This document shows positions 1 through 64,000 of a stretch of 64,000 nucleotides of DNA, in pieces (position 1 is the first letter of the stretch; each line of letters opens with the position of its first letter). A program made the position numbers and the translations under genes. This DNA comes from [Synechococcus] sp. NIES-970. GTDB lineage: Bacteria; Cyanobacteriota; Cyanobacteriia; Cyanobacteriales; MRBY01. The stretch lies in the NCBI GenBank assembly GCA_002356215.1, contig AP017959.1:1302001-1366000 (forward strand). The letters are read 5' to 3'. The notes beneath the pieces are model-generated. The model did no database searches, was not told where the DNA came from, and worked only from the letters and a program-made list of their open reading frames with translations.

Positions 1-569
1 ATGTGACCCAAGAAGATCAAATTATCCAGGCGATCGCCACCCTTAAGGGCCAAGCGCAGCGGCTCGATGAAGTCATTTATTGTGTCGGTCTACTCCACCA
101 GCAGACTCTTCAACCAGAAAAAAGCCTCCGTCACATTCACCCTGAGAATTTACTGACCTACTTTCAAATCAATGCCATTGGTGCGGTGCTCTGGGCCAAG
201 CATTTAGCGCCCCTCCTGCGCCACGGCGATCGCGCTGTGTTTGCCGCCATCTCTGCTAAGGTCGGGAGCATTGAAGATAACCGTTTGGGGGGCTGGTATG
301 GTTATCGCGCCTCAAAAGCTGCCCTAAATATGTTCCTAAAAAATATTGCGATCGAATGGAAACGCACCATGTCCCAGGCGATCGTGGTGGCTCTCCACCC
401 GGGCACGACTGACACCGAGTTATCCCAACCCTTTCAAAAAAATGTCCCCCCCGAAAAGCTTTTTACGCCAGAACGTACTGCGAATCAGCTGCGCCTCGTG
501 CTCGATCGCCTGACGGATCAAGACAGTGGCCAGTTTTTGAGTTGGGATGGAACTCCCTTGCCCTGGTAG
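1..569 (+). CDS. Short-chain dehydrogenase/reductase, C-terminal part (5' truncated by window)
   Basis: This is the C-terminal portion of an NAD(P)-dependent short-chain dehydrogenase/reductase of the C-factor-like type. The Ser of the catalytic triad is in AAISAKVG and the YxxxK motif is YRASK, followed by the helix AALNMFLKN. The later PGTTDTEL is the usual loop after the Rossmann core. The N-terminal GxxxGxG cofactor motif is missing. A GTG at position 3 is in frame, but it cannot be the true start because a Rossmann fold needs about 60 more residues upstream, so the gene begins outside the window. Substrate is unknown. Several HIP1 octamers lie in frame, as expected for a native gene. Confidence 0.85.
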   Translation, partial: VTQEDQIIQAIATLKGQAQRLDEVIYCVGLLHQQTLQPEKSLRHIHPENLLTYFQINAIGAVLWAKHLAPLLRHGDRAVFAAISAKVGSIEDNRLGGWYGYRASKAALNMFLKNIAIEWKRTMSQAIVVALHPGTTDTELSQPFQKNVPPEKLFTPERTANQLRLVLDRLTDQDSGQFLSWDGTPLPW

Positions 570-908
570 CAAGCCTGATGTCAAGGTGTTTACCTCCAAA
601 AAGTCAGCTCTAGGCAGACCCATTTACCCGCTTCGGGCAAGGTCAAAGATTTCAGAACGGCGGCCTGTAATTTTGGCCGTGAGTCATCCAGGCGATCGCC
701 TAGGGGAAAGCCCCTCCTAGGAACCATAATGTGCTTCATCGGCAATGGGGTTCGAGTATATTGGAGATGGCCCCTGGGAGCCAATTCTGTCACCGCAGCC
801 TTAAAACCCATGGGCGCTATCTACAAAAACGATAAACTTACTGCTCTTGAGATTGATCCTGGCCTGATTACTGGGAGTAGAGTTGTCATCACAGGAACAA
901 TTAAATCC
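570..908. other. Long leader region in front of the DEAD-box helicase gene
   Basis: This 339-bp stretch has no supported gene. A hairpin at about 699-721 (CCTAGGGG, short loop, CCCCTCCTAGG) lies beside the HIP1 palindrome at 692-701. There is no T-run, so it does not look like a terminator. An open frame continues in phase from 729 into the helicase gene, but its 60 residues look unlike helicase sequence. Cyanobacterial cold- and redox-responsive helicase genes are known to have long 5' leaders, so this may be an untranslated leader. That role is inferred. Confidence 0.4.
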
Positions 909-2198
909 ATGACATTTGACACCCTCGGTCTTTCGGCCGCACTATTGCGCGCTGTTGCCGACGAAAACTACAGTGCTGCAACCCCGATTCAACAGCAGGC
1001 GATCCCACCCATCTTGCAAGGAAAAGACATTCTCGCCAGCGCCCAGACCGGTACAGGAAAAACAGCCAGTTTTACACTCCCTCTACTCCAACTTCTGAGT
1101 GAAAATACTGCGCGAAAAGGACAACGATCGCCTAGGGCATTAATCCTCACCCCGACCCGTGAACTGGCCATCCAGGTGAGTGAAAGCGTTAACACCTACG
1201 GTAAATATTTGTCGCTGAAGACGGTGGTCGTCTTTGGGGGCGTCAATATCAATCGGCAAATCAAAGGTTTAGAACAGGGTGCAGATATTGTGGTGGCCAC
1301 ACCGGGGCGATTACTGGACCATGTGGCCCAAAAAACAGTCGATCTCTCCCGCATTGAGATTTTGGTCTTGGACGAATGCGATCGCATGTTAGATATGGGC
1401 TTTATCCGCGATATTCGCAAAATTTTGGCGAGAATCCCAGAAAATCGCCAGACATTGCTCTTTTCAGCCACATTTTCCACTGAAATTCAAAAACTAGCAA
1501 AAACATTACTCAAAAATCCAGTACAGGTTGAAGTGGCTCCCCGCAATACCGCCGCTGAACAGGTGGAGCAGGTGGTGCATCCCGTCGATCGCGATCGCAA
1601 ACGGGAATTATTGTCCTATCTCATTGGCTTTAACAATTGGCGACAGGTTTTAGTATTTACCCGCACCAAACATGGGGCGAACCGCCTGGCGGAACAATTG
1701 GCCCAGGATGGCCTAAAAACAGCAGCAATTCACGGCAATAAAAGTCAGGCCGCCCGCAGCCGCGCCTTAAACGAATTTAAACAGGGTAAGGTTCGCGTGT
1801 TGGTGGCGACAGACGTGGCCTCCCGGGGTTTGGATATTGACCAGTTGCCCCATGTGGTGAACTTTGAGCTACCCAATGTACCAGAAGATTATGTCCATCG
1901 CATCGGCCGCACAGGGCGGGCGGGCAATGAAGGCCGGGCGATTTCGCTGGTATCCCACGATGAACATCCCCTCCTAAAAGATATTGAAAAGCTGCTGAAG
2001 CGCAAACTCGACAAAGACATCATTGCTGGTTACGAGCCAAACCCTGTAACCCCCGGAGAATCAAGCAAAACATCCCAGGGGAACCCCAGACAAAGCCGGG
2101 TTGCTCGAAATCAACCAGGCCCCAAAAACCGTTCTAGCACGAGTAGAAAACCACGCTCTTCTACCACTAGCAAACACAAACGCCGGGGACCAGGTTAG
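909..2198 (+). CDS. DEAD-box ATP-dependent RNA helicase (RhlE-like)
   Basis: This is an RNA helicase of the DEAD-box family, 429 aa from the ATG at 909. Motifs run in order: Q motif TPIQQQ (residues 25-30), Walker A AQTGTGKT (45-52), PTRELA (82-87), TPGR (131-134), motif II DECD (155-158), SAT (about 186), then the second RecA domain ending in [11 protein letters not shown] basic, Ser/Pro/Gln-rich tail of about 55 residues follows and probably binds RNA. Motif II reads DECD instead of DEAD; this is tolerated in some helicases such as UAP56/Sub2 but is unusual for RhlE-like proteins. The start at 909 (MTFDTLGLS) fits the family N-terminus. The protein probably remodels structured mRNA or assists ribosome assembly. 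It may correspond to the Crh group, but which member cannot be decided here. Confidence 0.92.
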
Positions 2199-2366
2199 AG
2201 ACATCGGCCTTGAAGCTGATCGCGAATATTGATGCTCCGGCCCGCCCATCTCCCTAGTAAATCCAAGTCAAAACCATCGATCTCCTTCCCATCAGATTCA
2301 TAGCGCAAGAAAAGCTCAGGAATGATAGGATGTCAGTTGCTGCGATAGGTTTTAGAACGATTTCAT

Positions 2367-3350
2367 ATGGCGGAAACTTTACTTTTTAATGCCCTGCGTC
2401 AGGCGATCGATGAAGAAATGGCCCGGGACGAAACGGTCTTTGTGATGGGCGAAGACGTCGGTCATTACGGCGGTTCCTATAAGGTTACGAAGGATTTAGC
2501 CAAGAAATATGGCGATCTGCGCGTTCTGGATACTCCCATCGCAGAAAACAGCTTTACCGGGATGGCTGTTGGGGCCGCGATGACAGGCCTGCGGCCGATC
2601 ATCGAAGGGATGAACATGGGCTTTTTGCTGTTGGCCTTTAACCAAATTTCAAACAATGCCGGGATGTTGCGCTACACGTCCGGTGGTAATTTTACGATTC
2701 CGATGGTGATCCGGGGCCCCGGCGGGGTTGGGCGTCAGTTGGGTGCCGAACACTCCCAACGCCTCGAAGCCTATTTCCAAGCGGTGCCTGGCCTAAAAAT
2801 TGTCGCCTGTTCCACCCCCTACAATGCCAAGGGTTTATTGAAAGCCGCAATCCGCGACGAAAACCCTGTCCTGTTTTTTGAACATGTATTGCTCTACAAC
2901 CTCAAGGAAAACCTACCTGATGGGGAATATGTCCTGCCCCTCGATAAGGCAGAACTGGTCCGGGAAGGGAAAGACGTCACGATCTTGACCTACTCCCGGA
3001 TGCGTCACCACTGTACCCAGGCGATCAAAACCCTTGAAAAACAGGGTATTGATCCAGAGCTAATCGATTTGATCTCCCTCAAGCCCATTGATATGGAGAC
3101 GATCGCCAAATCTGTGAAAAAGACCCACCGGGTGATTATCGTCGAAGAATGTATGAAAACGGCAGGGATTGCCGCTGAGGTGATGTCTTTGATCAACGAG
3201 CAACTGTTCGATGAGCTAGATGCCCCTGTACTGCGCCTGTCTTCCCAGGATATCCCCACCCCCTATAACGGTACCCTGGAGCGCCTGACTATCATCCAAC
3301 CCGATAATATCGTCGAAGCCGTGCAGAATATGCTCGCCCTTAACGTCTAA
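2367..3350 (+). CDS. pdhB: Pyruvate dehydrogenase E1 component, beta subunit
   Basis: This is the beta subunit of the thiamine-diphosphate-dependent E1 enzyme, which decarboxylates pyruvate and passes the acetyl group to E2 lipoamide to supply acetyl-CoA. The 327-aa length is typical. The N-terminus ([14 protein letters not shown]), the [15 protein letters not shown] segment, the [16 protein letters not shown] segment and the C-terminal transketolase-type domain beginning near [17 protein letters not shown] are all intact. The alpha subunit is not in the window; pdhA and pdhB are often unlinked in cyanobacteria. The gene is followed after 35 bp by secD, an arrangement also seen in other cyanobacteria, so co-transcription is plausible. 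Confidence 0.96.
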
Positions 3351-3385
3351 GCAATTCGCTCTGGTTTATCCCCCTCAGATCCATT

Positions 3386-4798
3386 ATGCAAAAACAACGG
3401 TTCATCATAGTTGCGATTCTTTTTCTGGTGGCGATCGCCATCACGATTTTGACGACCCTCCCCCTCCAGCTGGGCCTCGATCTCCGGGGGGGTGCCCAGT
3501 TGACGATCCAAGTGCAACCAAACGCCGAGGGAGTCGTGGTTGGGGCCGATGATACCGCCGCAGTAAAGCGAGTAATCGAAAATCGAATCAATGGTCTGGG
3601 GGTTGCTGAGGCGATTACCCAGCTCGTTGGGGAAGACCGGATCTTAGTGCAACTGCCTGGGGTGACTGACCCAGAACAGGCAGAACGGGTCTTGGGGGGA
3701 ACCGCCCAATTGGAATTTCGCCCCCAAAAGCCCGATACCGAGCAAGAATTTCAGGAACGTTTTGGTCTCCGGCGTCAACTGGAAGCAGAACTACAGGTGA
3801 TCCGGTCCGGTAATAATCCTGAAGTGACCGAGGCACAAATTGCGGAACTAGAAGGGGCGATCGCCGAACTAGATGAACAAATTTTGACCCTCTTTGAACC
3901 CGTTAATCTAGTGGGTGAATATGTCACCAATGCTCAACCAGCCCCGACCCAAACCGGAAGCAGTTGGCAAGTCTTTTTGAATTTCAACGCCGAAGGGGGC
4001 GACCTCTTTGCTGAAATTACAAAGAGCCTGGCAGGGACAGGGCGCAGTGTCGGGATTTTTCTGGATGATGCCCTCCTCAGTGCCCCCACCGTTGGCCCAG
4101 AATATGCCGCCCAGGGGATCGCCGGGGGCAACGTGACGATCACTGGGAATTTTGACTTAGAAACAGCCAGTGATTTGGCCATTCAAATTCGCGGCGGTTC
4201 TTTGCCGTTCCCTGTGGCTGTTGTTGAAAACCGCACCGTGGGAGCGACCCTAGGACAAGATTCCATTCGTCGGAGCATCTACGCCGGGATTGCGGGGCTC
4301 ATTCTTGTCCTCATTTTTGTCGCTGTATACTATCGCCTGCCGGGGGTGATTGCCGACGTTGCTCTAATTATTTACACGCTCCTGACCCTGGCCTGTTATT
4401 CTCTCGTGGGGGTGACCCTAACTTTGCCGGGGATTGCCGGTTTTATTTTAAGTATCGGGATGGCCGTCGATGCCAATGTGCTGATCTTTGAGCGCACCCG
4501 AGAAGAAATTTACAAAGGCAATACCCTCTATCGATCGGTGGAATCGGGGTTTTTCAATGCCTTCTCCAGTATTTTGGATGGGAATGTCACCACGGTGATT
4601 GCTTGTGCCGCTCTCTTTTTCCTTGGCTCCGGTCTGGTAAAAGGTTTTGCCCTCACTTTGGCGATCGGGGTGGGCGTGAGTATGTTCACGGCGATCACCT
4701 GTAGCCGGACGCTCATGTTGCTAGCAGTGTTGAGCTTCCCAGGTGTGCGCCAAAACCCCAGTTTATTTGCGCCCAATGCTCCTAAAGCCTCAAATTAA
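3386..4798 (+). CDS. secD: Protein translocase subunit SecD
   Basis: SecD is the larger half of the SecDF accessory complex, which uses the proton gradient to help pull proteins across the membrane after SecA action. The 470-aa protein has an N-terminal membrane helix (residues about 5-24), the conserved [10 protein letters not shown] segment just after it, a large periplasmic or lumenal P1 domain, and a C-terminal block of five helices with the D4 motif [17 protein letters not shown]. It lies between pdhB and secF. In cyanobacteria the complex may serve both plasma and thylakoid membranes; that is general knowledge and not visible here. Confidence 0.97.
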
Positions 4799-4833
4799 GC
4801 TTTTTTGCCCTTTTAGCGTTTGTCTTTGACCCG

Positions 4834-5805
4834 ATGACTTTTAAATTTAGCGTTACCAAACAACGTCTTCTGTGGTGGTCTATCTCGGCGATCGCCATGG
4901 TTGCCAGTGTGCTATTTATGGGGATTTCCCTGAACCAAATTCAAGCACCACTGCGGCCTAGTTTAGACTTTGTGGGGGGGACAAAAATCCAAGTGTCCCT
5001 TGATTGCACGGTGGCAGGCAATTGCGATGCGCCCCTGGAAACAGCAGCGATTCAAACGGTAGTTGAAGAGCAGGGAGTGAGTGGAAGTAGCGTACAAATT
5101 TTAGGGGAAGAACGCACGGCTTTTTCGGTGCGCACGCCCCCACTAGATGTGGATCAACGCACTCGCCTAGTCGCTGCCCTCGAAACTGAAGTGGGCACTT
5201 TTGATGCAGGGACAATTCAGATTGATTCGGTGGGGCCAACAATTGGACGAGAATTGTTTATCCAGGGAATGTTAGCCCTGTTGGTCTCATTTTTTGGGAT
5301 TGTAATTTATTTAAGTATTCGTTTTCAGCTGGACTATGCACTGTTTGCGATCGCCGCGGTGTTTCACGATGCGTTGGTCACAGCAGGGGTCTTTTCATTC
5401 CTGGGTTTGGTGGCCGGGGTAGAAGTGGATAGCCTCTTTTTAGTATCCCTATTAACGATTATTGGCTTTTCGGTGAATGATACGGTAGTTATCTATGATC
5501 GTGTGCGAGAAAATATCGCGGCCGACACAGATAAAACCATCGCTGAAATCGTTGATATTTCTGTGGTACAAACCTTGGGGCGATCGATTAATACAACCCT
5601 AACCACTCTCTTACCCCTGGTGGCGATTTTTCTATTTGGCGGCTCGACCCTCAAATTCTTTGCCCTTGCTCTGATCATCGGGTTTGTTAGTGGTTCTTAT
5701 TCCAGTATTTTTGTGGCCAGTACCCTCTTGGCTTGGTGGCGCGGTCGCAATGGCCAACCGCCAAAAATGTTTAAAGAAACAATGGATGCGGCGGAACTCT
5801 CTTAG
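4834..5805 (+). CDS. secF: Protein translocase subunit SecF
   Basis: SecF is the partner of SecD, 323 aa. It has an N-terminal membrane helix, the D1-type motif [11 protein letters not shown] near residue 45, a short external domain and five C-terminal helices with the signature [17 protein letters not shown]. The start is the ATG 35 bp after the secD stop, so the pair is almost certainly one transcript. A CxxxxxC pair in the external domain ([11 protein letters not shown]) might form a disulphide; this is inferred from sequence only. Confidence 0.97.
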
Positions 5806-5866
5806 GGGGATGATTCTTTACCTGAATATGCGGGTAATGTGCTGCTGGCCAAGATTTTTTTAGGTA

Positions 5867-6268
5867 ATGGACATGGGCGATCGCCGACCGCAAGAGCTTA
5901 CCACAGACAATTCTCTCAGTCCCTTGGCTCGCAAATTAGCCCGCTTGAATGTGTTGGGACGTTGGCTGTTTGTCGTGATGCTTTGGTTAACCTTGGGAAA
6001 TTACGGTTTTTGGGCATTACGGGAAGAATTTCCCCTCTGGCAAGAATATTTGACCTGGGCAGTGATCCGGCTCAGTCTTGGTTATCACTATTGGGCCAGT
6101 GCCGCGTTGACCCTTTGCGTGGCCTATACCTGTGCAATTTTGGTGTGGCATAGCCAAAAGCTGCTGCGGGGCTGGTCTGATCGGGAATGCTATCGTCTCA
6201 ATCGCTGGGCTGAACGCTTAGATCAAAATAAACGACACTGGCTATGGCGGGTCTTAAAATATTTTTAG
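5867..6268 (+). CDS. Conserved small membrane protein of unknown function
   Basis: This 133-aa protein has a polar N-terminus with an in-frame HIP1 site and two predicted membrane helices (residues about 32-52 and 72-98), with a basic and aromatic C-terminal segment likely to be cytoplasmic. I do not recognise the family. It follows secF by 61 bp on the same strand and could be the last gene of the pdhB-secD-secF transcript. The overlapping frame at 5839-6153 has no protein-like features. Start alternatives are few; MDMGDRR is chosen because it is the first ATG in frame. Confidence 0.7.
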   Translation: MDMGDRRPQELTTDNSLSPLARKLARLNVLGRWLFVVMLWLTLGNYGFWALREEFPLWQEYLTWAVIRLSLGYHYWASAALTLCVAYTCAILVWHSQKLLRGWSDRECYRLNRWAERLDQNKRHWLWRVLKYF

Positions 6269-6472
6269 ATTCCCTAAAAAATAAGACAGCTGCTAATAAC
6301 CTGCTACCCCATAGGGTTCTTGATGGTCTATTTCCCGCTCAATTTTTACCCTCGATTAGCCTGTTGCTTGGGGTGGCTAATGGGTAGAGTTGGGGAATTG
6401 TGTACAATCTAGCCAAAGTTCAAACCTCTCCTACAATGGAAAAATAACAGTACATCAACAAAAGAAAAGTCT

Positions 6473-6748
6473 ATGGCTACGGAAAAGACAGCAAGCGAAG
6501 CGGCTCTATCGGAACGGGAAATTGAAATTGTTGATTTGGTGGCAGAGGGCCTGACGAACCATGAGATTGCAGCTCGCCTTGAAATCAGTAAACGTACTGT
6601 TGATAATCACATTAGTAATATTCTGACAAAGACGGCGACGGATAATCGGGTTTCTCTGGTGCGCTGGGCCCTCCAATGGGGTAAGGTTTGTCTTGACAAT
6701 GTTAATTGCTGTACTCTTCCATCAAATTCTGTCACCCCGAATCAATGA
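6473..6748 (+). CDS. pedR: LuxR-type transcriptional regulator PedR (thioredoxin-responsive)
   Basis: This 91-aa stand-alone LuxR/GerE DNA-binding protein has LSEREIEIVDLVAEGLTNHE followed by the recognition helix region ISKRTVDNHISNIL. It has no receiver domain. Length, core sequence and the cysteine cluster KVCLDNVNCC (Cys73, Cys79, Cys80) match PedR of Synechocystis, a photosynthetic-electron-transport-dependent regulator whose conserved Cys80 forms an intermolecular disulphide that thioredoxin reduces. Here Cys80 falls at the same position. The role is inferred by homology: redox state of the electron transport chain would set its activity on photosynthesis and redox genes. The stop codon overlaps the next start in ATGA, which suggests translational coupling. 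Confidence 0.85.
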   Translation: MATEKTASEAALSEREIEIVDLVAEGLTNHEIAARLEISKRTVDNHISNILTKTATDNRVSLVRWALQWGKVCLDNVNCCTLPSNSVTPNQ

Positions 6749-7263
6749 TTTGTCGCAGTGGGGCGATCGCCTTGATCGGGATCTTGCTTCTGGGTTGTCA
6801 GAGTACAAGTTTCGTGACACCCCCGGCTGATCCTCTGGGGAATAATCTCAACAGCCTCCACAGCGAAAAAAATCCTCGACTTTCTGATGATGGTCGTTTT
6901 TTGATTTTTAGTAGCGATCGCCAACGGCAACGACGTATTTTTTTGTATGATCTCGCCCAGCGACGACTGTTATCCTTACCAGGTTTGCACCAACCCAACG
7001 TGTTTTATGATCAGCCGGATATTAGCCGCAATGGTCGCTTCATCGTCTACACCTCGGAACAGGAAGGAAAAACGAATATTTATCTCTACGATCGCCAAAC
7101 TTTCCAGAGCCAAAACCTCACCCGTACTTATCTTGGCCAAGTGCGTAACCCAACAATTAGTGGCGATGGTCGTTGGATTGCCTTTGAAGGCGATCGCACG
7201 GGGCAATGGGATATTGAAGTAATTGATCGCGGTGTCCAACCGGATCTCGTCGAAGCAGAATAG
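6745..7263 (+). CDS. TolB-like beta-propeller lipoprotein
   Basis: This 172-aa protein has a lipoprotein signal peptide with lipobox LLLGC (Cys about residue 16) and three to four WD40-like beta-propeller (PD40/TolB) repeats. The repeats show the phrases LSDDGRFLIFSSDR, DISRNGRFIVYTSE and TISGDGRWIAFEGD. Each is followed by a short strand ending in an aspartate-rich turn, as in TolB. It is too short for a whole six-blade propeller, so it is probably a half-propeller or oligomerises. The chosen ATG at 6745 overlaps the pedR stop codon by four bases and gives a proper signal peptide; the upstream in-frame start at 6706 would not. Function unknown. Confidence 0.82.
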   Translation: MICRSGAIALIGILLLGCQSTSFVTPPADPLGNNLNSLHSEKNPRLSDDGRFLIFSSDRQRQRRIFLYDLAQRRLLSLPGLHQPNVFYDQPDISRNGRFIVYTSEQEGKTNIYLYDRQTFQSQNLTRTYLGQVRNPTISGDGRWIAFEGDRTGQWDIEVIDRGVQPDLVEAE

Positions 7264-7414
7264 CCTCACACCGAATTTGTATTTTATTTAGTGAGTAGCT
7301 GACCATCTAAAGAGAGTGCCAATCGCCGCTACTCCCATTCTCCACATCGTTCCTAGACAAGATGCCTCTATACTACTGAAATAGCCTACCTGCCGTTATT
7401 TCGTCGCTTTGTCT

Positions 7415-9919
7415 ATGTCTACCCCAGCCGCCATGTCCGTAAAACCGATCGCCACCGTAGTAAAAACCCCTGAACTGTTGGCTCCGGCAGGAAATTGGGA
7501 CTGTGCGATCGCCGCTGTGGAGAATGGGGCAGATGCGATTTATTTTGGGCTGGATCAGTTCAATGCAAGGATGCGATCGCAGAATTTTACTGAGGCAGAT
7601 TTGCCGGAGTTGATGGCATATTTGCATCGGCGCGGCATGAAGGGCTATGTGACGTTGAATACGTTGATTTTTACGGCGGAATTGGCGGCGGTGGAACGGT
7701 ATTTGCGCTCGATTATTGCGGCGGGGGTCGATGCGGCGATCGTGCAAGATGTAGGTTTGTGTCGCCTGATTCGCCAGTTATCGCCCGATTTTCCGATTCA
7801 TGGTTCCACGCAGATGACGGTGACCAGTGCGGCGGGGGTCGAGTTTGCGCAAAATTTGGGCTGTAATTTGGTGGTGTTGGCGCGGGAATGTTCGATCAAG
7901 GAAATTGAAAAAATTCAGCAGGAATTGGGTCAACAAAATATTGCGATGCCGCTGGAAGTGTTTGTGCATGGGGCGTTGTGCGTCGCCTATTCGGGGCAAT
8001 GTTTGACGAGTGAATCCCTGGGTGGACGGTCTGCAAATCGGGGGGAATGCGCCCAAGCTTGTCGGATGCCCTACGAAATGATTGTTGATGGTAAACCCTT
8101 TGATTTAGGCGATCGCCGTTATCTGCTCAGTCCTCAGGATCTCGCTGGATTGAAAGTTTTGCCGGATTTGATTAAGTCTGGCGTGGTGTCGCTGAAAATT
8201 GAAGGACGGCTGAAACAACCGGAATATGTGGCGAGTGTGACGCAGGTTTATCGGCAGGCAATTGATCGGGCGATCGCAGGTGTGGAGCATCAGGTTTCGG
8301 AGCGGGAAAAATATCAATTAGAAATGGCATTTTCACGGGGTTTGCATACGGGTTGGCTCGACGGCATTGATAACCAAAGCCTTGTCCATGCGCGGTTTGG
8401 CAAGAAACGCGGCGTATATTTGGGCGAGATTAAACAGGTGCGTGACGGGCGCGATAAACAGGTGCTGTTACGGCTCGAAGCGCCTCTGAAAGCGGGTGAC
8501 GGTGTGGTATTCGACTATGGCAAACCTGCGGAGCGGGAGGAAGGAGGCAGGGTCTACGCGGTGGAAACTCACGGAAAAGATACCCTTGTGACCTTTGGGC
8601 GGCGTGATGTGGATCTGCGGCGGGTGCGGGTAGGCGATCGCCTCTGGAAAACCAATGATCCGGAACTCGACAAGAAATTACGGCAAACCTTTACGAGCGA
8701 AAAAATTCAATTTCAACGCCCGATTACGATCGAAATCCACGGCGAAATTGGTAGTAATTTAGTGGCGATCGCCCGTGATGAGCAGGGTCATATTGTGCAG
8801 GTTCAATCGGAATTATTGCTAGAGAAAGCGATTCATAAACCCCTCACCACTGAGCGATTAACGGAACAATTAGGACGTTTGGGTAATACCCCGTTTAAAT
8901 TAGGACAGTTAGAGAATTATCTACAGGGTGATGGAATTCTGCCTGTTAGTGAACTGAATCGCATTCGGCGGGAAATTGTTAATCAATTGGAAACGTTACG
9001 CAGTCAACCAAAACGCTGGCAACTAAATCAAAATGTGTCCCATCGTGATTTACTGCCGACTGTCGAAAAAGCTTCACAACAATCAGCCCAAATTATTGTC
9101 TTAGTGCGTCATATTAAACAATTAAAAGCTGTTTTAAAAACGGATATTTCAACCATTTATTGTGAATTTGAAAACCCGATCACCTATCGAGAAGCTGTTA
9201 AACTAGCTAAACAAACCGACCATCAACCGGAAATCTGGGTTGCGCCGCCCCGCATCGCCAAGCCGAAGGAAAGTTACATTTTAGAGCAGGTGATTTCCAG
9301 CCATGCCGATGGTTATTTAATCCGCAATTATGATCACCTGAAATTCTTTAAGGTTGAACGGATTACTGCTGATTTTTCTTTGAATATTTCCAATCCGATT
9401 ACGGCTGATTATTTTAAGCACAATTTCCCTCTTGAACGGTTAACTGCTTCCTATGATCTCAATATTCAGCAGTTAGAATCATTGCTGAAAAATTGTCCGC
9501 CCCACTGGTTTGAAATCACGATTCATCAACATATGCCGATGTTTCACATGGAGCATTGCGTGTTCTGCGCATTTCTCTCCGATGGAACCGATTTCACCAA
9601 TTGTGGTCGTCCCTGCGAAAAGCACGAAGTCAAATTAGGCGATCGCACAGGCGTTCAACATGTTCTAGTCGCCGATGCGGGTTGTCGTAATACGGTCTTT
9701 AATGGCACAGCCCAAACTGGGGCTGAATATATGCAACATTTTCTTGATTTAGGGGTGCGCCATTTCCGCGTTGAATTTGTCAATGAATCCCCTGTTGAGA
9801 TTACTAAAACCATTGATCTTTACCAAAAATTGCTCACCGGAAAAATTTCTGGCGCACAACTCTGGAAAACCCTAAAACTGCAAAATCAGTTGGGTGTAAC
9901 CCGTGGCTCTCTAGAATAA
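7415..9919 (+). CDS. U32 family peptidase (collagenase-like / RlhA-type), large cyanobacterial form
   Basis: This 834-aa member of the U32 family has the N-terminal motif ELLAPAGNWDCAIAAVENGA, a TIM-barrel-like domain to about residue 330 and the signature region with Cys residues CLTSESLGG / NRGECAQACRMPY. A DUF3656-type insert follows (about 370-520). The C-terminal third carries a second Cys-rich site, HCVFCAF and NCGRPCEKH. Related proteins in E. coli (RlhA, TrhP) act in hydroxylation of 23S rRNA or tRNA uridines rather than as proteases, so an RNA-modification role is as likely as peptidase activity. A TTG at 7409 is also possible, but the ATG at 7415 is preferred. Several frames carry HIP1. 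Confidence 0.9.
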   Translation: MSTPAAMSVKPIATVVKTPELLAPAGNWDCAIAAVENGADAIYFGLDQFNARMRSQNFTEADLPELMAYLHRRGMKGYVTLNTLIFTAELAAVERYLRSIIAAGVDAAIVQDVGLCRLIRQLSPDFPIHGSTQMTVTSAAGVEFAQNLGCNLVVLARECSIKEIEKIQQELGQQNIAMPLEVFVHGALCVAYSGQCLTSESLGGRSANRGECAQACRMPYEMIVDGKPFDLGDRRYLLSPQDLAGLKVLPDLIKSGVVSLKIEGRLKQPEYVASVTQVYRQAIDRAIAGVEHQVSEREKYQLEMAFSRGLHTGWLDGIDNQSLVHARFGKKRGVYLGEIKQVRDGRDKQVLLRLEAPLKAGDGVVFDYGKPAEREEGGRVYAVETHGKDTLVTFGRRDVDLRRVRVGDRLWKTNDPELDKKLRQTFTSEKIQFQRPITIEIHGEIGSNLVAIARDEQGHIVQVQSELLLEKAIHKPLTTERLTEQLGRLGNTPFKLGQLENYLQGDGILPVSELNRIRREIVNQLETLRSQPKRWQLNQNVSHRDLLPTVEKASQQSAQIIVLVRHIKQLKAVLKTDISTIYCEFENPITYREAVKLAKQTDHQPEIWVAPPRIAKPKESYILEQVISSHADGYLIRNYDHLKFFKVERITADFSLNISNPITADYFKHNFPLERLTASYDLNIQQLESLLKNCPPHWFEITIHQHMPMFHMEHCVFCAFLSDGTDFTNCGRPCEKHEVKLGDRTGVQHVLVADAGCRNTVFNGTAQTGAEYMQHFLDLGVRHFRVEFVNESPVEITKTIDLYQKLLTGKISGAQLWKTLKLQNQLGVTRGSLE

Positions 9920-10067
9920 ATAATGGTTTAAAAAGTACAGGTTTGAATGATTAGATATGAACTGTCTTAAAATTAAAGAATAATTTGAGTTGGTTATTCC
10001 TGGTCACTAGCTGTCGGATTCTGTGATTTTTCTGCTTAAATTAGACCAACATCTCAGGCGAAATTCT

Positions 10068-11135
10068 ATGACTTTATCCTTTGATCCTGCCCCTACCGAA
10101 GCACGGGTTAAACAATTTTGGCAACTGACTGCCAGTTTTGGGATGGAACGGAATGCTTACCATAATTATCTCAATGAAATTGTCAGCGATCGCTACACGT
10201 TGATCAATGGGCTCCAGATTTTGCGCGATGAGCTCCAACTGGCCGCCTCAAGCCCAACGGATATTAAGGCCTGTGGGGCAGATATGAGTTTGCCCAGTGT
10301 GGTCACTACCCTCGCCTACACCAACTGCGGCGATCGCATCCACCAGGGAGAAGCGACGAAGCGCTATCGAGATGTGGTGGCCTCCCGCTTTGCGACCCTC
10401 TCAGAAATCGGCGAATTAAAATTAGAGGCTTTTTTCCCAGCAGGGGGCGGCATTGATGACGGGGAGACCCTTGCCCATGTGACCGTTGCCCATGAGTTGG
10501 ATGAATCCCTAAAGCGCCGGGTGTATGAGGGTAACCCCCAATCGATTTCTTTGGTGGCGATCGATCTCAAAACCCATGTGGGCCGTCTGCGCCAGGATGG
10601 AAAACAGGTTTATGGTAAAACCCGCGAATCCCCCTGGCGCGAGCCCCGGGATGCTTGCGGGGCGATCGTTGGCACGCTCCGCAATTACAATGCTCACAAC
10701 CCGATCCATCGACGGATTCGCAACGATTTGGGGGAAGAAAATTTTCACTTTCTCGCCCATAATGCCGTGCTGACCGACACGAAAAAAATTGACATTACGA
10801 TGGCGGTGGCCGCCCATATTGTCGCAATTCGGGGCATTCGGAATACCGCCATGGCGATCGCCCAAGAATTAGATGAACGGGGTTTAGCCCACTTAACCGC
10901 CAGTACCACGGTGAACCGCCCCTCCCGCGATGATTTGGTGATTTATCTCGCCCGGGCCACAGTATTTAATGGCAATATCAAGATCCAAAGTTTAGGCACA
11001 GACGCCCGTTTATATGGTGGCAAAATCGTTGAATATGCGGGAGAAAGACGTCTCCAATTGCACTATTCAGATTGGGACTTAGAAAATCTCCCCATCGAAG
11101 AAATTCCCTACCAAGTGCGTTCATCGGGGTTATAG
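10068..11135 (+). CDS. Conserved protein of unknown function, about 355 aa
   Basis: I do not recognise this family. The protein is soluble, with no signal peptide or membrane helix. Notable conserved-looking segments are ACGADMSLPSVVTTLAYT, a glycine-rich FFPAGGGIDDGET, and a His-rich stretch NAVLTDTKKIDITMAVAAHI with HNPIHRRIRNDLG before it. A late STTVNRPSRDDLVIYLARA and the end DLENLPIEEIPYQVR also look structured. The ATG at 10068 is preferred over a GTG at 10023, which would add an odd hydrophobic and basic stretch. HIP1 octamers occur in frame. It is flanked by long intergenic regions and appears monocistronic. Confidence 0.8.
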   Translation: MTLSFDPAPTEARVKQFWQLTASFGMERNAYHNYLNEIVSDRYTLINGLQILRDELQLAASSPTDIKACGADMSLPSVVTTLAYTNCGDRIHQGEATKRYRDVVASRFATLSEIGELKLEAFFPAGGGIDDGETLAHVTVAHELDESLKRRVYEGNPQSISLVAIDLKTHVGRLRQDGKQVYGKTRESPWREPRDACGAIVGTLRNYNAHNPIHRRIRNDLGEENFHFLAHNAVLTDTKKIDITMAVAAHIVAIRGIRNTAMAIAQELDERGLAHLTASTTVNRPSRDDLVIYLARATVFNGNIKIQSLGTDARLYGGKIVEYAGERRLQLHYSDWDLENLPIEEIPYQVRSSGL

Positions 11136-11362
11136 TAAATCGCCAAAAACAGTAGGCGATCGCCTCTCTATTCAACTCATTCAATGATTAGCAAGCTGGC
11201 AAAAAATACCTCAGAGACAATATAACGATAGAAAAAAGTAATCTCCTATACATTGCAAAGAATCCCTAATCTTCTCAAATGACAACTACAACACCATAAA
11301 TTAACTTTTTCAACGCAAAACCCTCTAAATAAATAGATATGCTATCCTGGTTGAGACAAAAT

Positions 11363-11516
11363 CGTTTCTGCCTAAGCTACTCAGACGTTAAAAAGAGTAA
11401 AACGGAGGAACCACCGTCCTATTTTTTAGGACTTTGGGGCTAATTCCAAGATTTCTTGGAAAGGATATCTCTCAGTCCTCGCCCGTCAGCTAACTTCGTC
11501 GGCAATGAGGGAAACG
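11363..11516 (+). ncRNA. c-di-AMP riboswitch (ydaO-yuaA type)
   Basis: The region shows the conserved blocks of the ydaO-yuaA riboswitch in the right order. They are CGGAGGAACCA (11403-11413), TGGGGCTAATT (11435-11445) and the near-invariant CCCGTCAGCTAACTTCGTCG (11482-11501). CGTTTC (11363-11368) can pair with GAAACG (11511-11516) to close the P1 helix. Two internal hairpins are perfect: GTCCTA/TAGGAC (11416-11433) and TTCCAAGA/TCTTGGAA (11444-11461). This class binds cyclic di-AMP and usually turns expression off when the ligand is high. It lies 283 bp upstream of a permease gene on the same strand. TCCCATC and GATGGGA downstream (about 11537-11582) can pair and may belong to the expression platform. 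Confidence 0.88.
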
Positions 11517-11799
11517 GAAATATTAAATATCCGTCATCCCATCAAAACAATCACCACTCTACACCCTTGATTTATGGATGGGAATATTTATGGAAGTTTT
11601 TAGTCAATAACATACTGCTTAAGTCTTATTAAGTTTATTTTATCTAAGTCATCTGTTCTAAAGACAGGTTTTAGATAGTAACAACAACAACAACAAATAG
11701 CAAACCGAACTCATTTGTAGACAAATCACTAGATTTTTTATTTGGTAATAGTTTATTTTGCCAAAATTTTAAAATCACCATTTAGTTTCGACAGAAAAT

Positions 11800-13131
11800 A
11801 TGAATTTAGAAGCCTGGATTGCCTTGGCAACTTTTGTTGTCGTATTTGTTAGTATTGTTTTTGAAAAAATTCACCTCACCGCAGCGGCTCTACTGGGAGC
11901 CCTAGTGCTTGTTTTTGCCCATGTGATGACTCTCACAGAAGCAGTTGGCTATATTAGCCAAAGCTACGCAACATTGGCCTTGTTTTTTGGGGTAATGGTC
12001 TTGGTTCGGGCCTTTGAACCGACAAAAATCTTTGAATATATCGCCACAAAAATGGTAATTGCAGCCAAGGGGAGTGGCAAATTACTTTTACTAGGCATTG
12101 TTTTAATGACTGCGCCTATTTGTGCCGTCTTGCCCAATGCCACCACAGTTATGCTGCTCGCCCCACTGATTCCTCCAATTGCCCAAGAAATTGGTGTTGA
12201 TTTTGTGCCTCTGCTTACTTTAATGGTTTTTGTGGCAAATAGTGCTGGATTACTGACTATTGTTGGCGATCCAGCTACTTATCTCATTGGTGATGCGGTT
12301 AATCTTAGTTTTTTGGACTATCTTCAGCGCCTCAGTTTCGGCGGTGTACTCGCAATTGTTGTTGTTGTTTTATTATTACCTCTTGTTTTTAAAGACATCT
12401 GGCAGACAACCTTTACGGATCTCAGTCATCTACCCAATCCCAAAGTTAATCATCCCCGGGTTTTAGCATTGGGCGGTGTCTTGATCTTTTTTGTGCTGCT
12501 TTTATTTGTTATTGGCGAGTCTCTGCCTGTGCCCATTGTGCCGGCAGCGGTGGCTTTGTTAGGGGCGGCTCTAGCATTAACTTTGGCTCATCAAAGTAAA
12601 ATTGACACGGTTAATAATATCCTCAAAGATGTGGACTGGAGTACGCTGCTCTTCTTTATGTCTATTTTCGTCCTAATCGGAGGGCTAGAAAAAACAGGTG
12701 TTGTTAGTCAAATATCTGGTGTTTTAGCTGTTATTTTAGGTAAAAATATTCTTTTAGGCTCGATTCTCATTGTCTTTGTTGTCGGTATTTTATCAAGTTT
12801 AGTGCCGAATATTCCCTTGGTAGTCGCGATGATTCCTCTACTAAAAGAGTATTTAGTGAATGTTGATCTGCTCGGCTCTGAGTTTCTAGATCCCAATGTT
12901 GCTGGCCAATTCCCACCGGTTGTATTACCGTTGTTTTACGCCATGATGTACGGGGCAACCCTCGGTGGAAATGGTACATTGTTAGGCGCTTCTTCAAATA
13001 TTGTGGCAGCGGGAATTGCTGAGTTACATGGAGGGAAAATGTCATTCCACAAATTCCTCAAATACAGTATCCCGATCACGGCGACCCAACTCACTGTCTC
13101 AGCTGTATATATGCTGACTTTTTTCCTTTAA
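11800..13131 (+). CDS. Ion transporter (IT) superfamily permease, ArsB/NhaD/SLC13-like
   Basis: This is a 443-aa integral membrane protein with about 11-12 helices of the ArsB/NhaD permease type in the ion transporter superfamily. Each half carries a polar re-entrant-type segment: VLPNATTVMLLAP in the first and SSLVPNIPLVVAMIPL then GGNGTLLGASSNIVAAG in the second. The substrate cannot be read from sequence; Na+/H+ exchange, anion or dicarboxylate transport are all known in this superfamily. The riboswitch upstream ties it to c-di-AMP, which controls potassium and osmolyte transport in other bacteria, so an osmotic or ionic role is likely. The gene is AT-richer than its neighbours and contains no HIP1 octamer. 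ATG at 11800 is the only good start. Confidence 0.88.
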   Translation: MNLEAWIALATFVVVFVSIVFEKIHLTAAALLGALVLVFAHVMTLTEAVGYISQSYATLALFFGVMVLVRAFEPTKIFEYIATKMVIAAKGSGKLLLLGIVLMTAPICAVLPNATTVMLLAPLIPPIAQEIGVDFVPLLTLMVFVANSAGLLTIVGDPATYLIGDAVNLSFLDYLQRLSFGGVLAIVVVVLLLPLVFKDIWQTTFTDLSHLPNPKVNHPRVLALGGVLIFFVLLLFVIGESLPVPIVPAAVALLGAALALTLAHQSKIDTVNNILKDVDWSTLLFFMSIFVLIGGLEKTGVVSQISGVLAVILGKNILLGSILIVFVVGILSSLVPNIPLVVAMIPLLKEYLVNVDLLGSEFLDPNVAGQFPPVVLPLFYAMMYGATLGGNGTLLGASSNIVAAGIAELHGGKMSFHKFLKYSIPITATQLTVSAVYMLTFFL

Positions 13132-13152
13132 AATTAAGTCAAATTCACGCAC

Positions 13153-14649
13153 TTATTTCTGCTTTTGGTGATTAATGATCACATCCCTTAAGCCCTCGAG
13201 GGTATATTCTTTAGCTTCAAGATCTACCCGCTGCAATAATTCCAAACAGACTTGGGACGTTTGAGGGCCAATGGAGACAATTTTAGCTTTTTCTAAAACC
13301 CTAAAATCCCCTCCTTGTTGTTGTAATAAGTGCCAAAAATTACGGACTGTTTTTGAGCTGGCAAAGGTTATAAAATCAATTTTCTGAGCCTGGATTGCTT
13401 GCCAAACGTGGGGCGGGATCCTAAAAGGACAACCGGATTCATAGGCAGGTACTTCGACAATTTCTGCCCCTTGTTGTGAGAGTTCTTGCACAAGAATGTC
13501 GCGTCCCCCGGTTTCAACCCGAGGAAAAAGAATCTTTTGATGTCGCAGAGATTCCGGGAAGTTTTCAACCAAAGAATCGGCAATAAAATCAGGGGGAATA
13601 TAATCTGCCTTTAGACCATGGTTCCGTAAAAATTTTTCTGTTTTTTTCCCCACCACCGCGATTTTCAAATTCCCCAGGGCACGGGCATCTTTCCCTAAAG
13701 TTTCGAGCCGCTGAAAGAAGTATTCAACGCCGTTGGCCGAGGTGAGGATCAGCCAACTGAACGTTTCCAGGGAGGCGATCGCCTGATCGAGGGGTTCCCA
13801 GGTGGAGGGCTCGCGAATTTCCAAAGCAGGCATTTCAAGGATGTTTGCACCGGTTTCTGCTAAAAGCGCAGTAAATTCACTCGATTGCGACGCAGCGCGG
13901 GTAATTAGAATTGTTTTTCCCTGTAAAGGTGCCTGATACATATAATCCTCCCGGAGACTGACAACTTGACCCACAATGATCACACAGGGAGACAATTTTT
14001 GAATCGTTGCGGTCTGCTCCGTAATCGTCTGTAATGTTCCTGTCCAGGCTCGCTGCTCTGGTAGGCCCGCTGCCCGGATGATCGCCACTAGGGTTTGGGG
14101 CGATCGCCCCGCCGCCATCAACCGGTCGCAAATTTCGGCTAAATTACGCCCCCCCATCAAAAACACGAGGGTTTCTAGTTGGGCGAGGGCTGACCAGTCG
14201 AAGGCCCCTAGGTTATGGGCTGTCCCCACAAAAAAGCCCCGGCTCAAATCCTTGTGGGTCAAGGGAATCCCCGCCAATAGCGGTGCGGCCAAGGCCGATG
14301 AAATCCCGGGAATCACCTCAAAGTCACAAGCCGCTTCTTTCAGTGCCAAAATCTCCGGATGCGATCGCCCAAAAATATACGGATCTCCCCCCTTCAGGCG
14401 CACCACCCGTTTGCCCGACTGCCCATATTTCACCAACAGGCGATCGATGTCCCCTTGGGGTGTGCTTTTTTCGCCCCCCCGTTTCCCGACGAAGAGCCGC
14501 AAACAATCCTGGGGCAAAATGTCTAGCAATTCCTGGGAACCCAGGGCATCATAAATGACCACCTCCGCCCGCTTTAGGATCTCCCAACCCCGCACCGTCA
14601 AATAATCCCTTGTCCCTAAACCAGCCCCCAACAAAAATACTTTCCCCAT
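13153..14649 (-). CDS. cobA-hemD: Uroporphyrinogen-III C-methyltransferase / uroporphyrinogen-III synthase fusion
   Basis: This is a bifunctional protein of 498 aa. The N-terminal half (about 1-240) is an S-adenosylmethionine-dependent uroporphyrinogen-III methyltransferase, with GAGLGTRDYLTVRG, RLKGGDPYIFGR and VIPGISSALAAPLLAGIPLTH. The C-terminal half (about 250-498) is uroporphyrinogen-III synthase, starting at GKTILITRAASQSSEFTALL and including ITFASSKTVRNFW. It sits at the branch where uroporphyrinogen III is made for heme and chlorophyll, then methylated toward siroheme and cobalamin. The ATG at 14649 (MGKVFLLGAG) is chosen over an upstream one because it matches the family N-terminus. 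It is convergent with the permease and divergent from clpR. Confidence 0.94.
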   Translation of the reverse strand: MGKVFLLGAGLGTRDYLTVRGWEILKRAEVVIYDALGSQELLDILPQDCLRLFVGKRGGEKSTPQGDIDRLLVKYGQSGKRVVRLKGGDPYIFGRSHPEILALKEAACDFEVIPGISSALAAPLLAGIPLTHKDLSRGFFVGTAHNLGAFDWSALAQLETLVFLMGGRNLAEICDRLMAAGRSPQTLVAIIRAAGLPEQRAWTGTLQTITEQTATIQKLSPCVIIVGQVVSLREDYMYQAPLQGKTILITRAASQSSEFTALLAETGANILEMPALEIREPSTWEPLDQAIASLETFSWLILTSANGVEYFFQRLETLGKDARALGNLKIAVVGKKTEKFLRNHGLKADYIPPDFIADSLVENFPESLRHQKILFPRVETGGRDILVQELSQQGAEIVEVPAYESGCPFRIPPHVWQAIQAQKIDFITFASSKTVRNFWHLLQQQGGDFRVLEKAKIVSIGPQTSQVCLELLQRVDLEAKEYTLEGLRDVIINHQKQK

Positions 14650-14770
14650 ATGCGATCGCCCTAAACCACCGTCAAACCTTGCGTTAAAATTAGATGCTAA
14701 GACAAAATCAGACAAAAACACCCCCCAAGCCGTAACTCCAACGGGTTACCCAACGCATTACAAAGATCCT

Positions 14771-15457
14771 ATGAACTCACCGATTCAGGCTGTACAAGCA
14801 CCCTATCGAGGTGGCGGCTCCACCTACAGGACGCCACCGCCAGATCTCCCCTCCCTTCTGTTAAAAGAGCGGATCGTTTACCTCGGCCTTCCCCTCGTCT
14901 CCCCCGATGAGTACAAAGATCAAATCGGTGTCGATGTGACCGAACTGATCATCGCCCAACTGTTGTTTTTACAGTTCGATGACCCCGACAAGCCCATCTA
15001 CATGTACATCAACTCCACCGGCACTTCCTGGTATGGGGGCGATTCCATCGGCTTTGAAACCGAAGCCTTTGCCATCTGCGATACCCTCAACTACATTACG
15101 CCGCCAGTGCATACCATTTGCCTCGGTCAGGCCATGGGCACTGCCGCGATGATCCTCGCGGCGGGGACAAAAGGTTGTCGGGCTAGCCTGCCCCACTCCT
15201 CGATCATCCTTCACCAAGCGCGCCAAGGGGCCCAGGGCCAAGCCTCCGATATTCAAATCCGCGCCAAGGAAGTGATCGAAAACAAGCGGACAATCCTACA
15301 GATGATGTCTAAATACACCGGTCAAGCGATCGAAAAACTTGAAAAAGACACGGACCGGATGTTCTACATGACCCCCCACCAAGCTCTCGAATACGGCATT
15401 ATCGATAAAGTGCTCGAAAGCTCGAAGGATCTACCTTCCCCCGTCCCTGCCCTGTAA
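14771..15457 (+). CDS. clpR: ClpR, inactive ClpP-family subunit
   Basis: This is a ClpP-family subunit of 228 aa without the nucleophile. Aligned with the next gene, the Ser of GLAASMGAF is replaced by Gly123 in GQAMGTAAM, while a His in IILHQ (residue 149) and the later DTDR motif are kept. This is the defining feature of ClpR, which in cyanobacteria and plastids forms mixed rings with ClpP3 that work with ClpC. It has an extra N-terminal extension (residues 1-28) rich in Pro, Gly and Tyr. It lies 63 bp upstream of clpP3 in the conserved clpR-clpP3 pair. Confidence 0.95.
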   Translation: MNSPIQAVQAPYRGGGSTYRTPPPDLPSLLLKERIVYLGLPLVSPDEYKDQIGVDVTELIIAQLLFLQFDDPDKPIYMYINSTGTSWYGGDSIGFETEAFAICDTLNYITPPVHTICLGQAMGTAAMILAAGTKGCRASLPHSSIILHQARQGAQGQASDIQIRAKEVIENKRTILQMMSKYTGQAIEKLEKDTDRMFYMTPHQALEYGIIDKVLESSKDLPSPVPAL

Positions 15458-15520
15458 TTTTAGGAAATCCCCAAAATTACGCTATTTTTCCCATTGTCCA
15501 GATCAAGGTAAACAAATCCC

Positions 15521-16120
15521 ATGCCCATCGGTGTTCCCAAGGTTCCCTATCAAATGCCCGGTCAGCCCTATTCTGACTGGATCAATATCTACGATCGCCT
15601 CTACCGTGAGCGGATCATTTTTCTCGGTCGGGGTGTGAATGATGCTTTGGCAAACCAGATTATTGCCATCATGCTTTACCTCGATTCTGAAGATCCCAGC
15701 AAACCGATCTATCTCTACATCAACTCCCCCGGTGGCTCTGTTACGGCGGGCCTTGCCATTTATGACACGATGAAGCACATCAAGTCAGAGGTGGTGACCA
15801 TTTGCGTTGGGTTAGCCGCTTCTATGGGGGCGTTTTTGCTATCTGCAGGGACAAAAGGTAAACGTCTTGCCCTCCCCCACTCGCGGATCATGATTCACCA
15901 GCCCCTCGGCGGCATCCAAGGTCGGCGTCAGGCGACGGATATCGACATTGAGGCGAAGGAAATTATCCGCATTAAGCACCAACTCAACGAATTGATGGCT
16001 AACCACACAGGCCAGTCCATTGAGAAAATTGAGAAGGACACAGACCGGGATTACTTTATGTCGGCCCAAGAAGCGATGGAATACGGCTTGATCGATAAAG
16101 TGATCGAAGAGCGTCCCTAA
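15521..16120 (+). CDS. clpP3: ATP-dependent Clp protease proteolytic subunit ClpP3
   Basis: This is an active serine-protease subunit of the Clp complex, 199 aa. The catalytic triad is complete: Ser101 in GLAASMGAF, His126 in IMIHQP and Asp175 in KDTDRDYFM. With ClpR it makes the essential ClpP3/R core that works with ClpC and the adaptor ClpS in cyanobacteria. The symbol clpP3 rests on its pairing with clpR. It is followed by a hairpin with a T-run at 16152-16184. Confidence 0.95.
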
Positions 16121-16151
16121 TTTTTGCCTGATTTTTCCCCTGAAACTCCCC

Positions 16152-16184
16152 AAGCATTCTTTTTCAAGAAAGGGTGCTTTTTTT
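16152..16184 (+). terminator. Rho-independent terminator after clpR-clpP3
   Basis: AAGCATTCTTT and GAAAGGGTGCTT form a stem with one bulge or wobble, followed by seven T residues. It lies 31 bp after the clpP3 stop and before the convergent miaA gene. Confidence 0.85.
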
Positions 16185-16223
16185 CTGATTGATCATTTCT
16201 AGCCCTGGTTTACCTGCAAACTT

Positions 16224-17123
16224 TTATAAAACGGGACTAATGAGCTTCAGAGCCTGGTCCAGGAGATCCGGAGCGGTGTTATCGAGCCAATGGATATCTG
16301 AATTGGCGCGGAACCAGGTGCGCTGGCGTTTGGCGAATTGGCGGGTGTGGAGGGCAGTGTTGGCGATCGCCCCGGCTAGGGTATCTCGACCCTGGATATA
16401 ATCTCGAAATTCGGCATAACCGAGGGTATTTAACAGCGGTAAATCCCAGCCATATTTTTGGCCCAAGCGTTCCACCTCGGCCACTAGACCCTGATCGACC
16501 ATCTGGTGGGTGCGTTGGCGGATCCGTTCGTCTAAATGATCGGGGTTGCAATCGAGGCCGATTTCTAAAATGGGATAACTGGGCGGATTTTCCCCCTGTT
16601 GCTGACTAATGGGCGCTCCTGTGACATAAAACACCTCCAAGGCGCGGAGGGTACGCACTTGGTCATTGGGATGAATTTTTTCGCAGGCGGTGGGATCGAC
16701 TTGTTGGAGCAGCTTGTAGCTATAAACTTGGCCTAGTTCAGTCAATTGTTGACGTAGGTTTGCTTGGGGTGAAACCCGGGGGATTTTTAGCCCCTTGGTA
16801 ATTGCTTTGATGTAAAGCCCGGTGCCACCGACGAGTAAAACGGGTTTATCTCCAGCGTGAAGCTGGGCGATGAGTGCCTGGGCTTGGGCTTGGTACTCCG
16901 CCAGAGTGGGGGTCTCTGTGGGTTCACAAATATCGATGAGGTAATGGGGGACCTGTTCTAATTCAGCGGCGCTCGGTTTGGCCGTACCAATGTCAAATTC
17001 TTTGTAAATTTGCCGAGAATCAGCGCTGAGAATCACTGTATCGAGCTTTTCGGCAAGTTTCAGGGCTAGACCAGACTTTCCTGTGGCCGTGGCCCCGCAG
17101 ATCACGATTAGAGGCGCTGCCAT
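16224..17123 (-). CDS. miaA: tRNA dimethylallyltransferase
   Basis: MiaA adds a dimethylallyl group to N6 of adenosine 37 in tRNAs that read codons starting with U. The 299-aa protein has the P-loop GATATGKSGLA near the N-terminus, then the DSRQIYKEFDIGTAKP motif and the VGGTGLYIKAI motif. The C-terminal QFAKRQRTWFR helix is typical of the family. The gene starts one base after the stop of the upstream thioredoxin-like gene on the same strand, so the two are probably co-transcribed. Confidence 0.96.
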   Translation of the reverse strand: MAAPLIVICGATATGKSGLALKLAEKLDTVILSADSRQIYKEFDIGTAKPSAAELEQVPHYLIDICEPTETPTLAEYQAQAQALIAQLHAGDKPVLLVGGTGLYIKAITKGLKIPRVSPQANLRQQLTELGQVYSYKLLQQVDPTACEKIHPNDQVRTLRALEVFYVTGAPISQQQGENPPSYPILEIGLDCNPDHLDERIRQRTHQMVDQGLVAEVERLGQKYGWDLPLLNTLGYAEFRDYIQGRDTLAGAIANTALHTRQFAKRQRTWFRANSDIHWLDNTAPDLLDQALKLISPVL

Positions 17124-17124
17124 A

Positions 17125-17460
17125 CTAGGGGATCACAACCCCGCGCAACAGTTGTTCTAGTTGAGCATTGAGGCGATCGCGGTCTTGAAACTTATCGATG
17201 CGTTCAATAATATCGCCCCCGTTAAAGAGGATTAAAGTCGGTAGAGTTTTGAGACGATAGGTGTTAGCGAGTTTAAGGTTGTCATCAGCATTAACATCCA
17301 CCAGGAGAAATTGTCCTTCCCACTCTTTTTGGAGCTTCACAAGGAAAGGATGGAGCAAATGACACAAACCACACCAAGGGGCCCAAAAGTTCACTAGGAC
17401 CGGCTGCTTGGCTTCTAAGACCGTTTGATTGAAATTTTCCTCGGTGATTGATAGAACCAT
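17125..17460 (-). CDS. Thioredoxin-like protein with CGLC active site
   Basis: This 111-aa thioredoxin-fold protein has the active site WAPWCGLCHLLHPF and the cis-proline segment TLPTLILFNGG. The redox motif is CGLC rather than the canonical CGPC. Losing the Pro between the cysteines usually raises the redox potential, so it may be less reducing than classical thioredoxin; this is inferred. It has no signal peptide and should be cytoplasmic. It lies directly upstream of miaA, separated by one base. Confidence 0.9.
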   Translation of the reverse strand: MVLSITEENFNQTVLEAKQPVLVNFWAPWCGLCHLLHPFLVKLQKEWEGQFLLVDVNADDNLKLANTYRLKTLPTLILFNGGDIIERIDKFQDRDRLNAQLEQLLRGVVIP

Positions 17461-17548
17461 AGTCTGCTCTGTTCTTTTCGCTCACATACTCACATTATCT
17501 TGGTCTCTTATCTTACCTGCATCGGTCCTGGGGATCATCTTTTTTTTG

Positions 17549-18265
17549 CTACCAGGGCACTTTTGCTGTCATCACCATCAGCCAAGGATGACCCCACCAG
17601 AGCAACGCAATAAAGGCGGTGACCCCCACGTAGGCCGGTTTAAGAAATTCACCCAGCTTGAGGGTTTGTTTTCCCTGCAAAATGGCTAGGAACGGAATGA
17701 TTGAGGTGCGTTCTTTTACGGCCAGAAAAGTTTTGCCATAGCGAGATTCAAGGCGGCGATCGCCATGCCATACAGCAAAGAGATGGTGGGCCATCAAGCC
17801 AACGGAGGTAAGCAGCGTAAAGGAACTACCGATCCAGAGAGTATGGGCAACACACCAAATCAACTGGCCAATCATCTGGGGATGGCGCGTAATTCGGGTG
17901 ATCCCCTTTTCGTAGAGGTGCACCTGGGGCTGCTTGACCGCGGCGATTTCCAATAAATTAAATGTGGAAGGATAGAGAAAGAAAAAGGAAATTGCTGAGA
18001 GCCACCACACCGTTGGTTGCACCCAGGCTTCCCCCTGCACCTGCCAGAGCACCAGGCCATCGTAACGATGATTAAAGAAATAGATGATTAAACCCGTGGC
18101 AAATGGAATACTGACTAAAGCAAAAAAAACTCGATACAATCGAGACCCTACTTTTTTTTCGCCCAGGGGACGCAACGCCGCCAAACCACTGTGGGCGATC
18201 GCAAAACCTACCAAAAGACCAGCCATAATCCAATGACTCGTCGAAAACCAGCTCAAATCCGCCAT
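17549..18265 (-). CDS. NnrU / Z-ISO family membrane protein
   Basis: This 238-aa protein with about six membrane helices belongs to the NnrU family. That family includes 15-cis-zeta-carotene isomerase (Z-ISO) of plants, a heme-dependent enzyme of carotenoid synthesis. Conserved His-rich stretches are seen at GFAIAHSGLAALRPLGE, FNHRYDG, RHPQMIGQLIWCVAHTLW and MAHHLFAVWHGDRRL; some of these His residues would be heme ligands in Z-ISO. Whether this copy has isomerase activity cannot be judged from sequence. It is divergent from rbcR with a 142-bp shared promoter region. Confidence 0.85.
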   Translation of the reverse strand: MADLSWFSTSHWIMAGLLVGFAIAHSGLAALRPLGEKKVGSRLYRVFFALVSIPFATGLIIYFFNHRYDGLVLWQVQGEAWVQPTVWWLSAISFFFLYPSTFNLLEIAAVKQPQVHLYEKGITRITRHPQMIGQLIWCVAHTLWIGSSFTLLTSVGLMAHHLFAVWHGDRRLESRYGKTFLAVKERTSIIPFLAILQGKQTLKLGEFLKPAYVGVTAFIALLWWGHPWLMVMTAKVPW

Positions 18266-18312
18266 AATTCCGTCGATCGAAGTATTTTACTTAAAATTAG
18301 TACAGGCTATAT

Positions 18313-18330
18313 TATCTCTGAAAAGAGATA
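18313..18330. promoter_or_regulatory. Palindrome in the divergent NnrU-like/rbcR promoter region
   Basis: TATCTCT and AGAGATA form a perfect 7-bp inverted repeat with a GAAA spacer, 78 bp upstream of the rbcR start. LysR-type regulators often bind dyad sites in their own divergent promoters, so this may be an RbcR operator. The spacing is not the classical T-N11-A, so the assignment is tentative. Confidence 0.4.
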
Positions 18331-18407
18331 CGATCCCCTTATTGTGGTACTGTCAATCATAAAACCAGCAGCGTTCCCTCTTTTTCACTCCCTTTTGCCG
18401 AGGCTGT

Positions 18408-19388
18408 ATGTCTGACATCCCATTTACTCTGGATCAACTCCGTATTCTCAAAGCCATTTCCACTGAAGGAAGCTTTAAACGGGCAGCAGATAGTCTCTAC
18501 GTCTCCCAACCTGCCGTTAGCCTCCAGGTGCAAAACCTCGAAAAACAACTCAATGTCCCGCTCTTTGACCGGGGCGGTCGCCGAGCCCAGCTCACCGAAG
18601 CAGGCTATCTTCTCCTCGATTACGGCGAAAAAATCATTACCCTCTGTCAAGAAACCTGTCGGGCGATCGAAGATCTACAAAACCTCCAGGGCGGCACCTT
18701 AATTGTCGGCGCTTCCCAAACTACAGGTACTTATCTTATTCCCCGGATGATCGGCTCCTTTCGCCAAAAATATCCCGATGTGGCGGTGCAATTACAGGTT
18801 CATTCCACCCGGCGCACCTCTTGGGGGGTGGCCAATGGCCAAGTAGATCTGGCAATTATCGGTGGTGAAGTCCCCTCAGAACTACAGGACACCCTAAAAA
18901 TTGTCCCCTATGCTGAGGATGAACTGTCGCTCATTTTGCCTGTAAATCATCCCCTAGCGAAGGCGGATACTATCTATCGTGATGATTTGTATAAACTCAA
19001 GTTCATTGCCCTAGATTCCCAATCGACCATCCGTAAAGTGATTGACCAGGTTCTTACCCGCTGTGACATCGATACAAAACGCCTGAAAATTGAAATGGAA
19101 CTCAATTCCATCGAAGCGATCAAAAATGCAGTACAGGCAGGGTTAGGGGCTTCTTTTGTTTCCGTCACTGCCATTGAAAAAGAGCTGCGGATGGGGGTTC
19201 TCCACCGGGCTCACATTGAAGATGTGGAGGTACGCCGGATTCTGAGCGTCATCGTCAATCCGAATCGCTACCGGTCTAAGGCGGCGGAGGCTTTTTGTGT
19301 GGAAATTTTGCCTCAATTCGCCAACCAGTTAAAAAAGTTTGATTTGAGTGAACTGATGCCCCAAGGTGCAGATGCTCTCCAGAAATAG
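18408..19388 (+). CDS. rbcR: LysR-family regulator RbcR (Ycf30)
   Basis: This is a LysR-type transcription factor of 326 aa. Its N-terminal helix-turn-helix, [19 protein letters not shown] followed by [20 protein letters not shown], and [13 protein letters not shown] are nearly the standard RbcR/Ycf30 sequence found in cyanobacteria and red-lineage plastids. The effector domain begins at about residue 95 ([19 protein letters not shown]). RbcR activates the RuBisCO operon and other carbon-concentration genes in response to Calvin-cycle metabolites; that is family knowledge. The GTATGTCTGAC context gives ATG at 18408 as start. It is divergent from the NnrU-like gene. Confidence 0.93.
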
Positions 19389-19404
19389 TCTCTGTTTACC
19401 GATG

Positions 19405-20007
19405 CTATTCATATCCTAGGTAGTAGTAAGGGTAACGCTGGGGAGCACCAGGCTCAGTTGCCAGTTCAAAGTTCACCACTTGCCAGCGGCTTTGGCGATC
19501 GCCTTCTTCTTGGAAATGTACAGGTAGCCCATAGAGATGGGGGGTTGTCGGGGCAGATCCACTCTCAGAGTGAGGGACAAGCTTAAACTCGAGAGTGCGG
19601 CCCATCAGGGTTTGGTAGCGCTGGGCAATGGTGATTTTTGTTGCTCGGAGTCCTTTGATATAGAGGCGATCGAGGGCCTCGTGGATTTCAAAACGAATGC
19701 CATCGGGATGGGTATGCTGCCGATACCACTGGTTTTCCCAGCGTTTCCACTGGCGACTGGACTGGAGATGGACGAGGATTTCCGTCTCTGGATCGGCTTC
19801 AAATGCGCCATGGCGATCGCAGAGATAACTATCGGTTAACGTCAAGGCCGGAATCATTTGGCGACAATGGGGACAGGGAATTTCAGCACCAAAAATAGGG
19901 TAATGTAAGCTAGGTTCAACCATTGCACTGATGTCGGTATAGTTCGGATAAAAAACTTTTGCTGTGCTGTCCTCAAAGCTGTGTTCATTATAATCGGAGA
20001 TTTCCAT
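19405..20007 (-). CDS. Conserved cyanobacterial protein (TIGR02652-like), possible zinc site
   Basis: This is a cyanobacterial protein of unknown function. The conserved core is EIPCPHCRQMIPALTLTDSY followed by LCDRHGAFEAD, whose Cys/His residues may bind a metal. A HTHPDGIRFEIHEALDRLY segment, KGLRATKITIAQRYQ, and a Tyr-rich end follow. It resembles the TIGR02652 family, which I recall from memory only. The start is uncertain: the ATG at 20007 gives 200 aa; the ATG at 19923 (MVEPSLHYPIFG) would start near the conserved core and give 172 aa. Frames that extend to 20085 would overlap queA and are not supported. It is divergent from queA. Confidence 0.75.
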   Translation of the reverse strand: MEISDYNEHSFEDSTAKVFYPNYTDISAMVEPSLHYPIFGAEIPCPHCRQMIPALTLTDSYLCDRHGAFEADPETEILVHLQSSRQWKRWENQWYRQHTHPDGIRFEIHEALDRLYIKGLRATKITIAQRYQTLMGRTLEFKLVPHSESGSAPTTPHLYGLPVHFQEEGDRQSRWQVVNFELATEPGAPQRYPYYYLGYE

Positions 20008-20022
20008 TCGCTTCAGTGAGCT

Positions 20023-21114
20023 ATGACCCCAGACCAAAGCCTCTCCAGTTATGACTACCATCTGCCGCCGGAGCGCATTGCCCAAACCCCCGTTACCCCC
20101 CGCGATCGCTCCCGCCTTTTAGTCCTTGATTCTCCTACAAGTTTTCAACACCAACGTTTCTACCAACTGGTTGATTGGCTTCAGCCCAATGATCTGTTGG
20201 TCATGAACAATACCAAGGTGATCCCAGCGCGACTCCATGGTCGCAAAACGACGGGAGCTCCGGTGGAAGTATTGCTTTTAGAAGAAAAATCAGCCCATAT
20301 TTGGCTGGCCCTTGTGAAACCCGGCAAACGCTTTACTTTGGGATCGGAGGTGGTTTTTACGGCCCCGAATGATTTAAGTCAGACCCTCAAGGCCACAGTA
20401 ACTGACCGGGATCCAGAAACCGGTGGACGTTTTTTGGAGTTTCAGTTGCCGGCAAACCAAAGCCTCTGGTCTGTGCTGGATGAATTTGGTGAAATTCCCT
20501 TCCCCCCCTATGTGACAGATTCCGAAGCTGCACCGGATCAATACCAAACCATTTATGCTGATACCCCAGGAGCCGTGGCTGCACCGACAGCGGGTTTGCA
20601 TTTTACACCCGATCTATTTGAGCAATTAGACCAAAAGGGCATCAACACAACCTTTGTGACGCTCCATGTGGGGGTCGGCACTTTCCGCCCAGTGGAAGTG
20701 GAGGACATCACCGCCCATGATATGCACTATGAATGGATCGATGTCCCGGCAGAAACGATTGAAAAAATCCGGGAAACAAAAGCAAAGGGGGGCCGTGTGA
20801 TTGCTGTAGGGACGACGGTGGTACGATCGCTTGAGGGAATGGCTGCTGCTTCTGGGGGAGAGTTACAGCCCTTTCGGGGTCGGACCAATCTATTTATTTA
20901 CCCCGGCTATCAATGGCAGGTGGTGGACGGCCTGATCACGAATTTTCATCTGCCGAAATCAAGTCTACTGATGCTGGTGAGTGCGCTCATTAGCCGGGAA
21001 AGATTGCTCGCGGTTTATCAAGAGGCGATCGCCCAAGAATATCGCTTTTATTCCTTTGGGGATGCGATGCTAATCCTACCCGAAGCCAAATATTTCAGTT
21101 CCCAAGGATTATAA
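20023..21114 (+). CDS. queA: S-adenosylmethionine:tRNA ribosyltransferase-isomerase
   Basis: QueA transfers the ribosyl part of S-adenosylmethionine to preQ1 in tRNA to make epoxyqueuosine. The 363-aa protein has the family start [19 protein letters not shown] and SRLLVLD. These are followed by [29 protein letters not shown], the [14 protein letters not shown] motif and [15 protein letters not shown]. Length is typical. It is divergent from the preceding hypothetical gene and 67 bp upstream of the TldE-type gene on the same strand. Confidence 0.97.
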
Positions 21115-21181
21115 AAATTGGCCGCCACGAATTTTGACCGATATGCTCGCACTTGTAATCGATAAACCCTAGGAAAAATCT

Positions 21182-22465
21182 ATGCGTGATTTTGCACAAC
21201 AGCTCCTTGATTTGGCGCGTCAGGGAGGGGCTGAGTTTGCTGAGGTTTACCAAGGCAGCTCCGTTTCCCATCCCGTTACCTTTGAAGCGAATCGCCTGAA
21301 GCAACTGGAAACATCTGAGTCCATTGGTACAGCTCTGCGACTTTGGTATCAAGGGCGCCCTGGGTTAGCAGTCGCCTATGGCCAAGTGGAACCGCGACAA
21401 CTGGTGGAAAAGGCGATCGCCCTGAGTAAACTCAATGAGACATCTCCCCTAGATATTTGTGAACCGCGCCGGGACATTAATCCGCCCATCGGCACAGCGA
21501 TGACCGTTGAGGCCCTTGTAGAAACTGGCAAGCAGGCGATCGCCCAACTGCGTGACCATTACCCAGATATCCTTTGCGGCGGTGTTTTTGACTGTGAATC
21601 AAGTCAAACCCTCCTGCTCAATTCCGAAGGTCTCTATTGCACAGCAGCAGATATTTCATTGAGCTTTGGCCTAGAAGTGGAATGGGTCCGGGGCGATGAT
21701 TTTTTGGGAATCTATGATGGTGAAGTCTCCCAGGATACCCTCAACTTAGAAATTGTCGTTCAGAATATCCGCCAGCGACTCCACTGGGCCAGGGAAAATG
21801 TTCCTGTCACCACCCAAAAAGCGCCTGTCATCTTTACCAGTAACGCAGCGCCCCTCTTGTGGTCTACCGTAGCAGCCGCCCTCAATGGCAAAAATATCCT
21901 TGAAGAATCTTCCCCCTGGAGTAAAACCCTCGGTAAACTGGTCGCCTCGCCCCAGGTAAGCCTTTACCAAGACCCCACGGCAAAACCCTACATCTGCCAT
22001 TTTGATGATGAAGGAACTCCCACCCGCTCTCTTTCCCTCATCCGCGAAGGATATGCTCAGGAACTTTATGGCGATCGCCGCACTGCTCACAAATTGGGCC
22101 TTCGTCCTACAGGCAATGGGTTTCGGGCCAGCCTTGGTCGCTACCCCAGTCCAGAATTGATCAATCTGATTGTTGCCCCTGGCAGCGGCAATCTTAATAG
22201 TATTATTTCTCAGCTAGATAACGCAGTAGTAGTCGATCAAGTCCTTGGGGGAGATGCCGATTTATCGGGGGACTTTTCCGTCAACATTGACCTTGGCTAC
22301 CAAGTGCAAGGAGGCCAAATCATCGGTCGTATCAAGGATACGATGGTAGCTGGCAATGTTTATGATGCCCTAAAACAGGTTATTCAGGTGGGGGGCGATC
22401 GCCGCTGGCAAGGTTCCTGCTATACGCCATCCTTAGTCTTAGACTCCCTTTCAGTGATCGCCTAA
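21182..22465 (+). CDS. TldD/PmbA family protein (TldE-like)
   Basis: This 427-aa protein is of the TldD/PmbA (modulator of gyrase) family. It shows the N-terminal GGAEFAEVYQGSS followed by a central domain and the C-terminal LRPTGNGFRASLGRYPSPELI and GGDADLSGDFSVNI segments. No HExxxH zinc site is visible, so it is the PmbA/TldE type, which pairs with the catalytic TldD in processing of peptides. A TldD partner is not present in the window. Stop at 22463-22465 is followed by the terminators of the opposite-strand sigma gene. Confidence 0.9.
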   Translation: MRDFAQQLLDLARQGGAEFAEVYQGSSVSHPVTFEANRLKQLETSESIGTALRLWYQGRPGLAVAYGQVEPRQLVEKAIALSKLNETSPLDICEPRRDINPPIGTAMTVEALVETGKQAIAQLRDHYPDILCGGVFDCESSQTLLLNSEGLYCTAADISLSFGLEVEWVRGDDFLGIYDGEVSQDTLNLEIVVQNIRQRLHWARENVPVTTQKAPVIFTSNAAPLLWSTVAAALNGKNILEESSPWSKTLGKLVASPQVSLYQDPTAKPYICHFDDEGTPTRSLSLIREGYAQELYGDRRTAHKLGLRPTGNGFRASLGRYPSPELINLIVAPGSGNLNSIISQLDNAVVVDQVLGGDADLSGDFSVNIDLGYQVQGGQIIGRIKDTMVAGNVYDALKQVIQVGGDRRWQGSCYTPSLVLDSLSVIA

Positions 22466-22514
22466 AGAAAACGTCTAGATTCTTGCTAAAACAGCCCCTG
22501 GTGAGATTTAGGCA

Positions 22515-22540
22515 ATAAAAAAGGTGGGACAACCCACCCT
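22515..22540 (-). terminator. Rho-independent terminator, second of two after the sigma gene
   Basis: On the minus strand GGTGGG, TTGT, CCCACC form a perfect 6-bp hairpin followed by TTTTTTATT. It lies about 160 bp after the sigma factor stop and backs up the nearer terminator, and it protects the convergent TldE-type gene. Confidence 0.75.
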
Positions 22541-22633
22541 GTACATCCTTGAGAGAAAAACACCATCTTTAGAATATGACAATCTAAAAAATAAATCAAT
22601 AATATTGAGAATTTTTTCTGTTAAAAGCGGGCC

Positions 22634-22664
22634 CAAAAAAAGATGGAGAAATTTCTCCATCTTG
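22634..22664 (-). terminator. Rho-independent terminator after the sigma factor gene
   Basis: AAGATGGAGAA and TTCTCCATCTT form a perfect 11-bp stem with a 2-base centre; on the minus strand it is followed by a run of seven T. It is 35 bp after the sigma gene stop. Confidence 0.9.
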
Positions 22665-22698
22665 CTTAGCCTAAGTCATAGGTGAAAATTTTAGAAAT

Positions 22699-23685
22699 CT
22701 AGCTTGCAGCGAGGTATTCTCGGATCTGCGATCGCCGACGACGGAGATGGTTGAGGGCTTGACGTTCTAATTGGCGCACCCGCTCACGACTGAGGTTCAT
22801 CCGTTTGCCAATCTTCGCCAAAGAAAGCTCTTTGCCATCATTGAGACCAAAGCGGAGGATAATCACTTCCTGCTGTTGGGCAGTGAGGTCAGCAATGAGA
22901 TCCCGGAGGTCCTGCTTGAGTAGCTCGTAGGTTACGTTGCGATCAGGGGATTCATCTCGATCTTCCAGGAGATCCATTAACTCGGTATCTTGGTTATCTC
23001 CGACCCGAACATCGAGGGAAATGGGATGGCGGGCGATGCGGTAATATTCGCGGATTTGTGCTGGCTCTAGCTCTAGGGCTTCAGCAATTTCAGCAATGGT
23101 AGCGGCCCGTCCCAATTCTTGGGCAAGGTAACGCTGGGTTTTCTTGATTTTATTGAGCTTTTCGGTGATGTGGATCGGTAAGCGGATGGTGCGGCCCTGT
23201 TGGGCGATCGCCCTGGTGATCGCTTGGCGGATCCACCAATAAGCATAGGTGGAAAATTTGTAGCCCTTGGTGGGGTCAAATTTCTCTACACCCCGCTCAA
23301 GACCAAGACTACCCTCTTGGATCAGGTCTAAAAATTCGAGGTTGCGCTTCTGATATTTTTTGGCGATCGCCACCACTAGGCGGAGATTCGCCTCGATCAT
23401 TTTACGCTTAGCCCGCTCCCCGATATTAATTTCCCGTTGGAGTTCCTTCGGGGTCAGTTGTACCGCCGCCGCCCACTCTTCGAGGGTAATCTCCCGCTCG
23501 AGCACATCCACTAAAGCTTGACGACGTTCCTGGAAAACCATAAAACGCTGTACCTGTTTGCCGTAAACAATTTCTTCTTCATGGGTCAAAAGAGGAACAC
23601 GACCAATTTCCCGAAGATAGGTACGCACCATATCCGCAGAACCTTTGCCATTGTTGGAAGCTTGTTGAAGATTTACTTGAGGCAT
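22699..23685 (-). CDS. RNA polymerase sigma factor, group 2 (SigB/SigD type)
   Basis: This group 2 sigma-70 factor is 328 aa. Region 1.2 is DMVRTYLREIGRVPLLTHEE, region 2 includes NLRLVVAIAKKYQKR and the -10 recognition segment GYKFSTYAYWWIRQAITRAI, and region 3 begins at RLPIHITEKLNKIKK. Region 4 carries the -35 helix-turn-helix ELSLAKIGKRMNLSRERVRQ. It lacks the long region 1.1 of SigA, so it is a non-essential alternative factor for stress, light or nutrient responses. Which of SigB, SigC, SigD or SigE it is cannot be settled by eye. A very long upstream region (940 bp) precedes it. Confidence 0.93.
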   Translation of the reverse strand: MPQVNLQQASNNGKGSADMVRTYLREIGRVPLLTHEEEIVYGKQVQRFMVFQERRQALVDVLEREITLEEWAAAVQLTPKELQREINIGERAKRKMIEANLRLVVAIAKKYQKRNLEFLDLIQEGSLGLERGVEKFDPTKGYKFSTYAYWWIRQAITRAIAQQGRTIRLPIHITEKLNKIKKTQRYLAQELGRAATIAEIAEALELEPAQIREYYRIARHPISLDVRVGDNQDTELMDLLEDRDESPDRNVTYELLKQDLRDLIADLTAQQQEVIILRFGLNDGKELSLAKIGKRMNLSRERVRQLERQALNHLRRRRSQIREYLAAS

Positions 23686-24625
23686 TGACGCTTTAAACTC
23701 CTTAGATCAAAGAACAATATGGTGCAGCCCAAGGGGGCAAAATTTCTTACAAAACGACTTAGGAAGTCACAATCAAAAACATCAGAAATCCTTGAAAGAG
23801 TCAAACAACATTGATAGGGAATTTAAAGTTTTTTGATCTTTAAATTGAGTGCTCACTACTTTAGACGTGTAACAACCAGAAAAAGTTCAAATTTGCAGTG
23901 ATTTTTTTACTGGTCAGCTATTATCGGTTTTCTGTTTTCCATTTTCCCCGATGAAGTAAAGGGGCAAAAGGGGGGCTCCATTCGGGATTACCGAACTCGA
24001 CAAGCTTTACGCTGAATTTTACTAACCGCACCTAAAGGAATACTTTATGAGGGGTGACCACCTAAACTTGGCGAAATCACGAAATCTTTTCTTGGACAAA
24101 TTTTCAAAAAAGAATGAAGGTAGTTTGATCACCCTATAATGGCTTGATTTATCTATTTGCAGTGTACTGGCTCGCCTTCATCTAATCAAGTTTTCAAAGA
24201 ATAAATAATGGAAATTTTTAGCGAATTTTATCGAGGATTAATGTGAAGAAGTTGTGATTTTTTGTTTTTTTTGACCAATAAGTCTATTTTATTGTAGTGG
24301 TGACTCTATTTTCAAGCAAAAAAATTTAGCAGGACAAATTTTGAAGGGTTAGCTCTAGGGTTGTCCCCAGGGTTAGACCAGAGACAAAGCCTTAGCTTTC
24401 TCCAGTCGTTTGTCCATGGGGTTCTCTCTGGTGTGTGAGGAAACGAAACTTTTTAGTCAATATGCCAGAATCAATCCGGTTCTAGGGCAGAGTTTCACTT
24501 TTTGAAACGGGTTTGGTGTTTGTCAGCAGGGCTTGGCAGTGGCGGTGAAGATCCCCTGCCCCCTTGGTCTGGGGCGTGGGATGATAGATTAATCTGTTTT
24601 ATGGCTTCTCGCCCCTGATTTTTTT
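23686..24625. other. Large intergenic region between the sigma gene and dapL
   Basis: This 940-bp region has no supported gene. The half near 24100-24330 is AT-rich; the part from about 24340 to 24620 is GC-richer and could be a long dapL leader or a transcribed RNA. Visible structures include a short hairpin GTTTCA/TGAAAC (24493-24509) and GCAGGG pairing with CCCTGC (about 24528-24561). A TATAAT sequence occurs at 24135-24140 without a matching -35. A 30-codon frame at 24047-24139 preceded by AAAGGA is possible but weak. I see no HIP1 in it. Confidence 0.4.
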
Positions 24626-25858
24626 ATGGTTAAAATCAACGAAAATTATCTCAAACTAAAGGCAGGCTACCTGTTTCCTGAAATTGCCCGCCGGGTTAAC
24701 GCCTTCGTTGCGGAAAATCCTAATGCGCCGATCATTAAGTTAGGTATTGGTGATGTCACAGAGCCCCTCCCCGCTGCTTGCCGGGAAGCGATGGCTAAGG
24801 CGATCGATGATATGGGCGATCGCGCGAATTTTAAAGGTTATGGCCCCGAACAGGGTTACGGTTGGCTCCGGGAAAAAATTGCAGCCCATGACTTCCAGGC
24901 CCGGGGTTGTGAGATCGATGCTTCTGAAATTTTCATCTCCGATGGCTCCAAATGTGACACCGGAAATATTCTCGATATTTTCGGCAAGGATAATATCATC
25001 GCCGTCACCGATCCTGTGTATCCGGTTTATGTGGATACCAACGTGATGGCGGGTCACACTGGCGAAGCTGATGAAACTGGGAAATACGCCGGTTTAACTT
25101 ATATCCCGATCACCGCTGACAATAACTTCGAGGCGCAAATCCCCACAGAGAAAGTTGACCTTATCTACCTCTGCTTCCCCAATAACCCCACCGGGGCGAC
25201 GGCCACCAAGGCACAACTCCAAGCTTGGGTAGACTATGCCAAGGCCAACAGCTCCTTGATTTTCTTTGATGCGGCCTACGAAGCTTTCATCACCGAAGAC
25301 GGCATTCCCCACTCCATCTATGAGATTGATGGGGCAAAAGATTGTGCGATCGAATTCCGCTCCTTCTCGAAAAATGCTGGTTTTACGGGAACCCGTTGTG
25401 CATTTACCGTAGTGCCGAAAAATCTCACTGTAAAAGCCTCCAATGGTGAAGAGGTGCAGCTCTGGAGCCTCTGGAACCGCCGTCAGTCCACAAAATTCAA
25501 TGGGGTTTCCTACATTGTCCAGCGGGGTGCAGAAGCAGTTTATTCCGAAGCTGGCCAAGCCCAAATTAAGGCCCTGATTAGTTTCTATCTGGAAAATGCG
25601 GCGATTATCCGCCGGGAGCTTGCTGCGGTGGGCTTTGATGTTTACGGTGGCGTGAATGCTCCCTATGTGTGGGTAAAAACACCAGCGGGTTTATCCAGTT
25701 GGGATTTCTTTGATAAGTTGCTGATCAACTGCAATGTAGTCGGCACACCGGGTTCTGGGTTTGGGGCTGCCGGGGAAGGTTATTTCCGAATTTCTGCCTT
25801 TAACAGCCGGGAAAATGTGCTTGAAGCAATGAAACGAATTACCGCTGCTTTCCAATAG
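24626..25858 (+). CDS. dapL: LL-diaminopimelate aminotransferase
   Basis: DapL converts tetrahydrodipicolinate straight to LL-diaminopimelate, using glutamate and pyridoxal phosphate, in the lysine/cell-wall branch used by cyanobacteria, plants and chlamydiae. The 410-aa protein shows the N-terminal [29 protein letters not shown], the [15 protein letters not shown] motif, [10 protein letters not shown] and the PLP lysine in [14 protein letters not shown] terminator follows 31 bp after the stop. Confidence 0.97.
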
Positions 25859-25888
25859 AATGATTGGATAATTTTTGATTTTCCTACA

Positions 25889-25914
25889 GACTCACTGCGG
25901 TGGGTCTTTTTTTT
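25889..25914 (+). terminator. Rho-independent terminator after dapL
   Basis: GACTCAC and GTGGGTC pair (one G-T wobble) around TGCG and are followed by eight T residues. Confidence 0.88.
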
Positions 25915-25924
25915 ACCCGAATGA

Positions 25925-26557
25925 TTACCGCACCCCTTGGGGGCGATCGCCTTGGTGAAAAATGTCCCGAACGATCCGTTGCAGTTGGGGGTGATTCATC
26001 ATAAAGGTGTGGAGTACCGGCAGTTGAATCACCCGATCCGTGGGGGTCAGGTGGGTTTCTGTCAGGGCCACAATGCCATCATTGGGTTCATTGCCAAAGG
26101 GACTGAATTTTCCCCGGGGGCCACCAGTACCCGCAATAACGGTGTAGGGTATCTGCAATGTTGGTAGAGTGCTGTAGAATTTTTCGTCGGTCAAATTAAA
26201 GCCACAGTTCCCCGTCCACCACCGGAAAGGGGGCAACTGCCAGGCCAAGGCCGCAAGGCGAGGTGGCTGGTTTGGGGTCCCCAACATCACCACTTGAGTC
26301 GGTGCGGGGGTGTGGGGACAGGCGAGGGCGGCGCGGGTTAAAACGCCCCCCAGGGAATGGGCCACAATCCCATAGAGACTGTTTTGGGCGATCGCCTGAA
26401 TTTTTTGGCGGAGCCGGGTGACAATTTGCTCAAAACTTTCAGCGGCGGCAAAATAACCAAACTGCTCTGTTTCCCAACCGTAATGTCGTAGGTATAGCTC
26501 GAGGCCCAGTAGGGAAAAAGGCGTCCGACTGAGGCCGTGGATACACAAAATTTTCAT
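25925..26557 (-). CDS. Alpha/beta hydrolase, lipase-like
   Basis: This 210-aa alpha/beta-hydrolase begins with the strand MKILCIHGLSRTPFSLL, a HG oxyanion loop. The nucleophile elbow is AHSLGG (Ser near residue 75), with an acid likely in EPNDGIVALTE and the catalytic His in VLHTFMMNHPQ. This is the pattern of small triacylglycerol-lipase or PGAP1-like hydrolases. It has no signal peptide. The ATG at 26557 begins exactly at the first beta strand and is preferred to an upstream start. Substrate unknown. Confidence 0.85.
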   Translation of the reverse strand: MKILCIHGLSRTPFSLLGLELYLRHYGWETEQFGYFAAAESFEQIVTRLRQKIQAIAQNSLYGIVAHSLGGVLTRAALACPHTPAPTQVVMLGTPNQPPRLAALAWQLPPFRWWTGNCGFNLTDEKFYSTLPTLQIPYTVIAGTGGPRGKFSPFGNEPNDGIVALTETHLTPTDRVIQLPVLHTFMMNHPQLQRIVRDIFHQGDRPQGVR

Positions 26558-26594
26558 AAAATGCCTGCCCATGCGCCGCGTGCAACACAAACCA

Positions 26595-27023
26595 CTAAGC
26601 GGCGGGAATTGCTTTCCTCTGTCGATGGTAGCGTTTTTGCAGCCATTTAAACGACACCAGATTGAGCAACAGGCCGATCGCCAACAGCAGGACCATCAAA
26701 ATCAACTGATACCAAGGCGCGCTGACGGCAATATCGGCGATGAGATGGCCCAGATTCAGCACCGAATAAACCACCGTGATCCCAAAATGCGATCGCCGAA
26801 ACCCGATACTTTGGGTAAAGGTCGTCAGGATGATCAGCACCATTGGGATTGCAAAAAAGAAGAGCATAAACCCGAATACGGCATCCAGATTTTCTCCCGC
26901 ATGGGAATGCTCCACCGCCATGTCATGAAATAGCGGCATCAAACCCAAGTCAGTGTGAAATAACGTCCCCAACAGAAAGGCTGTCCAGAGGGCATTGATC
27001 TGGGCGATGTAACGATTGGCCAT
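26595..27023 (-). CDS. Conserved membrane protein of unknown function
   Basis: This 142-aa protein has four predicted helices (about residues 13-28, 47-70, 80-100 and 106-128). The loop LFHDMAVEHSHAGENLDA contains several His and acidic residues that could bind a metal; that is a guess from residue type. A cluster of basic residues is at the C-terminus. I do not recognise the family. The ATG at 27023 (MANRYIAQ) is chosen over one 7 codons upstream. It is upstream of the hydrolase gene on the same strand with a 37-bp gap and could be in its operon. Confidence 0.75.
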   Translation of the reverse strand: MANRYIAQINALWTAFLLGTLFHTDLGLMPLFHDMAVEHSHAGENLDAVFGFMLFFFAIPMVLIILTTFTQSIGFRRSHFGITVVYSVLNLGHLIADIAVSAPWYQLILMVLLLAIGLLLNLVSFKWLQKRYHRQRKAIPAA

Positions 27024-27123
27024 GGCCTTAACGCAGCTCCACAATCGCTATTTGCTTCAGTCATAGCACCATAACTTTTCCCCAGCCAAGGGAAAGTTCA
27101 CCAATCATTACGCAGGGGCTTAT

Positions 27124-27720
27124 TTAACGCTGTAGGGCTCGGTAGGCGGCCTGCACATCTTTGATCGTAAAGAGACTAGAAAATTTGAGGTTTTGGCTCG
27201 CGTAAAATTCCGCGCCCCCCTGTTGGCGATCGACAAGGGCAATAATTTCACTGACCTGATAACCCGCTGCCTGGAGACGTTCCACCGCTTGGGCGGCAGA
27301 TTTTCCAGTGGTCACCACATCTTCAAGGACAACCACCTTTGCCCCCGCTGGCAGGACAGGGCCTTCGATATACGCTTGGGTGCCGTGACCTTTGGCTTGC
27401 TTGCGGATAATGAGGGCCGGAATGGGACGATTTTCATAGGCAGAAACGACACTGACCGCACTGACAATCGGGTCAGCACCGAGGGTTAAACCTGCCACCG
27501 CTGCTACATCTTGGTCTAGTTGGGACAAAATCAAGCGACCAATCAGGAGAGCCCCTTCAGCGGTGAGAGTCACCAGCTTGCCATTGATGTAATAGGTGCT
27601 TTTTTGCCCAGAGGAAAGGGTGAAGTCACCTTCTTTATAGGCATCGGTAGCGATGTGCTCAAGGAGAGCCTGTTTGAGGCTAGCTTGGTCGGCGGTTAGG
27701 AGATCAGTCAGGGAAGGCAT
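27124..27720 (-). CDS. pyrE: Orotate phosphoribosyltransferase
   Basis: PyrE joins orotate and PRPP to form OMP in pyrimidine synthesis. The 198-aa protein has FTLSSGQKSTYYINGK, GLTLGADPIVSAVS, the RKQAKGHGTQAYIEGPV loop and the PRPP-binding motif VVVLEDVVTTGKSA. The ATG at 27720 (MPSLTDLL) fits the family length; a longer frame starting at 27837 would overlap the divergent gene at 27817 and is not supported. Confidence 0.95.
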   Translation of the reverse strand: MPSLTDLLTADQASLKQALLEHIATDAYKEGDFTLSSGQKSTYYINGKLVTLTAEGALLIGRLILSQLDQDVAAVAGLTLGADPIVSAVSVVSAYENRPIPALIIRKQAKGHGTQAYIEGPVLPAGAKVVVLEDVVTTGKSAAQAVERLQAAGYQVSEIIALVDRQQGGAEFYASQNLKFSSLFTIKDVQAAYRALQR

Positions 27721-27816
27721 ATTGTTATGAATTTCGGTATCGAGAAAACTTGACCAAATAGGTTTTGTGAGCAAAGATGCTGGTAAAGACTCGGATTTTT
27801 TTAAGGGTGCAGTGCC

Positions 27817-28233
27817 ATGAAGAAATGGTTTCATCATTTAACCACAGTTCTTGCGGTTGGGGCGGCGGTCCAGGGAATCGGCCAACAGGCGATCGCCCAG
27901 ACCTATCTTGAAGGCAGATACCCCACCTATCCAGAACATACAAATGATGTGTTTACGCGGGCGCTTTACTACGAATCCCGAGATACCTTCGAAAGCTTTA
28001 GAACGGGACAAGTGCTCAATGACTCTTTTGGCGTTTCCCCCTTTGGCATCGATGGTTCTGGCTATCCTGAACACCGTGCCAAGCGCGATATCAAGAAAAT
28101 AGACATCCTCTACCGCGACATTATGTTGCAACAGGTGGGCAGCGACCCGGTGATCCGCACCCAAGATTTACCTAATCCGTTTAATTCTTCTCTTTTGACG
28201 GAAGGATCTGTGGGGAATACCCCCGGTTATTAA
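27817..28233 (+). CDS. Exported protein of unknown function
   Basis: This 138-aa protein has a clear signal peptide (MKKWFHHLTT then a hydrophobic core, cleavage about AIAQ at residue 28). The mature part is polar and aromatic, with TRALYYESRDTFESF, SFGVSPFGIDGSGYPEH and KIDILYRDIMLQQV. No known domain is recognised. It should be periplasmic, lumenal or outer-membrane associated. It is divergent from pyrE and followed by the tRNA-Met gene on the other strand. Confidence 0.8.
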   Translation: MKKWFHHLTTVLAVGAAVQGIGQQAIAQTYLEGRYPTYPEHTNDVFTRALYYESRDTFESFRTGQVLNDSFGVSPFGIDGSGYPEHRAKRDIKKIDILYRDIMLQQVGSDPVIRTQDLPNPFNSSLLTEGSVGNTPGY

Positions 28234-28278
28234 GCTTTGTCCGAGCGCCCCTAGGCAATATCCGAATGGCGTCTGTGA

Positions 28279-28351
28279 TCCAGGGTGCAGGAGTTGAACC
28301 TGCCTGGGACGAATTATGAGTTCGTTGCCTAAACCGCTCGGCCAACCCTGG
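28279..28351 (-). tRNA. tRNA-Met (anticodon CAT)
   Basis: On the minus strand a complete cloverleaf can be drawn. The acceptor CCAGGGT/ACCCTGG is 7 bp with discriminator A, and the D arm is GCC/GGC with GAGCGG-type loop. The anticodon stem is ACGAA/TTCGT with loop CTCATAA (CAT), the variable loop is 5 nt, and the T arm is GCAGG-TTCAACT-CCTGC. CCA is not encoded. The anticodon CAT could also belong to the lysidine-modified tRNA-Ile. The absence of initiator-type features points to elongator Met, though Ile2 cannot be fully excluded by eye. Confidence 0.93.
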
Positions 28352-28451
28352 TTAGTTTGTCAGGAAAATTTTTAAAGTAAATTTTGCCCACAGGCTATCA
28401 TAATACAATTTCTCCTCTCCTCAAAAACAACCCTTCCGTTGGCGATCGCCT

Positions 28452-29156
28452 ATGAAGTTCCAGACCACTTTGGCCTACACCCTGCTGCTACTCCTTGCTA
28501 TGTTTGGCGCTGGAACTGTTAGTGCCCTTTATGGATTTACAGTGGGATACAGCGCCCTCCAAGGGGTCAAACAGCCGGAAGGAAATCCAAGCCAAAAATT
28601 ACTGCAGAGTAGCCGTCAAAACAACGCAGCTGACAATCTAGAACCCGAACCAGAATTCGTCTCGGAACGCTCGATTATTGTGGCTGTCTATGACCACATC
28701 CAGGCCCAGGAAAAAAATCTCCAGAAGCAAGAAACAACACCTGCAGATGAGGAAGATGATTTTATTGCAGTGGCAGAGCCTGAGACCGAAACTAGCCCTA
28801 CGGAAACGGCGACTTTTCCTCTCAGAGCCCAAGTAGCAGATCTAAACCTAGAGATTACTAAGGGGGAAATGTCTGGTAATGACTGGCTGATGGAGGTCAA
28901 TATTCAAAACAATGGCCAAGAATCAGTAAACTTTTTGTACAACTTTCTGGAAGTGACCAGTGATGATGGTCGTCTCCTCAGTACCCAGACCGAAGGGCTG
29001 CCGAATGAAATTCCGGCAAACCGTCAACAATATTCGGGAATAATCCGTATCCCAGCGGTGATTTTAGAGGAAACAAAAACTTTGACATTACAGCTTGAAG
29101 ACTATCCCGAACGGGAGATTTCCTTAGAAATCGCCAATATTCCAGTGGTACGTTAA
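28452..29156 (+). CDS. Membrane-anchored protein of unknown function
   Basis: This 234-aa protein starts with one membrane helix (residues about 8-30) and continues with a low-complexity Glu/Thr/Pro-rich linker (about 60-120). It ends in a small beta-rich domain (about 125-230, beginning at ATFPLRAQVADLNLEI) that may be an immunoglobulin-like fold. The HIP1 octamer directly before the ATG is part of the leader. The acidic linker and single anchor suggest a protein presented outside the cytoplasm. Function not recognised. Confidence 0.75.
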   Translation: MKFQTTLAYTLLLLLAMFGAGTVSALYGFTVGYSALQGVKQPEGNPSQKLLQSSRQNNAADNLEPEPEFVSERSIIVAVYDHIQAQEKNLQKQETTPADEEDDFIAVAEPETETSPTETATFPLRAQVADLNLEITKGEMSGNDWLMEVNIQNNGQESVNFLYNFLEVTSDDGRLLSTQTEGLPNEIPANRQQYSGIIRIPAVILEETKTLTLQLEDYPEREISLEIANIPVVR

Positions 29157-29196
29157 AGGAAATAGATTGCGCCTGTAGGGGTCGTCGGAAAATCTC

Positions 29197-30648
29197 ATGT
29201 TATCGAGTGGTGAAATTTTAGTTCGCTTGCTGTCTGTACTGTTGCTGATTGCCATTAATGCTTTTTTTGTAACGGCAGAATTTTCAATTGTTTCGGTGCG
29301 GCGATCGCGCATTAGTCAATTGATTGCGACGGGAGATGCCCAGGCCAGAATGGTCCAGACACTCCAATCACACCTAGAGCGGCTTTTATCTACAACCCAA
29401 TTGGGGATCACCCTTTCGAGTTTGGCCCTGGGTTGGATCGGCGAAGATACCATGGGGACAGTGATTGCCCAGGCATTAGTGGCTCTACCTTTACCGAGCA
29501 ACTGGATTCAACCTCTGGCAATGTCTGTATCCATCCCGTTGGCTTTTCTCTTGATTGCCTACTTGCAGATTGTCCTTGGGGAATTGTGTCCTAAGTCTGT
29601 GGCCCTTTCCCATGCGGAAGAAATGGCCCGGTGGTTAGCCCCCCCTAGTTTGGCGATCGCCCGCATTTTTAAGCCCTTTATCTGGATTTTGAACCAATCC
29701 AATCGTTTACTGCTGCGGTTGGGGGGGATTGCGCCGATTCAACAGGGGCTCTGGTATGACCGCCTCACCCCAGAGGAATTGCAGCTGATCATCACCACAG
29801 AACAAGAATCAATGGGTTTAGAAGCAGAAGAACGGGAACTTTTAAGCAATGTGATCGAATTTGGTGATGTGGTAGCCGAAGAAATCATGACCCCCCGCAC
29901 CAAAGTCCATGCGATCGCCAGGGAAGCAAGTCTCCAAAAATTTCTCCAAAAGGTCAGTCAAACAAATCATTCTGGTTATCCAGTCTATGGAGATTCCATC
30001 GATGACATCATTGGCTTTATCCGTTTTCGTGACCTTGCTAAGCCCCTCGCTGCCGAAACCATTGATCTCAATACTCCAATCACCCCCTGGATTCGTCCCA
30101 TTCCTTTTGTCGCTGAGGGTACACCCATTGCAGATTTGCTGCCAAAAATGCAACGGACAAAACAGCCGATGGTGATGGTGGTGGATGAATTTGGGGGGAC
30201 AGCAGGTCTCGTGACTCTCAAGGACATTATCAACGAAATCATTGGGGACGAACTGGACAATCACCCCAATACTCCCCCTGTTTTTAAGGCCCTAGACCGC
30301 CAGACATTCTTAGTGGATGCCCAAATTGATCTAGAAGAACTCAATGAACTCTTGAGTATCGAGCTTCCTTATACCGACGATTATCAAACCCTCAGTGGTT
30401 TTTTGCTTTATCAATGGCAGAAGATTCCTCATCTGGGTGAGTCATTTCAATATGAAGGCCTCAAGTTTCAGGTAATGGCCATTGACGGGCCCCGTCTGCA
30501 ACAGGTAAAGATCACCCGTAATCCTTCCGATATTGAGGCGATCGCCGAATTAGACTTTTCGGTAGAGCCCGAGAGTCACCCAGATGTAGAAGAAATCCTC
30601 GGCGCTGAATCCGAGCTTAAATCTCCTGAAGAAATCGATGAATTTTAG
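29197..30648 (+). CDS. HlyC/CorC-type CBS-domain membrane protein
   Basis: This 483-aa protein belongs to the CNNM/CorC/TlyC (UPF0053) family. It has an N-terminal DUF21 membrane domain of four helices (about 1-190), a pair of CBS domains (about 210-330; motif EIMTPRTKVHAI) and a CorC_HlyC ligand-binding domain (about 345-430). An acidic tail follows. Family members take part in magnesium or cobalt efflux and in membrane homeostasis. It is convergent with the small membrane-protein gene at 30645, with a 4-bp overlap of the ends. Confidence 0.92.
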   Translation: MLSSGEILVRLLSVLLLIAINAFFVTAEFSIVSVRRSRISQLIATGDAQARMVQTLQSHLERLLSTTQLGITLSSLALGWIGEDTMGTVIAQALVALPLPSNWIQPLAMSVSIPLAFLLIAYLQIVLGELCPKSVALSHAEEMARWLAPPSLAIARIFKPFIWILNQSNRLLLRLGGIAPIQQGLWYDRLTPEELQLIITTEQESMGLEAEERELLSNVIEFGDVVAEEIMTPRTKVHAIAREASLQKFLQKVSQTNHSGYPVYGDSIDDIIGFIRFRDLAKPLAAETIDLNTPITPWIRPIPFVAEGTPIADLLPKMQRTKQPMVMVVDEFGGTAGLVTLKDIINEIIGDELDNHPNTPPVFKALDRQTFLVDAQIDLEELNELLSIELPYTDDYQTLSGFLLYQWQKIPHLGESFQYEGLKFQVMAIDGPRLQQVKITRNPSDIEAIAELDFSVEPESHPDVEEILGAESELKSPEEIDEF

Positions 30649-30848
30649 TCTTGGGGCTCTCTTTTCTGGAGATCAGGAATCACATCTGGGCGCTGCGCAT
30701 CTTCCCAGCCCGTAGGGCGCTTGGAGTTGAAAAACGCGATCAAACCAATGGATACTGCCGCCACAAATCCCACCACATAAACAAGGGTGAAGTAGAGCGG
30801 AAAGGATTGTCCCGTTGCGGCTAAAAGAAAAGGTGAGAAATTGTGCAT
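30645..30848 (-). CDS. Small single-helix membrane protein, possibly Psb35-like
   Basis: This 67-aa protein has one membrane helix (about residues 17-40) followed by the conserved-looking FNSKRPTGWEDAQRPDVIPDL. It looks like the thylakoid protein Psb35 (Ssl2148 in Synechocystis), which stabilises the CP47 assembly module of photosystem II. That similarity is from memory and is only suggestive. The last codons overlap the end of the convergent CBS-domain gene by 4 bp. Confidence 0.6.
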   Translation of the reverse strand: MHNFSPFLLAATGQSFPLYFTLVYVVGFVAAVSIGLIAFFNSKRPTGWEDAQRPDVIPDLQKREPQD

Positions 30849-30923
30849 AGGGTCTTGTTTGTTACAATTCGTTACAAGCTTACCAAGAAATTGGGCGATC
30901 GCCTTCGACAGTCGCCCTATTGC

Positions 30924-32267
30924 CTAGATTCGTCCCCGGAGCATCATTGCCATTTCGTTGGGGGTCGGTGATTTCTCCAGGGCAATTTCTTCTGTAATTC
31001 GGCCTTCTTGGTAGAGGTTAAACAGGGACTGGTTCATGGTGACCATGCCGTCAAATTCCCCATGTTGCATCAGTTCTAGCATTTTGTCGTACTGGCCCCC
31101 GACAATGTAATCCTTCATGGTTTCTGTATTCACCAAGATGTCATGGTAGGCAGCCCGCTTGCCATCTGTGGTGCGACAAAGACCCTGGGCAATGACTGAA
31201 ACAAGAGATTCGGCGATCGCCACCTTCATGGCATTCTGCTCCTCCGCACTGTAGAGGTTCAGAATCCGCTCAATAGTCTTAATTGCGCTATTAGTGTGGA
31301 GTGTACCCATCACAAGGTGACCTGTTTGGGCCGCTTTCAAAGCCGTATTTACCGTTTCCTTATCCCGCATTTCCCCCACGAGAATAATGTCCGGATCTTC
31401 CCGGAGTGCCGCCTTGAGGGCATTGTCAAATTTGAGGGTATGTTGACCGACTTCCCGGTGCTTAATCAAAGACTTTCGACTCTGGTGCACAAATTCAATC
31501 GGGTCTTCAATGGTGATGATATTTTTGGCGTGGGTTTTATTGATGTAGTCCACCATCGCCGCCATGGTCGTCGATTTTCCAGAACCCGTCGGCCCGGTCA
31601 CTAACACTAGCCCTTTTTCTGCATCAGAAATATTTTTGAATACTGGCGGCAGACGCAGCTGTTCCATCGTCAGGATTTTTAAAGGAATCAGACGCAGCAC
31701 GAGGGATGGCCCATGGAGAGAATCAAAAACATTAATCCGCACCCGGGCAAACTCATATTGTGTCGCACCATCAAAATCGAGGGTATCCCTAAAACGCTGG
31801 ATCTCTTGAGGTTTGAGCACCTCATGGAGCCAAGCATAAAAAGTTTCCTCATCCGTCACTGGGTATTCGGTCAACACCATTTCACCGCGATCGCGATACC
31901 GAGGAATCTCTCCAACTCCGAGGTGCACATCTGAAAAACTTTCCTTATGGGCACGTACCACCAACTCCTGCAAACTGGGTTGCCCCGGGCCTCGCTGGGG
32001 GAGGCGTTCTACATTCGACCCTAAGTATTGGCGGGGGGGTGCCGGGGGGGGCGGCGGCGGCATCCGCTGGAGAGGTGGCGGTGGAGCTGGACGAGATTGA
32101 GCTGGGGCAGGGGGCCGTTGCTTCTGGGGCATGATGATCTGGGTCTCGTCCCGTTGAACTTTGGCTTGAGGACGCGCTGTAATAATCTGGGTTGCTTCAT
32201 TGAGAGGAGGGGCAGGGGGCCGAGAATCCGTGGGACGGTTGGGAAGCAGAGGATCGCTCATGGGCAT
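30924..32267 (-). CDS. Type IV pilus retraction-type ATPase (PilT2-like) with Pro-rich N-terminus
   Basis: This secretion ATPase of the PilT family is 447 aa from the ATG at 32267, which has GGAAAA just upstream. It carries a Walker A of GPTGSGKST, an Asp box ITIEDPIEFVH, a Walker B of DIILVGEMRDKE, and a His box TGHLVMGTLHTNS. The N-terminal about 90 residues are disordered, rich in Pro, Gln and Arg, and contain two related motifs, ATQIITARPQ and ETQIIMPQ. This long extension is not part of classical PilT and fits PilT2 (Sll1533 in Synechocystis), implicated in phototactic motility. No other pilus genes are adjacent. Confidence 0.9.
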   Translation of the reverse strand: MPMSDPLLPNRPTDSRPPAPPLNEATQIITARPQAKVQRDETQIIMPQKQRPPAPAQSRPAPPPPLQRMPPPPPPAPPRQYLGSNVERLPQRGPGQPSLQELVVRAHKESFSDVHLGVGEIPRYRDRGEMVLTEYPVTDEETFYAWLHEVLKPQEIQRFRDTLDFDGATQYEFARVRINVFDSLHGPSLVLRLIPLKILTMEQLRLPPVFKNISDAEKGLVLVTGPTGSGKSTTMAAMVDYINKTHAKNIITIEDPIEFVHQSRKSLIKHREVGQHTLKFDNALKAALREDPDIILVGEMRDKETVNTALKAAQTGHLVMGTLHTNSAIKTIERILNLYSAEEQNAMKVAIAESLVSVIAQGLCRTTDGKRAAYHDILVNTETMKDYIVGGQYDKMLELMQHGEFDGMVTMNQSLFNLYQEGRITEEIALEKSPTPNEMAMMLRGRI

Positions 32268-32701
32268 TTTTCCGCAGTGAAGAAAACAGAAAGTAAGGTA
32301 AGAATCGGATCGCAAAATCAGTAAGCCCTACGAACAAAGTCTGCATTACTGACTATCTCTTCTATCGTAGCTCGAAACCTTCTTTCTACTTCAGACAAAA
32401 ACATTAAGGAAAGTCGCTGTTCCTAAGACTGTCACAATGTTTCAATAGACTGCAGCAAAACACTTAAGTGAACATCTCATTAATGATTGGTGAGCTGATA
32501 ATTTTCCTTGGCCTGTCGCCCAAGCTTTTGAAAATGATTTTGATTGGTAACTATCTGAGCATTATCACAGAGTAAATATAAAGAAACATGAAGGAAATTC
32601 ATAGATAAAAAACATCATTTCAGTCGATCGCCGATCAGTTTTGAAGATTCTATGGTTCAGGATGAAATAGGATGAGTATTAATCGCTATTTCTAAAGGAA
32701 T

Positions 32702-32860
32702 ATGAAAGTCAAAAAGCCTGACATATGGGCATTTTCTGGAAATAAGTCTATTTTTTTAGCACAAAAAAAGAGCCCGGAAATTAATTTATGTAAAGAGCTT
32801 CTCATTTTTCTTGAATTGCTGTTTATACTATTTATTATCGAAAGGGCATCAGTAACATGA
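32702..32860 (+). CDS. Candidate small membrane protein, 52 aa
   Basis: A short open frame begins at ATG 32702 with AAAGGA five to six bases upstream. It encodes MKVKKPDIWAFSGNK, then a polar stretch and a hydrophobic helix LLIFLELLFILFII near the C-terminus. It is AT-rich, has no HIP1 and lies in a 650-bp region in front of the membrane protein gene at 32922. I do not recognise it. Its stop overlaps an ATG as ATGA (32857-32860), but the frame from that ATG runs into the next gene and is not supported. It may be a chance frame. Confidence 0.35.
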   Translation: MKVKKPDIWAFSGNKSIFLAQKKSPEINLCKELLIFLELLFILFIIERASVT

Positions 32861-32921
32861 AAAACGATGCGCCTAACTTAAGTTTTCAACAACTAAACAT
32901 ATCCCTCGGAGGGAACAGATT

Positions 32922-33293
32922 ATGGACTTCTCATCGACCCATAGCTGGGATTCAGGCTATTTATCTATTCTGCTCAAAAGCTTTTTGATCTGGAGCTTCA
33001 CCCTGCTTGTTTGCTTATTAGTTGTGGGTTTTCCAATTGTAGTTCTCATGATGACCATTGGCTCATTGATGGCAATTGTACTTCAGTCTATTCTGCCGAT
33101 TAGTGCTGTTTTAGTGGTTGCTGGTACTATCATTGGGGGAACCTTAATGGGGATTTTAGCTGCTGCTGCTATGCTGACGATTAAAGGTGTTCACCCCCAA
33201 GATGTCACTTGGTTAACATGGCTCCGTGGGGACGAAGAAGTTGCTTCTGATTCTGTGTTTGCAGCTTGTCCTTTGACTTGCAAGATTAGCTAA
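32922..33293 (+). CDS. Conserved membrane protein of unknown function
   Basis: This 123-aa protein has three hydrophobic segments (about residues 15-40, 42-62 and 64-88) with glycine-rich motifs VVAGTIIGGTLMGIL, followed by KGVHPQDVTWLTWLRGDEE. The ATG is preceded by the strong ribosome site CGGAGGGAAC. A rho-independent terminator lies 78 bp after the stop. Family not recognised. Confidence 0.8.
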   Translation: MDFSSTHSWDSGYLSILLKSFLIWSFTLLVCLLVVGFPIVVLMMTIGSLMAIVLQSILPISAVLVVAGTIIGGTLMGILAAAAMLTIKGVHPQDVTWLTWLRGDEEVASDSVFAACPLTCKIS

Positions 33294-33371
33294 AGATCAT
33301 TTACTTACTCAGTTGATATGTATTTCAGAAAGTTCATAATTTTAGGATGAGAATACAAAATTTTTGGGTTG

Positions 33372-33395
33372 CCCGGTAATTTACCGGGTTTTTTT
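33372..33395 (+). terminator. Rho-independent terminator after the membrane protein gene at 32922
   Basis: CCCGGTA and TACCGGG form a perfect 7-bp stem around a three-base loop and are followed by a run of seven T. Confidence 0.92.
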
Positions 33396-33447
33396 GTGAC
33401 TGCCAACGAAGTCGGTAAAATGGGGAGGACTTTTTGAGAAGTGTTTT

Positions 33448-34560
33448 ATGCCCTCAGTTTGTATCACCCTTGGGACTCGTCCGGAAGCGATTAAACTAGC
33501 CCCTGTGATTCGGCAGTTCCGGAGCCAGCCTGATTTCCAAACCCATGTAATTTTGACGGGTCAGCACCGGGAGATGGTGGATCAGGTGATGCAGTGGTTT
33601 GATCTGCGGGCTGATGATGATTTGGCAATCATGCAGCCGGGACAAACTTTATCGGAGATTACCTGCCGTAGTTTGATTGGCTTAGAGGCGATCTATCGGC
33701 AGTTATCGCCGGATATTGTGTTGGTACAGGGGGACACGACAACGGCTTTTGCGGCGGCCCTGACAGCTTTTTACCAACAGATCCCCGTGGGCCACGTGGA
33801 GGCGGGTTTGCGGACGGATAATTTGCTGAATCCTTTTCCGGAGGAGGCCAATCGACGGCTGATTTCTCAGATTGCGCAGCTTCATTTTGCGCCCACAACC
33901 CAGGCGATCGCCAACCTCAAGAAAGCCGACATTCTGGGAGGACTATACTGCACGGGGAATACAGTAATTGATGCATTGTTAACCGTTGCGGCCTCCAATC
34001 CCCCCTGCGATATTCCTGGATTGGATTGGGACAATAAGCGTGTAATTTTAGCGACGGTACATCGCCGGGAGAACTGGGGTGAACCCCTCCAGGATATTTT
34101 GCAAGGGTTTCTCCGGATTGTTGATGCTTTCCCAGATGTGGCGATCCTGTTACCCATGCACCGTAATCCCACTGTCCGGGAACCGATTCAAAGGGCTTTG
34201 GGTAATCACCCCCAAATTTTCTTGACGGAGCCTTTAGATTATCCTCAGCTTGTGGGAGCGATGCAGCGTTGTTTTCTGCTCTTAACTGATTCGGGAGGAT
34301 TGCAGGAAGAAGCACCAAGCCTTGGTAAGCCAGTGTTAGTACTCCGGGAAACTACAGAGCGGCCCGAAGCGGTGACAGCGGGAACTGCCCAGTTGGTAGG
34401 GACTGCCCAGGACGAAATTTTTCGGATGACCCAGATCCTTCTGACAGACAAGGTCATTTATGAGCAGATGGCCAGTGCCGTTAATCCTTTTGGGGATGGT
34501 ACGAGCTCAGCACAAATTCTCCAGATTGTCCGAGATTTTCTTCAGTCTAGGGCCATTTAA
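33448..34560 (+). CDS. wecB: UDP-N-acetylglucosamine 2-epimerase (non-hydrolysing)
   Basis: WecB interconverts UDP-GlcNAc and UDP-ManNAc for cell-surface polysaccharide synthesis. The 370-aa protein has TLGTRPEAIKLAPVIRQF at the start, then LTGQHREMVDQV, QGDTTTAFAAAL, GHVEAGLRTDN and the UDP-binding SGGLQEEAPSLGKPVLVLR with ERPEA. No other capsule genes are next to it, so its product may feed a pathway encoded elsewhere. Its 3' end overlaps the convergent gene by 14 bp. Confidence 0.95.
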   Translation: MPSVCITLGTRPEAIKLAPVIRQFRSQPDFQTHVILTGQHREMVDQVMQWFDLRADDDLAIMQPGQTLSEITCRSLIGLEAIYRQLSPDIVLVQGDTTTAFAAALTAFYQQIPVGHVEAGLRTDNLLNPFPEEANRRLISQIAQLHFAPTTQAIANLKKADILGGLYCTGNTVIDALLTVAASNPPCDIPGLDWDNKRVILATVHRRENWGEPLQDILQGFLRIVDAFPDVAILLPMHRNPTVREPIQRALGNHPQIFLTEPLDYPQLVGAMQRCFLLLTDSGGLQEEAPSLGKPVLVLRETTERPEAVTAGTAQLVGTAQDEIFRMTQILLTDKVIYEQMASAVNPFGDGTSSAQILQIVRDFLQSRAI

Positions 34561-35149
34561 AATCGCGGGCAGGGGCCGAATTGACAAATTCTTCGAGATT
34601 GAGACCACTGCTGGTCTGAATTCGATTTTGATTCTGGAGGGTACTGTCCATTTCTTCTGGGCCAGTGCGGAAAGATTCTAAATTTTGGGAATTTTGCGGG
34701 CCTGAGTTGGGGGGGGCGGTGGTTACGGCTTCTGGGGGTTGGCTTGCGGGAGAAGGATCTGTCCCAGGGCTGGGAAGAGCGAGGGGCTGACTGCTAAAGG
34801 TCGGAATGCGAATTCCGGCCCAATAGTTAGGATAGGTGGGCACGCCTGGTTGATTTGCCGCAAATTCGGGAATCGCGGCGGGAATTTGGCTAAGGGCAGC
34901 GGCGGAATTATCTTCGTAGTCTTTTAGAATTTGTTCGCGGTCATCTTCTGGGGCAAAGGTGGCTGTCGAGGGTTCAGCTGCCATGGCGTTAAGGTCTGAA
35001 TCCTCGGTTTCAAAAGTTTCCATTGTCCCTTCAGCTGTGGTTTCTTCGGCGGGGCGATCGCCTCCTTTGGTCAGGCCAGCCACCGTTGGCATAAGGATTG
35101 CCCCAGCCAAAAATAAACCACCATACAGAAAATACTCTTGCTTTGCCAT
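34547..35149 (-). CDS. Membrane-anchored low-complexity protein of unknown function
   Basis: This 200-aa protein has an N-terminal membrane helix (EYFLYGGLFLAGAILM), then a Glu/Thr-rich acidic stretch, a short ordered segment (PTYPNYWAGIRIPTFSSQP) and a Pro/Ser/Gln-rich tail. It ends in GLNLEEFVNSAPARDFKWP, which may be a docking peptide. The ATG at 35149 (MAKQEYFLYG) starts exactly at the anchor; an upstream frame adds unlikely sequence. It is convergent with wecB and upstream-divergent from valS. Function unknown. Confidence 0.72.
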   Translation of the reverse strand: MAKQEYFLYGGLFLAGAILMPTVAGLTKGGDRPAEETTAEGTMETFETEDSDLNAMAAEPSTATFAPEDDREQILKDYEDNSAAALSQIPAAIPEFAANQPGVPTYPNYWAGIRIPTFSSQPLALPSPGTDPSPASQPPEAVTTAPPNSGPQNSQNLESFRTGPEEMDSTLQNQNRIQTSSGLNLEEFVNSAPARDFKWP

Positions 35150-35352
35150 GTTACTCGGAGATGTGCGATTCTCCATCCCTTCTAACATATTGCGGCAGCC
35201 CTTGGATGGGGAAAACTCAATCTGCAAATGCCCAGGCGATCGCCTAAATCCGAAGAAGTTTCGAGAGAACCAAGCCCCATGGCGCAATCTGGAACAAAAA
35301 TCGCTTTACAATAGAGCATCTCTAGCAATTTTTATCCTCGATAGACGGCTCC

Positions 35353-38094
35353 ATGACTACCGAAATCCCAAATCTTCCCAGTCAGTATGATCCCCACAAC
35401 ACAGAAAATAAGTGGCAACAGACTTGGCTCGATCAAGCGGTGTTTCGGGCAGACCCCAGCCAAAAAGGCGAACCATTTTGTATCGTGATTCCGCCCCCCA
35501 ACGTCACGGGGAAACTCCACATGGGCCACGCTTTTAATACATCTCTCATCGATACAGTTGTGCGTTATCAACGGATGAAGGGAAAAAATGTTCTTTGTTT
35601 GCCAGGGACAGATCACGCCAGTATTGCGGTACAAACCCTAGTAGAAAAGCAACTGAAAGCAGAGGGCATTACACGCCAGGATATTGGCCGAGAAAAATTT
35701 TTAGAAAAGGCTTGGGCCTGGCGGGAGGAATCTGGCGGGGCGATCGTCAATCAGCTTAAACGCCTTGGCCTCTCTGCTGACTGGACACGGGAACGGTTTA
35801 CCCTAGATGCAGATCTCTGTGAAGCGGTGAAAAAAGCCTTCATCACCCTCTACGAAGAAGGTTTAATCTATCGCGGTAATTATCTGGTGAACTGGTGTCC
35901 CGAATCTCAGTCCGCCGTCTCCGATCTGGAAGTTGAAAATAAAGAGATTGATGGCCATCTCTGGCATTTCCGCTATCCCTTGAGCGATAGCAGCGGCTTT
36001 GTGGAAGTGGCAACCACCCGACCAGAAACGATGCTCGGTGATACTGGTGTTGCGGTGAATCCCAATGATGCTCGCTACAAAGATTTAATTGGGAAAACCT
36101 TAACGCTACCCATTGTCGGGCGAGAAATTCCGATTTTTGCCGATGAACATGTTGATCCAGAATTTGGGACGGGTTGTGTAAAGGTTACGCCAGCCCATGA
36201 TCCCAATGATTTCGAGATGGGTAAACGCCATAACCTCGCGTTCATCAACATCATGAATAAAGATGGCACGTTGAATGAAAATGCGGGTATCTTTGCGGGT
36301 CAGGATCGCTTCGAGGCGCGAAAAAATCTCGTTGCCAAATTGAAAGAAGAGGGTGTTCTCGTCAAAACCGAGGATTATCGTCACAGTGTTCCCCACAGCG
36401 ATCGCGGTAAAGTTCCCGTAGAGCCGTTACTTTCGACGCAATGGTTTGTCAAAATTGACCCGATGGCAAAGCAAACCCTCGCTTTTTTGGATGAAGATAA
36501 TCAACCGAATTACGTGCCGGAACGGTGGCGCAAGGTTTATCGCGATTGGCTCGTCAAGCTGAATGATTGGTGTATTTCTCGTCAATTGTGGTGGGGCCAT
36601 CAGATTCCGGCTTGGTATGTGGTCAGTGAAACCAACGGCGAAATTCAGGATCACACGCCTTTTATCGTCGCCCACGATTTGGCTGAGGCACAAGAAAAGG
36701 CGATCGCCACCTACGGCGCAGACTGCAAACTGGAACAGGATCCTGACGTGTTGGATACATGGTTTTCCTCTGGGTTATGGCCGTTCTCAACATTGGGTTG
36801 GCCAGACGAAAATTCGGCAGATTTCCAAAAATATTTCCCCAATAGCGTTCTCGTTACTGGATTTGACATTATCTTTTTCTGGGTGGCGCGGATGACGATG
36901 ATGTCCAGCCATTTCACTGGCAAAATTCCCTTTAAGGATGTCTACATTCACGGGTTGGTGCGGGACGAAAACGGAAAGAAAATGTCGAAATCGGCGAATA
37001 ATGGCATCGATCCTTTGTTAATGTGCGATCGCTACGGCACAGATGCGTTGCGTTATACCCTAATCCGCGAAGTCGCTGGGGCAGGGCAGGATATCAGCTT
37101 GCAATACGACCGCGACACCGATGAATCCCAGTCTGTGGAAGCTTCCCGCAATTTCGCCAATAAACTCTGGAATGCGGCGCGGTTTGTGATGATGAACCTT
37201 GAGGGCAAATCCCCTGAAACCCTCGGCCGTCCTGCTGAAGCGGATTTGGAACTTAGCGATCGCTGGATTCTGTCCCGTCTCCATCAGGCGATCGCCCAAA
37301 CCCACCAAAGCCTTGAAAATTATGGTTTGGGGGAAGCCGCAAAATCCCTCTATGAATTTATTCGCGGTGATTTCTGCGATTGGTATATCGAATTAGCTAA
37401 ACCCCGTCTCTACGCCAAAGAAGAAGCCGAGCAAGCTTCCCGTAAGGTTGCTCAACAAATTTTGGCATGGGTTTTAGAGGATATTCTCAAATTGTTGCAT
37501 CCTTTCATGCCGCACATTACCGAGGAAATTTGGCAGACCTTCACCCAAGCCGACAGTCAAAAATTCCTTGCGGCGGCCCAATTCCCCGCAGAAAATGCTG
37601 CATTCGTTGATGAAGCTTTGGAAACTGAATTTACGCTGCTGATCGAAACGATTCGCGTGATTCGCAATTTACGGGCGGAGGCGGGCATTAAACCCGGGGC
37701 AATGGTTGCTGTCATTCTCCAAAGTGAAGCGAAAACCGAACTCGAGACCCTCGCCAAAGGGGAAGCTTATATTCTCAAATCCGCCAAAGTCGAAACCCTT
37801 AATCTTACTGCTACCGTGGATCCTGAACTCAAACAGGCGATCGCTGGTGTTGTGGGGACAATTCAAGTACTAATTCCCCTCGAAGGATTGGTTGATGTTC
37901 CCGCGCTTTGTGCAAAACTAGAGAAAAATCTTGCGAAGGTTGAGAAAGAAATTCAATCCCTCAACAAGCGCTTAGACAATCCCGGATTTGTGAATAAAGC
38001 CCCCGCAGAGGTCATCCAAGGAGCCCAGGCTACCCTGGTTGAAGCGGAAGCCCAACGCTCTATTCTGACAGAACGATTACATCGGCTCCAGTAA
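35353..38094 (+). CDS. valS: Valyl-tRNA synthetase
   Basis: ValS charges tRNA-Val. The 913-aa protein has the class Ia signatures HMGHAFN (HIGH box, in [12 protein letters not shown]) and [10 protein letters not shown] (KMSKS). Its editing domain includes the [11 protein letters not shown] motif, the anticodon-binding domain is at about 640-780, and the C-terminal coiled coil is [19 protein letters not shown]. Length is that of the bacterial family. It is followed after 14 bp by a small coiled-coil protein gene. Confidence 0.98.
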
Positions 38095-38108
38095 TACTTG
38101 TTTGCCCT

Positions 38109-38525
38109 ATGATTCGTCACCTTGCCCAGATCCAATGCGATGCCCAGGCTGCGCCGTCCCAACTGCTGTTGTTAGCCCAAGAACGGCCCGACGGCAGTTG
38201 GTATGTTTATGATCTAGGCGATCGCCCAACCATTGACTATCCCCAGGACGAACTACCTGCTGCAACTCTTGTGCTTGTGCACTTAGATCAGCAGCAACAG
38301 CCCATTGCGCTCCAAGAAGCAACAGACTGGCTTCTGAACGTAGTCAAACACCATTTGACCCCAGGGATTATCACACCGGAGTTTGTGCAGCAAGAACGGG
38401 AAAAAATTGAGGCCTGGCGCCAAGAAATTACCGCCCAGAGTCAAGATTTTACCCGTCGCCAACTCGAGCTAGAAGTGCGCCGAGAGCAACTCGAAGCCCT
38501 CGAGCAAAAATTACCCCAATCCTAG
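38109..38525 (+). CDS. Conserved protein of unknown function with C-terminal coiled coil
   Basis: This 138-aa protein has a small alpha/beta N-terminal domain (ARSQ-like start IRHLAQIQCDAQAAPSQLL, then a LVLVHLDQ strand) and a C-terminal coiled coil (about residues 95-135) rich in Glu, Arg and Gln. I do not recognise it. The gene starts 14 bp after valS and is probably co-transcribed. Its end overlaps the convergent ftsW end by 4 bp. Confidence 0.75.
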   Translation: MIRHLAQIQCDAQAAPSQLLLLAQERPDGSWYVYDLGDRPTIDYPQDELPAATLVLVHLDQQQQPIALQEATDWLLNVVKHHLTPGIITPEFVQQEREKIEAWRQEITAQSQDFTRRQLELEVRREQLEALEQKLPQS

Positions 38526-39724
38526 GGAGAAATACTCTTGAGAGTTTGTTGGGCCTGACGGCGATCAGCAAGGGAAATCACCGCTGTTTCCCCATTTTCC
38601 CGGGCGACCCGTACCAAAAGAGCCGCCAGCATCAGACTAGAAATTACAGAACTACCCCCATAGCTAAATAGAGGTAGGGGTAAGCCCGTCGTTGGTAAAA
38701 CCCCCGTTGTCACACCGATATTCAGGAAAGACTGACCGATCAAAATAAAAGTCGCTCCGATAGCGATCAGTCGGTGACGTAAAATAGGCGATCGCCAAGC
38801 CACATAACCGCCCAAAATACCATAGGCCAAGAGCATCCCCAGGAAGCTCAAACAACCAATCAGACCAAATTCTTCTGCAAAAATCGCAAAAATGAAATCC
38901 GTATGCTGAATGGGAAGGAAAAAAAGCTTTTGTTGAGACTCTCCAAAACCCAGGCCCCAACCACCGCCAGAAGAAACAGCCAATAAACTCTGCACCAACT
39001 GATAACCCTCATCGCGACTAGCCCGGAATGGGTCAAGGAAAAACATGAGCCGTTCCCGCTGATAAGCATGGATGCTGATGCTCACAATTCCGCCACCGAC
39101 ACCGACAAAGGCCGTACAGATTAATTGTGCCCAAGAAACCCCCGCAGCCAAGGCAATAAACCAGAGGGTCATGCCACAGAGGGAAGCCGTACTGAGATTA
39201 GGCTGCCGGAGAATCGCGACTAAGATCGTCCCAAAAAGACCTGTCCAAAGGGCACGTTCCTTAAGACTCAGTTGATGCCAGCGACTAAAAACATTCGCTG
39301 CCTCCAACACCAGGAAAGGTTTTGCAAACTCTGAAGGCTGAATCGCAAAGCCTCCCACCCCAATCCAACGAGAAGCCCCCCAGGTTTCAGCTCCTTGGCC
39401 AAAACCTGCAATCGTCAGAAGAATCAAGATCAAAGAGGTGATCAAACCCGCAAAAGAGATAAGGCGAATTCGTTTGAGCGGTTGACGCGCAATGATCCCG
39501 GCCCCCCCTAAACCCAAGATTACCCAAGCGATTTGTCGCTTAACAAAGTACCAACCATCACCTTGATCGATGGCCGCCACAGGATAGGAAGCCGAAAATA
39601 ATGTAACCAGACCAAGCCCGAGCCAGAGGAGGGTTAGCCAGCGCAACACCCTAGCCTCAAAGGACCAATGTTTGACCTCTGTAAAACAAGCAAAAAAACG
39701 ATGGGAGAGCTCTTGAATGCGCAC
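38522..39724 (-). CDS. ftsW: FtsW/RodA/SpoVE family cell-division protein
   Basis: FtsW is a SEDS-family glycan polymerase that builds septal peptidoglycan with a class B penicillin-binding protein. The 400-aa protein has about ten helices and the family segments GASRWIGVGGFAIQPSEFAK and HTDFIFAIFAEEFGLIG. It also carries the signature ending NIGVTTGVLPTTGLPLPLFSYGGSS. It is more like FtsW than RodA in this last motif. Start at 39724 gives MRIQELSHRFF. It is convergent with the gene at 38109. Confidence 0.93.
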   Translation of the reverse strand: MRIQELSHRFFACFTEVKHWSFEARVLRWLTLLWLGLGLVTLFSASYPVAAIDQGDGWYFVKRQIAWVILGLGGAGIIARQPLKRIRLISFAGLITSLILILLTIAGFGQGAETWGASRWIGVGGFAIQPSEFAKPFLVLEAANVFSRWHQLSLKERALWTGLFGTILVAILRQPNLSTASLCGMTLWFIALAAGVSWAQLICTAFVGVGGGIVSISIHAYQRERLMFFLDPFRASRDEGYQLVQSLLAVSSGGGWGLGFGESQQKLFFLPIQHTDFIFAIFAEEFGLIGCLSFLGMLLAYGILGGYVAWRSPILRHRLIAIGATFILIGQSFLNIGVTTGVLPTTGLPLPLFSYGGSSVISSLMLAALLVRVARENGETAVISLADRRQAQQTLKSISP

Positions 39725-39868
39725 TACTTTCTAAAATGCATAAATCATCTCCCCATTATGGCAAAAGATGCCTGGCTGCCATGGCATCAATGGTCAATAT
39801 TTTTTGAGGGGGACCGGGGAAATTTTAAATAGCGATCGCCCTGAGGCAATGGCATGAGGATTGCGCTT

Positions 39869-40198
39869 TTAGGCGATCGCTGGGGTTTCTATCTCTAGAC
39901 GGGCCGCAGTAACCGCACTAAAAGCAAAGGCGACGACTAAAGGCAAAGGACAATGCCAAAAATAAGTAAAAGCACCTGAAATAAGGCTAATGAGAATTGC
40001 TAAAGTTAGCCAAGTTTTCTCTTCCTTAGTCAGCCCTTTTTCTGATTTGATCAGGCGTAAAATTTCTCCAGGAATAGGTTCAGGCATGACGCTGTTGGGT
40101 GGAAATGCCCAGTAAAAATCAGTGCTAACGAGCACTGGTTCTGTCCAGCCACTACCTTCGCACCATTCCTGGATCCACTCATCGCAATAATGCTTCAT
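39869..40198 (-). CDS. Conserved small membrane protein of unknown function
   Basis: This 109-aa protein has a polar N-terminus rich in Trp and acidic residues (DEWIQEWCEGSGWTEP), then EKGLTKEEKTWLTLAI entering two hydrophobic helices (about 62-82 and 83-100). The N-terminal YCDEWIQEWCEGSGW may be a recognition surface. I do not recognise the family. It has no close neighbours on the same strand. Confidence 0.7.
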   Translation of the reverse strand: MKHYCDEWIQEWCEGSGWTEPVLVSTDFYWAFPPNSVMPEPIPGEILRLIKSEKGLTKEEKTWLTLAILISLISGAFTYFWHCPLPLVVAFAFSAVTAARLEIETPAIA

Positions 40199-40588
40199 GT
40201 TATCTATCCCTCAATACAGTTACACAATCAGTGCCAACCACTTAACAAACCATAAAAACTGATTGAAGATTTTGTTGATCTTAATTTCAGCTTTAATTTG
40301 ATCGCTATTTTTAGATATTAGCGATGGCAGAATGAGACCTTATCCTATCAACTTAAAAAACCCAGGCGATCGCCAAAGAAAGAAAAGTTTAGACAATTAT
40401 CATGAGTAAAATTACTTATTTAACTATCTATTTTTTGTTTTTAAACATTTCGATATTCAAACAAATTTTCCCTGGAGAGGACAGGATCGCAAGCGTCATT
40501 CGGAAAACCCAAAAAACCAAACTATCAATTTGCTGCTGAGGGTATTTTTTTGTTCCACGGCCCAAAGAGAATCTTTTGTAAAGAAATA

Positions 40589-40617
40589 TTGCAAACAAAT
40601 AAAATACTTGTTACAAT
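40589..40617 (+). promoter_or_regulatory. Sigma-70-type promoter for the candidate small RNA
   Basis: TTGCAA (40589-40594) and TACAAT (40612-40617) are separated by 17 bp, close to the consensus TTGACA-17-TATAAT. Transcription would start near 40624 on the plus strand, where there is no plus-strand gene downstream before the terminator at 40735. Confidence 0.6.
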
Positions 40618-40623
40618 TTTTAA

Positions 40624-40763
40624 CAAAGCTCATCCCAAGATTTTACAGGTTCTCACTCCAGTGAACCTGCCGGCAAAGTACCATGCGCCATCTTGATATT
40701 GAGTTTCTCCTCTCATACAGCAAGCTCAAACTGACCAGCCCCTAAAGCTTAGGCTGGTTTTTT
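40624..40763 (+). ncRNA. Candidate free-standing small RNA
   Basis: A consensus-like promoter and a strong rho-independent terminator (40735-40763) bracket about 140 bases that contain no plausible protein. The predicted RNA starts near 40624. It has a perfect 7-bp hairpin CAGGTTC/GAACCTG (about 40658-40680), an unstructured pyrimidine-rich segment TTTCTCCTCTCATAC (about 40704-40718) and the terminator stem. The organisation (5' hairpin, single-stranded CU-rich stretch, terminator) resembles cyanobacterial Yfr1, but the core ACTCCTCACAC motif is absent, so I do not name it. The CU-rich stretch could base-pair with ribosome-binding sites of target mRNAs. Confidence 0.55.
40735..40763 (+). terminator. 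Rho-independent terminator of the candidate small RNA
   Basis: CCAGCC (40735-40740) pairs with GGCTGG (40752-40757), extended by TAA/TTA inside, and is followed by six T. On the minus strand there is no T-run, so the orientation is plus. The next gene on the plus strand is far away. Confidence 0.85.
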
Positions 40764-40797
40764 CATGGGAGTGATTTTTGGGGAGGTTTAAACGTCC

Positions 40798-41790
40798 CTA
40801 ACGATGTTCAGAACCATCGGGCATCGTCGCTCCCGTCAAGATCGCACCAGCGAGATTCGTACTACTAATTTCTGCCCGCGCCAGGTTTGCCCCGGTCAAA
40901 TCCGCACCCATTAGATTAGCCCTCGCCAGATAGGTATCAATCATTTCTGCATTTACCAACTTGGCTCTTGTGAGGTTAGTGCGGCTCAAGTCAGCACGGT
41001 TTAAACGGGCATTGCTCAAATCCACTTCGTGGAGCTTAGCCCGGTTTAGGCGTGCTCCCGGTAGATTGGCCCAGGTCATATCCGCCAGACGCAAATCTGC
41101 GTCTTCCATTAGTGCCCGCTCCAATTTGGCATTTTTTAAATTAGCCTTGACGAGGTTAGCGCCAATCAAATTAGCTTCAGTCAGAATGGCATTTTCTAGA
41201 TTGGCTCCACTGAGGTCTGCTTCGTGGAGGTCTGCTTGCCGAAAATTGACGCCCTTGAGATTTGCCCCACTGAGTTCTCCCCGGGCTAGGTCAGCCCCTT
41301 GGAGGTTTGCCCCCTGGAGGTCTGCCTTTCGGAGGATTGTCCCCCGGAGGCTGGAATTATAAACACGCTTTTCTTCCCGTAAATTCGCTTCCCGCAAACA
41401 AACCCCAGATAGATTGGCACCACTGAGATCGGCTCCCCGGAGATCGGCTCCCATCAAATTGGCATCGAGCAAATTCGCGAGGGTGAGATCGGCATTGCTG
41501 AGGTTCGCCCCAATCAAAACGGCCCCATGGAGGTCAGCATTGTGAAGTTCAGCGAAGTTTAAATTGGCTTGATTTAGATTTGCGCCGCTGAGGTTGGCAT
41601 TGACAAAATTTGCTTGTTTAAGGTTTGCGCGGCTCAAATAGGCAAAAATCAAAATTGCGTTATGGAGGTCGGCGTCGGAGAGATTAATGCCAATCAGGTC
41701 AGCTCCCCAGAGGTTTGCCCCATCGAGTTGGGCTTCAGCAAAACAGGTTTCGCCAGTGGCATATCTGGCAATGAGTTCTTTGGGGTTCAT
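40798..41790 (-). CDS. Pentapeptide-repeat protein
   Basis: This 330-aa protein is built almost entirely of A(D/N)LxX pentapeptide repeats (for example ANLSGANLNQANLNFAEL), which fold as a right-handed quadrilateral beta-helix of about 60 repeats. One interruption near residues 138-150 (REEKRVYNSSLRG) likely marks a loop. It starts with a short non-repeat cap (MNPKELIARYATGETCF). Its start overlaps the stop of the upstream gene in ATGA, so the two are translationally coupled. Pentapeptide proteins are common in cyanobacteria; functions are mostly unknown. Confidence 0.92.
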   Translation of the reverse strand: MNPKELIARYATGETCFAEAQLDGANLWGADLIGINLSDADLHNAILIFAYLSRANLKQANFVNANLSGANLNQANLNFAELHNADLHGAVLIGANLSNADLTLANLLDANLMGADLRGADLSGANLSGVCLREANLREEKRVYNSSLRGTILRKADLQGANLQGADLARGELSGANLKGVNFRQADLHEADLSGANLENAILTEANLIGANLVKANLKNAKLERALMEDADLRLADMTWANLPGARLNRAKLHEVDLSNARLNRADLSRTNLTRAKLVNAEMIDTYLARANLMGADLTGANLARAEISSTNLAGAILTGATMPDGSEHR

Positions 41791-43136
41791 AGGTTAGGGG
41801 TCGGGGGACTGCTCAGAATATTAATCGCCTGCATGATTGCTTCTGCGGCCTGGAGATGTTCGTTGGCATCAAACAGAGAGCGGGCGATCGCCGACAGTTT
41901 GATTTCTAGAGCCTTCAGGCTAGAAGCCGCCTGGAGCACTTCAAAGAGGAGTTCGTCAAAGTCGCAGGTACGCAGCATCGACCAATCTTTACCGCTGAGA
42001 TCAAAAGGGTGATGGACAATCGAAAAAAGCAAAATTTTTGTCCGGAGGGGATTAGCGTATTTCATCACCTCTAGTTTCAACTCATAGATGTTTAAATCCG
42101 CGGCAAAGTGCTTTTTTTCTGCGGTCGGGTTCGCTGTTTTTTGGGGTAACGGAGGAGCCGTATCGATGACCATCATCTGGGCCGCTTCTCCTCCCAAGGC
42201 CATGGTCTGCTTATAATTGGGCTCAGGATTGTTCCCTTGTCGGGGCCGGGGAATCGGCAGCTCATCGAGATTAAAAGCCATAGTTTGCCGATGATCAATC
42301 ACCGCTGGCATGGGCAATGGTAGTTCATCGAGGTTAAAGGCCATGGTTTGCTTATGGTCGATCGCCGCCGCCGGGGGGATAGAGCGAGGCATCGGTTTCT
42401 GCTCTGGGGGGTGTTCATGATGTTGTTCATCCATTGGCCGAGTGAGCCCTGTAGCCGCGTCCTTGGCGGGATAGAGGGGAGCGATCGCCCCAAGAATCAC
42501 CGCCGCCAATTGACTGTAAGTTTGGGGGCGATTGAGCAGAGATACTAGCTTATGCAAAACCGTTTCAAAGCGCGCTTGGGTAGGGTAATTGGTCACTATT
42601 TGCTGGAGGAGGGCCGTGAGCGTTTGCGTTTCTAAAACCTGAAAACTATTTTCCCAACGCTGAAAACAAAGGGCATATAGCAGTTTTTTAATGCGGATAT
42701 TTTCGCGGTGCTCTTCGAGGGTCTGGACAGCTCTACTGAGGCGGAGATCTGTTGAATTTTGGGGCAACTTCGGGTCACTGGCCGGCGTCAAAACCTCTGT
42801 GGAGGGATCCTCGTCTCCATACAGACAGTTAAGCTGGGCCAAAATATCCTGGGCAAGACGGCCATAGGTGGCAGGGCGACTGAGGGTGCTTACGGAGTTG
42901 TTAAAGGCTTGTTTTAAAGCATTAAAACTCGGAAATTGGTCTAAATTTCTTTTAATAATCCGCTCTAAGGAAAGGCGTTGCAACAACTGGGGATCACTTT
43001 CCCACCGATTGACAGCGGTATAAATCAGCAACTTTTTAATGCGCTGGGCATCTGGGTGCTGTTCTAGCTCTCGAATGATCGCTGTAAGCGGAGAAGATGG
43101 GGTCATAGGTTGAGAGGCAATACCCACGGAAGACAA
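41787..43136 (-). CDS. Unrecognised protein with duplicated N-terminal module and repeated QTMA motifs
   Basis: This 449-aa protein has three parts. Residues about 15-100 and 130-225 are copies of one module: both contain IKKLL, then RWE, a set of leucines, RP-TY and LAxxILAxxxxLY. The middle (about 240-330) is Pro- and His-rich with the repeated motif DHKQTMAFNLDELP, DHRQTMAFNLDELP and a third, shorter YKQTMALGG. The C-terminal domain (about 350-445, from DLNIYELKLEVMKYANP) is helical. The duplicated module is helical and not in a family I know. The Thr in the repeated motif resembles a phosphorylation site for FHA-domain readers. It is the upstream gene of a two-gene operon with the pentapeptide protein. 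Confidence 0.8.
   Translation of the reverse strand: MSSVGIASQPMTPSSPLTAIIRELEQHPDAQRIKKLLIYTAVNRWESDPQLLQRLSLERIIKRNLDQFPSFNALKQAFNNSVSTLSRPATYGRLAQDILAQLNCLYGDEDPSTEVLTPASDPKLPQNSTDLRLSRAVQTLEEHRENIRIKKLLYALCFQRWENSFQVLETQTLTALLQQIVTNYPTQARFETVLHKLVSLLNRPQTYSQLAAVILGAIAPLYPAKDAATGLTRPMDEQHHEHPPEQKPMPRSIPPAAAIDHKQTMAFNLDELPLPMPAVIDHRQTMAFNLDELPIPRPRQGNNPEPNYKQTMALGGEAAQMMVIDTAPPLPQKTANPTAEKKHFAADLNIYELKLEVMKYANPLRTKILLFSIVHHPFDLSGKDWSMLRTCDFDELLFEVLQAASSLKALEIKLSAIARSLFDANEHLQAAEAIMQAINILSSPPTPNL
42245..42370 (-). repeat. Imperfect direct repeats coding for QTMAFNLDELP motifs
   Basis: Two segments of roughly 45-50 bp in tandem encode DHRQTMAFNLDELPIPRP and DHKQTMAFNLDELPLPMP. They differ by several silent and a few missense changes, which is consistent with an old duplication under selection for the motif. 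A third, shorter copy (YKQTMALGG) lies just beyond at about 42190-42225. Confidence 0.7.
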
Positions 43137-43256
43137 GGTTTCTGACTAGGCGTTAAAGCATGGAAAAAATGATTATTTGATCTTACTTGCTTATCCTGAA
43201 TATCTCATGGAAAAAGGTGTAATTCTTTGTCATTGTTTAAATCTGGTCGGGGTTAA

Positions 43257-44330
43257 TTATGGGCTATGGGTGATTATTTGATTAACTGCTTGGCGATCGC
43301 CAATGATGTTGATCACAGCTTTACTGTTTTGTGGGGTCACCCCCTGGGGATAATGGAGCAAGCAGTAGGGAATTCCCGTTTCTTGAAGCGCTTCCTGGAG
43401 AGTCGTGGTGGTATTTAGGGCAATAATCTGGGCAAAAGGTTCACCACCATAGACGGCGATCGCCTCAATTTCGAGCTGAAACGGGCCGGGTGTAAAGGTG
43501 GGATTGAGCTGGCCGTCATACTCAAATTTGCTGAGCATCAATTGTATGGCATAGACCCGCTGGGGGTTGAAGGGCCCCATTTGGGGGACAGATTTGGCAC
43601 GAAAAACCGGGATAAGCGCTGTAAATGGGATATCGACGGTAATCCATTGATTAGGGGTGGTTGCAAAGGAGTAGCTATAGCCGACCCCATCCCAACGGTC
43701 TTCACTCCGGGCGATCAATTTATAACGTTGGCCATCACCTTTAACCCGCAGCCGCAAGCCAGTATAGGGTGATAAATCCCAAGGATTGGCGAGGGTTTGG
43801 GTGCGCACAGAGGCAAAACCGCCATTATTTTCTGTAGAGACAGTGCCTGTAAATATCGCACCGGTCGGAACAAGGCGGAGTTGGCTTTGGCTGACACCGC
43901 CCATCACCACATCGTCTACGGCTCCCCACAATTGGGCCAGGGCCGGAGTATTCTGGCGAAAATCAAATAGGTTCCACTGGGGCGATCGCCATTGGGGTTC
44001 TTGGCGGGCAATATTTAAGAGGGATTGCACCATTGCGGGGGCTAGATCAGCACAGAGAATTAAAATGCTAATGTCGGCGAGGGATGCTACCGTCACCTGG
44101 GCCCAGCGCACTTGGTAGCCGCGCCCAAGGAGTTCGTTCACCAAAGCTTGGTTTTCTGGGCGATCGCCCCCCACTACCAAAATTTTTCCCATCGACGGTT
44201 GTCCCCCAAATTTTTTCGCTACCACAGCTTCAGCCCCTTGTCCGAGCAGAGCCTGGAGTAAATTACTCCCTGGCACCACGTTAAATTTCACCAGGGTTTG
44301 CACAAAGCGACTAAGCTCCCAGTTTGCCAT
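43257..44330 (-). CDS. CIA30-domain protein with reduced NAD-binding-like N-terminus
   Basis: This 357-aa protein has a complex-I-intermediate-associated protein 30 (CIA30) beta-sandwich domain, about residues 115-290. It shows the segments WGAVDDVVMGGVSQSQL, ENNGGFASVRTQ and YTGLRLRVKGDGQRYKL. In cyanobacterial and plant homologues this domain is often inserted in an atypical NAD(P)-binding protein. Here the N-terminal 50-110 retain GGDRPENQALVNELLGRGY, but most of the Rossmann fold is missing, so catalytic NAD(P) use is doubtful. The C-terminal region (about 295-357) may be the remaining part of that fold. It starts at the ATG complementary to 44328-44330. Confidence 0.85.
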   Translation of the reverse strand: MANWELSRFVQTLVKFNVVPGSNLLQALLGQGAEAVVAKKFGGQPSMGKILVVGGDRPENQALVNELLGRGYQVRWAQVTVASLADISILILCADLAPAMVQSLLNIARQEPQWRSPQWNLFDFRQNTPALAQLWGAVDDVVMGGVSQSQLRLVPTGAIFTGTVSTENNGGFASVRTQTLANPWDLSPYTGLRLRVKGDGQRYKLIARSEDRWDGVGYSYSFATTPNQWITVDIPFTALIPVFRAKSVPQMGPFNPQRVYAIQLMLSKFEYDGQLNPTFTPGPFQLEIEAIAVYGGEPFAQIIALNTTTTLQEALQETGIPYCLLHYPQGVTPQNSKAVINIIGDRQAVNQIITHSP

Positions 44331-44422
44331 TGCTTATTCTCCAAGGGTTCCTGTTACGCTTTTGCCCAAAAGTTTAACGGGTTTATGGCGGCGATCGCCA
44401 AGGATTTTTGCTCTCAACCTCT

Positions 44423-44920
44423 TCACTCCGGGTGAATATAAGCAATGAGTTGTGGCCAAAGCTCTGGATAAAGCTGCTGGATCATCTCCCCCTGGGCCAC
44501 TTCTAGATCTTGATAATCAAAACCCGGGGCTACAGCTTCCCCCAAAAGACCAAATTCTCCGGCCTCAAGCACGGCTGTCTTCCAATAACCTGCGGGAACC
44601 AGCAGTTGGGGAACTTCTCCCGCCGCGAGATCAAAACCTAATTTCGTTGTTTGCCATTCGCCATCTGGGGCAACCAGGTGGTAGGTGATCGCCGCCCCAC
44701 CATGGAAATAATGCATGATCGGCGATTGGTTGCGATGGAGATAGTCGATGGGGCGATCGCGACTTAATAGGTAATAGATGGAAGTTAACAATGGGCGATC
44801 GCCACCGGCCCTTTCGGTATTTAAAGATTGGGTCGTCCGGTAAGTTTCCCGAAAATAGCCCCCCTCCAGGTGCGGCTCTAGGCCCAAATATTTAATCACA
44901 GCAGCTGCAGTTAACGTCAT
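44423..44920 (-). CDS. Cupin-domain protein (DUF985 type)
   Basis: This 165-aa cupin is of the DUF985 family. It has the family start LGLEPHLEGGYFRETYRT, then the cupin core SIYYLLSRDRPIDYLHRN and YFHGGAAITYHLV, and the second motif PAGYWKTAVLEAGEFGLLGEAVAPGF. Family members are uncharacterised or sugar-related cupins. The ATG at 44920 is supported by an upstream GAAGAG; two upstream start codons would add an odd extension. No close neighbours on the same strand. Confidence 0.88.
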   Translation of the reverse strand: MTLTAAAVIKYLGLEPHLEGGYFRETYRTTQSLNTERAGGDRPLLTSIYYLLSRDRPIDYLHRNQSPIMHYFHGGAAITYHLVAPDGEWQTTKLGFDLAAGEVPQLLVPAGYWKTAVLEAGEFGLLGEAVAPGFDYQDLEVAQGEMIQQLYPELWPQLIAYIHPE

Positions 44921-45191
44921 TATCTCTTCTGTAAAATCCATGGATATCCAAGTTTCCCATAACAAATCCCAGCGAATCTACCGCTCTATCCTTAAACTAT
45001 TTTCCTGTGGCTTACAGCCCAAGCAAAAAATCTAACCATCTGAGCCACAAAAATCCTAAGAATAAATACTTACTGGGCAATATTATCCCCAATAAAAATG
45101 TGGTAAATCGCAACATATCACGGCAAAATAGTTACAAATCCATAAACAAATTTAGAAAAGATAGTGAAAGCTAACATCAAAATAAAAAACC

Positions 45192-45398
45192 TTAAAAGTT
45201 CCTTAGGGTTTGCTTCTTAAGGCAAGCGTCAGCCCTATGATCGAGGGGAATAAAACCAAAATTATTTTGTTTAACAACGTATTTTTCGCACCAATTGTTG
45301 TTAAGTCTATTTTTTGAAAGCCATAAAAGTAAATTGGCAATAATTTTTTGATTCTCAAAATCCCCAAGGTCTTTATTTTTAAGCTTAAAAAAATTCAC
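45192..45398 (-). CDS. Doubtful 68-aa open frame in an AT-rich intergenic region
   Basis: This frame starts with GTG, has a short polar and basic sequence (MNFFKLKNKDLGDFENQ) and one weak hydrophobic stretch (IIANLLLWL). It is AT-rich with no HIP1 and no recognised family. Its end is a hairpin on the minus strand, CCTTAA and TTAAGG with a T-run TTTTTTATTTT beyond (45180-45225), which could terminate a transcript from this strand. I list it because the terminator-like element suggests some transcript; the protein itself is doubtful. Confidence 0.25.
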   Translation of the reverse strand: MNFFKLKNKDLGDFENQKIIANLLLWLSKNRLNNNWCEKYVVKQNNFGFIPLDHRADACLKKQTLRNF

Positions 45399-45450
45399 CC
45401 CAAACCCCTTTGCCGAAGCAAGTCTCTAAACCTTTTGCCCCCCGGAAAAG

Positions 45451-45486
45451 TGCCCTAGAAATCAAAAAATCTCCCAATCTAGGGCA
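45451..45486. repeat. Inverted repeat upstream of the receiver gene
   Basis: TGCCCTAG (45451-45458) and CTAGGGCA (45479-45486) are perfect inverted copies separated by 20 bp. It lies 79 bp before the receiver gene start and could be an operator or part of an RNA leader. No T-run follows. Confidence 0.4.
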
Positions 45487-45564
45487 TGGAATAGCAAATA
45501 TGGGCCTTTGCCACTTCCCAGATATCTTTCAATTAATTTCCTCACATTTACTGGTGAATATGCG

Positions 45565-45945
45565 ATGATCCCTAAAATTTTAGTTATAGAAAATAAATCC
45601 GACCTCCGGGATAGCCTGATTATCTCTTTGATTGTGGAAGGCTACGAGGTGATGGGGGCTGCCGATGGAGTAATCGGCATAAATTTAGCGCGGCGAATGA
45701 TTCCCGATGTCATTATTTGCGATTTTCCCCTTGATGGGGAAGCAGCCTATGGGCAGTTGCGGGATGATCAATGCACCCAAAAAATACCGTGCATTCTGAT
45801 GAGTGCAGATGCTTTGCCAGAACGCCTGACGCCTAAACCCAACACTTTTTTACGCAAACCTTTTGGTCGCCACGATTTGATGGAAGCTGTTCTTCAGGCG
45901 ATCGCCCCTTTAATTACCCCGCCCCAAGTCCTAGCGGCCGGATAA
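45565..45945 (+). CDS. Single-domain response regulator (receiver only)
   Basis: This 126-aa stand-alone receiver domain begins with [15 protein letters not shown] (acidic pocket), the phosphoacceptor Asp is in [10 protein letters not shown], the Ser/Thr switch lies in CILMSADAL, and the conserved Lys is in FLRKPFG. There is no output domain, so it acts by protein-protein contact, perhaps in a phosphorelay or chemotaxis-like pathway. The ATG at 45565 ([10 protein letters not shown]) is preferred to an upstream start. The 3' end overlaps convergent tatC by 15 bp. Its kinase is not in the window. Confidence 0.9.
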
Positions 45946-46692
45946 TTTCACAACGCCAATCCCACCGAAATACAGACCTAACACAGCTCCGGCTAAAAGC
46001 GATTGGGTAAGGGGATCTGTCGAAGGAGTAATCACAGCACCGAGAATTACTGAGCCTAAAATCACCAAGCGCCACCCCCTGAGCATGAGGCCAGAAGAAA
46101 CAATCCCCAACCAAGCCAAAATCATTTGCACCACAGGCACCTGAAAGGCCAATCCCGTAAAAAACATTAACCCAAGAATCAGCTCAAAATATCGCTCAAT
46201 AGACCAGGCTGCCTCTACCACATCGGCCCCATAGGTAATAAAAAAGTTTAGTGCTGCCGGAATCAGAGCCACATAAGCAAAAGCTAAACCCGCAAAAAAT
46301 AGCACACCAGACCCAAGGACAACCGGTGCCAATAGGCGACGCTCACTCCGAGTTAGGCCTGGCAGAACAAATTGAATCACTTGGTACAGGATAAAAGGGC
46401 TCGCGAAGAGAATTCCTGTATAACCAGCCACTTTAAAGGAGAGGAAGAAAAATTCCCCTGGGGCGACCTGGATAAACTTCACCCCAACGGCAGGTGCTTC
46501 TAGGAGTTGGACGATCGGCTTTACAAAAAAGAAACATCCAACCCAACCAATAACAATGGCGATCAGGGAATAAAAAATTCGCCAGCGCAGCTCCTCGAGG
46601 TGATCGAAAAAAGACATTTCCACTTCATCGGGCAACTCTTGCAGCGGATCAGGGGACTCGTTGAGGGTGGTCTTATTGGGGGTCGAGGTCAT
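45931..46692 (-). CDS. tatC: Sec-independent protein translocase subunit TatC
   Basis: TatC is the receptor of the twin-arginine pathway that exports folded proteins. The 253-aa protein has six helices and the motifs [13 protein letters not shown] and the first-loop segment [20 protein letters not shown]. Its later helices include FPFEL-like [16 protein letters not shown]. The ATG at 46692 (MTSTPNK) gives the normal length. The gene overlaps the end of the preceding EVE-domain gene only if a longer upstream frame is used; with this start they are separated by 62 bp. Confidence 0.96.
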
Positions 46693-46754
46693 GGCGCAGC
46701 ACGGTACGGGGCAAAACTTTATTTTAACGGAGGTTTTTAGGGAATTTCGGCGGA

Positions 46755-47186
46755 CTAGCCCTTGAGCTGGTGTACCCGTAGCCACTGGGCTAGGTCGACT
46801 TTAAAATTAGTTCGACTGGGGGTATGAATCACTTCCAAGTCCCGCAGCACACCGTCAAAGCGTAATTCTAGTTTACGTAGGGGTTGGCCAAGAAGTTTGC
46901 GGATAAACCGAATTTGGCAGCGGGGCTTGTCTGCCCTGAGGCGTTTGGGGTCACGCCAGTAGGGCAAATCTGAGATTTGATCTGGGACGAGCACCGTGGG
47001 TAGGTGGATGATTTCGGCGATCGCATAGATACCAGCGGCTTCTCCGGCTACCCAGATTAAAACGCCATCCCCCACTTGGAGCTGATCTCGATAGCGGGTT
47101 ACGAGCCAAGGCATTTCCGTTTGTTCACGGACTGCATCGAGGACTCGATGATAGCGGGGGTTACCTTGGAACAGCCAATATGCCAT
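46755..47186 (-). CDS. EVE-domain protein
   Basis: This 143-aa protein is a single EVE domain, a PUA-like fold that in related proteins binds modified bases in nucleic acid. The start [18 protein letters not shown], then [18 protein letters not shown] and AGIYAIAEI, follow the family. The EVE fold is linked with modified-DNA recognition and defence in some contexts, but a stand-alone cyanobacterial copy next to tatC looks like a core gene. It is upstream of tatC on the same strand and divergent from the ATPase gene at 47329. Confidence 0.9.
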
Positions 47187-47328
47187 AACACGCTTTGGGG
47201 GGGCCGGAAAATGTAAAGGATGCTGAGGAATACCATACCGCCATTTCTTCAGTGCGGTAAATTTTTAAACAAGGCGGGTGCGGCTTGCCCAGTTTTATTC
47301 TTTTGCCCTCCGGTTCCCTCAAATACCT

Positions 47329-48627
47329 ATGGTTCCTCCCCACACAATTTCGACACGGCTCCTCTATCCGCAAATTGCCTCTTTGTTGATTTTTCAGGGG
47401 GTCTTGACAGATCCTGTCGGTCAGGCTTTTTTGGCACTTTTAGATAGCTTGTATTCAGACCAGGCGGCGCAGTCTTCGGGTTCAACGGCCAGTATTCAAT
47501 GTTTGCAGCGTTATGCCCAATGGTTCCATGCCTTAGCGATCGCCGATGTGAGCTGGCAAGATTGGCTCGTGGGGCGCATTCTCCAAGACGAAAACCCCTT
47601 CAGCCGTCAGGCCCAAGTGAAATCAGTCGAAAACATGAGCCCAGCTCTCAAGGAAGCCGTGCGGCAAGACCTGGGGATTTTGCACCAGGTTTATCTCTGT
47701 GATCCAGAAACAATCTGTTATTGGGTCTCTGTGGCAACCCAAGTGGCAACCCCCTTGACTCCCTGGCGGCGATCGCCTGAAACAGATGCGTTTCTCCATT
47801 CCCATGCAGCCTGGCCCGATTCCCTAGAACAGTTGGCTGGCCACTACCATCGCCATGGAGCAGGTTTACTGAGTCAATATGGTGCATTTCGCTGGACAGA
47901 AAATACCCTCCGACCCGTGGCCGATCCAGAATATTTGCCCCTAGAAGATATTGTGGGGTACACCGAGCAAAAAACCGCTCTCACGCGTAATACAGAGGCA
48001 TTATTAGCTGGATTGCCAGCGTTAAACGTACTGCTCTATGGTAGTCGTGGCTCGGGTAAGTCGTCCTTGGTCAAAGCACTCTTGGGGGCTTACCAAGATC
48101 AAGGGTTGCGGCTTATCGAGGTGGATAAGACGGGTTTGCGAGATTTGCCCCAGATTGTTGAAACCCTGCGACACCAACCGCAAAAATTCATCATTTTTGT
48201 GGATGATCTCTCCTTTGAAGAAGATGACGAAGTTTTTAAGTCGCTCAAAGTGGTACTAGAGGGAAGTATCCGTGCCAAAGCAGCGAATGTGGTCGTTTAT
48301 GCAACCTCGAATCGCCGCCATCTGGTGCGGGAATTTTTTGAGGAGCGGCCCCGCCCCAGCGAAGCGGCAGAAATCCACCAGTGGGATACGGTCCAGGAAA
48401 AATTGTCCTTTAGCGATCGCTTTGGCCTGACCTTAACTTTTGCCCCGGCCAACCAGAGCACCTATTTAGAGATCGTCCATCACCTCGCCCAACGGGCTCG
48501 TTTAAACTTAGATTCGGCGGATCTAGAGTTTCAGGCGAAACAATGGGCTACCCGTCACAATGGACGCTCTGGACGAACAGCGCGGCAGTTTATTGATTTT
48601 CTCATTGCTGAGCAAGCCTTGGGCTAG
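47329..48627 (+). CDS. AAA-type ATPase (DUF815 family)
   Basis: This 432-aa protein has an alpha-helical N-terminal half (about 1-195, with an inner LSQYGAFRW before the ATPase) and a C-terminal AAA domain. The Walker A is YGSRGSGKSSLVKALL, the Walker B is FIIFVDDLSFEEDDE, then a sensor-1 VVVYATSNRRHLVREFF and a sensor-2-like RSGRTARQFIDFL. This is the DUF815 architecture. The role is unknown. Start at ATG 47329 is preferred over a GTG at 47278. Confidence 0.88.
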   Translation: MVPPHTISTRLLYPQIASLLIFQGVLTDPVGQAFLALLDSLYSDQAAQSSGSTASIQCLQRYAQWFHALAIADVSWQDWLVGRILQDENPFSRQAQVKSVENMSPALKEAVRQDLGILHQVYLCDPETICYWVSVATQVATPLTPWRRSPETDAFLHSHAAWPDSLEQLAGHYHRHGAGLLSQYGAFRWTENTLRPVADPEYLPLEDIVGYTEQKTALTRNTEALLAGLPALNVLLYGSRGSGKSSLVKALLGAYQDQGLRLIEVDKTGLRDLPQIVETLRHQPQKFIIFVDDLSFEEDDEVFKSLKVVLEGSIRAKAANVVVYATSNRRHLVREFFEERPRPSEAAEIHQWDTVQEKLSFSDRFGLTLTFAPANQSTYLEIVHHLAQRARLNLDSADLEFQAKQWATRHNGRSGRTARQFIDFLIAEQALG

Positions 48628-48801
48628 CTCGAGGGGCGATCGCCAGGGATGAGACAAAGCCAAAGCGCCGAGGAAATTGTCAAACCGAACACGGTTCTGG
48701 GGTAATTCTTGGTTAGAATAACAGCACAACCTCTTGTACACATTTTTCGTTTTTTTAAACGCTTGGCTCCCTAACCCCAGGGTTAGCAAGCCCCAACATT
48801 T

Positions 48802-48978
48802 ATGGATTCTAGTGACTCCCCCGGTAAACCCGCCGACCCTCTCCCCCGATGGTCTGACTTTCTTGGGACGGCGATCGCCCTTTTGACCTTAACTATCCCC
48901 CTATTAATTATTGGCTACTATGCCGACCGACCCGCCCAAAACTTCCCTCCAGACTTTATTCCTGGGCGTTTAGAATAA
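48802..48978 (+). CDS. Small single-helix membrane protein, 58 aa
   Basis: This short frame encodes MDSSDSPGKPADPLPRWSDF followed by a hydrophobic helix (about 21-40, GTAIALLTLTIPLLIIGYYA) and an end NFPPDFIPGRLE. It contains an in-frame HIP1 octamer, uses codons like its neighbours, and has a Trp-containing amphipathic approach to the helix, so it looks like a true gene of the small cyanobacterial membrane proteins. No named family recognised. It lies between the DUF815 ATPase and ppa, on the same strand. Confidence 0.7.
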   Translation: MDSSDSPGKPADPLPRWSDFLGTAIALLTLTIPLLIIGYYADRPAQNFPPDFIPGRLE

Positions 48979-49100
48979 TCCTGCGAACAACAGACCAGCT
49001 TCTGTGTAGAATGCTTGAGGGCGATCGCCTGATGTGCCATCAAGTGGCATGCCAGATGTAGCGCCAAATCTTTGTTCTGGATGTAATTGGAGAATAACCC

Positions 49101-49610
49101 GTGGATTTATCCCGTATCCCTGCCCAACCGAAACCCGGTTTGATCAACGTTTTGGTCGAAATTCCCGGCGGCAGCAAAAACAAGTATGAATTCGACAAGG
49201 ACATGAATGCCTTTGCCCTTGACCGCGTTCTATTTTCTTCGGTGAAATATCCCTACGACTACGGCTTTGTGCCCAATACCCTCGCCGATGATGGTGATCC
49301 CCTCGATGGTATGGTGATCATGGATGAGCCTACCTTCCCTGGTTGTGTCATCGCAGCGCGGCCTATTGGCATGTTAGAGATGATCGACGGTGGCGACCGC
49401 GACGAAAAAATCCTCTGCGTCCCTGCCGAAGATCCCCGTTATCAAGACATCAAATCGATCAAGCAAATTTCCCAGCACCGACTCGACGAAATTGCCGAAT
49501 TCTTTGCCTCTTACAAAAATCTTGAGAAAAAAGAAGTACAAATTCTCGGCTGGAAGGACATCGATGCTGTCGCTCCCCTTGTGGATGAGTGCATCAAAGC
49601 TTATAAATAA
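49101..49610 (+). CDS. ppa: Inorganic pyrophosphatase
   Basis: This family I soluble pyrophosphatase has 169 aa. It shows [33 protein letters not shown] and the catalytic [10 protein letters not shown] motif, then the R-P-IG-L-M-D segment and [10 protein letters not shown]. It starts with GTG at 49101; no ATG alternative fits the family N-terminus [12 protein letters not shown] shared hairpin at 49629-49664 lies between it and the convergent TetR gene. Confidence 0.97.
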
Positions 49611-49628
49611 GCTGCTAATTTGAGGCCC

Positions 49629-49664
49629 AAAGGCTCTGGAGAATTTTTGTGCCCCAGAGCCTTT
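49629..49664. terminator. Shared hairpin between ppa and the TetR gene
   Basis: AAAGGCTCTGG (49629-49639) and CCAGAGCCTTT (49654-49664) are perfect inverted copies separated by 14 bases. T residues lie at both ends of the stem (CCTTT), with AAAAAA on the right, so it could end transcripts from both sides. The T-run is weak on the plus strand. Confidence 0.6.
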
Positions 49665-49670
49665 AAAAAA

Positions 49671-50303
49671 TTAGGCTAAAACGCCGTTTAGAAAAATATC
49701 AGCAATCCCTTCGGCCATCTCCCGCAAAGATTCTGGGGAAGCATTGGGCTCGGCGATGGTTGTGTCAGAAAATCCGGCGATCGCAAACATTCCCAAAAAC
49801 ACCTGGGCGACAATGTGGGGATTCATTTTTCGGTAGATCCCTTTTTCCATGGCCGACTCGAAAAAGGCTTCGGCAATGCCGGTCATTTTATCGATCACTT
49901 CTGCCTGGATAGTATCTTTGAGTTCTGGGTGGGCTTGGGCTTCAATGAAACAAACTTTGAGCAAGTTCTTATTTTTGTGCATGTTTAGCATCCGGTGGCG
50001 CATCACCTGGGCGATCGCCTTGCAGCTCCCCATTTCACTCATTTCCGTTAAAAAATCCGTGAGCAAATCCATCCAACCAAGGGTTGCCACTTCCACCAAG
50101 ATGCTCTTTTTGTTACTGAAATGCCGAAACAAAGTTCCCTCAGCCACCTTCGCTTTTTCTGCCAATTCTTTTGTGGTGGTCTTTTCGTAACCTTTTTGGG
50201 CGAACAACTGGAGGGCGGCTTTCAAAATCCGATCCCGGGGCTGGTCTTCTGCACAGTTTTCCGCTAACCCCGTCTTTGGCGATCGCTGCTGAAACATGAC
50301 CAT
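49671..50303 (-). CDS. TetR-family transcriptional regulator
   Basis: This 210-aa TetR/AcrR-type repressor has its helix-turn-helix at about 25-65 (RILKAALQLFAQKGYEKTTT then ELAEKAKVAEGTLFRHFSNK) and a C-terminal helical ligand domain. It has an N-terminal extension of about 20 residues. The ATG at 50303 or the one at 50297 is used; both follow GGGAAA. It is divergent from the CPxCG protein gene across a 152-bp region that carries a perfect palindrome, so it probably represses itself and perhaps the neighbour. Ligand unknown. Confidence 0.88.
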   Translation of the reverse strand: MVMFQQRSPKTGLAENCAEDQPRDRILKAALQLFAQKGYEKTTTKELAEKAKVAEGTLFRHFSNKKSILVEVATLGWMDLLTDFLTEMSEMGSCKAIAQVMRHRMLNMHKNKNLLKVCFIEAQAHPELKDTIQAEVIDKMTGIAEAFFESAMEKGIYRKMNPHIVAQVFLGMFAIAGFSDTTIAEPNASPESLREMAEGIADIFLNGVLA

Positions 50304-50343
50304 TTTCCCACTTCTCACAATATGCTATGAAATTACTTTCATT

Positions 50344-50357
50344 GTGTCTCAGGACAC
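50344..50357. promoter_or_regulatory. Palindrome in TetR/CPxCG divergent region, possible TetR operator
   Basis: GTGTC and GACAC are perfect inverted copies around a 4-base centre TCAG, and the arms can be partly extended (TTCAT / CGAAAA). It lies 41 bp upstream of the TetR start and about 99 bp before the CPxCG gene. TetR repressors often bind such dyads in their own promoters. Confidence 0.45.
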
Positions 50358-50455
50358 GAAAATTTCTCGGTAAGCCTTCATAAAACTTGAGGAGTCTCCC
50401 CAAAAAATGTTGAGAAAGATTGAGTGACAATTTTACAAAATATAAACCTAAAATT

Positions 50456-50644
50456 ATGGAAAATACTGCAGAATATTTTTGTGCTTATTGTGGGGAAAGC
50501 AGCATTACCTTTGTGGATCTCAGTGGCGGTTTTTCCCAAAGTTATATCGAAGATTGTCAGGTTTGCTGTCGCCCCAATCGTTTGTTTATCACCGTTGATG
50601 AAGAGACCTTAGAGGTAAGTATAGATACTGATGTGACCTATTAA
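50456..50644 (+). CDS. CPxCG-type small zinc-finger protein
   Basis: This 62-aa protein has two Cys pairs, CAYCGE (residues about 9-12) and DCQVCCRPNR (about 33-40). This is the zinc-ribbon arrangement of the CPxCG-related family (PF14255). The remainder is acidic and ends in EVSIDTDVTY. The ATG at 50456 gives the family start. It is divergent from TetR. Role unknown; such small zinc proteins often serve as accessory or regulatory factors. Confidence 0.82.
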   Translation: MENTAEYFCAYCGESSITFVDLSGGFSQSYIEDCQVCCRPNRLFITVDEETLEVSIDTDVTY

Positions 50645-51083
50645 GCTTTTAAAAATTCATCGATCAGTAAAGCGATGACTCTTGTTTAAACCCTACATTT
50701 TAAAATTCAGTTGAGATTTTTTTGATAAATTAAAATGTAACTAAAATTCTGAATCAATTTTATCTGTTTGATAAAGTTTAATTGTGGCACTGGGGGCAAT
50801 GGATATTTTTGAAATATCAAATATTCTCCAGGGAGTTTTTCTTGGTCAATTGTCTGGCGATCGCCCCCCCTAGCACCCAAATCATCCTCCTAAATTTCCT
50901 GTTGGCCGGACTCTATTGCCCCCCAACTGCTGCTGAAATTTCATCCTCCATGGTCGACCGGGGTTTTTAAGACCTGCGATGTAACCCTGGATATACATTC
51001 TTCAGGCGAGCGGGGTCGCTGATCACTGCGCTTTGAAGCGGCTGAACGATTTGCCCCAATGCCCGAATGTGCAGGCTAGGGAA
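50645..51083. other. Intergenic region, no supported gene
   Basis: This 439-bp region holds no gene that I can support. A 62-codon frame at 50782-50970 exists, but its sequence looks like non-coding DNA (Ile/Phe/Pro-rich, no fold, no good ribosome site). One HIP1 octamer is present. Its AT-rich left part may include promoter sequence. I see no inverted repeats of note. Confidence 0.4.
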
Positions 51084-51680
51084 TCACAATTTTTGAAAGG
51101 CGAGGCGATCGCCTTCTAGGTCATTGGGAATTAAGATGTGGCGATCGCCGTCGAGCTGGAGCCAGCCCTGGTCTTGAAATTCTCTAAATAAGCGGGTAAC
51201 AGTGACACGGGTTGTCCCAATGGTATCGGCGAGGTGCTGGTGGGTAAATCGATAGCGGAGCCTCGTCATCGTCGCTCCTGGGAGACCCATCTCCTCCTTG
51301 AGCAGCAACAATAAGGCAATGAGGCGGTCTTCAATGCGCTTGAGACCAGCGATCGCCAACAAATATTCTGTCTGGCGCAGACGCTGGAGAGTCTGCTGGA
51401 GGATTTCCTGCTGGCAGGCAAAAGAATGTTTCACAACTTCGGGGGAATATCGAACCAAACTACTATCAATTAGGGCGATCGCCTCAATACTGTCTAACCT
51501 GGTTGCAAATGACCCCCAAAAGTTCCCCCGTTGGAGCCAGCCCAATACAGTGAGCGTACCTTCAGGAGTATAGCTGCGGAGTTGCACGACGCCCCGCTCC
51601 ACTTGCCAGATATCTGGAGAATCACAGGGAATGACTTGATTGCGCAGAAAAGAATAATTTACTTTTCCCCTGAAATCCAT
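51084..51680 (-). CDS. Crp/Fnr-family transcriptional regulator
   Basis: This 198-aa regulator has a short, degenerate cyclic-nucleotide-binding-like N-terminal domain (about 15-95) and the dimer helix with QTLQRLRQTEYLLAI. The C-terminal winged helix-turn-helix is RFTHQHLADTIGTTRVTVTR, close to that of NtcA. The effector domain is too short and lacks clear cAMP contacts, so cAMP control is unlikely. The ATG at 51680 (MDFRGKV) is chosen; a TTG at 51719 could extend it by 13 residues. Confidence 0.85.
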   Translation of the reverse strand: MDFRGKVNYSFLRNQVIPCDSPDIWQVERGVVQLRSYTPEGTLTVLGWLQRGNFWGSFATRLDSIEAIALIDSSLVRYSPEVVKHSFACQQEILQQTLQRLRQTEYLLAIAGLKRIEDRLIALLLLLKEEMGLPGATMTRLRYRFTHQHLADTIGTTRVTVTRLFREFQDQGWLQLDGDRHILIPNDLEGDRLAFQKL

Positions 51681-51803
51681 AGATGTGGTCGCAAAAGTTG
51701 GATCAAAGGATGTAATCAATAGAACAAGTTCCCGAGAAAAATGACTAAAATCATTCCCAGCATAAATTTAACAGTTAAAAATAAGATAATCACTTGTTTA
51801 AGT

Positions 51804-51977
51804 TTATTCCTCAGCGAAACACCACAAAATAAAAAGTAACGCCAACAAAAAAAAGCCCTGTTGCAATAGCCGACCCAAGGCACTCAAACCTATATCCGGC
51901 AAAGAAATAAGGAGTTCTGTCGCCAGATAATTGGTGATGAGACAAAGGGCAATTAACCCCAATAAAAGCGCAATCAT
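51804..51977 (-). CDS. Small membrane protein, 57 aa, two hydrophobic segments
   Basis: This short frame encodes MIALLLGLIALCLITNYLAT followed by a polar turn (ELLISLPDIGLSALGRLLQQ) and a second hydrophobic segment GFFLLALLFILWCFAEE. Two predicted membrane helices with a hairpin turn support a real small membrane protein, although the ribosome site is weak. It lies upstream of the Crp-family gene on the same strand with a 123-bp gap. No family recognised. Confidence 0.55.
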   Translation of the reverse strand: MIALLLGLIALCLITNYLATELLISLPDIGLSALGRLLQQGFFLLALLFILWCFAEE

Positions 51978-52443
51978 TCTATGTCTGTGAGAGATGAAAT
52001 ATCAGCTGTTTTAATTGCGTTTATCTTATGCTAAATATTGGAAAAATGAAATGTGCCGCATGATTAAGCGACGAAAAAAGCGGCATTATTTTGTGTAACT
52101 TATTTTTGAATTAATAACTCTGTGAGTTAATCGTTGATCAACAAATGAGTATTTTTGCTTAGTTTTTAAGGATGGATTGACGAAGCGTTGTTGAATCAGC
52201 CAACTTGCGGAGAACAAGACTTGATTTTGACCATAGCCTAGATGCATGAAAAACGCATAGTCCAATAGGCGGAAAAAAACACAAATGCAAGTGTATTTTG
52301 ATTAGCCTTTCTGATGATCAGTCTAATTTTTGTTCAAACCTGAGGTGCTTTACCCTTTACCGCGGGGCAGTTCTAGTCTGCATCGTTATAATTAGTAGCT
52401 GTTTTAACTTGGTCTTAATTTAGATTAAGGAGTCTTTAATCCC
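51978..52443. other. Intergenic region in front of the repeat lipoprotein
   Basis: This 466-bp region has no supported gene. A TATAAT sequence occurs at 52387-52392, about 50 bp before the ATG of the lipoprotein, and is the likely -10 element, although a clear -35 is not visible at 17 bp. The rest is AT-rich; I see no other distinctive structure. Confidence 0.45.
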
Positions 52444-52758
52444 ATGTACATCAAACGTTTTCTTTTAGTAGCGATCGCCTCCGTAATGAGTGTTGGCTTC
52501 CTTGGTGCTTGTGGCTCTGAGACCACTGCCCCTGTTGAAGACACCACCACAGAGGAAGTTCCCGTTGACGGTGAAGCGACCGAAGAAGCTCCCATCGAAA
52601 GCGAACCCACAGAGGAAGTTCCCGTTGACGGTGAAGCGACTGAAGAAGCTCCCATTGAAGGCGAGGCGACTGAAGAAGTTCCCGCTGAAGGTGAAGCAGT
52701 TGAAGGCGAAACGACCGAAGAAGCTCCTGCTGAAGGTGAAGAAGAAACCGCTAACTAA
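52444..52758 (+). CDS. Acidic repeat lipoprotein
   Basis: This 104-aa lipoprotein has a signal peptide (KRFLLVAIASVMSVGFLGAC) with lipobox LGAC. The mature part consists of nearly nothing but Glu, Thr, Val, Pro, Ala and Gly in repeats of about 20 residues, such as TEEVPVDGEATEEAPIE. It is strongly acidic and should be disordered and exposed at the outer face of the membrane. The coding DNA has a 60-bp tandem repeat. It is followed by a terminator at 52788-52820. Function unknown; a spacer, ion-binding or cell-surface role is possible. Confidence 0.8.
   Translation: MYIKRFLLVAIASVMSVGFLGACGSETTAPVEDTTTEEVPVDGEATEEAPIESEPTEEVPVDGEATEEAPIEGEATEEVPAEGEAVEGETTEEAPAEGEEETAN
52546..52735 (+). repeat. 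60-bp tandem repeat inside the lipoprotein gene
   Basis: The units at 52561-52620 and 52621-52680 are almost identical, with a partial copy before and a more divergent copy after (52681-52735). Each encodes about 20 residues including TEEVPVDGEATEEAPIE. The near identity suggests recent slippage or recombination. Confidence 0.9.
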
Positions 52759-52787
52759 TATGAGCTTGGCGATCGCCTAAATATTGC

Positions 52788-52820
52788 AACTCCTCAATCT
52801 GCTTTAGGTTGGGGAGTTTT
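52788..52820 (+). terminator. Rho-independent terminator after the acidic lipoprotein
   Basis: AACTCCTCAA (52788-52797) and TTGGGGAGTT (52809-52818) pair with one G-T wobble and are followed by a short T-run. Confidence 0.7.
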
Positions 52821-52849
52821 GTACTGAAAAGAGACCTTGATGGGAAAGG

Positions 52850-53404
52850 TCACTCAGAAATTTTGAAAAACCCTGTTTCGGTACAAACATAATCTAGGGG
52901 CACATCCCAGGGGTCACGGGGAAGCGTCGGCACGAAACAGGAGGCTAGGACAATGCCCACGGTTATGACTGGACGCTCCAAACTAGCGAAAAAACGGTCA
53001 TAGAAACCGGCGCCGTAGCCCAGGCGATCGCCCTTTTCACTACAGGCTAGGGCTGGCACCAGTACCAAGTCAATGTGCGCCAGATCAATTAGCGGGGAAG
53101 CGGGGTCTGGTTCCCGGATACCAAATTTGCCCGAGATTAGGCGATCGCCCGTTTGGTAACGGTGCCAAGCCAGATCCTGACCGACACAGCGTGGTAATCC
53201 CCAAACCTTTGTCTCCTGAAATAGGGCGTTTAAACAGGGCTCCCGATGGTGGGACAGATAACTTAAAACAGTAGTCGCCTTTGGCCAGAGGTCTGAGGTG
53301 CAGAGATTATGGCAGATGGCCTGACTTGCCCCTTGCCAAGCCGATTCACTTAGCGATCGCCGCCGCTGTTTAAAGGTTTGTCGCAATTGTTTTTTCGGAT
53401 CCAT
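52850..53404 (-). CDS. 5-formyltetrahydrofolate cyclo-ligase
   Basis: This enzyme converts 5-formyl-THF to 5,10-methenyl-THF with ATP and keeps the folate pool usable. The 184-aa protein shows the basic KKQLRQTFKQRRRSLS start, then SYLSHHREP, FGIREPDP and the signature KGDRLGYGAGFYDRF near residue 125. Length is normal. Start at 53404 (MDPKKQ) is preferred, though a codon pair upstream at 53410 is possible. It is divergent from the helicase-like gene. Confidence 0.93.
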   Translation of the reverse strand: MDPKKQLRQTFKQRRRSLSESAWQGASQAICHNLCTSDLWPKATTVLSYLSHHREPCLNALFQETKVWGLPRCVGQDLAWHRYQTGDRLISGKFGIREPDPASPLIDLAHIDLVLVPALACSEKGDRLGYGAGFYDRFFASLERPVITVGIVLASCFVPTLPRDPWDVPLDYVCTETGFFKISE

Positions 53405-53598
53405 GCCCATGGATATACCAAAGAATGGCGTGGGACAGCAATGGCTCCGGGAGCGAAAAAAATTCTGATAGGCTTAGGAAAGAAAGAGCAACAGGCGAAT
53501 AGAACCAATGTTGGCGGCGATGACCGTCTTTTTTTGCGTTGTTTACTGCCGGCTTACCCCTCAAGCGTCACCCACAATTTTCCCCGCAACGTAACACC

Positions 53599-55122
53599 AT
53601 GATGGAAGCTCAGGTTCACCAAATCCTTGTGGCGATCGCCCGTGATCAGCAGAATACCCCCTGGCCCCATCACCTCACCCTGGCGCGGCTGGTGGCCCGG
53701 GGCCTCCGGTTGGGTCGTTCAACCCTGATTCAAACGCGGACCGGCATCGAAGACTATGCCCTCAGTTATCTCACCCCTGCTCTCCTCGCCGCCAAACCCG
53801 TGGTGATCGTTGTGCCGCCGCTGTTATTGGACTGGTTAGCCCGGCAGGAAATTCCCCGCCTACAACGCTTACTCACCACAGATCGATCCATTCAGATCCT
53901 CGACGGCAATGAGCCTGCAGACCTCGGCCCAGGGATTACCCTCATGACCCCGCCCCAATGGTTTGCGGCCATGACAGGCGATCGCCCTTTGCCAGCGGTG
54001 ACAACGATTCTTAATCCTGCCGATGAGCTGTGGCGGTGGGCCCAGGATTTTTATTGCCGGCAACTGCACCTCGCGGACTGGGAAGCCTTAACAGAAACCA
54101 ATCCAAGTCAGCGGGAGTTTATTCAGCGGCAATATGACCAGTTAAAGACAGCCCTCCTGAGGCGATCGCCTAATCCCTATCACTGCTATCCCCTTGATCT
54201 AAATAATCAAGACAACCTAACCGCTTGCCTGGGCTTACCCCAACTGCCTTCCCCGTGGCACACCTTTCGAGAGACTTGGCGGCAAGTAGAAAATGCTCCT
54301 TTCTGTTGGGCACAGTTGAATCGACAGAATGGACAATTTTTGCTCCAGGTGGCACCGCAGAATTTGGTCCCACTCCTCGCCCCCCTCTGGCAACGGCAGC
54401 CGACTATTTTTATCGGTGGTTTCCTCGAGGCCGAACGCCAAGCCCCCAGCTTTTCGGCCCAGATGGGTTTTGAGCCCGAACAGCTCACCTATGTGGACTT
54501 CGCCCCGCCCCGTCAACAGCATCAGGTGCGGGTTTATCTTCCCGAAAAACGCCTGCCTCTACCGAATACGCCGGAGTTTCAAGGGGCCTTATTAGCCCAA
54601 TTGCGTCACCTCATCCGGAGCCATCTGCACCAAAATCGGCCCATTGTCCTGTTAATCAATGATGTGCCCCTCCAAGCTCAGATGGGTGCAGCCCTCGCGG
54701 CGGAGTTTGGGTCTCGGGTCAAGGTGGAAGTGCCTGATCCCCAGGCAGACAGCATCTTGATCTGCGGCTGGGCCTTTTGGCGATCGCTGACCGACCCCCT
54801 CTTTTATGGGCAAACCATTCACTTTCCGTTACCACAACTGCTGGCGATCGCTACCCTGCCGCTTCCCTCTCCCGAAAATCCCCTGGTGGCTGCCCGAGTC
54901 GCCCAATATAAACAAAAACGTCAGGATTGGTTCCGCCTCTACCTACTGCCCACAGCCCTCCAGGCACTGCAACGGGCCACCTACCCCCTCCACCAGGAAC
55001 AGAGCATGATCGCCATTTTGGATAACCGGATCAATCACCGTGCCTATGGCAAACAAATCCTGAATGCCCTCCAGCCTTGCTCGGTCTGCAACTACTTGGA
55101 ACCAGATTGGTTACAGCCTTAA
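53599..55122 (+). CDS. DinG-like helicase homologue with lost motor motifs
   Basis: This 507-aa protein follows the layout of DinG/XPD-type helicases but has lost key motifs. The N-terminal Walker A region should read GTGTGKS and instead reads RTGIEDY within IQTRTGIEDYALSYLTPALL. The C-terminal part still has HFPLPQLLAIATLPLPSPENP, VAARVAQYKQKRQDWF and AILDNRINHRAYGKQIL as in DinG. However, motif VI, usually QGFGRLIR, is QRATYPLH. It should not hydrolyse ATP in the normal way. The gene is intact, without stops, so it is probably kept for binding or scaffolding. Start is ATG 53599. Confidence 0.7.
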   Translation: MMEAQVHQILVAIARDQQNTPWPHHLTLARLVARGLRLGRSTLIQTRTGIEDYALSYLTPALLAAKPVVIVVPPLLLDWLARQEIPRLQRLLTTDRSIQILDGNEPADLGPGITLMTPPQWFAAMTGDRPLPAVTTILNPADELWRWAQDFYCRQLHLADWEALTETNPSQREFIQRQYDQLKTALLRRSPNPYHCYPLDLNNQDNLTACLGLPQLPSPWHTFRETWRQVENAPFCWAQLNRQNGQFLLQVAPQNLVPLLAPLWQRQPTIFIGGFLEAERQAPSFSAQMGFEPEQLTYVDFAPPRQQHQVRVYLPEKRLPLPNTPEFQGALLAQLRHLIRSHLHQNRPIVLLINDVPLQAQMGAALAAEFGSRVKVEVPDPQADSILICGWAFWRSLTDPLFYGQTIHFPLPQLLAIATLPLPSPENPLVAARVAQYKQKRQDWFRLYLLPTALQALQRATYPLHQEQSMIAILDNRINHRAYGKQILNALQPCSVCNYLEPDWLQP

Positions 55123-55171
55123 AGAAGTAAAACCCATTTTTTATTACAAAAGTCAATTTACTTGTAACAAT

Positions 55172-55201
55172 TTGCAATATTTTGTAATGTTGTGTTATGA
55201 T
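55172..55201 (+). promoter_or_regulatory. Promoter for the small protein gene at 55234
   Basis: TTGCAA (55172-55177) and TATGAT (55196-55201) are separated by 18 bp and lie 33 bp before the ATG. The region is AT-rich with repeated TTGTAA/TTACAA words, which may be operator elements. Confidence 0.55.
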
Positions 55202-55233
55202 TGTGGCTGTAGACAAGCAAGCAGGTAAGTTCT

Positions 55234-55482
55234 ATGACGACCGATTTTGAATACACCCCCAAAAATCTCTTCACGCCGGTAATCTTCCGTCAAGACTTCC
55301 AGGATGCGACCCTTTCGGCCACCCAAGCCTGGTCTTTGTTCTTCTCGGCTGGTCAAGAGGAGAATCTCTTTGGCCAAGAAAAAGAAATTGGCTGGTTTTA
55401 TAACAATGTGATCCTCGCTGGCGGTGTTGCCTTTGCCCTCGCGGCCATCTTCTTCAGCGCCCCCTTCTCGATTCTGTTCTAA
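55234..55482 (+). CDS. Small protein with a C-terminal membrane helix, unknown function
   Basis: This 82-aa protein has a polar N-terminal half with aromatic residues (FEYTPKNLFTPVIFRQDFQD), then AWSLFFSAGQEENLFGQEKE and a C-terminal membrane helix (about 59-80) ending FSAPFSILF. I do not recognise the family. The well-formed promoter and terminator make it a single-gene unit with probably high expression, as found for small thylakoid or stress proteins; that is inferred. Codons are rich in the favoured set of cyanobacteria. Confidence 0.8.
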   Translation: MTTDFEYTPKNLFTPVIFRQDFQDATLSATQAWSLFFSAGQEENLFGQEKEIGWFYNNVILAGGVAFALAAIFFSAPFSILF

Positions 55483-55518
55483 GGCGCAGCGCTTCCCGCA
55501 TATCTAGCTAAACCAAGA

Positions 55519-55541
55519 GGCAGCCCCAGGGCTGTCTTTTT
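55519..55541 (+). terminator. Rho-independent terminator after the gene at 55234
   Basis: GGCAGCCC and GGGCTGTC pair around CA with one G-T wobble, followed by five T. Confidence 0.85.
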
Positions 55542-55588
55542 GCTATGGTGGAAGCTTGGTTTACCGTCAGTAGGCAAGTTAGGTGGCG

Positions 55589-56656
55589 ATGGCTCCCCCA
55601 ATTCACAGCACAGATAATCCTTGGGACAGCGATTTTCGAGGCTATACCCAGATTATCGATGTGCGATCGCCTGCCGAATTTACCGAGGATCATATTCCTG
55701 GAGCCGTGAACTTTCCGGTACTCAGCAACGAAGAACGGGCGATCGTCGGCACAATCTACAAACAGCGATCGCCCTTCGAGGCGCGAAAAATCGGCGCGGC
55801 CCTCGTTTCGAAAAATATTGGCCATCATTTAGAACATCACTTTTTAGACCAACCGAAAACCTTTCATCCCCTGATCTACTGCTGGCGCGGCGGCCAGCGC
55901 TCCAATAGTTTCGCCACGGTACTCAGTCAAATTGGCTGGCAAACAACGTTGCTCACCGGCGGCTACAAAACCTATCGCGACTATGTGCGGCGTCACCTCG
56001 CTGAACTGGGCCAAAATCTGTCTTTGCGCATTCTCTGTGGCTACACGGGCAGCGCCAAAACAAAATTGCTCCAAGCGCTGCACCAGGAACATTTTCAAGT
56101 TTTAGACCTGGAGGCGATCGCCTGCCATCGGGGTTCACTGCTGGGGCAAATGTGGACAGAAACTCCCCAGGCCCAACCGTCCCAAAAGTGGTTTGAATCC
56201 CAGCTTCTGGCAAAATTAAAAACCTTTGATCCAGCCCGGCCCATTTGGGTGGAATCAGAGAGCAAAACCGTTGGCAATGTCCATCTACCAAAAACCCTCT
56301 GGGAAAATATGGGGCGATCGCCCGTGGTGGAAGTGGCCCTACCCCTCGCCGAACGGGTCGAGCTACTCATGGCGGAATATCCCCATTTAATCGAGCAGCC
56401 CGACATTTTAAAACAGCTCCTCGGTCATCTCAGCGCCAAGTACGGCAAGCGCAAAATACAAGCATGGTATGACCTCATCGATGGGCAACAGTGGCCCGAG
56501 TTTGTCAGTGCCATTCTCCAGGAACATTACGACCCCACCTACCGGCAGTCGCTGCCCCGCCATTTCCAAATGCCACAAAAAACGATCCTTCTCGAGAATT
56601 TAGCGCCCCAAAGTATCAAACGGTTTATCGAGGTGATCGCCTGTTTTGAGCCATAA
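55589..56656 (+). CDS. mnmH: tRNA 2-selenouridine synthase
   Basis: MnmH (SelU/YbbB) replaces the sulphur of 2-thiouridine in tRNA wobble positions, through a geranyl intermediate, by selenium. The 355-aa protein has an N-terminal rhodanese domain with IIDVRSPAEFTEDHIPGA and the catalytic Cys in IYCWRGGQRS. A C-terminal P-loop domain begins at LCGYTGSAKTKLLQAL. A GTG at 55583 would add two residues; the ATG at 55589 is preferred. No selD or other selenium genes are in the window, so selenium use here is a family inference. Confidence 0.93.
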   Translation: MAPPIHSTDNPWDSDFRGYTQIIDVRSPAEFTEDHIPGAVNFPVLSNEERAIVGTIYKQRSPFEARKIGAALVSKNIGHHLEHHFLDQPKTFHPLIYCWRGGQRSNSFATVLSQIGWQTTLLTGGYKTYRDYVRRHLAELGQNLSLRILCGYTGSAKTKLLQALHQEHFQVLDLEAIACHRGSLLGQMWTETPQAQPSQKWFESQLLAKLKTFDPARPIWVESESKTVGNVHLPKTLWENMGRSPVVEVALPLAERVELLMAEYPHLIEQPDILKQLLGHLSAKYGKRKIQAWYDLIDGQQWPEFVSAILQEHYDPTYRQSLPRHFQMPQKTILLENLAPQSIKRFIEVIACFEP

Positions 56657-56663
56657 TCCCTAC

Positions 56664-56709
56664 AAAAAAATCCCCCTGGATCTCTTGCTCTCAAGGGGAA
56701 CTTAGGGGG
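56664..56709 (-). terminator. Rho-independent terminator after fdxB
   Basis: On the minus strand CCCCCT and AGGGGG pair around an inner CTTG/CAAG stem, and the structure is followed by ATTTTTTT. It lies 40 bp after the fdxB stop. Confidence 0.75.
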
Positions 56710-56748
56710 CTCAATGCTGCCAACAATTTTCACTGAATCCAAGCAAAC

Positions 56749-56973
56749 CTAGGGCGTACGTTGCAATGTCGCATTTTCTTCAGGAATAATGGCCCCTTCC
56801 ACTGGGCACACCTGCACACAAATGCCGCAGTCAATACACACATCAAAATCAATCCAGTACCAATCGGTCCCCTTTGCATTTTTACCAGGGCCATCATGGA
56901 TACAAGCCACCGGGCAAGCTTCCACACAATCAGCAATACCTTCACAAACGTCAGTCACAATGGAGTGGGGCAA
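56749..56973 (-). CDS. fdxB: Bacterial-type ferredoxin with 3Fe-4S/4Fe-4S clusters
   Basis: This 74-aa ferredoxin is of the bacterial type. The first half has Cys10, Cys16, Cys20 (ACP) and Cys24, and the second half the full 4Fe-4S motif CIDCGICVQVCP (Cys46, 49, 52, 56). The longer spacing at the first cluster fits the seven-iron type (one 3Fe-4S, one 4Fe-4S), as in FdxB. It is a low-potential carrier for specialised redox partners, not the plant-type photosynthetic ferredoxin. Its terminator is on the minus strand at 56664-56709. Confidence 0.88.
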   Translation of the reverse strand: MPHSIVTDVCEGIADCVEACPVACIHDGPGKNAKGTDWYWIDFDVCIDCGICVQVCPVEGAIIPEENATLQRTP

Positions 56974-57143
56974 GGGTTTTTCCTCAAAGATGTACTTCTA
57001 TTGTTAACGTTTGTAACCGATTCATTGTCCCAAGATCAATCATTCCCCAGGGATTCTGGGGTAAAGGCGATCGCCCCACTCCCTAAGTCCATCGATTATC
57101 CTAAGGGAAAAGATGCTGGATATTGAGTAAGGAAATTTAACCT

Positions 57144-57524
57144 ATGGCTGGCTTCGGTGATTTAGTACAAAAAGCGTTTTACCTAGGGGTCGGTGCGGCT
57201 TCCCTCGCGGCCGAAAAAGCCGGATCCACCATCCAGGAGCTACGGGAACAGGCCCAGACCCTGGCCGATGAAATGGTGCAAAAAGGGGAGATGAACGCCG
57301 AGGAAGCAAAAAAATTTGTCAATGATATGGTCAAGCAGGCCCAGCAGCGGGTTCCCCAGCAGACCACCGCAGAATCGACGGGCAAAGAACCCAAAGAACC
57401 GCGCCGTATCGAAATTCTCGATGATGACGAAGCCTCTGATAATCAGGCGGCGATGGACGAAGCGGAACGGCTGCGGCGGGAAGTAGAGGCGCTCCAGGCA
57501 GAATTGAAAAATTTGAAAAAGTAA
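57144..57524 (+). CDS. Phasin-family-like protein
   Basis: This 126-aa protein has an N-terminal amphipathic or hydrophobic helix (FGDLVQKAFYLGVGAASLAA), then a long helix with EKAGSTIQELREQAQTLADE, and a charged C-terminal coiled coil (ERLRREVEALQAELKNL). This pattern is like phasins (PhaF-type), which coat hydrophobic surfaces such as polymer granules. Whether it does so here is unknown. It is followed by a membrane protein gene 13 bp downstream on the same strand. Confidence 0.75.
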   Translation: MAGFGDLVQKAFYLGVGAASLAAEKAGSTIQELREQAQTLADEMVQKGEMNAEEAKKFVNDMVKQAQQRVPQQTTAESTGKEPKEPRRIEILDDDEASDNQAAMDEAERLRREVEALQAELKNLKK

Positions 57525-57537
57525 ATGGTACAAATCC

Positions 57538-58197
57538 ATGACTGATGCATCTTTTTCGTCCCCAGAGTTAGACATTTATCGTGGCTACTACGGAGAATTC
57601 ACAATCACCGAGGGCGATCGCCGGGATGTTTTTCTCTATCGGCTCGGGTTGGCGATCGCGGCAGGCACATTTGCCCTCGGTACAATCCTGGCGCTCACCG
57701 CAGTCGATCAGAGTTGGGCACAAACCTTGGTTTCTGGGCTGTTTGTCCTATTCTGTGGCGGCCTAGGCCTCAGTCTGGCGAAAATCCACATTTACCTGAT
57801 CCCGCTCCACCGATTGCTCCAGGGGTTTTGGCTCATCGGTTGCGGCGCGGCGATCGCCTGTCGTCTGATTTTCCCCGAACCGTTACTGCTGACTGTTTTT
57901 AACCAACCCCAAACCCTCTGGGGCATTGGCTTCCTCTTTGCGGCGTTAACGGGCATTTTTTTCAAAGAAGGCTTTTGTTTTCGTCGCCTGGAAACAATGA
58001 TTCTGACGCCCCTTGTGCCCTTTCTTTTGCTGGGTCACCTGACGGGATTGTTGCCCTTGGCGATCGCCCAAGTAGGTTTTGGATTATGGAGCCTTTTATT
58101 TGTAATTTTTGCCGCCCGTAAGTTCAGCCAACCACCCGCTGACGACATTGGTGATAAAAGTGTATTTGATTACTTAAAAAAGCAAAAAGCGACCTAA
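57538..58197 (+). CDS. DUF2301-family membrane protein
   Basis: This 219-aa protein has about seven membrane helices. The start DIYRGYYGEFTITEGDRRDVFLYRLGLAIAAG and the HIYLIPLHRLLQGFWLIG and FFKEGFCFRRLE segments match the DUF2301 family of cyanobacteria and plants. Function unknown. It is 13 bp after the phasin-like gene and 3 bp before the Sua5-type gene, so the three are likely one transcript. Confidence 0.82.
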   Translation: MTDASFSSPELDIYRGYYGEFTITEGDRRDVFLYRLGLAIAAGTFALGTILALTAVDQSWAQTLVSGLFVLFCGGLGLSLAKIHIYLIPLHRLLQGFWLIGCGAAIACRLIFPEPLLLTVFNQPQTLWGIGFLFAALTGIFFKEGFCFRRLETMILTPLVPFLLLGHLTGLLPLAIAQVGFGLWSLLFVIFAARKFSQPPADDIGDKSVFDYLKKQKAT

Positions 58198-58200
58198 GCA

Positions 58201-58800
58201 ATGCCCCTTGTTACTGCTGCCCAGCTCATCGAACAAGTCAACCATGGCCAAGTGGTGAGCTTCCCGACAGATACCGTGCCCGCCCTTGCTGCAAAACCAG
58301 ATGCCGCTCCCCTGATTTATCAGCTCAAACGGCGATCGCCCGATAAACCGCTCATCCTCATGACGGCTGCTTTGCCAGAAGTTTGGGACTATGTGGTGGG
58401 CAGTGAGGCAGAAAAAGAACACTGGCAGGCGATCGCCCAGCAATATTGGCCGGGGGCTTTAACCCTCGTTCTCCCCGCTTCTAAGAAAGTCTCAGCCGCA
58501 ATGAACCCGACCAATTCTGGCACCATTGGGGTACGCGTCCCAGATTTAGACTTAGCCCAAGCTATTTTGCGCGAAACCGGCCCCCTCGCCACCACCAGCG
58601 CCAACCGCTCCGGCAGTGATCCCCTCGAATGGATGGGGGCGATCGCCTCAGAATTTACCGAAATCGGGGTGCTCGATTGCACAGCCCAAGAACAAATGGG
58701 CAAAATCGGCAGTGGCCAGCCCTCAACCGTGGCCCAGTGGACAGGAAAAGGCTGGCAGATTCTCCGTCAAGGGTCATTGGTGCTCTCCCCCCAACCCTGA
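58201..58800 (+). CDS. Sua5/YciO/YrdC-family L-threonylcarbamoyladenylate synthase
   Basis: This 199-aa protein is of the Sua5/YrdC family, which makes threonylcarbamoyl-AMP for the t6A37 modification in tRNAs reading ANN codons. It shows GQVVSFPTDTVPALAAKPDA and the basic KRRSPDKPLILM segment. WPGALTLVLPAS, TIGVRVPD and PLATTSANRSG are further family motifs. It lacks the long C-terminal SUA5 domain, so it is the TsaC-like short form. Its start codon lies 3 bp after the DUF2301 stop. Confidence 0.9.
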   Translation: MPLVTAAQLIEQVNHGQVVSFPTDTVPALAAKPDAAPLIYQLKRRSPDKPLILMTAALPEVWDYVVGSEAEKEHWQAIAQQYWPGALTLVLPASKKVSAAMNPTNSGTIGVRVPDLDLAQAILRETGPLATTSANRSGSDPLEWMGAIASEFTEIGVLDCTAQEQMGKIGSGQPSTVAQWTGKGWQILRQGSLVLSPQP

Positions 58801-58910
58801 TGGGTATGGTCGAAGAAGTACAGCTCAAGAAAAATGTATGTTCAACTATTTCACACAAGGTTTTACCCGAGACGCATTACCCCCTAACTTCATCCAGAAC
58901 AAATGGCAAA

Positions 58911-60323
58911 CTACGGTAAACTGCCGCGCCATTGAATGACTTGCTCGACTTGATGTTCCCCAAAGCGTCGTTCTGCCGTAATTTCTAAATCCACCACCAT
59001 CCCGGACTGGAGATAATCGCGACTGATGGGTAAATCTCCTAGACGCAGTTGGTATTCTGCACCAAGTTGCCGCACTGCTGTCGGTGGCAGTTGGCCGCTG
59101 TAACGGGTGTCATAGATGTAACCCTCCCGAAATTGGGGCTGGGGGTTGCGGGTGCGGTAGGTGAGGTGAAATTGCGTGTCGAGCCAGTCACTATGGGGGC
59201 CAAGATCCACAATGTTAAAGATAAGATCATCGTCTCTCCTTTGGGGGCCTTGGCGGATTAATTGGGTTGCATCACTGGCCTGCATTGCCCGGTTCACCTG
59301 AATCTGGAAACCGTTGCCCTGGGGTTGCACCCTATAGTCTAGCCAAGCTTCTCCTGATTGCTGCACAGCTAATTGTTGGCGATCGCCCAGTGTAAGACTA
59401 AATTGCGCATCCCGAAAAGCGGTTTGGGGTTGCTCGGCGGCCCAGATTAATTGAATTGGGGCAGTCAACAGTTCAACATACTCTCGATAGGTGTCTGGCA
59501 CCTGGGAACCGCTGGCTAATTGACTCCGTAATCCCATTTGCGATCGCCAAATATTTTTGCTGAGGGTCGTTCCGGAGCGTTGTAAGGCTTCTAGGGAAAT
59601 CGTCGTGCTGGGCTGATCCGTAGGAATTGCCGTCAAATTTTGTACCAGAGTCACCGTCCCAGGGTTGCCGTCTCTACCCCGTGCCCCATCCATTGCATTC
59701 TGTCCATTCCGTCCAGGGGTACAGTAATAGCGCTGTTGGGTACATTGCCGCTCTTGTTTGGGTTTTTCTTCGGGATTACCGCTGGAGACTTCCTCCAAAT
59801 GACAGGTTTCTACAACCCAAGAAGAGTAAGGGCAGCCACAACCTTGGCCACCATAACCGCCCCGTCCTTCGATACCTCCGGTTCCACCACGATTATCCAA
59901 AAAAATCAGGCGGAGGTCCTGGGGCTGTTGGTAAAAAATGGTCACATCGCCACCATTGCCGCCGTTGCCACCGTTACCGCCCCGACCACCATCGCCCCCA
60001 TCAGCTCCTCGAAGGTTATGTTCTGGGCGCTGCCAAAAGCTTGAACACCGGGCCGCTTCGCCATATTCCCCATCTGTACCAGCTTCGCCATCGCCGCCTT
60101 TGAGGTTGAGGGTTTGGGCAGTACCATCGGCAAAAATGATTTGATTTTGGGCCTGGTTGCCGGGGCGACCATCACGACCCGTCCGGCCATCGCGCCCCGT
60201 TTGTCCCCATGAGAAGGCGTTGTTGTAATAGGGATAATGCTGGGAAACCCCAGGGGCGATCGCCCCGACCATAATTACCCCGACCACAACGCTGCCAATT
60301 CCTGCCCAATGGTGCCACTTCAT
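58911..60323 (-). CDS. Exported protein with collagen-like Gly-rich region
   Basis: This 470-aa protein begins with a membrane or signal segment (residues about 5-28, ending near PGVSQHY). It then has two collagen-like Gly-x-y runs, GQTGRDGRTGRDGRPG (about 39-54) and a Gly/Asp/Asn-rich stretch ADGGDGGRGGNGGNGG at about 107-122. Between and after these are several Cys (GCGCPYSSW and QRYYCTPGRNGQNAMDG) and a second Gly-x-y run. The C-terminal half (about 230-470) is beta-rich without a known fold. Surface attachment or binding is a reasonable guess. It is convergent with the Sua5-type gene. Confidence 0.75.
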   Translation of the reverse strand: MKWHHWAGIGSVVVGVIMVGAIAPGVSQHYPYYNNAFSWGQTGRDGRTGRDGRPGNQAQNQIIFADGTAQTLNLKGGDGEAGTDGEYGEAARCSSFWQRPEHNLRGADGGDGGRGGNGGNGGNGGDVTIFYQQPQDLRLIFLDNRGGTGGIEGRGGYGGQGCGCPYSSWVVETCHLEEVSSGNPEEKPKQERQCTQQRYYCTPGRNGQNAMDGARGRDGNPGTVTLVQNLTAIPTDQPSTTISLEALQRSGTTLSKNIWRSQMGLRSQLASGSQVPDTYREYVELLTAPIQLIWAAEQPQTAFRDAQFSLTLGDRQQLAVQQSGEAWLDYRVQPQGNGFQIQVNRAMQASDATQLIRQGPQRRDDDLIFNIVDLGPHSDWLDTQFHLTYRTRNPQPQFREGYIYDTRYSGQLPPTAVRQLGAEYQLRLGDLPISRDYLQSGMVVDLEITAERRFGEHQVEQVIQWRGSLP

Positions 60324-60453
60324 TGCGTTTGACCCCTGATTTTATCCGCCCGGATATCGCTCCGTGACGGGCTAGAAACTTCTCTAGTTTCCAGTGTACT
60401 CAGCAGTCCACTAGGCGATCGCCAAGTTTTGGAAGGATTTTTTCTGCATAACA

Positions 60454-60477
60454 CTCCATATTTAGCTATTTATGGAG
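60454..60477. repeat. Inverted repeat at the left edge of the foreign-looking gene
   Basis: CTCCATA (60454-60460) and TATGGAG (60471-60477) are perfect inverted copies separated by 10 bp, within an AT-rich segment upstream of the gene at 60558. It may be a regulatory site or RNA hairpin. The native collagen-like gene starts on the left and the HIP1-free segment begins just after a HIP1 octamer at 60414-60423. Confidence 0.4.
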
Positions 60478-60557
60478 GAAGTTTCTATATAAAAGTAACA
60501 GAGAAAGCATTGTACGGAAGTCATCCGCATAATAAATGGTTATTTGGCAAGAGATGG

Positions 60558-61718
60558 ATGTCTGAACAAGATCCAAGCACAGAACTAACGAAGCTCGCTT
60601 TCAGTTTGACACATTCGTCAAACATCTATTCAGATGCGTTGGCGAACGTGTCAAAGCAAACTGTAAGCATGGACGCGATTTCCGAGGCGGTTACAGCACA
60701 GTTCGACATTGAACGTAGCCTGCTTCGCTCGACCGGCGCGATGCTCAAACAAATGCGTTTTCTTGAAACATTATCACCAAGTATTCAGTCGATTGTCTCA
60801 GCAAATTCCAGCTTTACACGTATAGCTGAGCGACTCGCTGCAATCGAGAACCCACAAAGCGACGCATTCAGGAAGATCTTTGACGACCACGCACGAATCC
60901 CAAAAGCGGTACAAGATATGGGCCTGTCCGATTCAATCACTGCGGCATTTACACGCATTGATACCACTCGGATGCTGTCTACCTCCCTTGCTGCTCAAAC
61001 AAAACTAGCAAACTTTGACAATCTTACTTTCGGTTGCCTTGCTGGATTGGATGCTGCCTTTAGCCGCGCGATTTCAACGAACCTTGGCAATCTAACTCGC
61101 TCGTATCAATCTCTAATCAATGTTGTAGCGACTCGGGATTCACTGGCTTCATGTCTCCCCTTGATTACGACGTACGCGCCAATCGAATACTATCGTGAAG
61201 TCGAAGTCGTCGAGACGATTACAGTTGATGATGAATCCAATGTCGATGACGAGCCAATCGACAACGCGATTGCCAAAACGTTACCATCCGTGGATGACCT
61301 GCTTGCGGAATTTGACGAACGGTTAGTTGCTCTTCTTCACGGCGCTCGCCAGTCTCTGAATGACGACAATCCTGACCATGCTCGACATGTCACCACGTCT
61401 GTACGCGAACTCTTCACACAAGTTTTACATGCGCTCGCTCCAGATGATGACATTCGTGGTTGGACTTCCAACGATGACTATTTTCACAATAATCACCCTA
61501 CGCGAAGGGCACGATTATTGTTTATTTGCCGACACATTGACTGTGATCCATTGTCACGATTCGTACAGGACGATGTACGTGCTGCCCTATCATTTGTGGA
61601 TTCATTAAATTCAGGTACGCATGTTGTCAAATCACGGCTGTCAAAGATTCAGCTTGCATCGATCGTTGCGCGCATGGAATCGTTGTTAGTATTCCTGTTA
61701 CAGATCCGAAACCACTAG
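60558..61718 (+). CDS. Foreign-looking protein with a pPIWI-associating-nuclease-like C-terminal domain
   Basis: This 386-aa protein has a long helical N-terminal region (1-200) and an acidic linker at 212-235. The C-terminal domain (about 245-386) shows LLHGARQSL, a VTTSVRELFTQVLHALAPDD segment, the basic HPTRRARLLFICRHI, FVQDDV and a final SLNSGTHV. This layout resembles the predicted nuclease domain found with prokaryotic PIWI-like proteins (pP_pnuc families), recalled from memory. Catalytic residues cannot be fixed by eye. No pPIWI gene is near. Codon use differs from neighbours and HIP1 is absent between about 60424 and 61773, so it was probably acquired. The ATG at 60558 follows AAGAGA and is preferred to a longer frame from 60429. 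Confidence 0.65.
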   Translation: MSEQDPSTELTKLAFSLTHSSNIYSDALANVSKQTVSMDAISEAVTAQFDIERSLLRSTGAMLKQMRFLETLSPSIQSIVSANSSFTRIAERLAAIENPQSDAFRKIFDDHARIPKAVQDMGLSDSITAAFTRIDTTRMLSTSLAAQTKLANFDNLTFGCLAGLDAAFSRAISTNLGNLTRSYQSLINVVATRDSLASCLPLITTYAPIEYYREVEVVETITVDDESNVDDEPIDNAIAKTLPSVDDLLAEFDERLVALLHGARQSLNDDNPDHARHVTTSVRELFTQVLHALAPDDDIRGWTSNDDYFHNNHPTRRARLLFICRHIDCDPLSRFVQDDVRAALSFVDSLNSGTHVVKSRLSKIQLASIVARMESLLVFLLQIRNH

Positions 61719-61719
61719 C

Positions 61720-61772
61720 GCCAAATAACAAAATGTCGTTCAGTGGGTTGCGGCGAACGGAAATGTTAAGAT
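61720..61772. repeat. Imperfect inverted repeat with attC-like layout after the foreign gene
   Basis: TAAC (61726-61729) pairs with GTTA (61765-61768), and CGTTC (61737-61741) with GAACG (61755-61759), giving two short stems split by unpaired spacers, as in integron attC sites. The right end reads GTTAAGA, which matches six of seven positions of GTTRRRY; the left AAATAAC matches RYYYAAC less well. The element is short for attC. The placement, directly after an isolated foreign gene, fits a gene cassette. It may also be a chance hairpin or a weak terminator. Confidence 0.35.
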
Positions 61773-61802
61773 TTTGTACGGCGATCGCCACATGAGAAAA
61801 AA

Positions 61803-63428
61803 CTAGGGCGTTGTTGCTGTCCACCAGGCGATTGCATAATCTTGGCTAGCTTGATTGGCTTGCTCAGCATAGACAACCCGAACTTTGTACTTTCCGGTTT
61901 GCGGCACCGGGCAAAAAATATGCTCCACATTATCGACAGGGCTGGTAGAGCGACAAACCGCATCGCCTAAATCATTAGTCTCAGCTGGCAAGAGATAAAG
62001 ATTTAGATCATTCAGGCCGCGGTCCGTAAAAGTTTCCCCCACATCGTATTGGCCATTATTGTTGTTGTCATCTAAATCAACCCAACGATCCCAAGTGAGG
62101 GTCAGGGAGACGAAGGAATCCTGCTGGAGAGGGGTTGCAAGGCGATAGTCCTGAAAGCTACGGACGCTGACTTTGCCATAGTCCCAGCCCAGATTTGGCA
62201 CTGGGGCCGCCGTTGACCATTGTCCGGCAGCAAACTGAGTATAGGCGCGGTAAGCGTTGAGTTGTCCTGTGCCCATTTCGATATCGAGGGGAATATCCGG
62301 ATTGCTGTAGGCATCGCCTTCTAACCAAGTCTTATTACTTTTACTGAGGATAGTGCGGCTCATTTCCAGGTGTTTTCCGTCCCCTGTATCGGCAATTTTC
62401 TCGGCGCTATTGAGCAATATAGCTTTCATCACCTCATGGCGACGGGCATCAAGACTCCATTGATCGGCTTGGGCTTTCAGTTGGCGATCGCCAAATTCCT
62501 GCAATAGAGCGACAGTGCCGACAATATGGGGGGCAGCAAAACTAGTGCCGCTCACTTGATCCATCGTGTTAAAGGATGTGAGTAAATTTAGGCGGCTACC
62601 GGGGGCACTGAGGCTAATCGCACGGCGATCGCCCGCATTAATCTCATTGCGAATCAGGCGGCTACCACTGCCCACAGGTAAAGCACTGAGGTTCGCAAAA
62701 TCAATTTTATTAAAGACATCCCCCTGCAATCGGGTAGTGTAGGCCGTCGTAATACCGTTGTAATGATCCGTGGGAATAGGAATGCCACCACTGCCTTGGT
62801 TTCCGGCCACGACATGGAGCACATCATGAACCCGTGCGGTCCAATCCAAGCACTGGGTTAAGAGGGCATTGCCATCTAAGGTTGGGTTCGGACGGGGATC
62901 ACGACTGAGGGATTCCCCAAAGCTAAAGTTGATCGCCCGCACGTCTCCGCCATTTTGTTGGGTAATGTGCTGGGTTGCTAAGCATTCTTCTGGCTGAGCC
63001 GAATTCATAGTTGAACCGATCGCCGTCGAAAAAAGTCTTGCTTCTGGAGCGACGCCCAAATGGCGCTTATCGCGGCCCACCATCACCCCAGCGACCATGG
63101 CGGCATGGTCATCGACATAATCATCGGAGGTTGCCTGGGTATCGAGGACGAATACCTGGGACAGGTTCAAGTTAGGCCGCCAAGTGGCGCGTTTATCGAG
63201 GCCAAATTGTCCAGGACGGCCGATTTCTACTTGGCCGATCGCAATTTTGCGCCCCAAAAGGTCATAGGGTTCGCTGTGGAGGGTGGTAGCTTGGATGCCA
63301 TTGTCACCGATAGAGGCATTAAAATCTTGGGCGATCGCCCGTTGCATTGGAGGGGCAAATCCTCCAAAAATCGTTAAACTGAGGGTAAATATGCCAAAAA
63401 GCGACTGTTTCTGCCTAAATCTCCCCAT
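61803..63428 (-). CDS. Secreted subtilisin-family (S8) serine protease
   Basis: This 541-aa secreted protein has a signal peptide (core about 8-25, cleavage near AIAQ). His108 in YVDDHAAMVAGV, Asn210 in VVAGNQGSGG and Ser296 in SGTSFAAPHIVG are the catalytic or oxyanion residues. At the place of the catalytic Asp (usual motif DTG) the sequence has Glu68 in AIGQVEIGRPG. The C-terminal part has a DLDDNNNNGQYDVGE loop, calcium-binding in type, and a beta-sandwich-like end. The protease may be slow, specialised or inactive because of the Asp change. It is next to the foreign-looking gene but has HIP1 sites and looks native. Confidence 0.85.
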   Translation of the reverse strand: MGRFRQKQSLFGIFTLSLTIFGGFAPPMQRAIAQDFNASIGDNGIQATTLHSEPYDLLGRKIAIGQVEIGRPGQFGLDKRATWRPNLNLSQVFVLDTQATSDDYVDDHAAMVAGVMVGRDKRHLGVAPEARLFSTAIGSTMNSAQPEECLATQHITQQNGGDVRAINFSFGESLSRDPRPNPTLDGNALLTQCLDWTARVHDVLHVVAGNQGSGGIPIPTDHYNGITTAYTTRLQGDVFNKIDFANLSALPVGSGSRLIRNEINAGDRRAISLSAPGSRLNLLTSFNTMDQVSGTSFAAPHIVGTVALLQEFGDRQLKAQADQWSLDARRHEVMKAILLNSAEKIADTGDGKHLEMSRTILSKSNKTWLEGDAYSNPDIPLDIEMGTGQLNAYRAYTQFAAGQWSTAAPVPNLGWDYGKVSVRSFQDYRLATPLQQDSFVSLTLTWDRWVDLDDNNNNGQYDVGETFTDRGLNDLNLYLLPAETNDLGDAVCRSTSPVDNVEHIFCPVPQTGKYKVRVVYAEQANQASQDYAIAWWTATTP

Positions 63429-63547
63429 GATCTCCCGCTCTTAACCCAAAACTGAATACTAAACAATGTGAATTGCTACATAAATCGGCGCCAGCCTCTA
63501 GTTAAACTTAACGTAAATCATCCAAAAACAGTTTGAGAAGTTTAGAT

Positions 63548-64000
63548 ATGGATACCGCCGCACTCTGGCAACGTTACCAAGATTGGCTCTACTACCATCC
63601 GGAACTGGAGTTTTACGTCGATGTCAGTCGGATGGGCTTTGATGGAACGTTTGTCGATGGTTTAAAACCCAAATTTGAGAAAGCATTTCAAGATTTAAAG
63701 GCGATCGAAGCCGGGGCGATCGCCAACCCCGACGAAGGGCGGATGGTAGGTCATTACTGGCTGCGCAACCCAGATCTCGCTCCCAATGCCGAACTGAAAG
63801 CGGATATTGTTGACACCCTCGAAAAAATCGAAAAATTTGCCAAGGCGGTTCATGCTGGAGAAATGACCGCTCCCGGCGGCGCGAAATTCACAGACATTCT
63901 CTCCATTGGCATTGGCGGCTCGGCCCTCGGCCCCCAGTTCGTCGCCGAAGCTCTCGCCGCTGTTGATGCCCCCCTCAAGATTCACTTCATCGATAACACC
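63548..64000 (+). CDS. pgi: Glucose-6-phosphate isomerase, N-terminal part (truncated by window end)
   Basis: This is the start of glucose-6-phosphate isomerase, which interconverts glucose-6-P and fructose-6-P in glycolysis, the oxidative pentose pathway and glycogen metabolism. The frame from ATG 63548 runs through the window end (151 codons). It shows [37 protein letters not shown] and the phosphosugar-binding motif [20 protein letters not shown], typical of the cyanobacterial form. The rest of the gene is outside the window. Confidence 0.94.

What the first reader, a model, noticed from the sequence alone, without database searches (positions are those of the whole stretch)
60424..61773. 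Isolated HIP1-free segment with a probable pPIWI-associated-type nuclease gene
A 386-aa gene sits alone between a collagen-like gene and a protease gene. It has foreign codon use, no HIP1 octamer over about 1.35 kb, and a C-terminal domain resembling the nuclease domain of prokaryotic-PIWI-associated defence systems. No pPIWI, helicase or methylase partner is nearby, so it may be a single-gene defence effector with its helical N-terminus as sensor.
Basis: partly seen in the sequence, partly recalled or inferred. Interest (0 to 1): 0.75.

Follow-up and report, generated by a model that had tools for sequence, protein, structure and literature searches.

The report
Integron cassette at an integrase-less attI
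A lone foreign gene in a cyanobacterial chromosome, related to nucleases of bacterial Argonaute defence systems, turns out to be a mobile integron gene cassette sitting in one of several scattered copies of the integron's landing site (attI) that have no integrase gene beside them and that carry other defence genes elsewhere in the same genus.

Summary
The 386-aa gene (60558-61718) is real, has foreign codon use, and its C-terminus is a strong Pfam pP_pnuc_1 match (E 1.1e-29). The HIP1 gap is not statistically unusual.

The new result is how it got there. The gene is an integron cassette, about 60540-61765. It is bounded by a 10-bp core pair, GTTATTTGGC at 60539 and GCCAAATAAC at 61720. An 82%-identical homolog in a Planctomycetales genome has the same pair and lies in an integron cassette array.

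In the window the cassette starts exactly at the G|TT end of a 107-bp sequence (60435-60541). That sequence is a copy (83%) of the DNA directly upstream of the genome's only intact integron integrase, 0.83 Mb away; by position it is attI.

At least four such copies without an intact integrase exist in this genome, and more in sister species. Different genes follow them: Gabija, restriction-modification, NACHT, toxin-antitoxin, GNAT, GFA. Homology between species stops at G|TT, and the same sites are empty or differently filled elsewhere. A distant cyanobacterium shows the same pattern.

So this is a solo attI platform, probably served in trans by one integrase, now holding a probable single-gene defence effector. 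Recombination activity and defence function were not tested.

The parts
60407..60419 (+). left copy of a 13-bp direct repeat (TCCACTAGGCGAT) flanking the platform; resembles the 3' end of the protease gene
   Evidence: 60407 and 61820; one search shows the same repeat between cargo units in sister genomes
60435..60541 (+). solo attI copy (107 bp): 83% identical to the sequence directly upstream of intI in the same genome; ends in the recombination point G|TT (60539|60540)
   Evidence: 94.9 bits with model R1
60540..61765 (+). inserted gene cassette (1226 bp) from TT (60540) to the G of the 3' core site
   Evidence: (homology to sister genomes stops at the att end and resumes at 61756-61763)
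60539..60548 (+). cassette 5' core (R' half) GTTATTTGGC, unique in the window; identical in the planctomycete cassette (L002:3855)
60558..61718 (+). 386-aa cassette gene: helical N-terminal region (about 1-240) plus C-terminal pP_pnuc_1 domain (254-379)
61720..61729 (+). cassette R'' core GCCAAATAAC, exact reverse complement of the 5' core, unique in the window; identical in L002:5052
61720..61771 (+). short attC-like site (R'' AAATAAC, L'' GTCGTTC, L' GAACGGA, R' GTTAAGA); its hairpin is no more stable than shuffles, so probably degenerate
   Evidence: z = 0.16
61820..61832 (+). right copy of the direct repeat (TCCACCAGGCGAT), inside the protease 3' end

Best explanation
The segment is an integron gene cassette at a solo attI platform. 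A cassette with one promoterless gene was inserted by site-specific recombination at the G|TT point of a 107-bp attI copy that has no integrase beside it. SHOWN by sequence: the attI copy, the exact junctions, the cassette's matching core sites, a homologous cassette in a planctomycete cassette array, an intact integron integrase elsewhere in the chromosome next to the parental attI, and several further attI copies with other cargo. INFERRED: the integrase inserted the cassette in trans (or a local integrase that is now lost did so), and the attI region supplies the promoter. The product is a helical N-terminal region fused to a pP_pnuc_1 domain. The likeliest function (about 50%) is a stand-alone antiphage effector: the N-terminal region senses infection or mediates assembly, and the C-terminal domain, with invariant R, E, R and H residues, attacks nucleic acid. 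That step is inferred only.
For: Integrase: TIGR02249 469.9 bits (cut-off 265) at G000:C1:531208-532149, one intact copy. The window leader matches the sequence just upstream of it, 83% over 108 bp. Core pair GTTATTTGGC/GCCAAATAAC at both cassette ends in the window and in L002, each unique in the window. L002 is a cassette array with four attC-like repeats, three of them with strongly folding bottom strands (z -4.19, -2.83, -3.75), the same core pairing for two more cassettes, and a group II intron. At the orthologous site A, homology between species ends at -1 to +1 from the att end with different cargo; at site C at -7 to +2. The site is empty (intergenic about 100 bp or a little more) in G003-G005. 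Remnants of intI lie beside other copies at 2147 kb, 746 kb, 535 kb and in G005. Independent replicate in G190. Codon use z = -3.87; identity by codon position 86/93/44% against L002, i.e. purifying selection on the protein. Domain match. Cargo at other copies includes complete Gabija, REase+MTase and NACHT.
Against: The window attC hairpin is not more stable than shuffled sequence (z 0.16), so it may be decayed. No integrase or remnant lies at this locus, and in-trans action was not shown. The attI label rests on position and on the G|TT junction, not on a binding assay; the 107-bp element is partly palindromic (opposite-strand hits), which is unusual for attI. No consensus sigma-70 promoter was found in the attI copy. 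There is no usable structure (pLDDT 39 and 49), and no defence phenotype is known to me for pP_pnuc_1 alone. No intI was found in the planctomycete MAG.
Confidence: 0.85

Rival explanations
1. Decayed complete integrons: each attI copy once had its own intI, lost after capture, so nothing is served in trans now.
For: intI remnants flank the copies at 2147, 746 and 535 kb and G005 C22; sisters G001 and G002 keep filled attI copies but no intI over the cut-off.
Against: No remnant flanks the window copy, and only about 110 bp separate the attI copy from the native collagen-like gene. The G190 copy at 3427 kb also lacks a remnant. An intact intI is present in this genome.
Confidence: 0.35
2. Insertion at a non-classical genomic attG site, with no attI involved.
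For: Cassettes can integrate at attG sites (Loot 2024, cited in PMC12901181); the isolated single cassette fits.
Against: The insertion site lies at the end of a 107-bp sequence 83% identical to the attI next to intI, and the same sequence precedes different cargo at several loci.
Confidence: 0.05
3. The 107-bp element is a small palindromic mobile repeat or regulatory element that happens to lie upstream of foreign genes, and the gene arrived by ordinary recombination at HIP1 or direct repeats.
For: Partly palindromic; 13-bp direct repeats flank the platform, and such repeats lie between tandem units in G002.
Against: It does not explain the 10-bp core pair shared with an integron array in another phylum, the G|TT junctions, or adjacency to intI or intI remnants in two genera.
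Confidence: 0.07
4. The gene's function is not defence but a toxin-antitoxin-like or regulatory role, for example addiction that stabilises the array.
For: Cassette arrays are rich in toxin-antitoxin and unknown genes; the site in G001 carries ParDE-like genes; the domain is predicted helical with R/H motifs as in HEPN toxins.
Against: pP_pnuc_1 occurs in Ago-associated nucleases (PADLOC Aga_Nuclease) and beside R-M, RT and ABC-3C genes on plasmids; no antitoxin gene is in the cassette.
Confidence: 0.3

Closest known systems
Chromosomal integron (intI-attI-attC cassette array)
   Same: Intact IntI, attI directly upstream of intI, cassette inserted at G|TT, matching R''/R' cores
   Different: The cassette lies 0.83 Mb from intI at one of several attI copies lacking an intact integrase
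CALIN (attC cluster lacking intI; described in PMC9668308)
   Same: Cassette without adjacent integrase, possibly recombined in trans
   Different: Keeps an attI copy as entry point and holds a single cassette with a weak attC
Cassette insertion at attG sites (Loot et al. 2024, cited in PMC12901181 and PMC12444791)
   Same: Cassette inserted away from the integron
   Different: The target is a homologous attI, reused by different cassettes at orthologous positions
Ago/pPIWI-associated nuclease (PADLOC Aga_Nuclease PDLC02413; Pfam pP_pnuc_1 + pP_pnuc_2)
   Same: pP_pnuc_1 domain with the invariant R, E, R and H
   Different: No pP_pnuc_2, no Ago partner; long helical N-terminal region instead
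Anti-phage defence cassettes of integrons (Darracq, Getz, Kieffer 2025, cited in PMC12444791)
   Same: Defence-type cargo in integron cassettes
   Different: Cyanobacterial host; dispersed sites; cargo includes Gabija and pP_pnuc_1

Membership tests
Integron gene cassette | Integron integrase in the genome | tested here: met
   G000:C1:531208-532149, 469.9 bits against a cut-off of 265
Integron gene cassette | Insertion at the G|TT point of an attI or attC | tested here: met
   Homology to sisters ends at -1 to +1 from the att end at this site; att copy 83% identical to the intI-adjacent one
Integron gene cassette | Cassette 5' end pairs with its own R'' core | tested here: met
   GTTATTTGGC 60539 / GCCAAATAAC 61720, same in L002
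Integron gene cassette | attC that folds into a stable bottom-strand hairpin | tested here: inconclusive
   Window z = 0.16 (not supported); homologous planctomycete cassette z = -4.19
Complete integron | intI adjacent to the attI | tested here: not met
   No intI or remnant within 1.5 kb upstream
Integron gene cassette | Recombination activity | not testable with these tools
   needs an in vivo assay
Pfam pP_pnuc_1 (PF18165) | Profile score above the gathering cut-off | tested here: met
   103.1 against 26.3 bits
pPIWI/Ago-associated nuclease system | Second domain pP_pnuc_2 / full-length Aga_Nuclease profile | tested here: not met
   Only profile positions 13-123 of 267 matched; canonical relative P0007 has both domains
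pPIWI/Ago-associated nuclease system | Adjacent Ago/pPIWI gene | tested here: not met
   Neighbours read from sequence are a collagen-like gene and a subtilase-like protease gene
HEPN-fold nuclease | HEPN fold with an Rx4-6H motif | tested here: inconclusive
   Predicted all-helical, invariant R/E/R/H, but model pLDDT 49 and PDB match to a HEPN protein only E 0.9

The most novel reading that the evidence does not exclude
Cyanobacterial integrons are multi-platform systems. One integrase serves several dispersed, integrase-less attI copies in trans, each holding one or a few cassettes right behind an attI. This makes a distributed, swappable set of mostly defence and conflict genes, instead of one long array whose distal cassettes are silent.
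Probability: 0.45. Interest if true: 0.85.

Novelty: new variant of a known kind. Interest (0 to 1): 0.74.

Why it matters
An integron is normally described as having a single attI beside its integrase (stated so in PMC3607928), and orphan cassettes are explained by lost integrases or attG sites. Solo attI copies that are reused at the same chromosomal positions by different cassettes would be a third arrangement, and would explain how isolated defence genes enter streamlined genomes at precise places. It also gives a direct way to find unannotated integron cargo: search for attI copies, not attC arrays or integrases. Here it connects a pP_pnuc_1 gene in a cyanobacterium with a cassette in a planctomycete and locates a Gabija system behind an attI copy.

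Tried and rejected
HIP1 gap as evidence of foreignness: rejected, rank 7 of 125 gaps. Phage or prophage origin: no match in phage records, none confirmed in viral contigs, none in PHROGs. Solved relatives by sequence: none. Structure: full-length pLDDT 39 and domain pLDDT 49 with only two alignable sequences allowed; the PDB fold search on that model gave no match at E <= 0.001 and is treated as uninformative. PD-(D/E)XK fold: no strand predicted in the domain, but at that confidence this only lowers the idea. Recent direct planctomycete-to-cyanobacterium transfer: rejected as recent, since third-position identity is 44%; both drew on a shared cassette pool. Planctomycete integrase: the two candidate frames read from G399 look like XerC/XerD recombinases. 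attI-like hits in other genera are weak (at most 39 bits) and were not used.

Full report
OBSERVATION. The reported gene is there: ATG 60558 to stop 61718, 386 aa, + strand, between a collagen-like gene (58911-60323, -) and a subtilase-like protease gene (61803-63428, -). The C-terminal domain is a clear Pfam pP_pnuc_1 match (PF18165, E 1.1e-29, residues 254-379) and a partial match to PADLOC Aga_Nuclease (positions 13-123 of 267). Codon use is the most atypical of 38 window genes (z -3.87). The HIP1 gap (1366 bp start to start) is ordinary: 126 sites, mean spacing 509 bp, rank 7 of 125.

ORIGIN OF THE GENE. A scan of 84,980 species genomes with short peptide patterns gave one confirmed relative: an 82%-identical, full-length protein in a Planctomycetales MAG (L002). 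DNA similarity to it covers window 60539-61718 only, while DNA similarity to sister species of the window's genus runs up to 60540 and resumes at 61756. Identity by codon position between the two genes is 86/93/44%, so silent sites are near saturation while the protein is conserved: an old shared pool and purifying selection, not a recent transfer between the two. The domain family is rare: the window genome is the only one over the cut-off among 386 cyanobacterial genomes, and 4 of 343 genomes in the planctomycete sample have it, the query's own included.

IT IS AN INTEGRON CASSETTE. In L002 the homolog lies in an array with four attC-like repeats. Bottom strands of three of these fold far better than shuffled sequence (z -4.19, -2.83, -3.75; the fourth does not, z 0.41), and a group II intron lies at the array's edge, a known association. 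Each cassette there begins with a GTT-core sequence whose reverse complement recurs at its own end: GTTACAAC/GTTGTAAC, GTTCAAA/TTTGAAC, and for our homolog GTTATTTGGC (3855)/GCCAAATAAC (5052). The window has the same 10-bp pair at 60539 and 61720, each unique in 64 kb. The downstream core GTTAAGA (61765) belongs to the native flank, as G002 has ATGTTGAAAATTTG at the same place. The inserted cassette is therefore 60540-61765, 1226 bp. Its attC is short and its hairpin is not more stable than shuffles (z 0.16), so it may be degenerate.

THE LANDING SITE IS A COPY OF attI. Window 60405-60560 was searched in three genomes. The second-best hit in its own genome lies at 531031-531138 (-), 83% identical, about 70 bp from the start of the integrase profile match; this integrase gene (329 codons) scores 469.9 bits with NCBIfam integrase_gron (cut-off 265) and is the only intact copy; the tyrosine-recombinase R, HxxR, H and Y can be read in its sequence. 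By position that element is the integron's attI, and it ends ...CATAATACATAG|TT. The window copy ends ...CATAATAAATGG|TT, and the cassette starts precisely there.

THERE ARE SEVERAL SOLO attI COPIES. A sequence model of the element finds, in the six genomes of the genus: in this genome 531 kb (with intI), 1362 kb (window), 2147 kb, 746 kb, 2575 kb, and weaker ones at 504 and 535 kb; in G001 1003, 698 and 2035 kb and weaker; in G002 1010, 1012, 679 and 1884 kb; in G005 one beside a broken intI. None is in G004, which has the empty site. Remnants of intI lie upstream of the 2147, 746, 535 and G005 copies but not of the window copy. What follows G|TT differs from copy to copy: a complete Gabija pair (GajA 3e-176, GajB 5e-253), an HNH restriction enzyme with a C5 methylase, a NACHT-HEAT protein, ParDE-like toxin-antitoxin, GFA, GNAT, glyoxalase, SLFN_AlbA_2, YaaC-like and unknown proteins. 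At orthologous places DNA similarity between species ends at the att site and resumes beyond the cargo: site A (this one) at -1 to +1, site B at +5, site C at -7 to +2. Site A is empty in three congeners. In G001 and G002 site A is a tandem of units separated by a repeat of the protease gene's 3' end.

INDEPENDENT REPLICATE. A cyanobacterium of another family (G190) has an intI whose attI-side 230 bp are copied at two other places, at 99% (with a 22-residue intI stub) and 80% (no intI), and the copies diverge shortly after the same ATAGTT end. Both genera share an inverted-repeat motif of the type TTATACGGAAA-N-TTTCCGTATAAT next to the recombination point, which would explain the opposite-strand hits. 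Intact or long intI genes over the cut-off occur in 23 of 373 sampled cyanobacteria. Integrons in Cyanobacteria are known (PMC2426708; PMC9668308), and the integrase of a marine Synechococcus groups with planctomycete ones (PMC3607928), which suits the exchange seen here.

HOW IT LIKELY WORKS. Shown: precise cassette insertion at an attI copy without local integrase. Inferred: the 531-kb integrase acts in trans. PMC9668308 notes that cassettes of integrase-less clusters can be excised or captured in trans. The alternative, that every copy once had its own intI, is favoured by the remnants at some sites and is kept as the main rival for the mechanism. The attI region probably drives expression; the scan found no consensus promoter, so this is an assumption. 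A practical consequence of such an arrangement would be that every cargo is close to an attI instead of buried in an array.

WHAT THE PROTEIN DOES. Across 12 homologs the domain keeps L, G, an R-E pair, R and H invariant. The canonical Ago-associated form has a second domain, pP_pnuc_2; the window protein lacks it and has a helical N-terminal region instead, like solo forms on plasmids that lie beside R-M, RT, ABC-3C or conjugation genes. The low-confidence models are all helical, which speaks weakly against a PD-(D/E)XK nuclease and weakly for a HEPN-like one. 'Predicted nuclease' is Pfam's name, not a tested activity. A stand-alone defence effector is the likeliest role (about 50%), supported by family associations and by the company of other defence cargo at attI copies; 2025 work on integron defence cassettes is cited in PMC12444791.

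LITERATURE CHECK. Of ten full-text searches, the eight on integrons turned up no title, abstract or passage read here that describes solo attI copies in chromosomes; subscription papers are mostly not covered. Delta-attI cassettes in clinical integrons (PMC12901181) and attG insertion are the nearest.

Noticed in passing
G000:C1:2147137-2151106 (L057:5137-9106): Complete Gabija system (GajA + GajB) directly behind a solo attI copy in the window's own genome, after a probable small empty cassette of about 100 bp.
   Followed up: partly
L033:3665-7235 (G002, same site as the window): Tandem of attI-cargo units (313-aa unknown gene, GFA, ParD/ParE-like pair, the pair split by an IS with IS5-type transposase frames) separated by repeats of the protease gene's 3' end.
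   Followed up: partly
L002:25-1853 (Planctomycetales MAG): Group II intron with reverse transcriptase at the edge of the integron cassette array.
   Followed up: partly
G190:C1:1169485-1169714 and 3427202-3427383: Copies of another cyanobacterial integron's attI region without an intact integrase; several TTATACGGAAAAATTCCATATAA-type inverted repeats in each.
   Followed up: partly
L025-L031 (plasmids): Solo pP_pnuc_1 proteins of Alphaproteobacteria, Leptospira and Leptolyngbya often sit beside restriction-modification, reverse-transcriptase, ABC-3C or conjugation genes.
   Followed up: partly
L109:3474-6383 (G005): NACHT-HEAT protein of 970 aa behind an attI copy with a broken integrase.
   Followed up: no
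G000:C1:504744, G001:C1:2035730, G002:C1:1884338: Weaker att-like site beside a Uma2-like and an ileS-like gene, with three different cargo genes in three species.
   Followed up: partly
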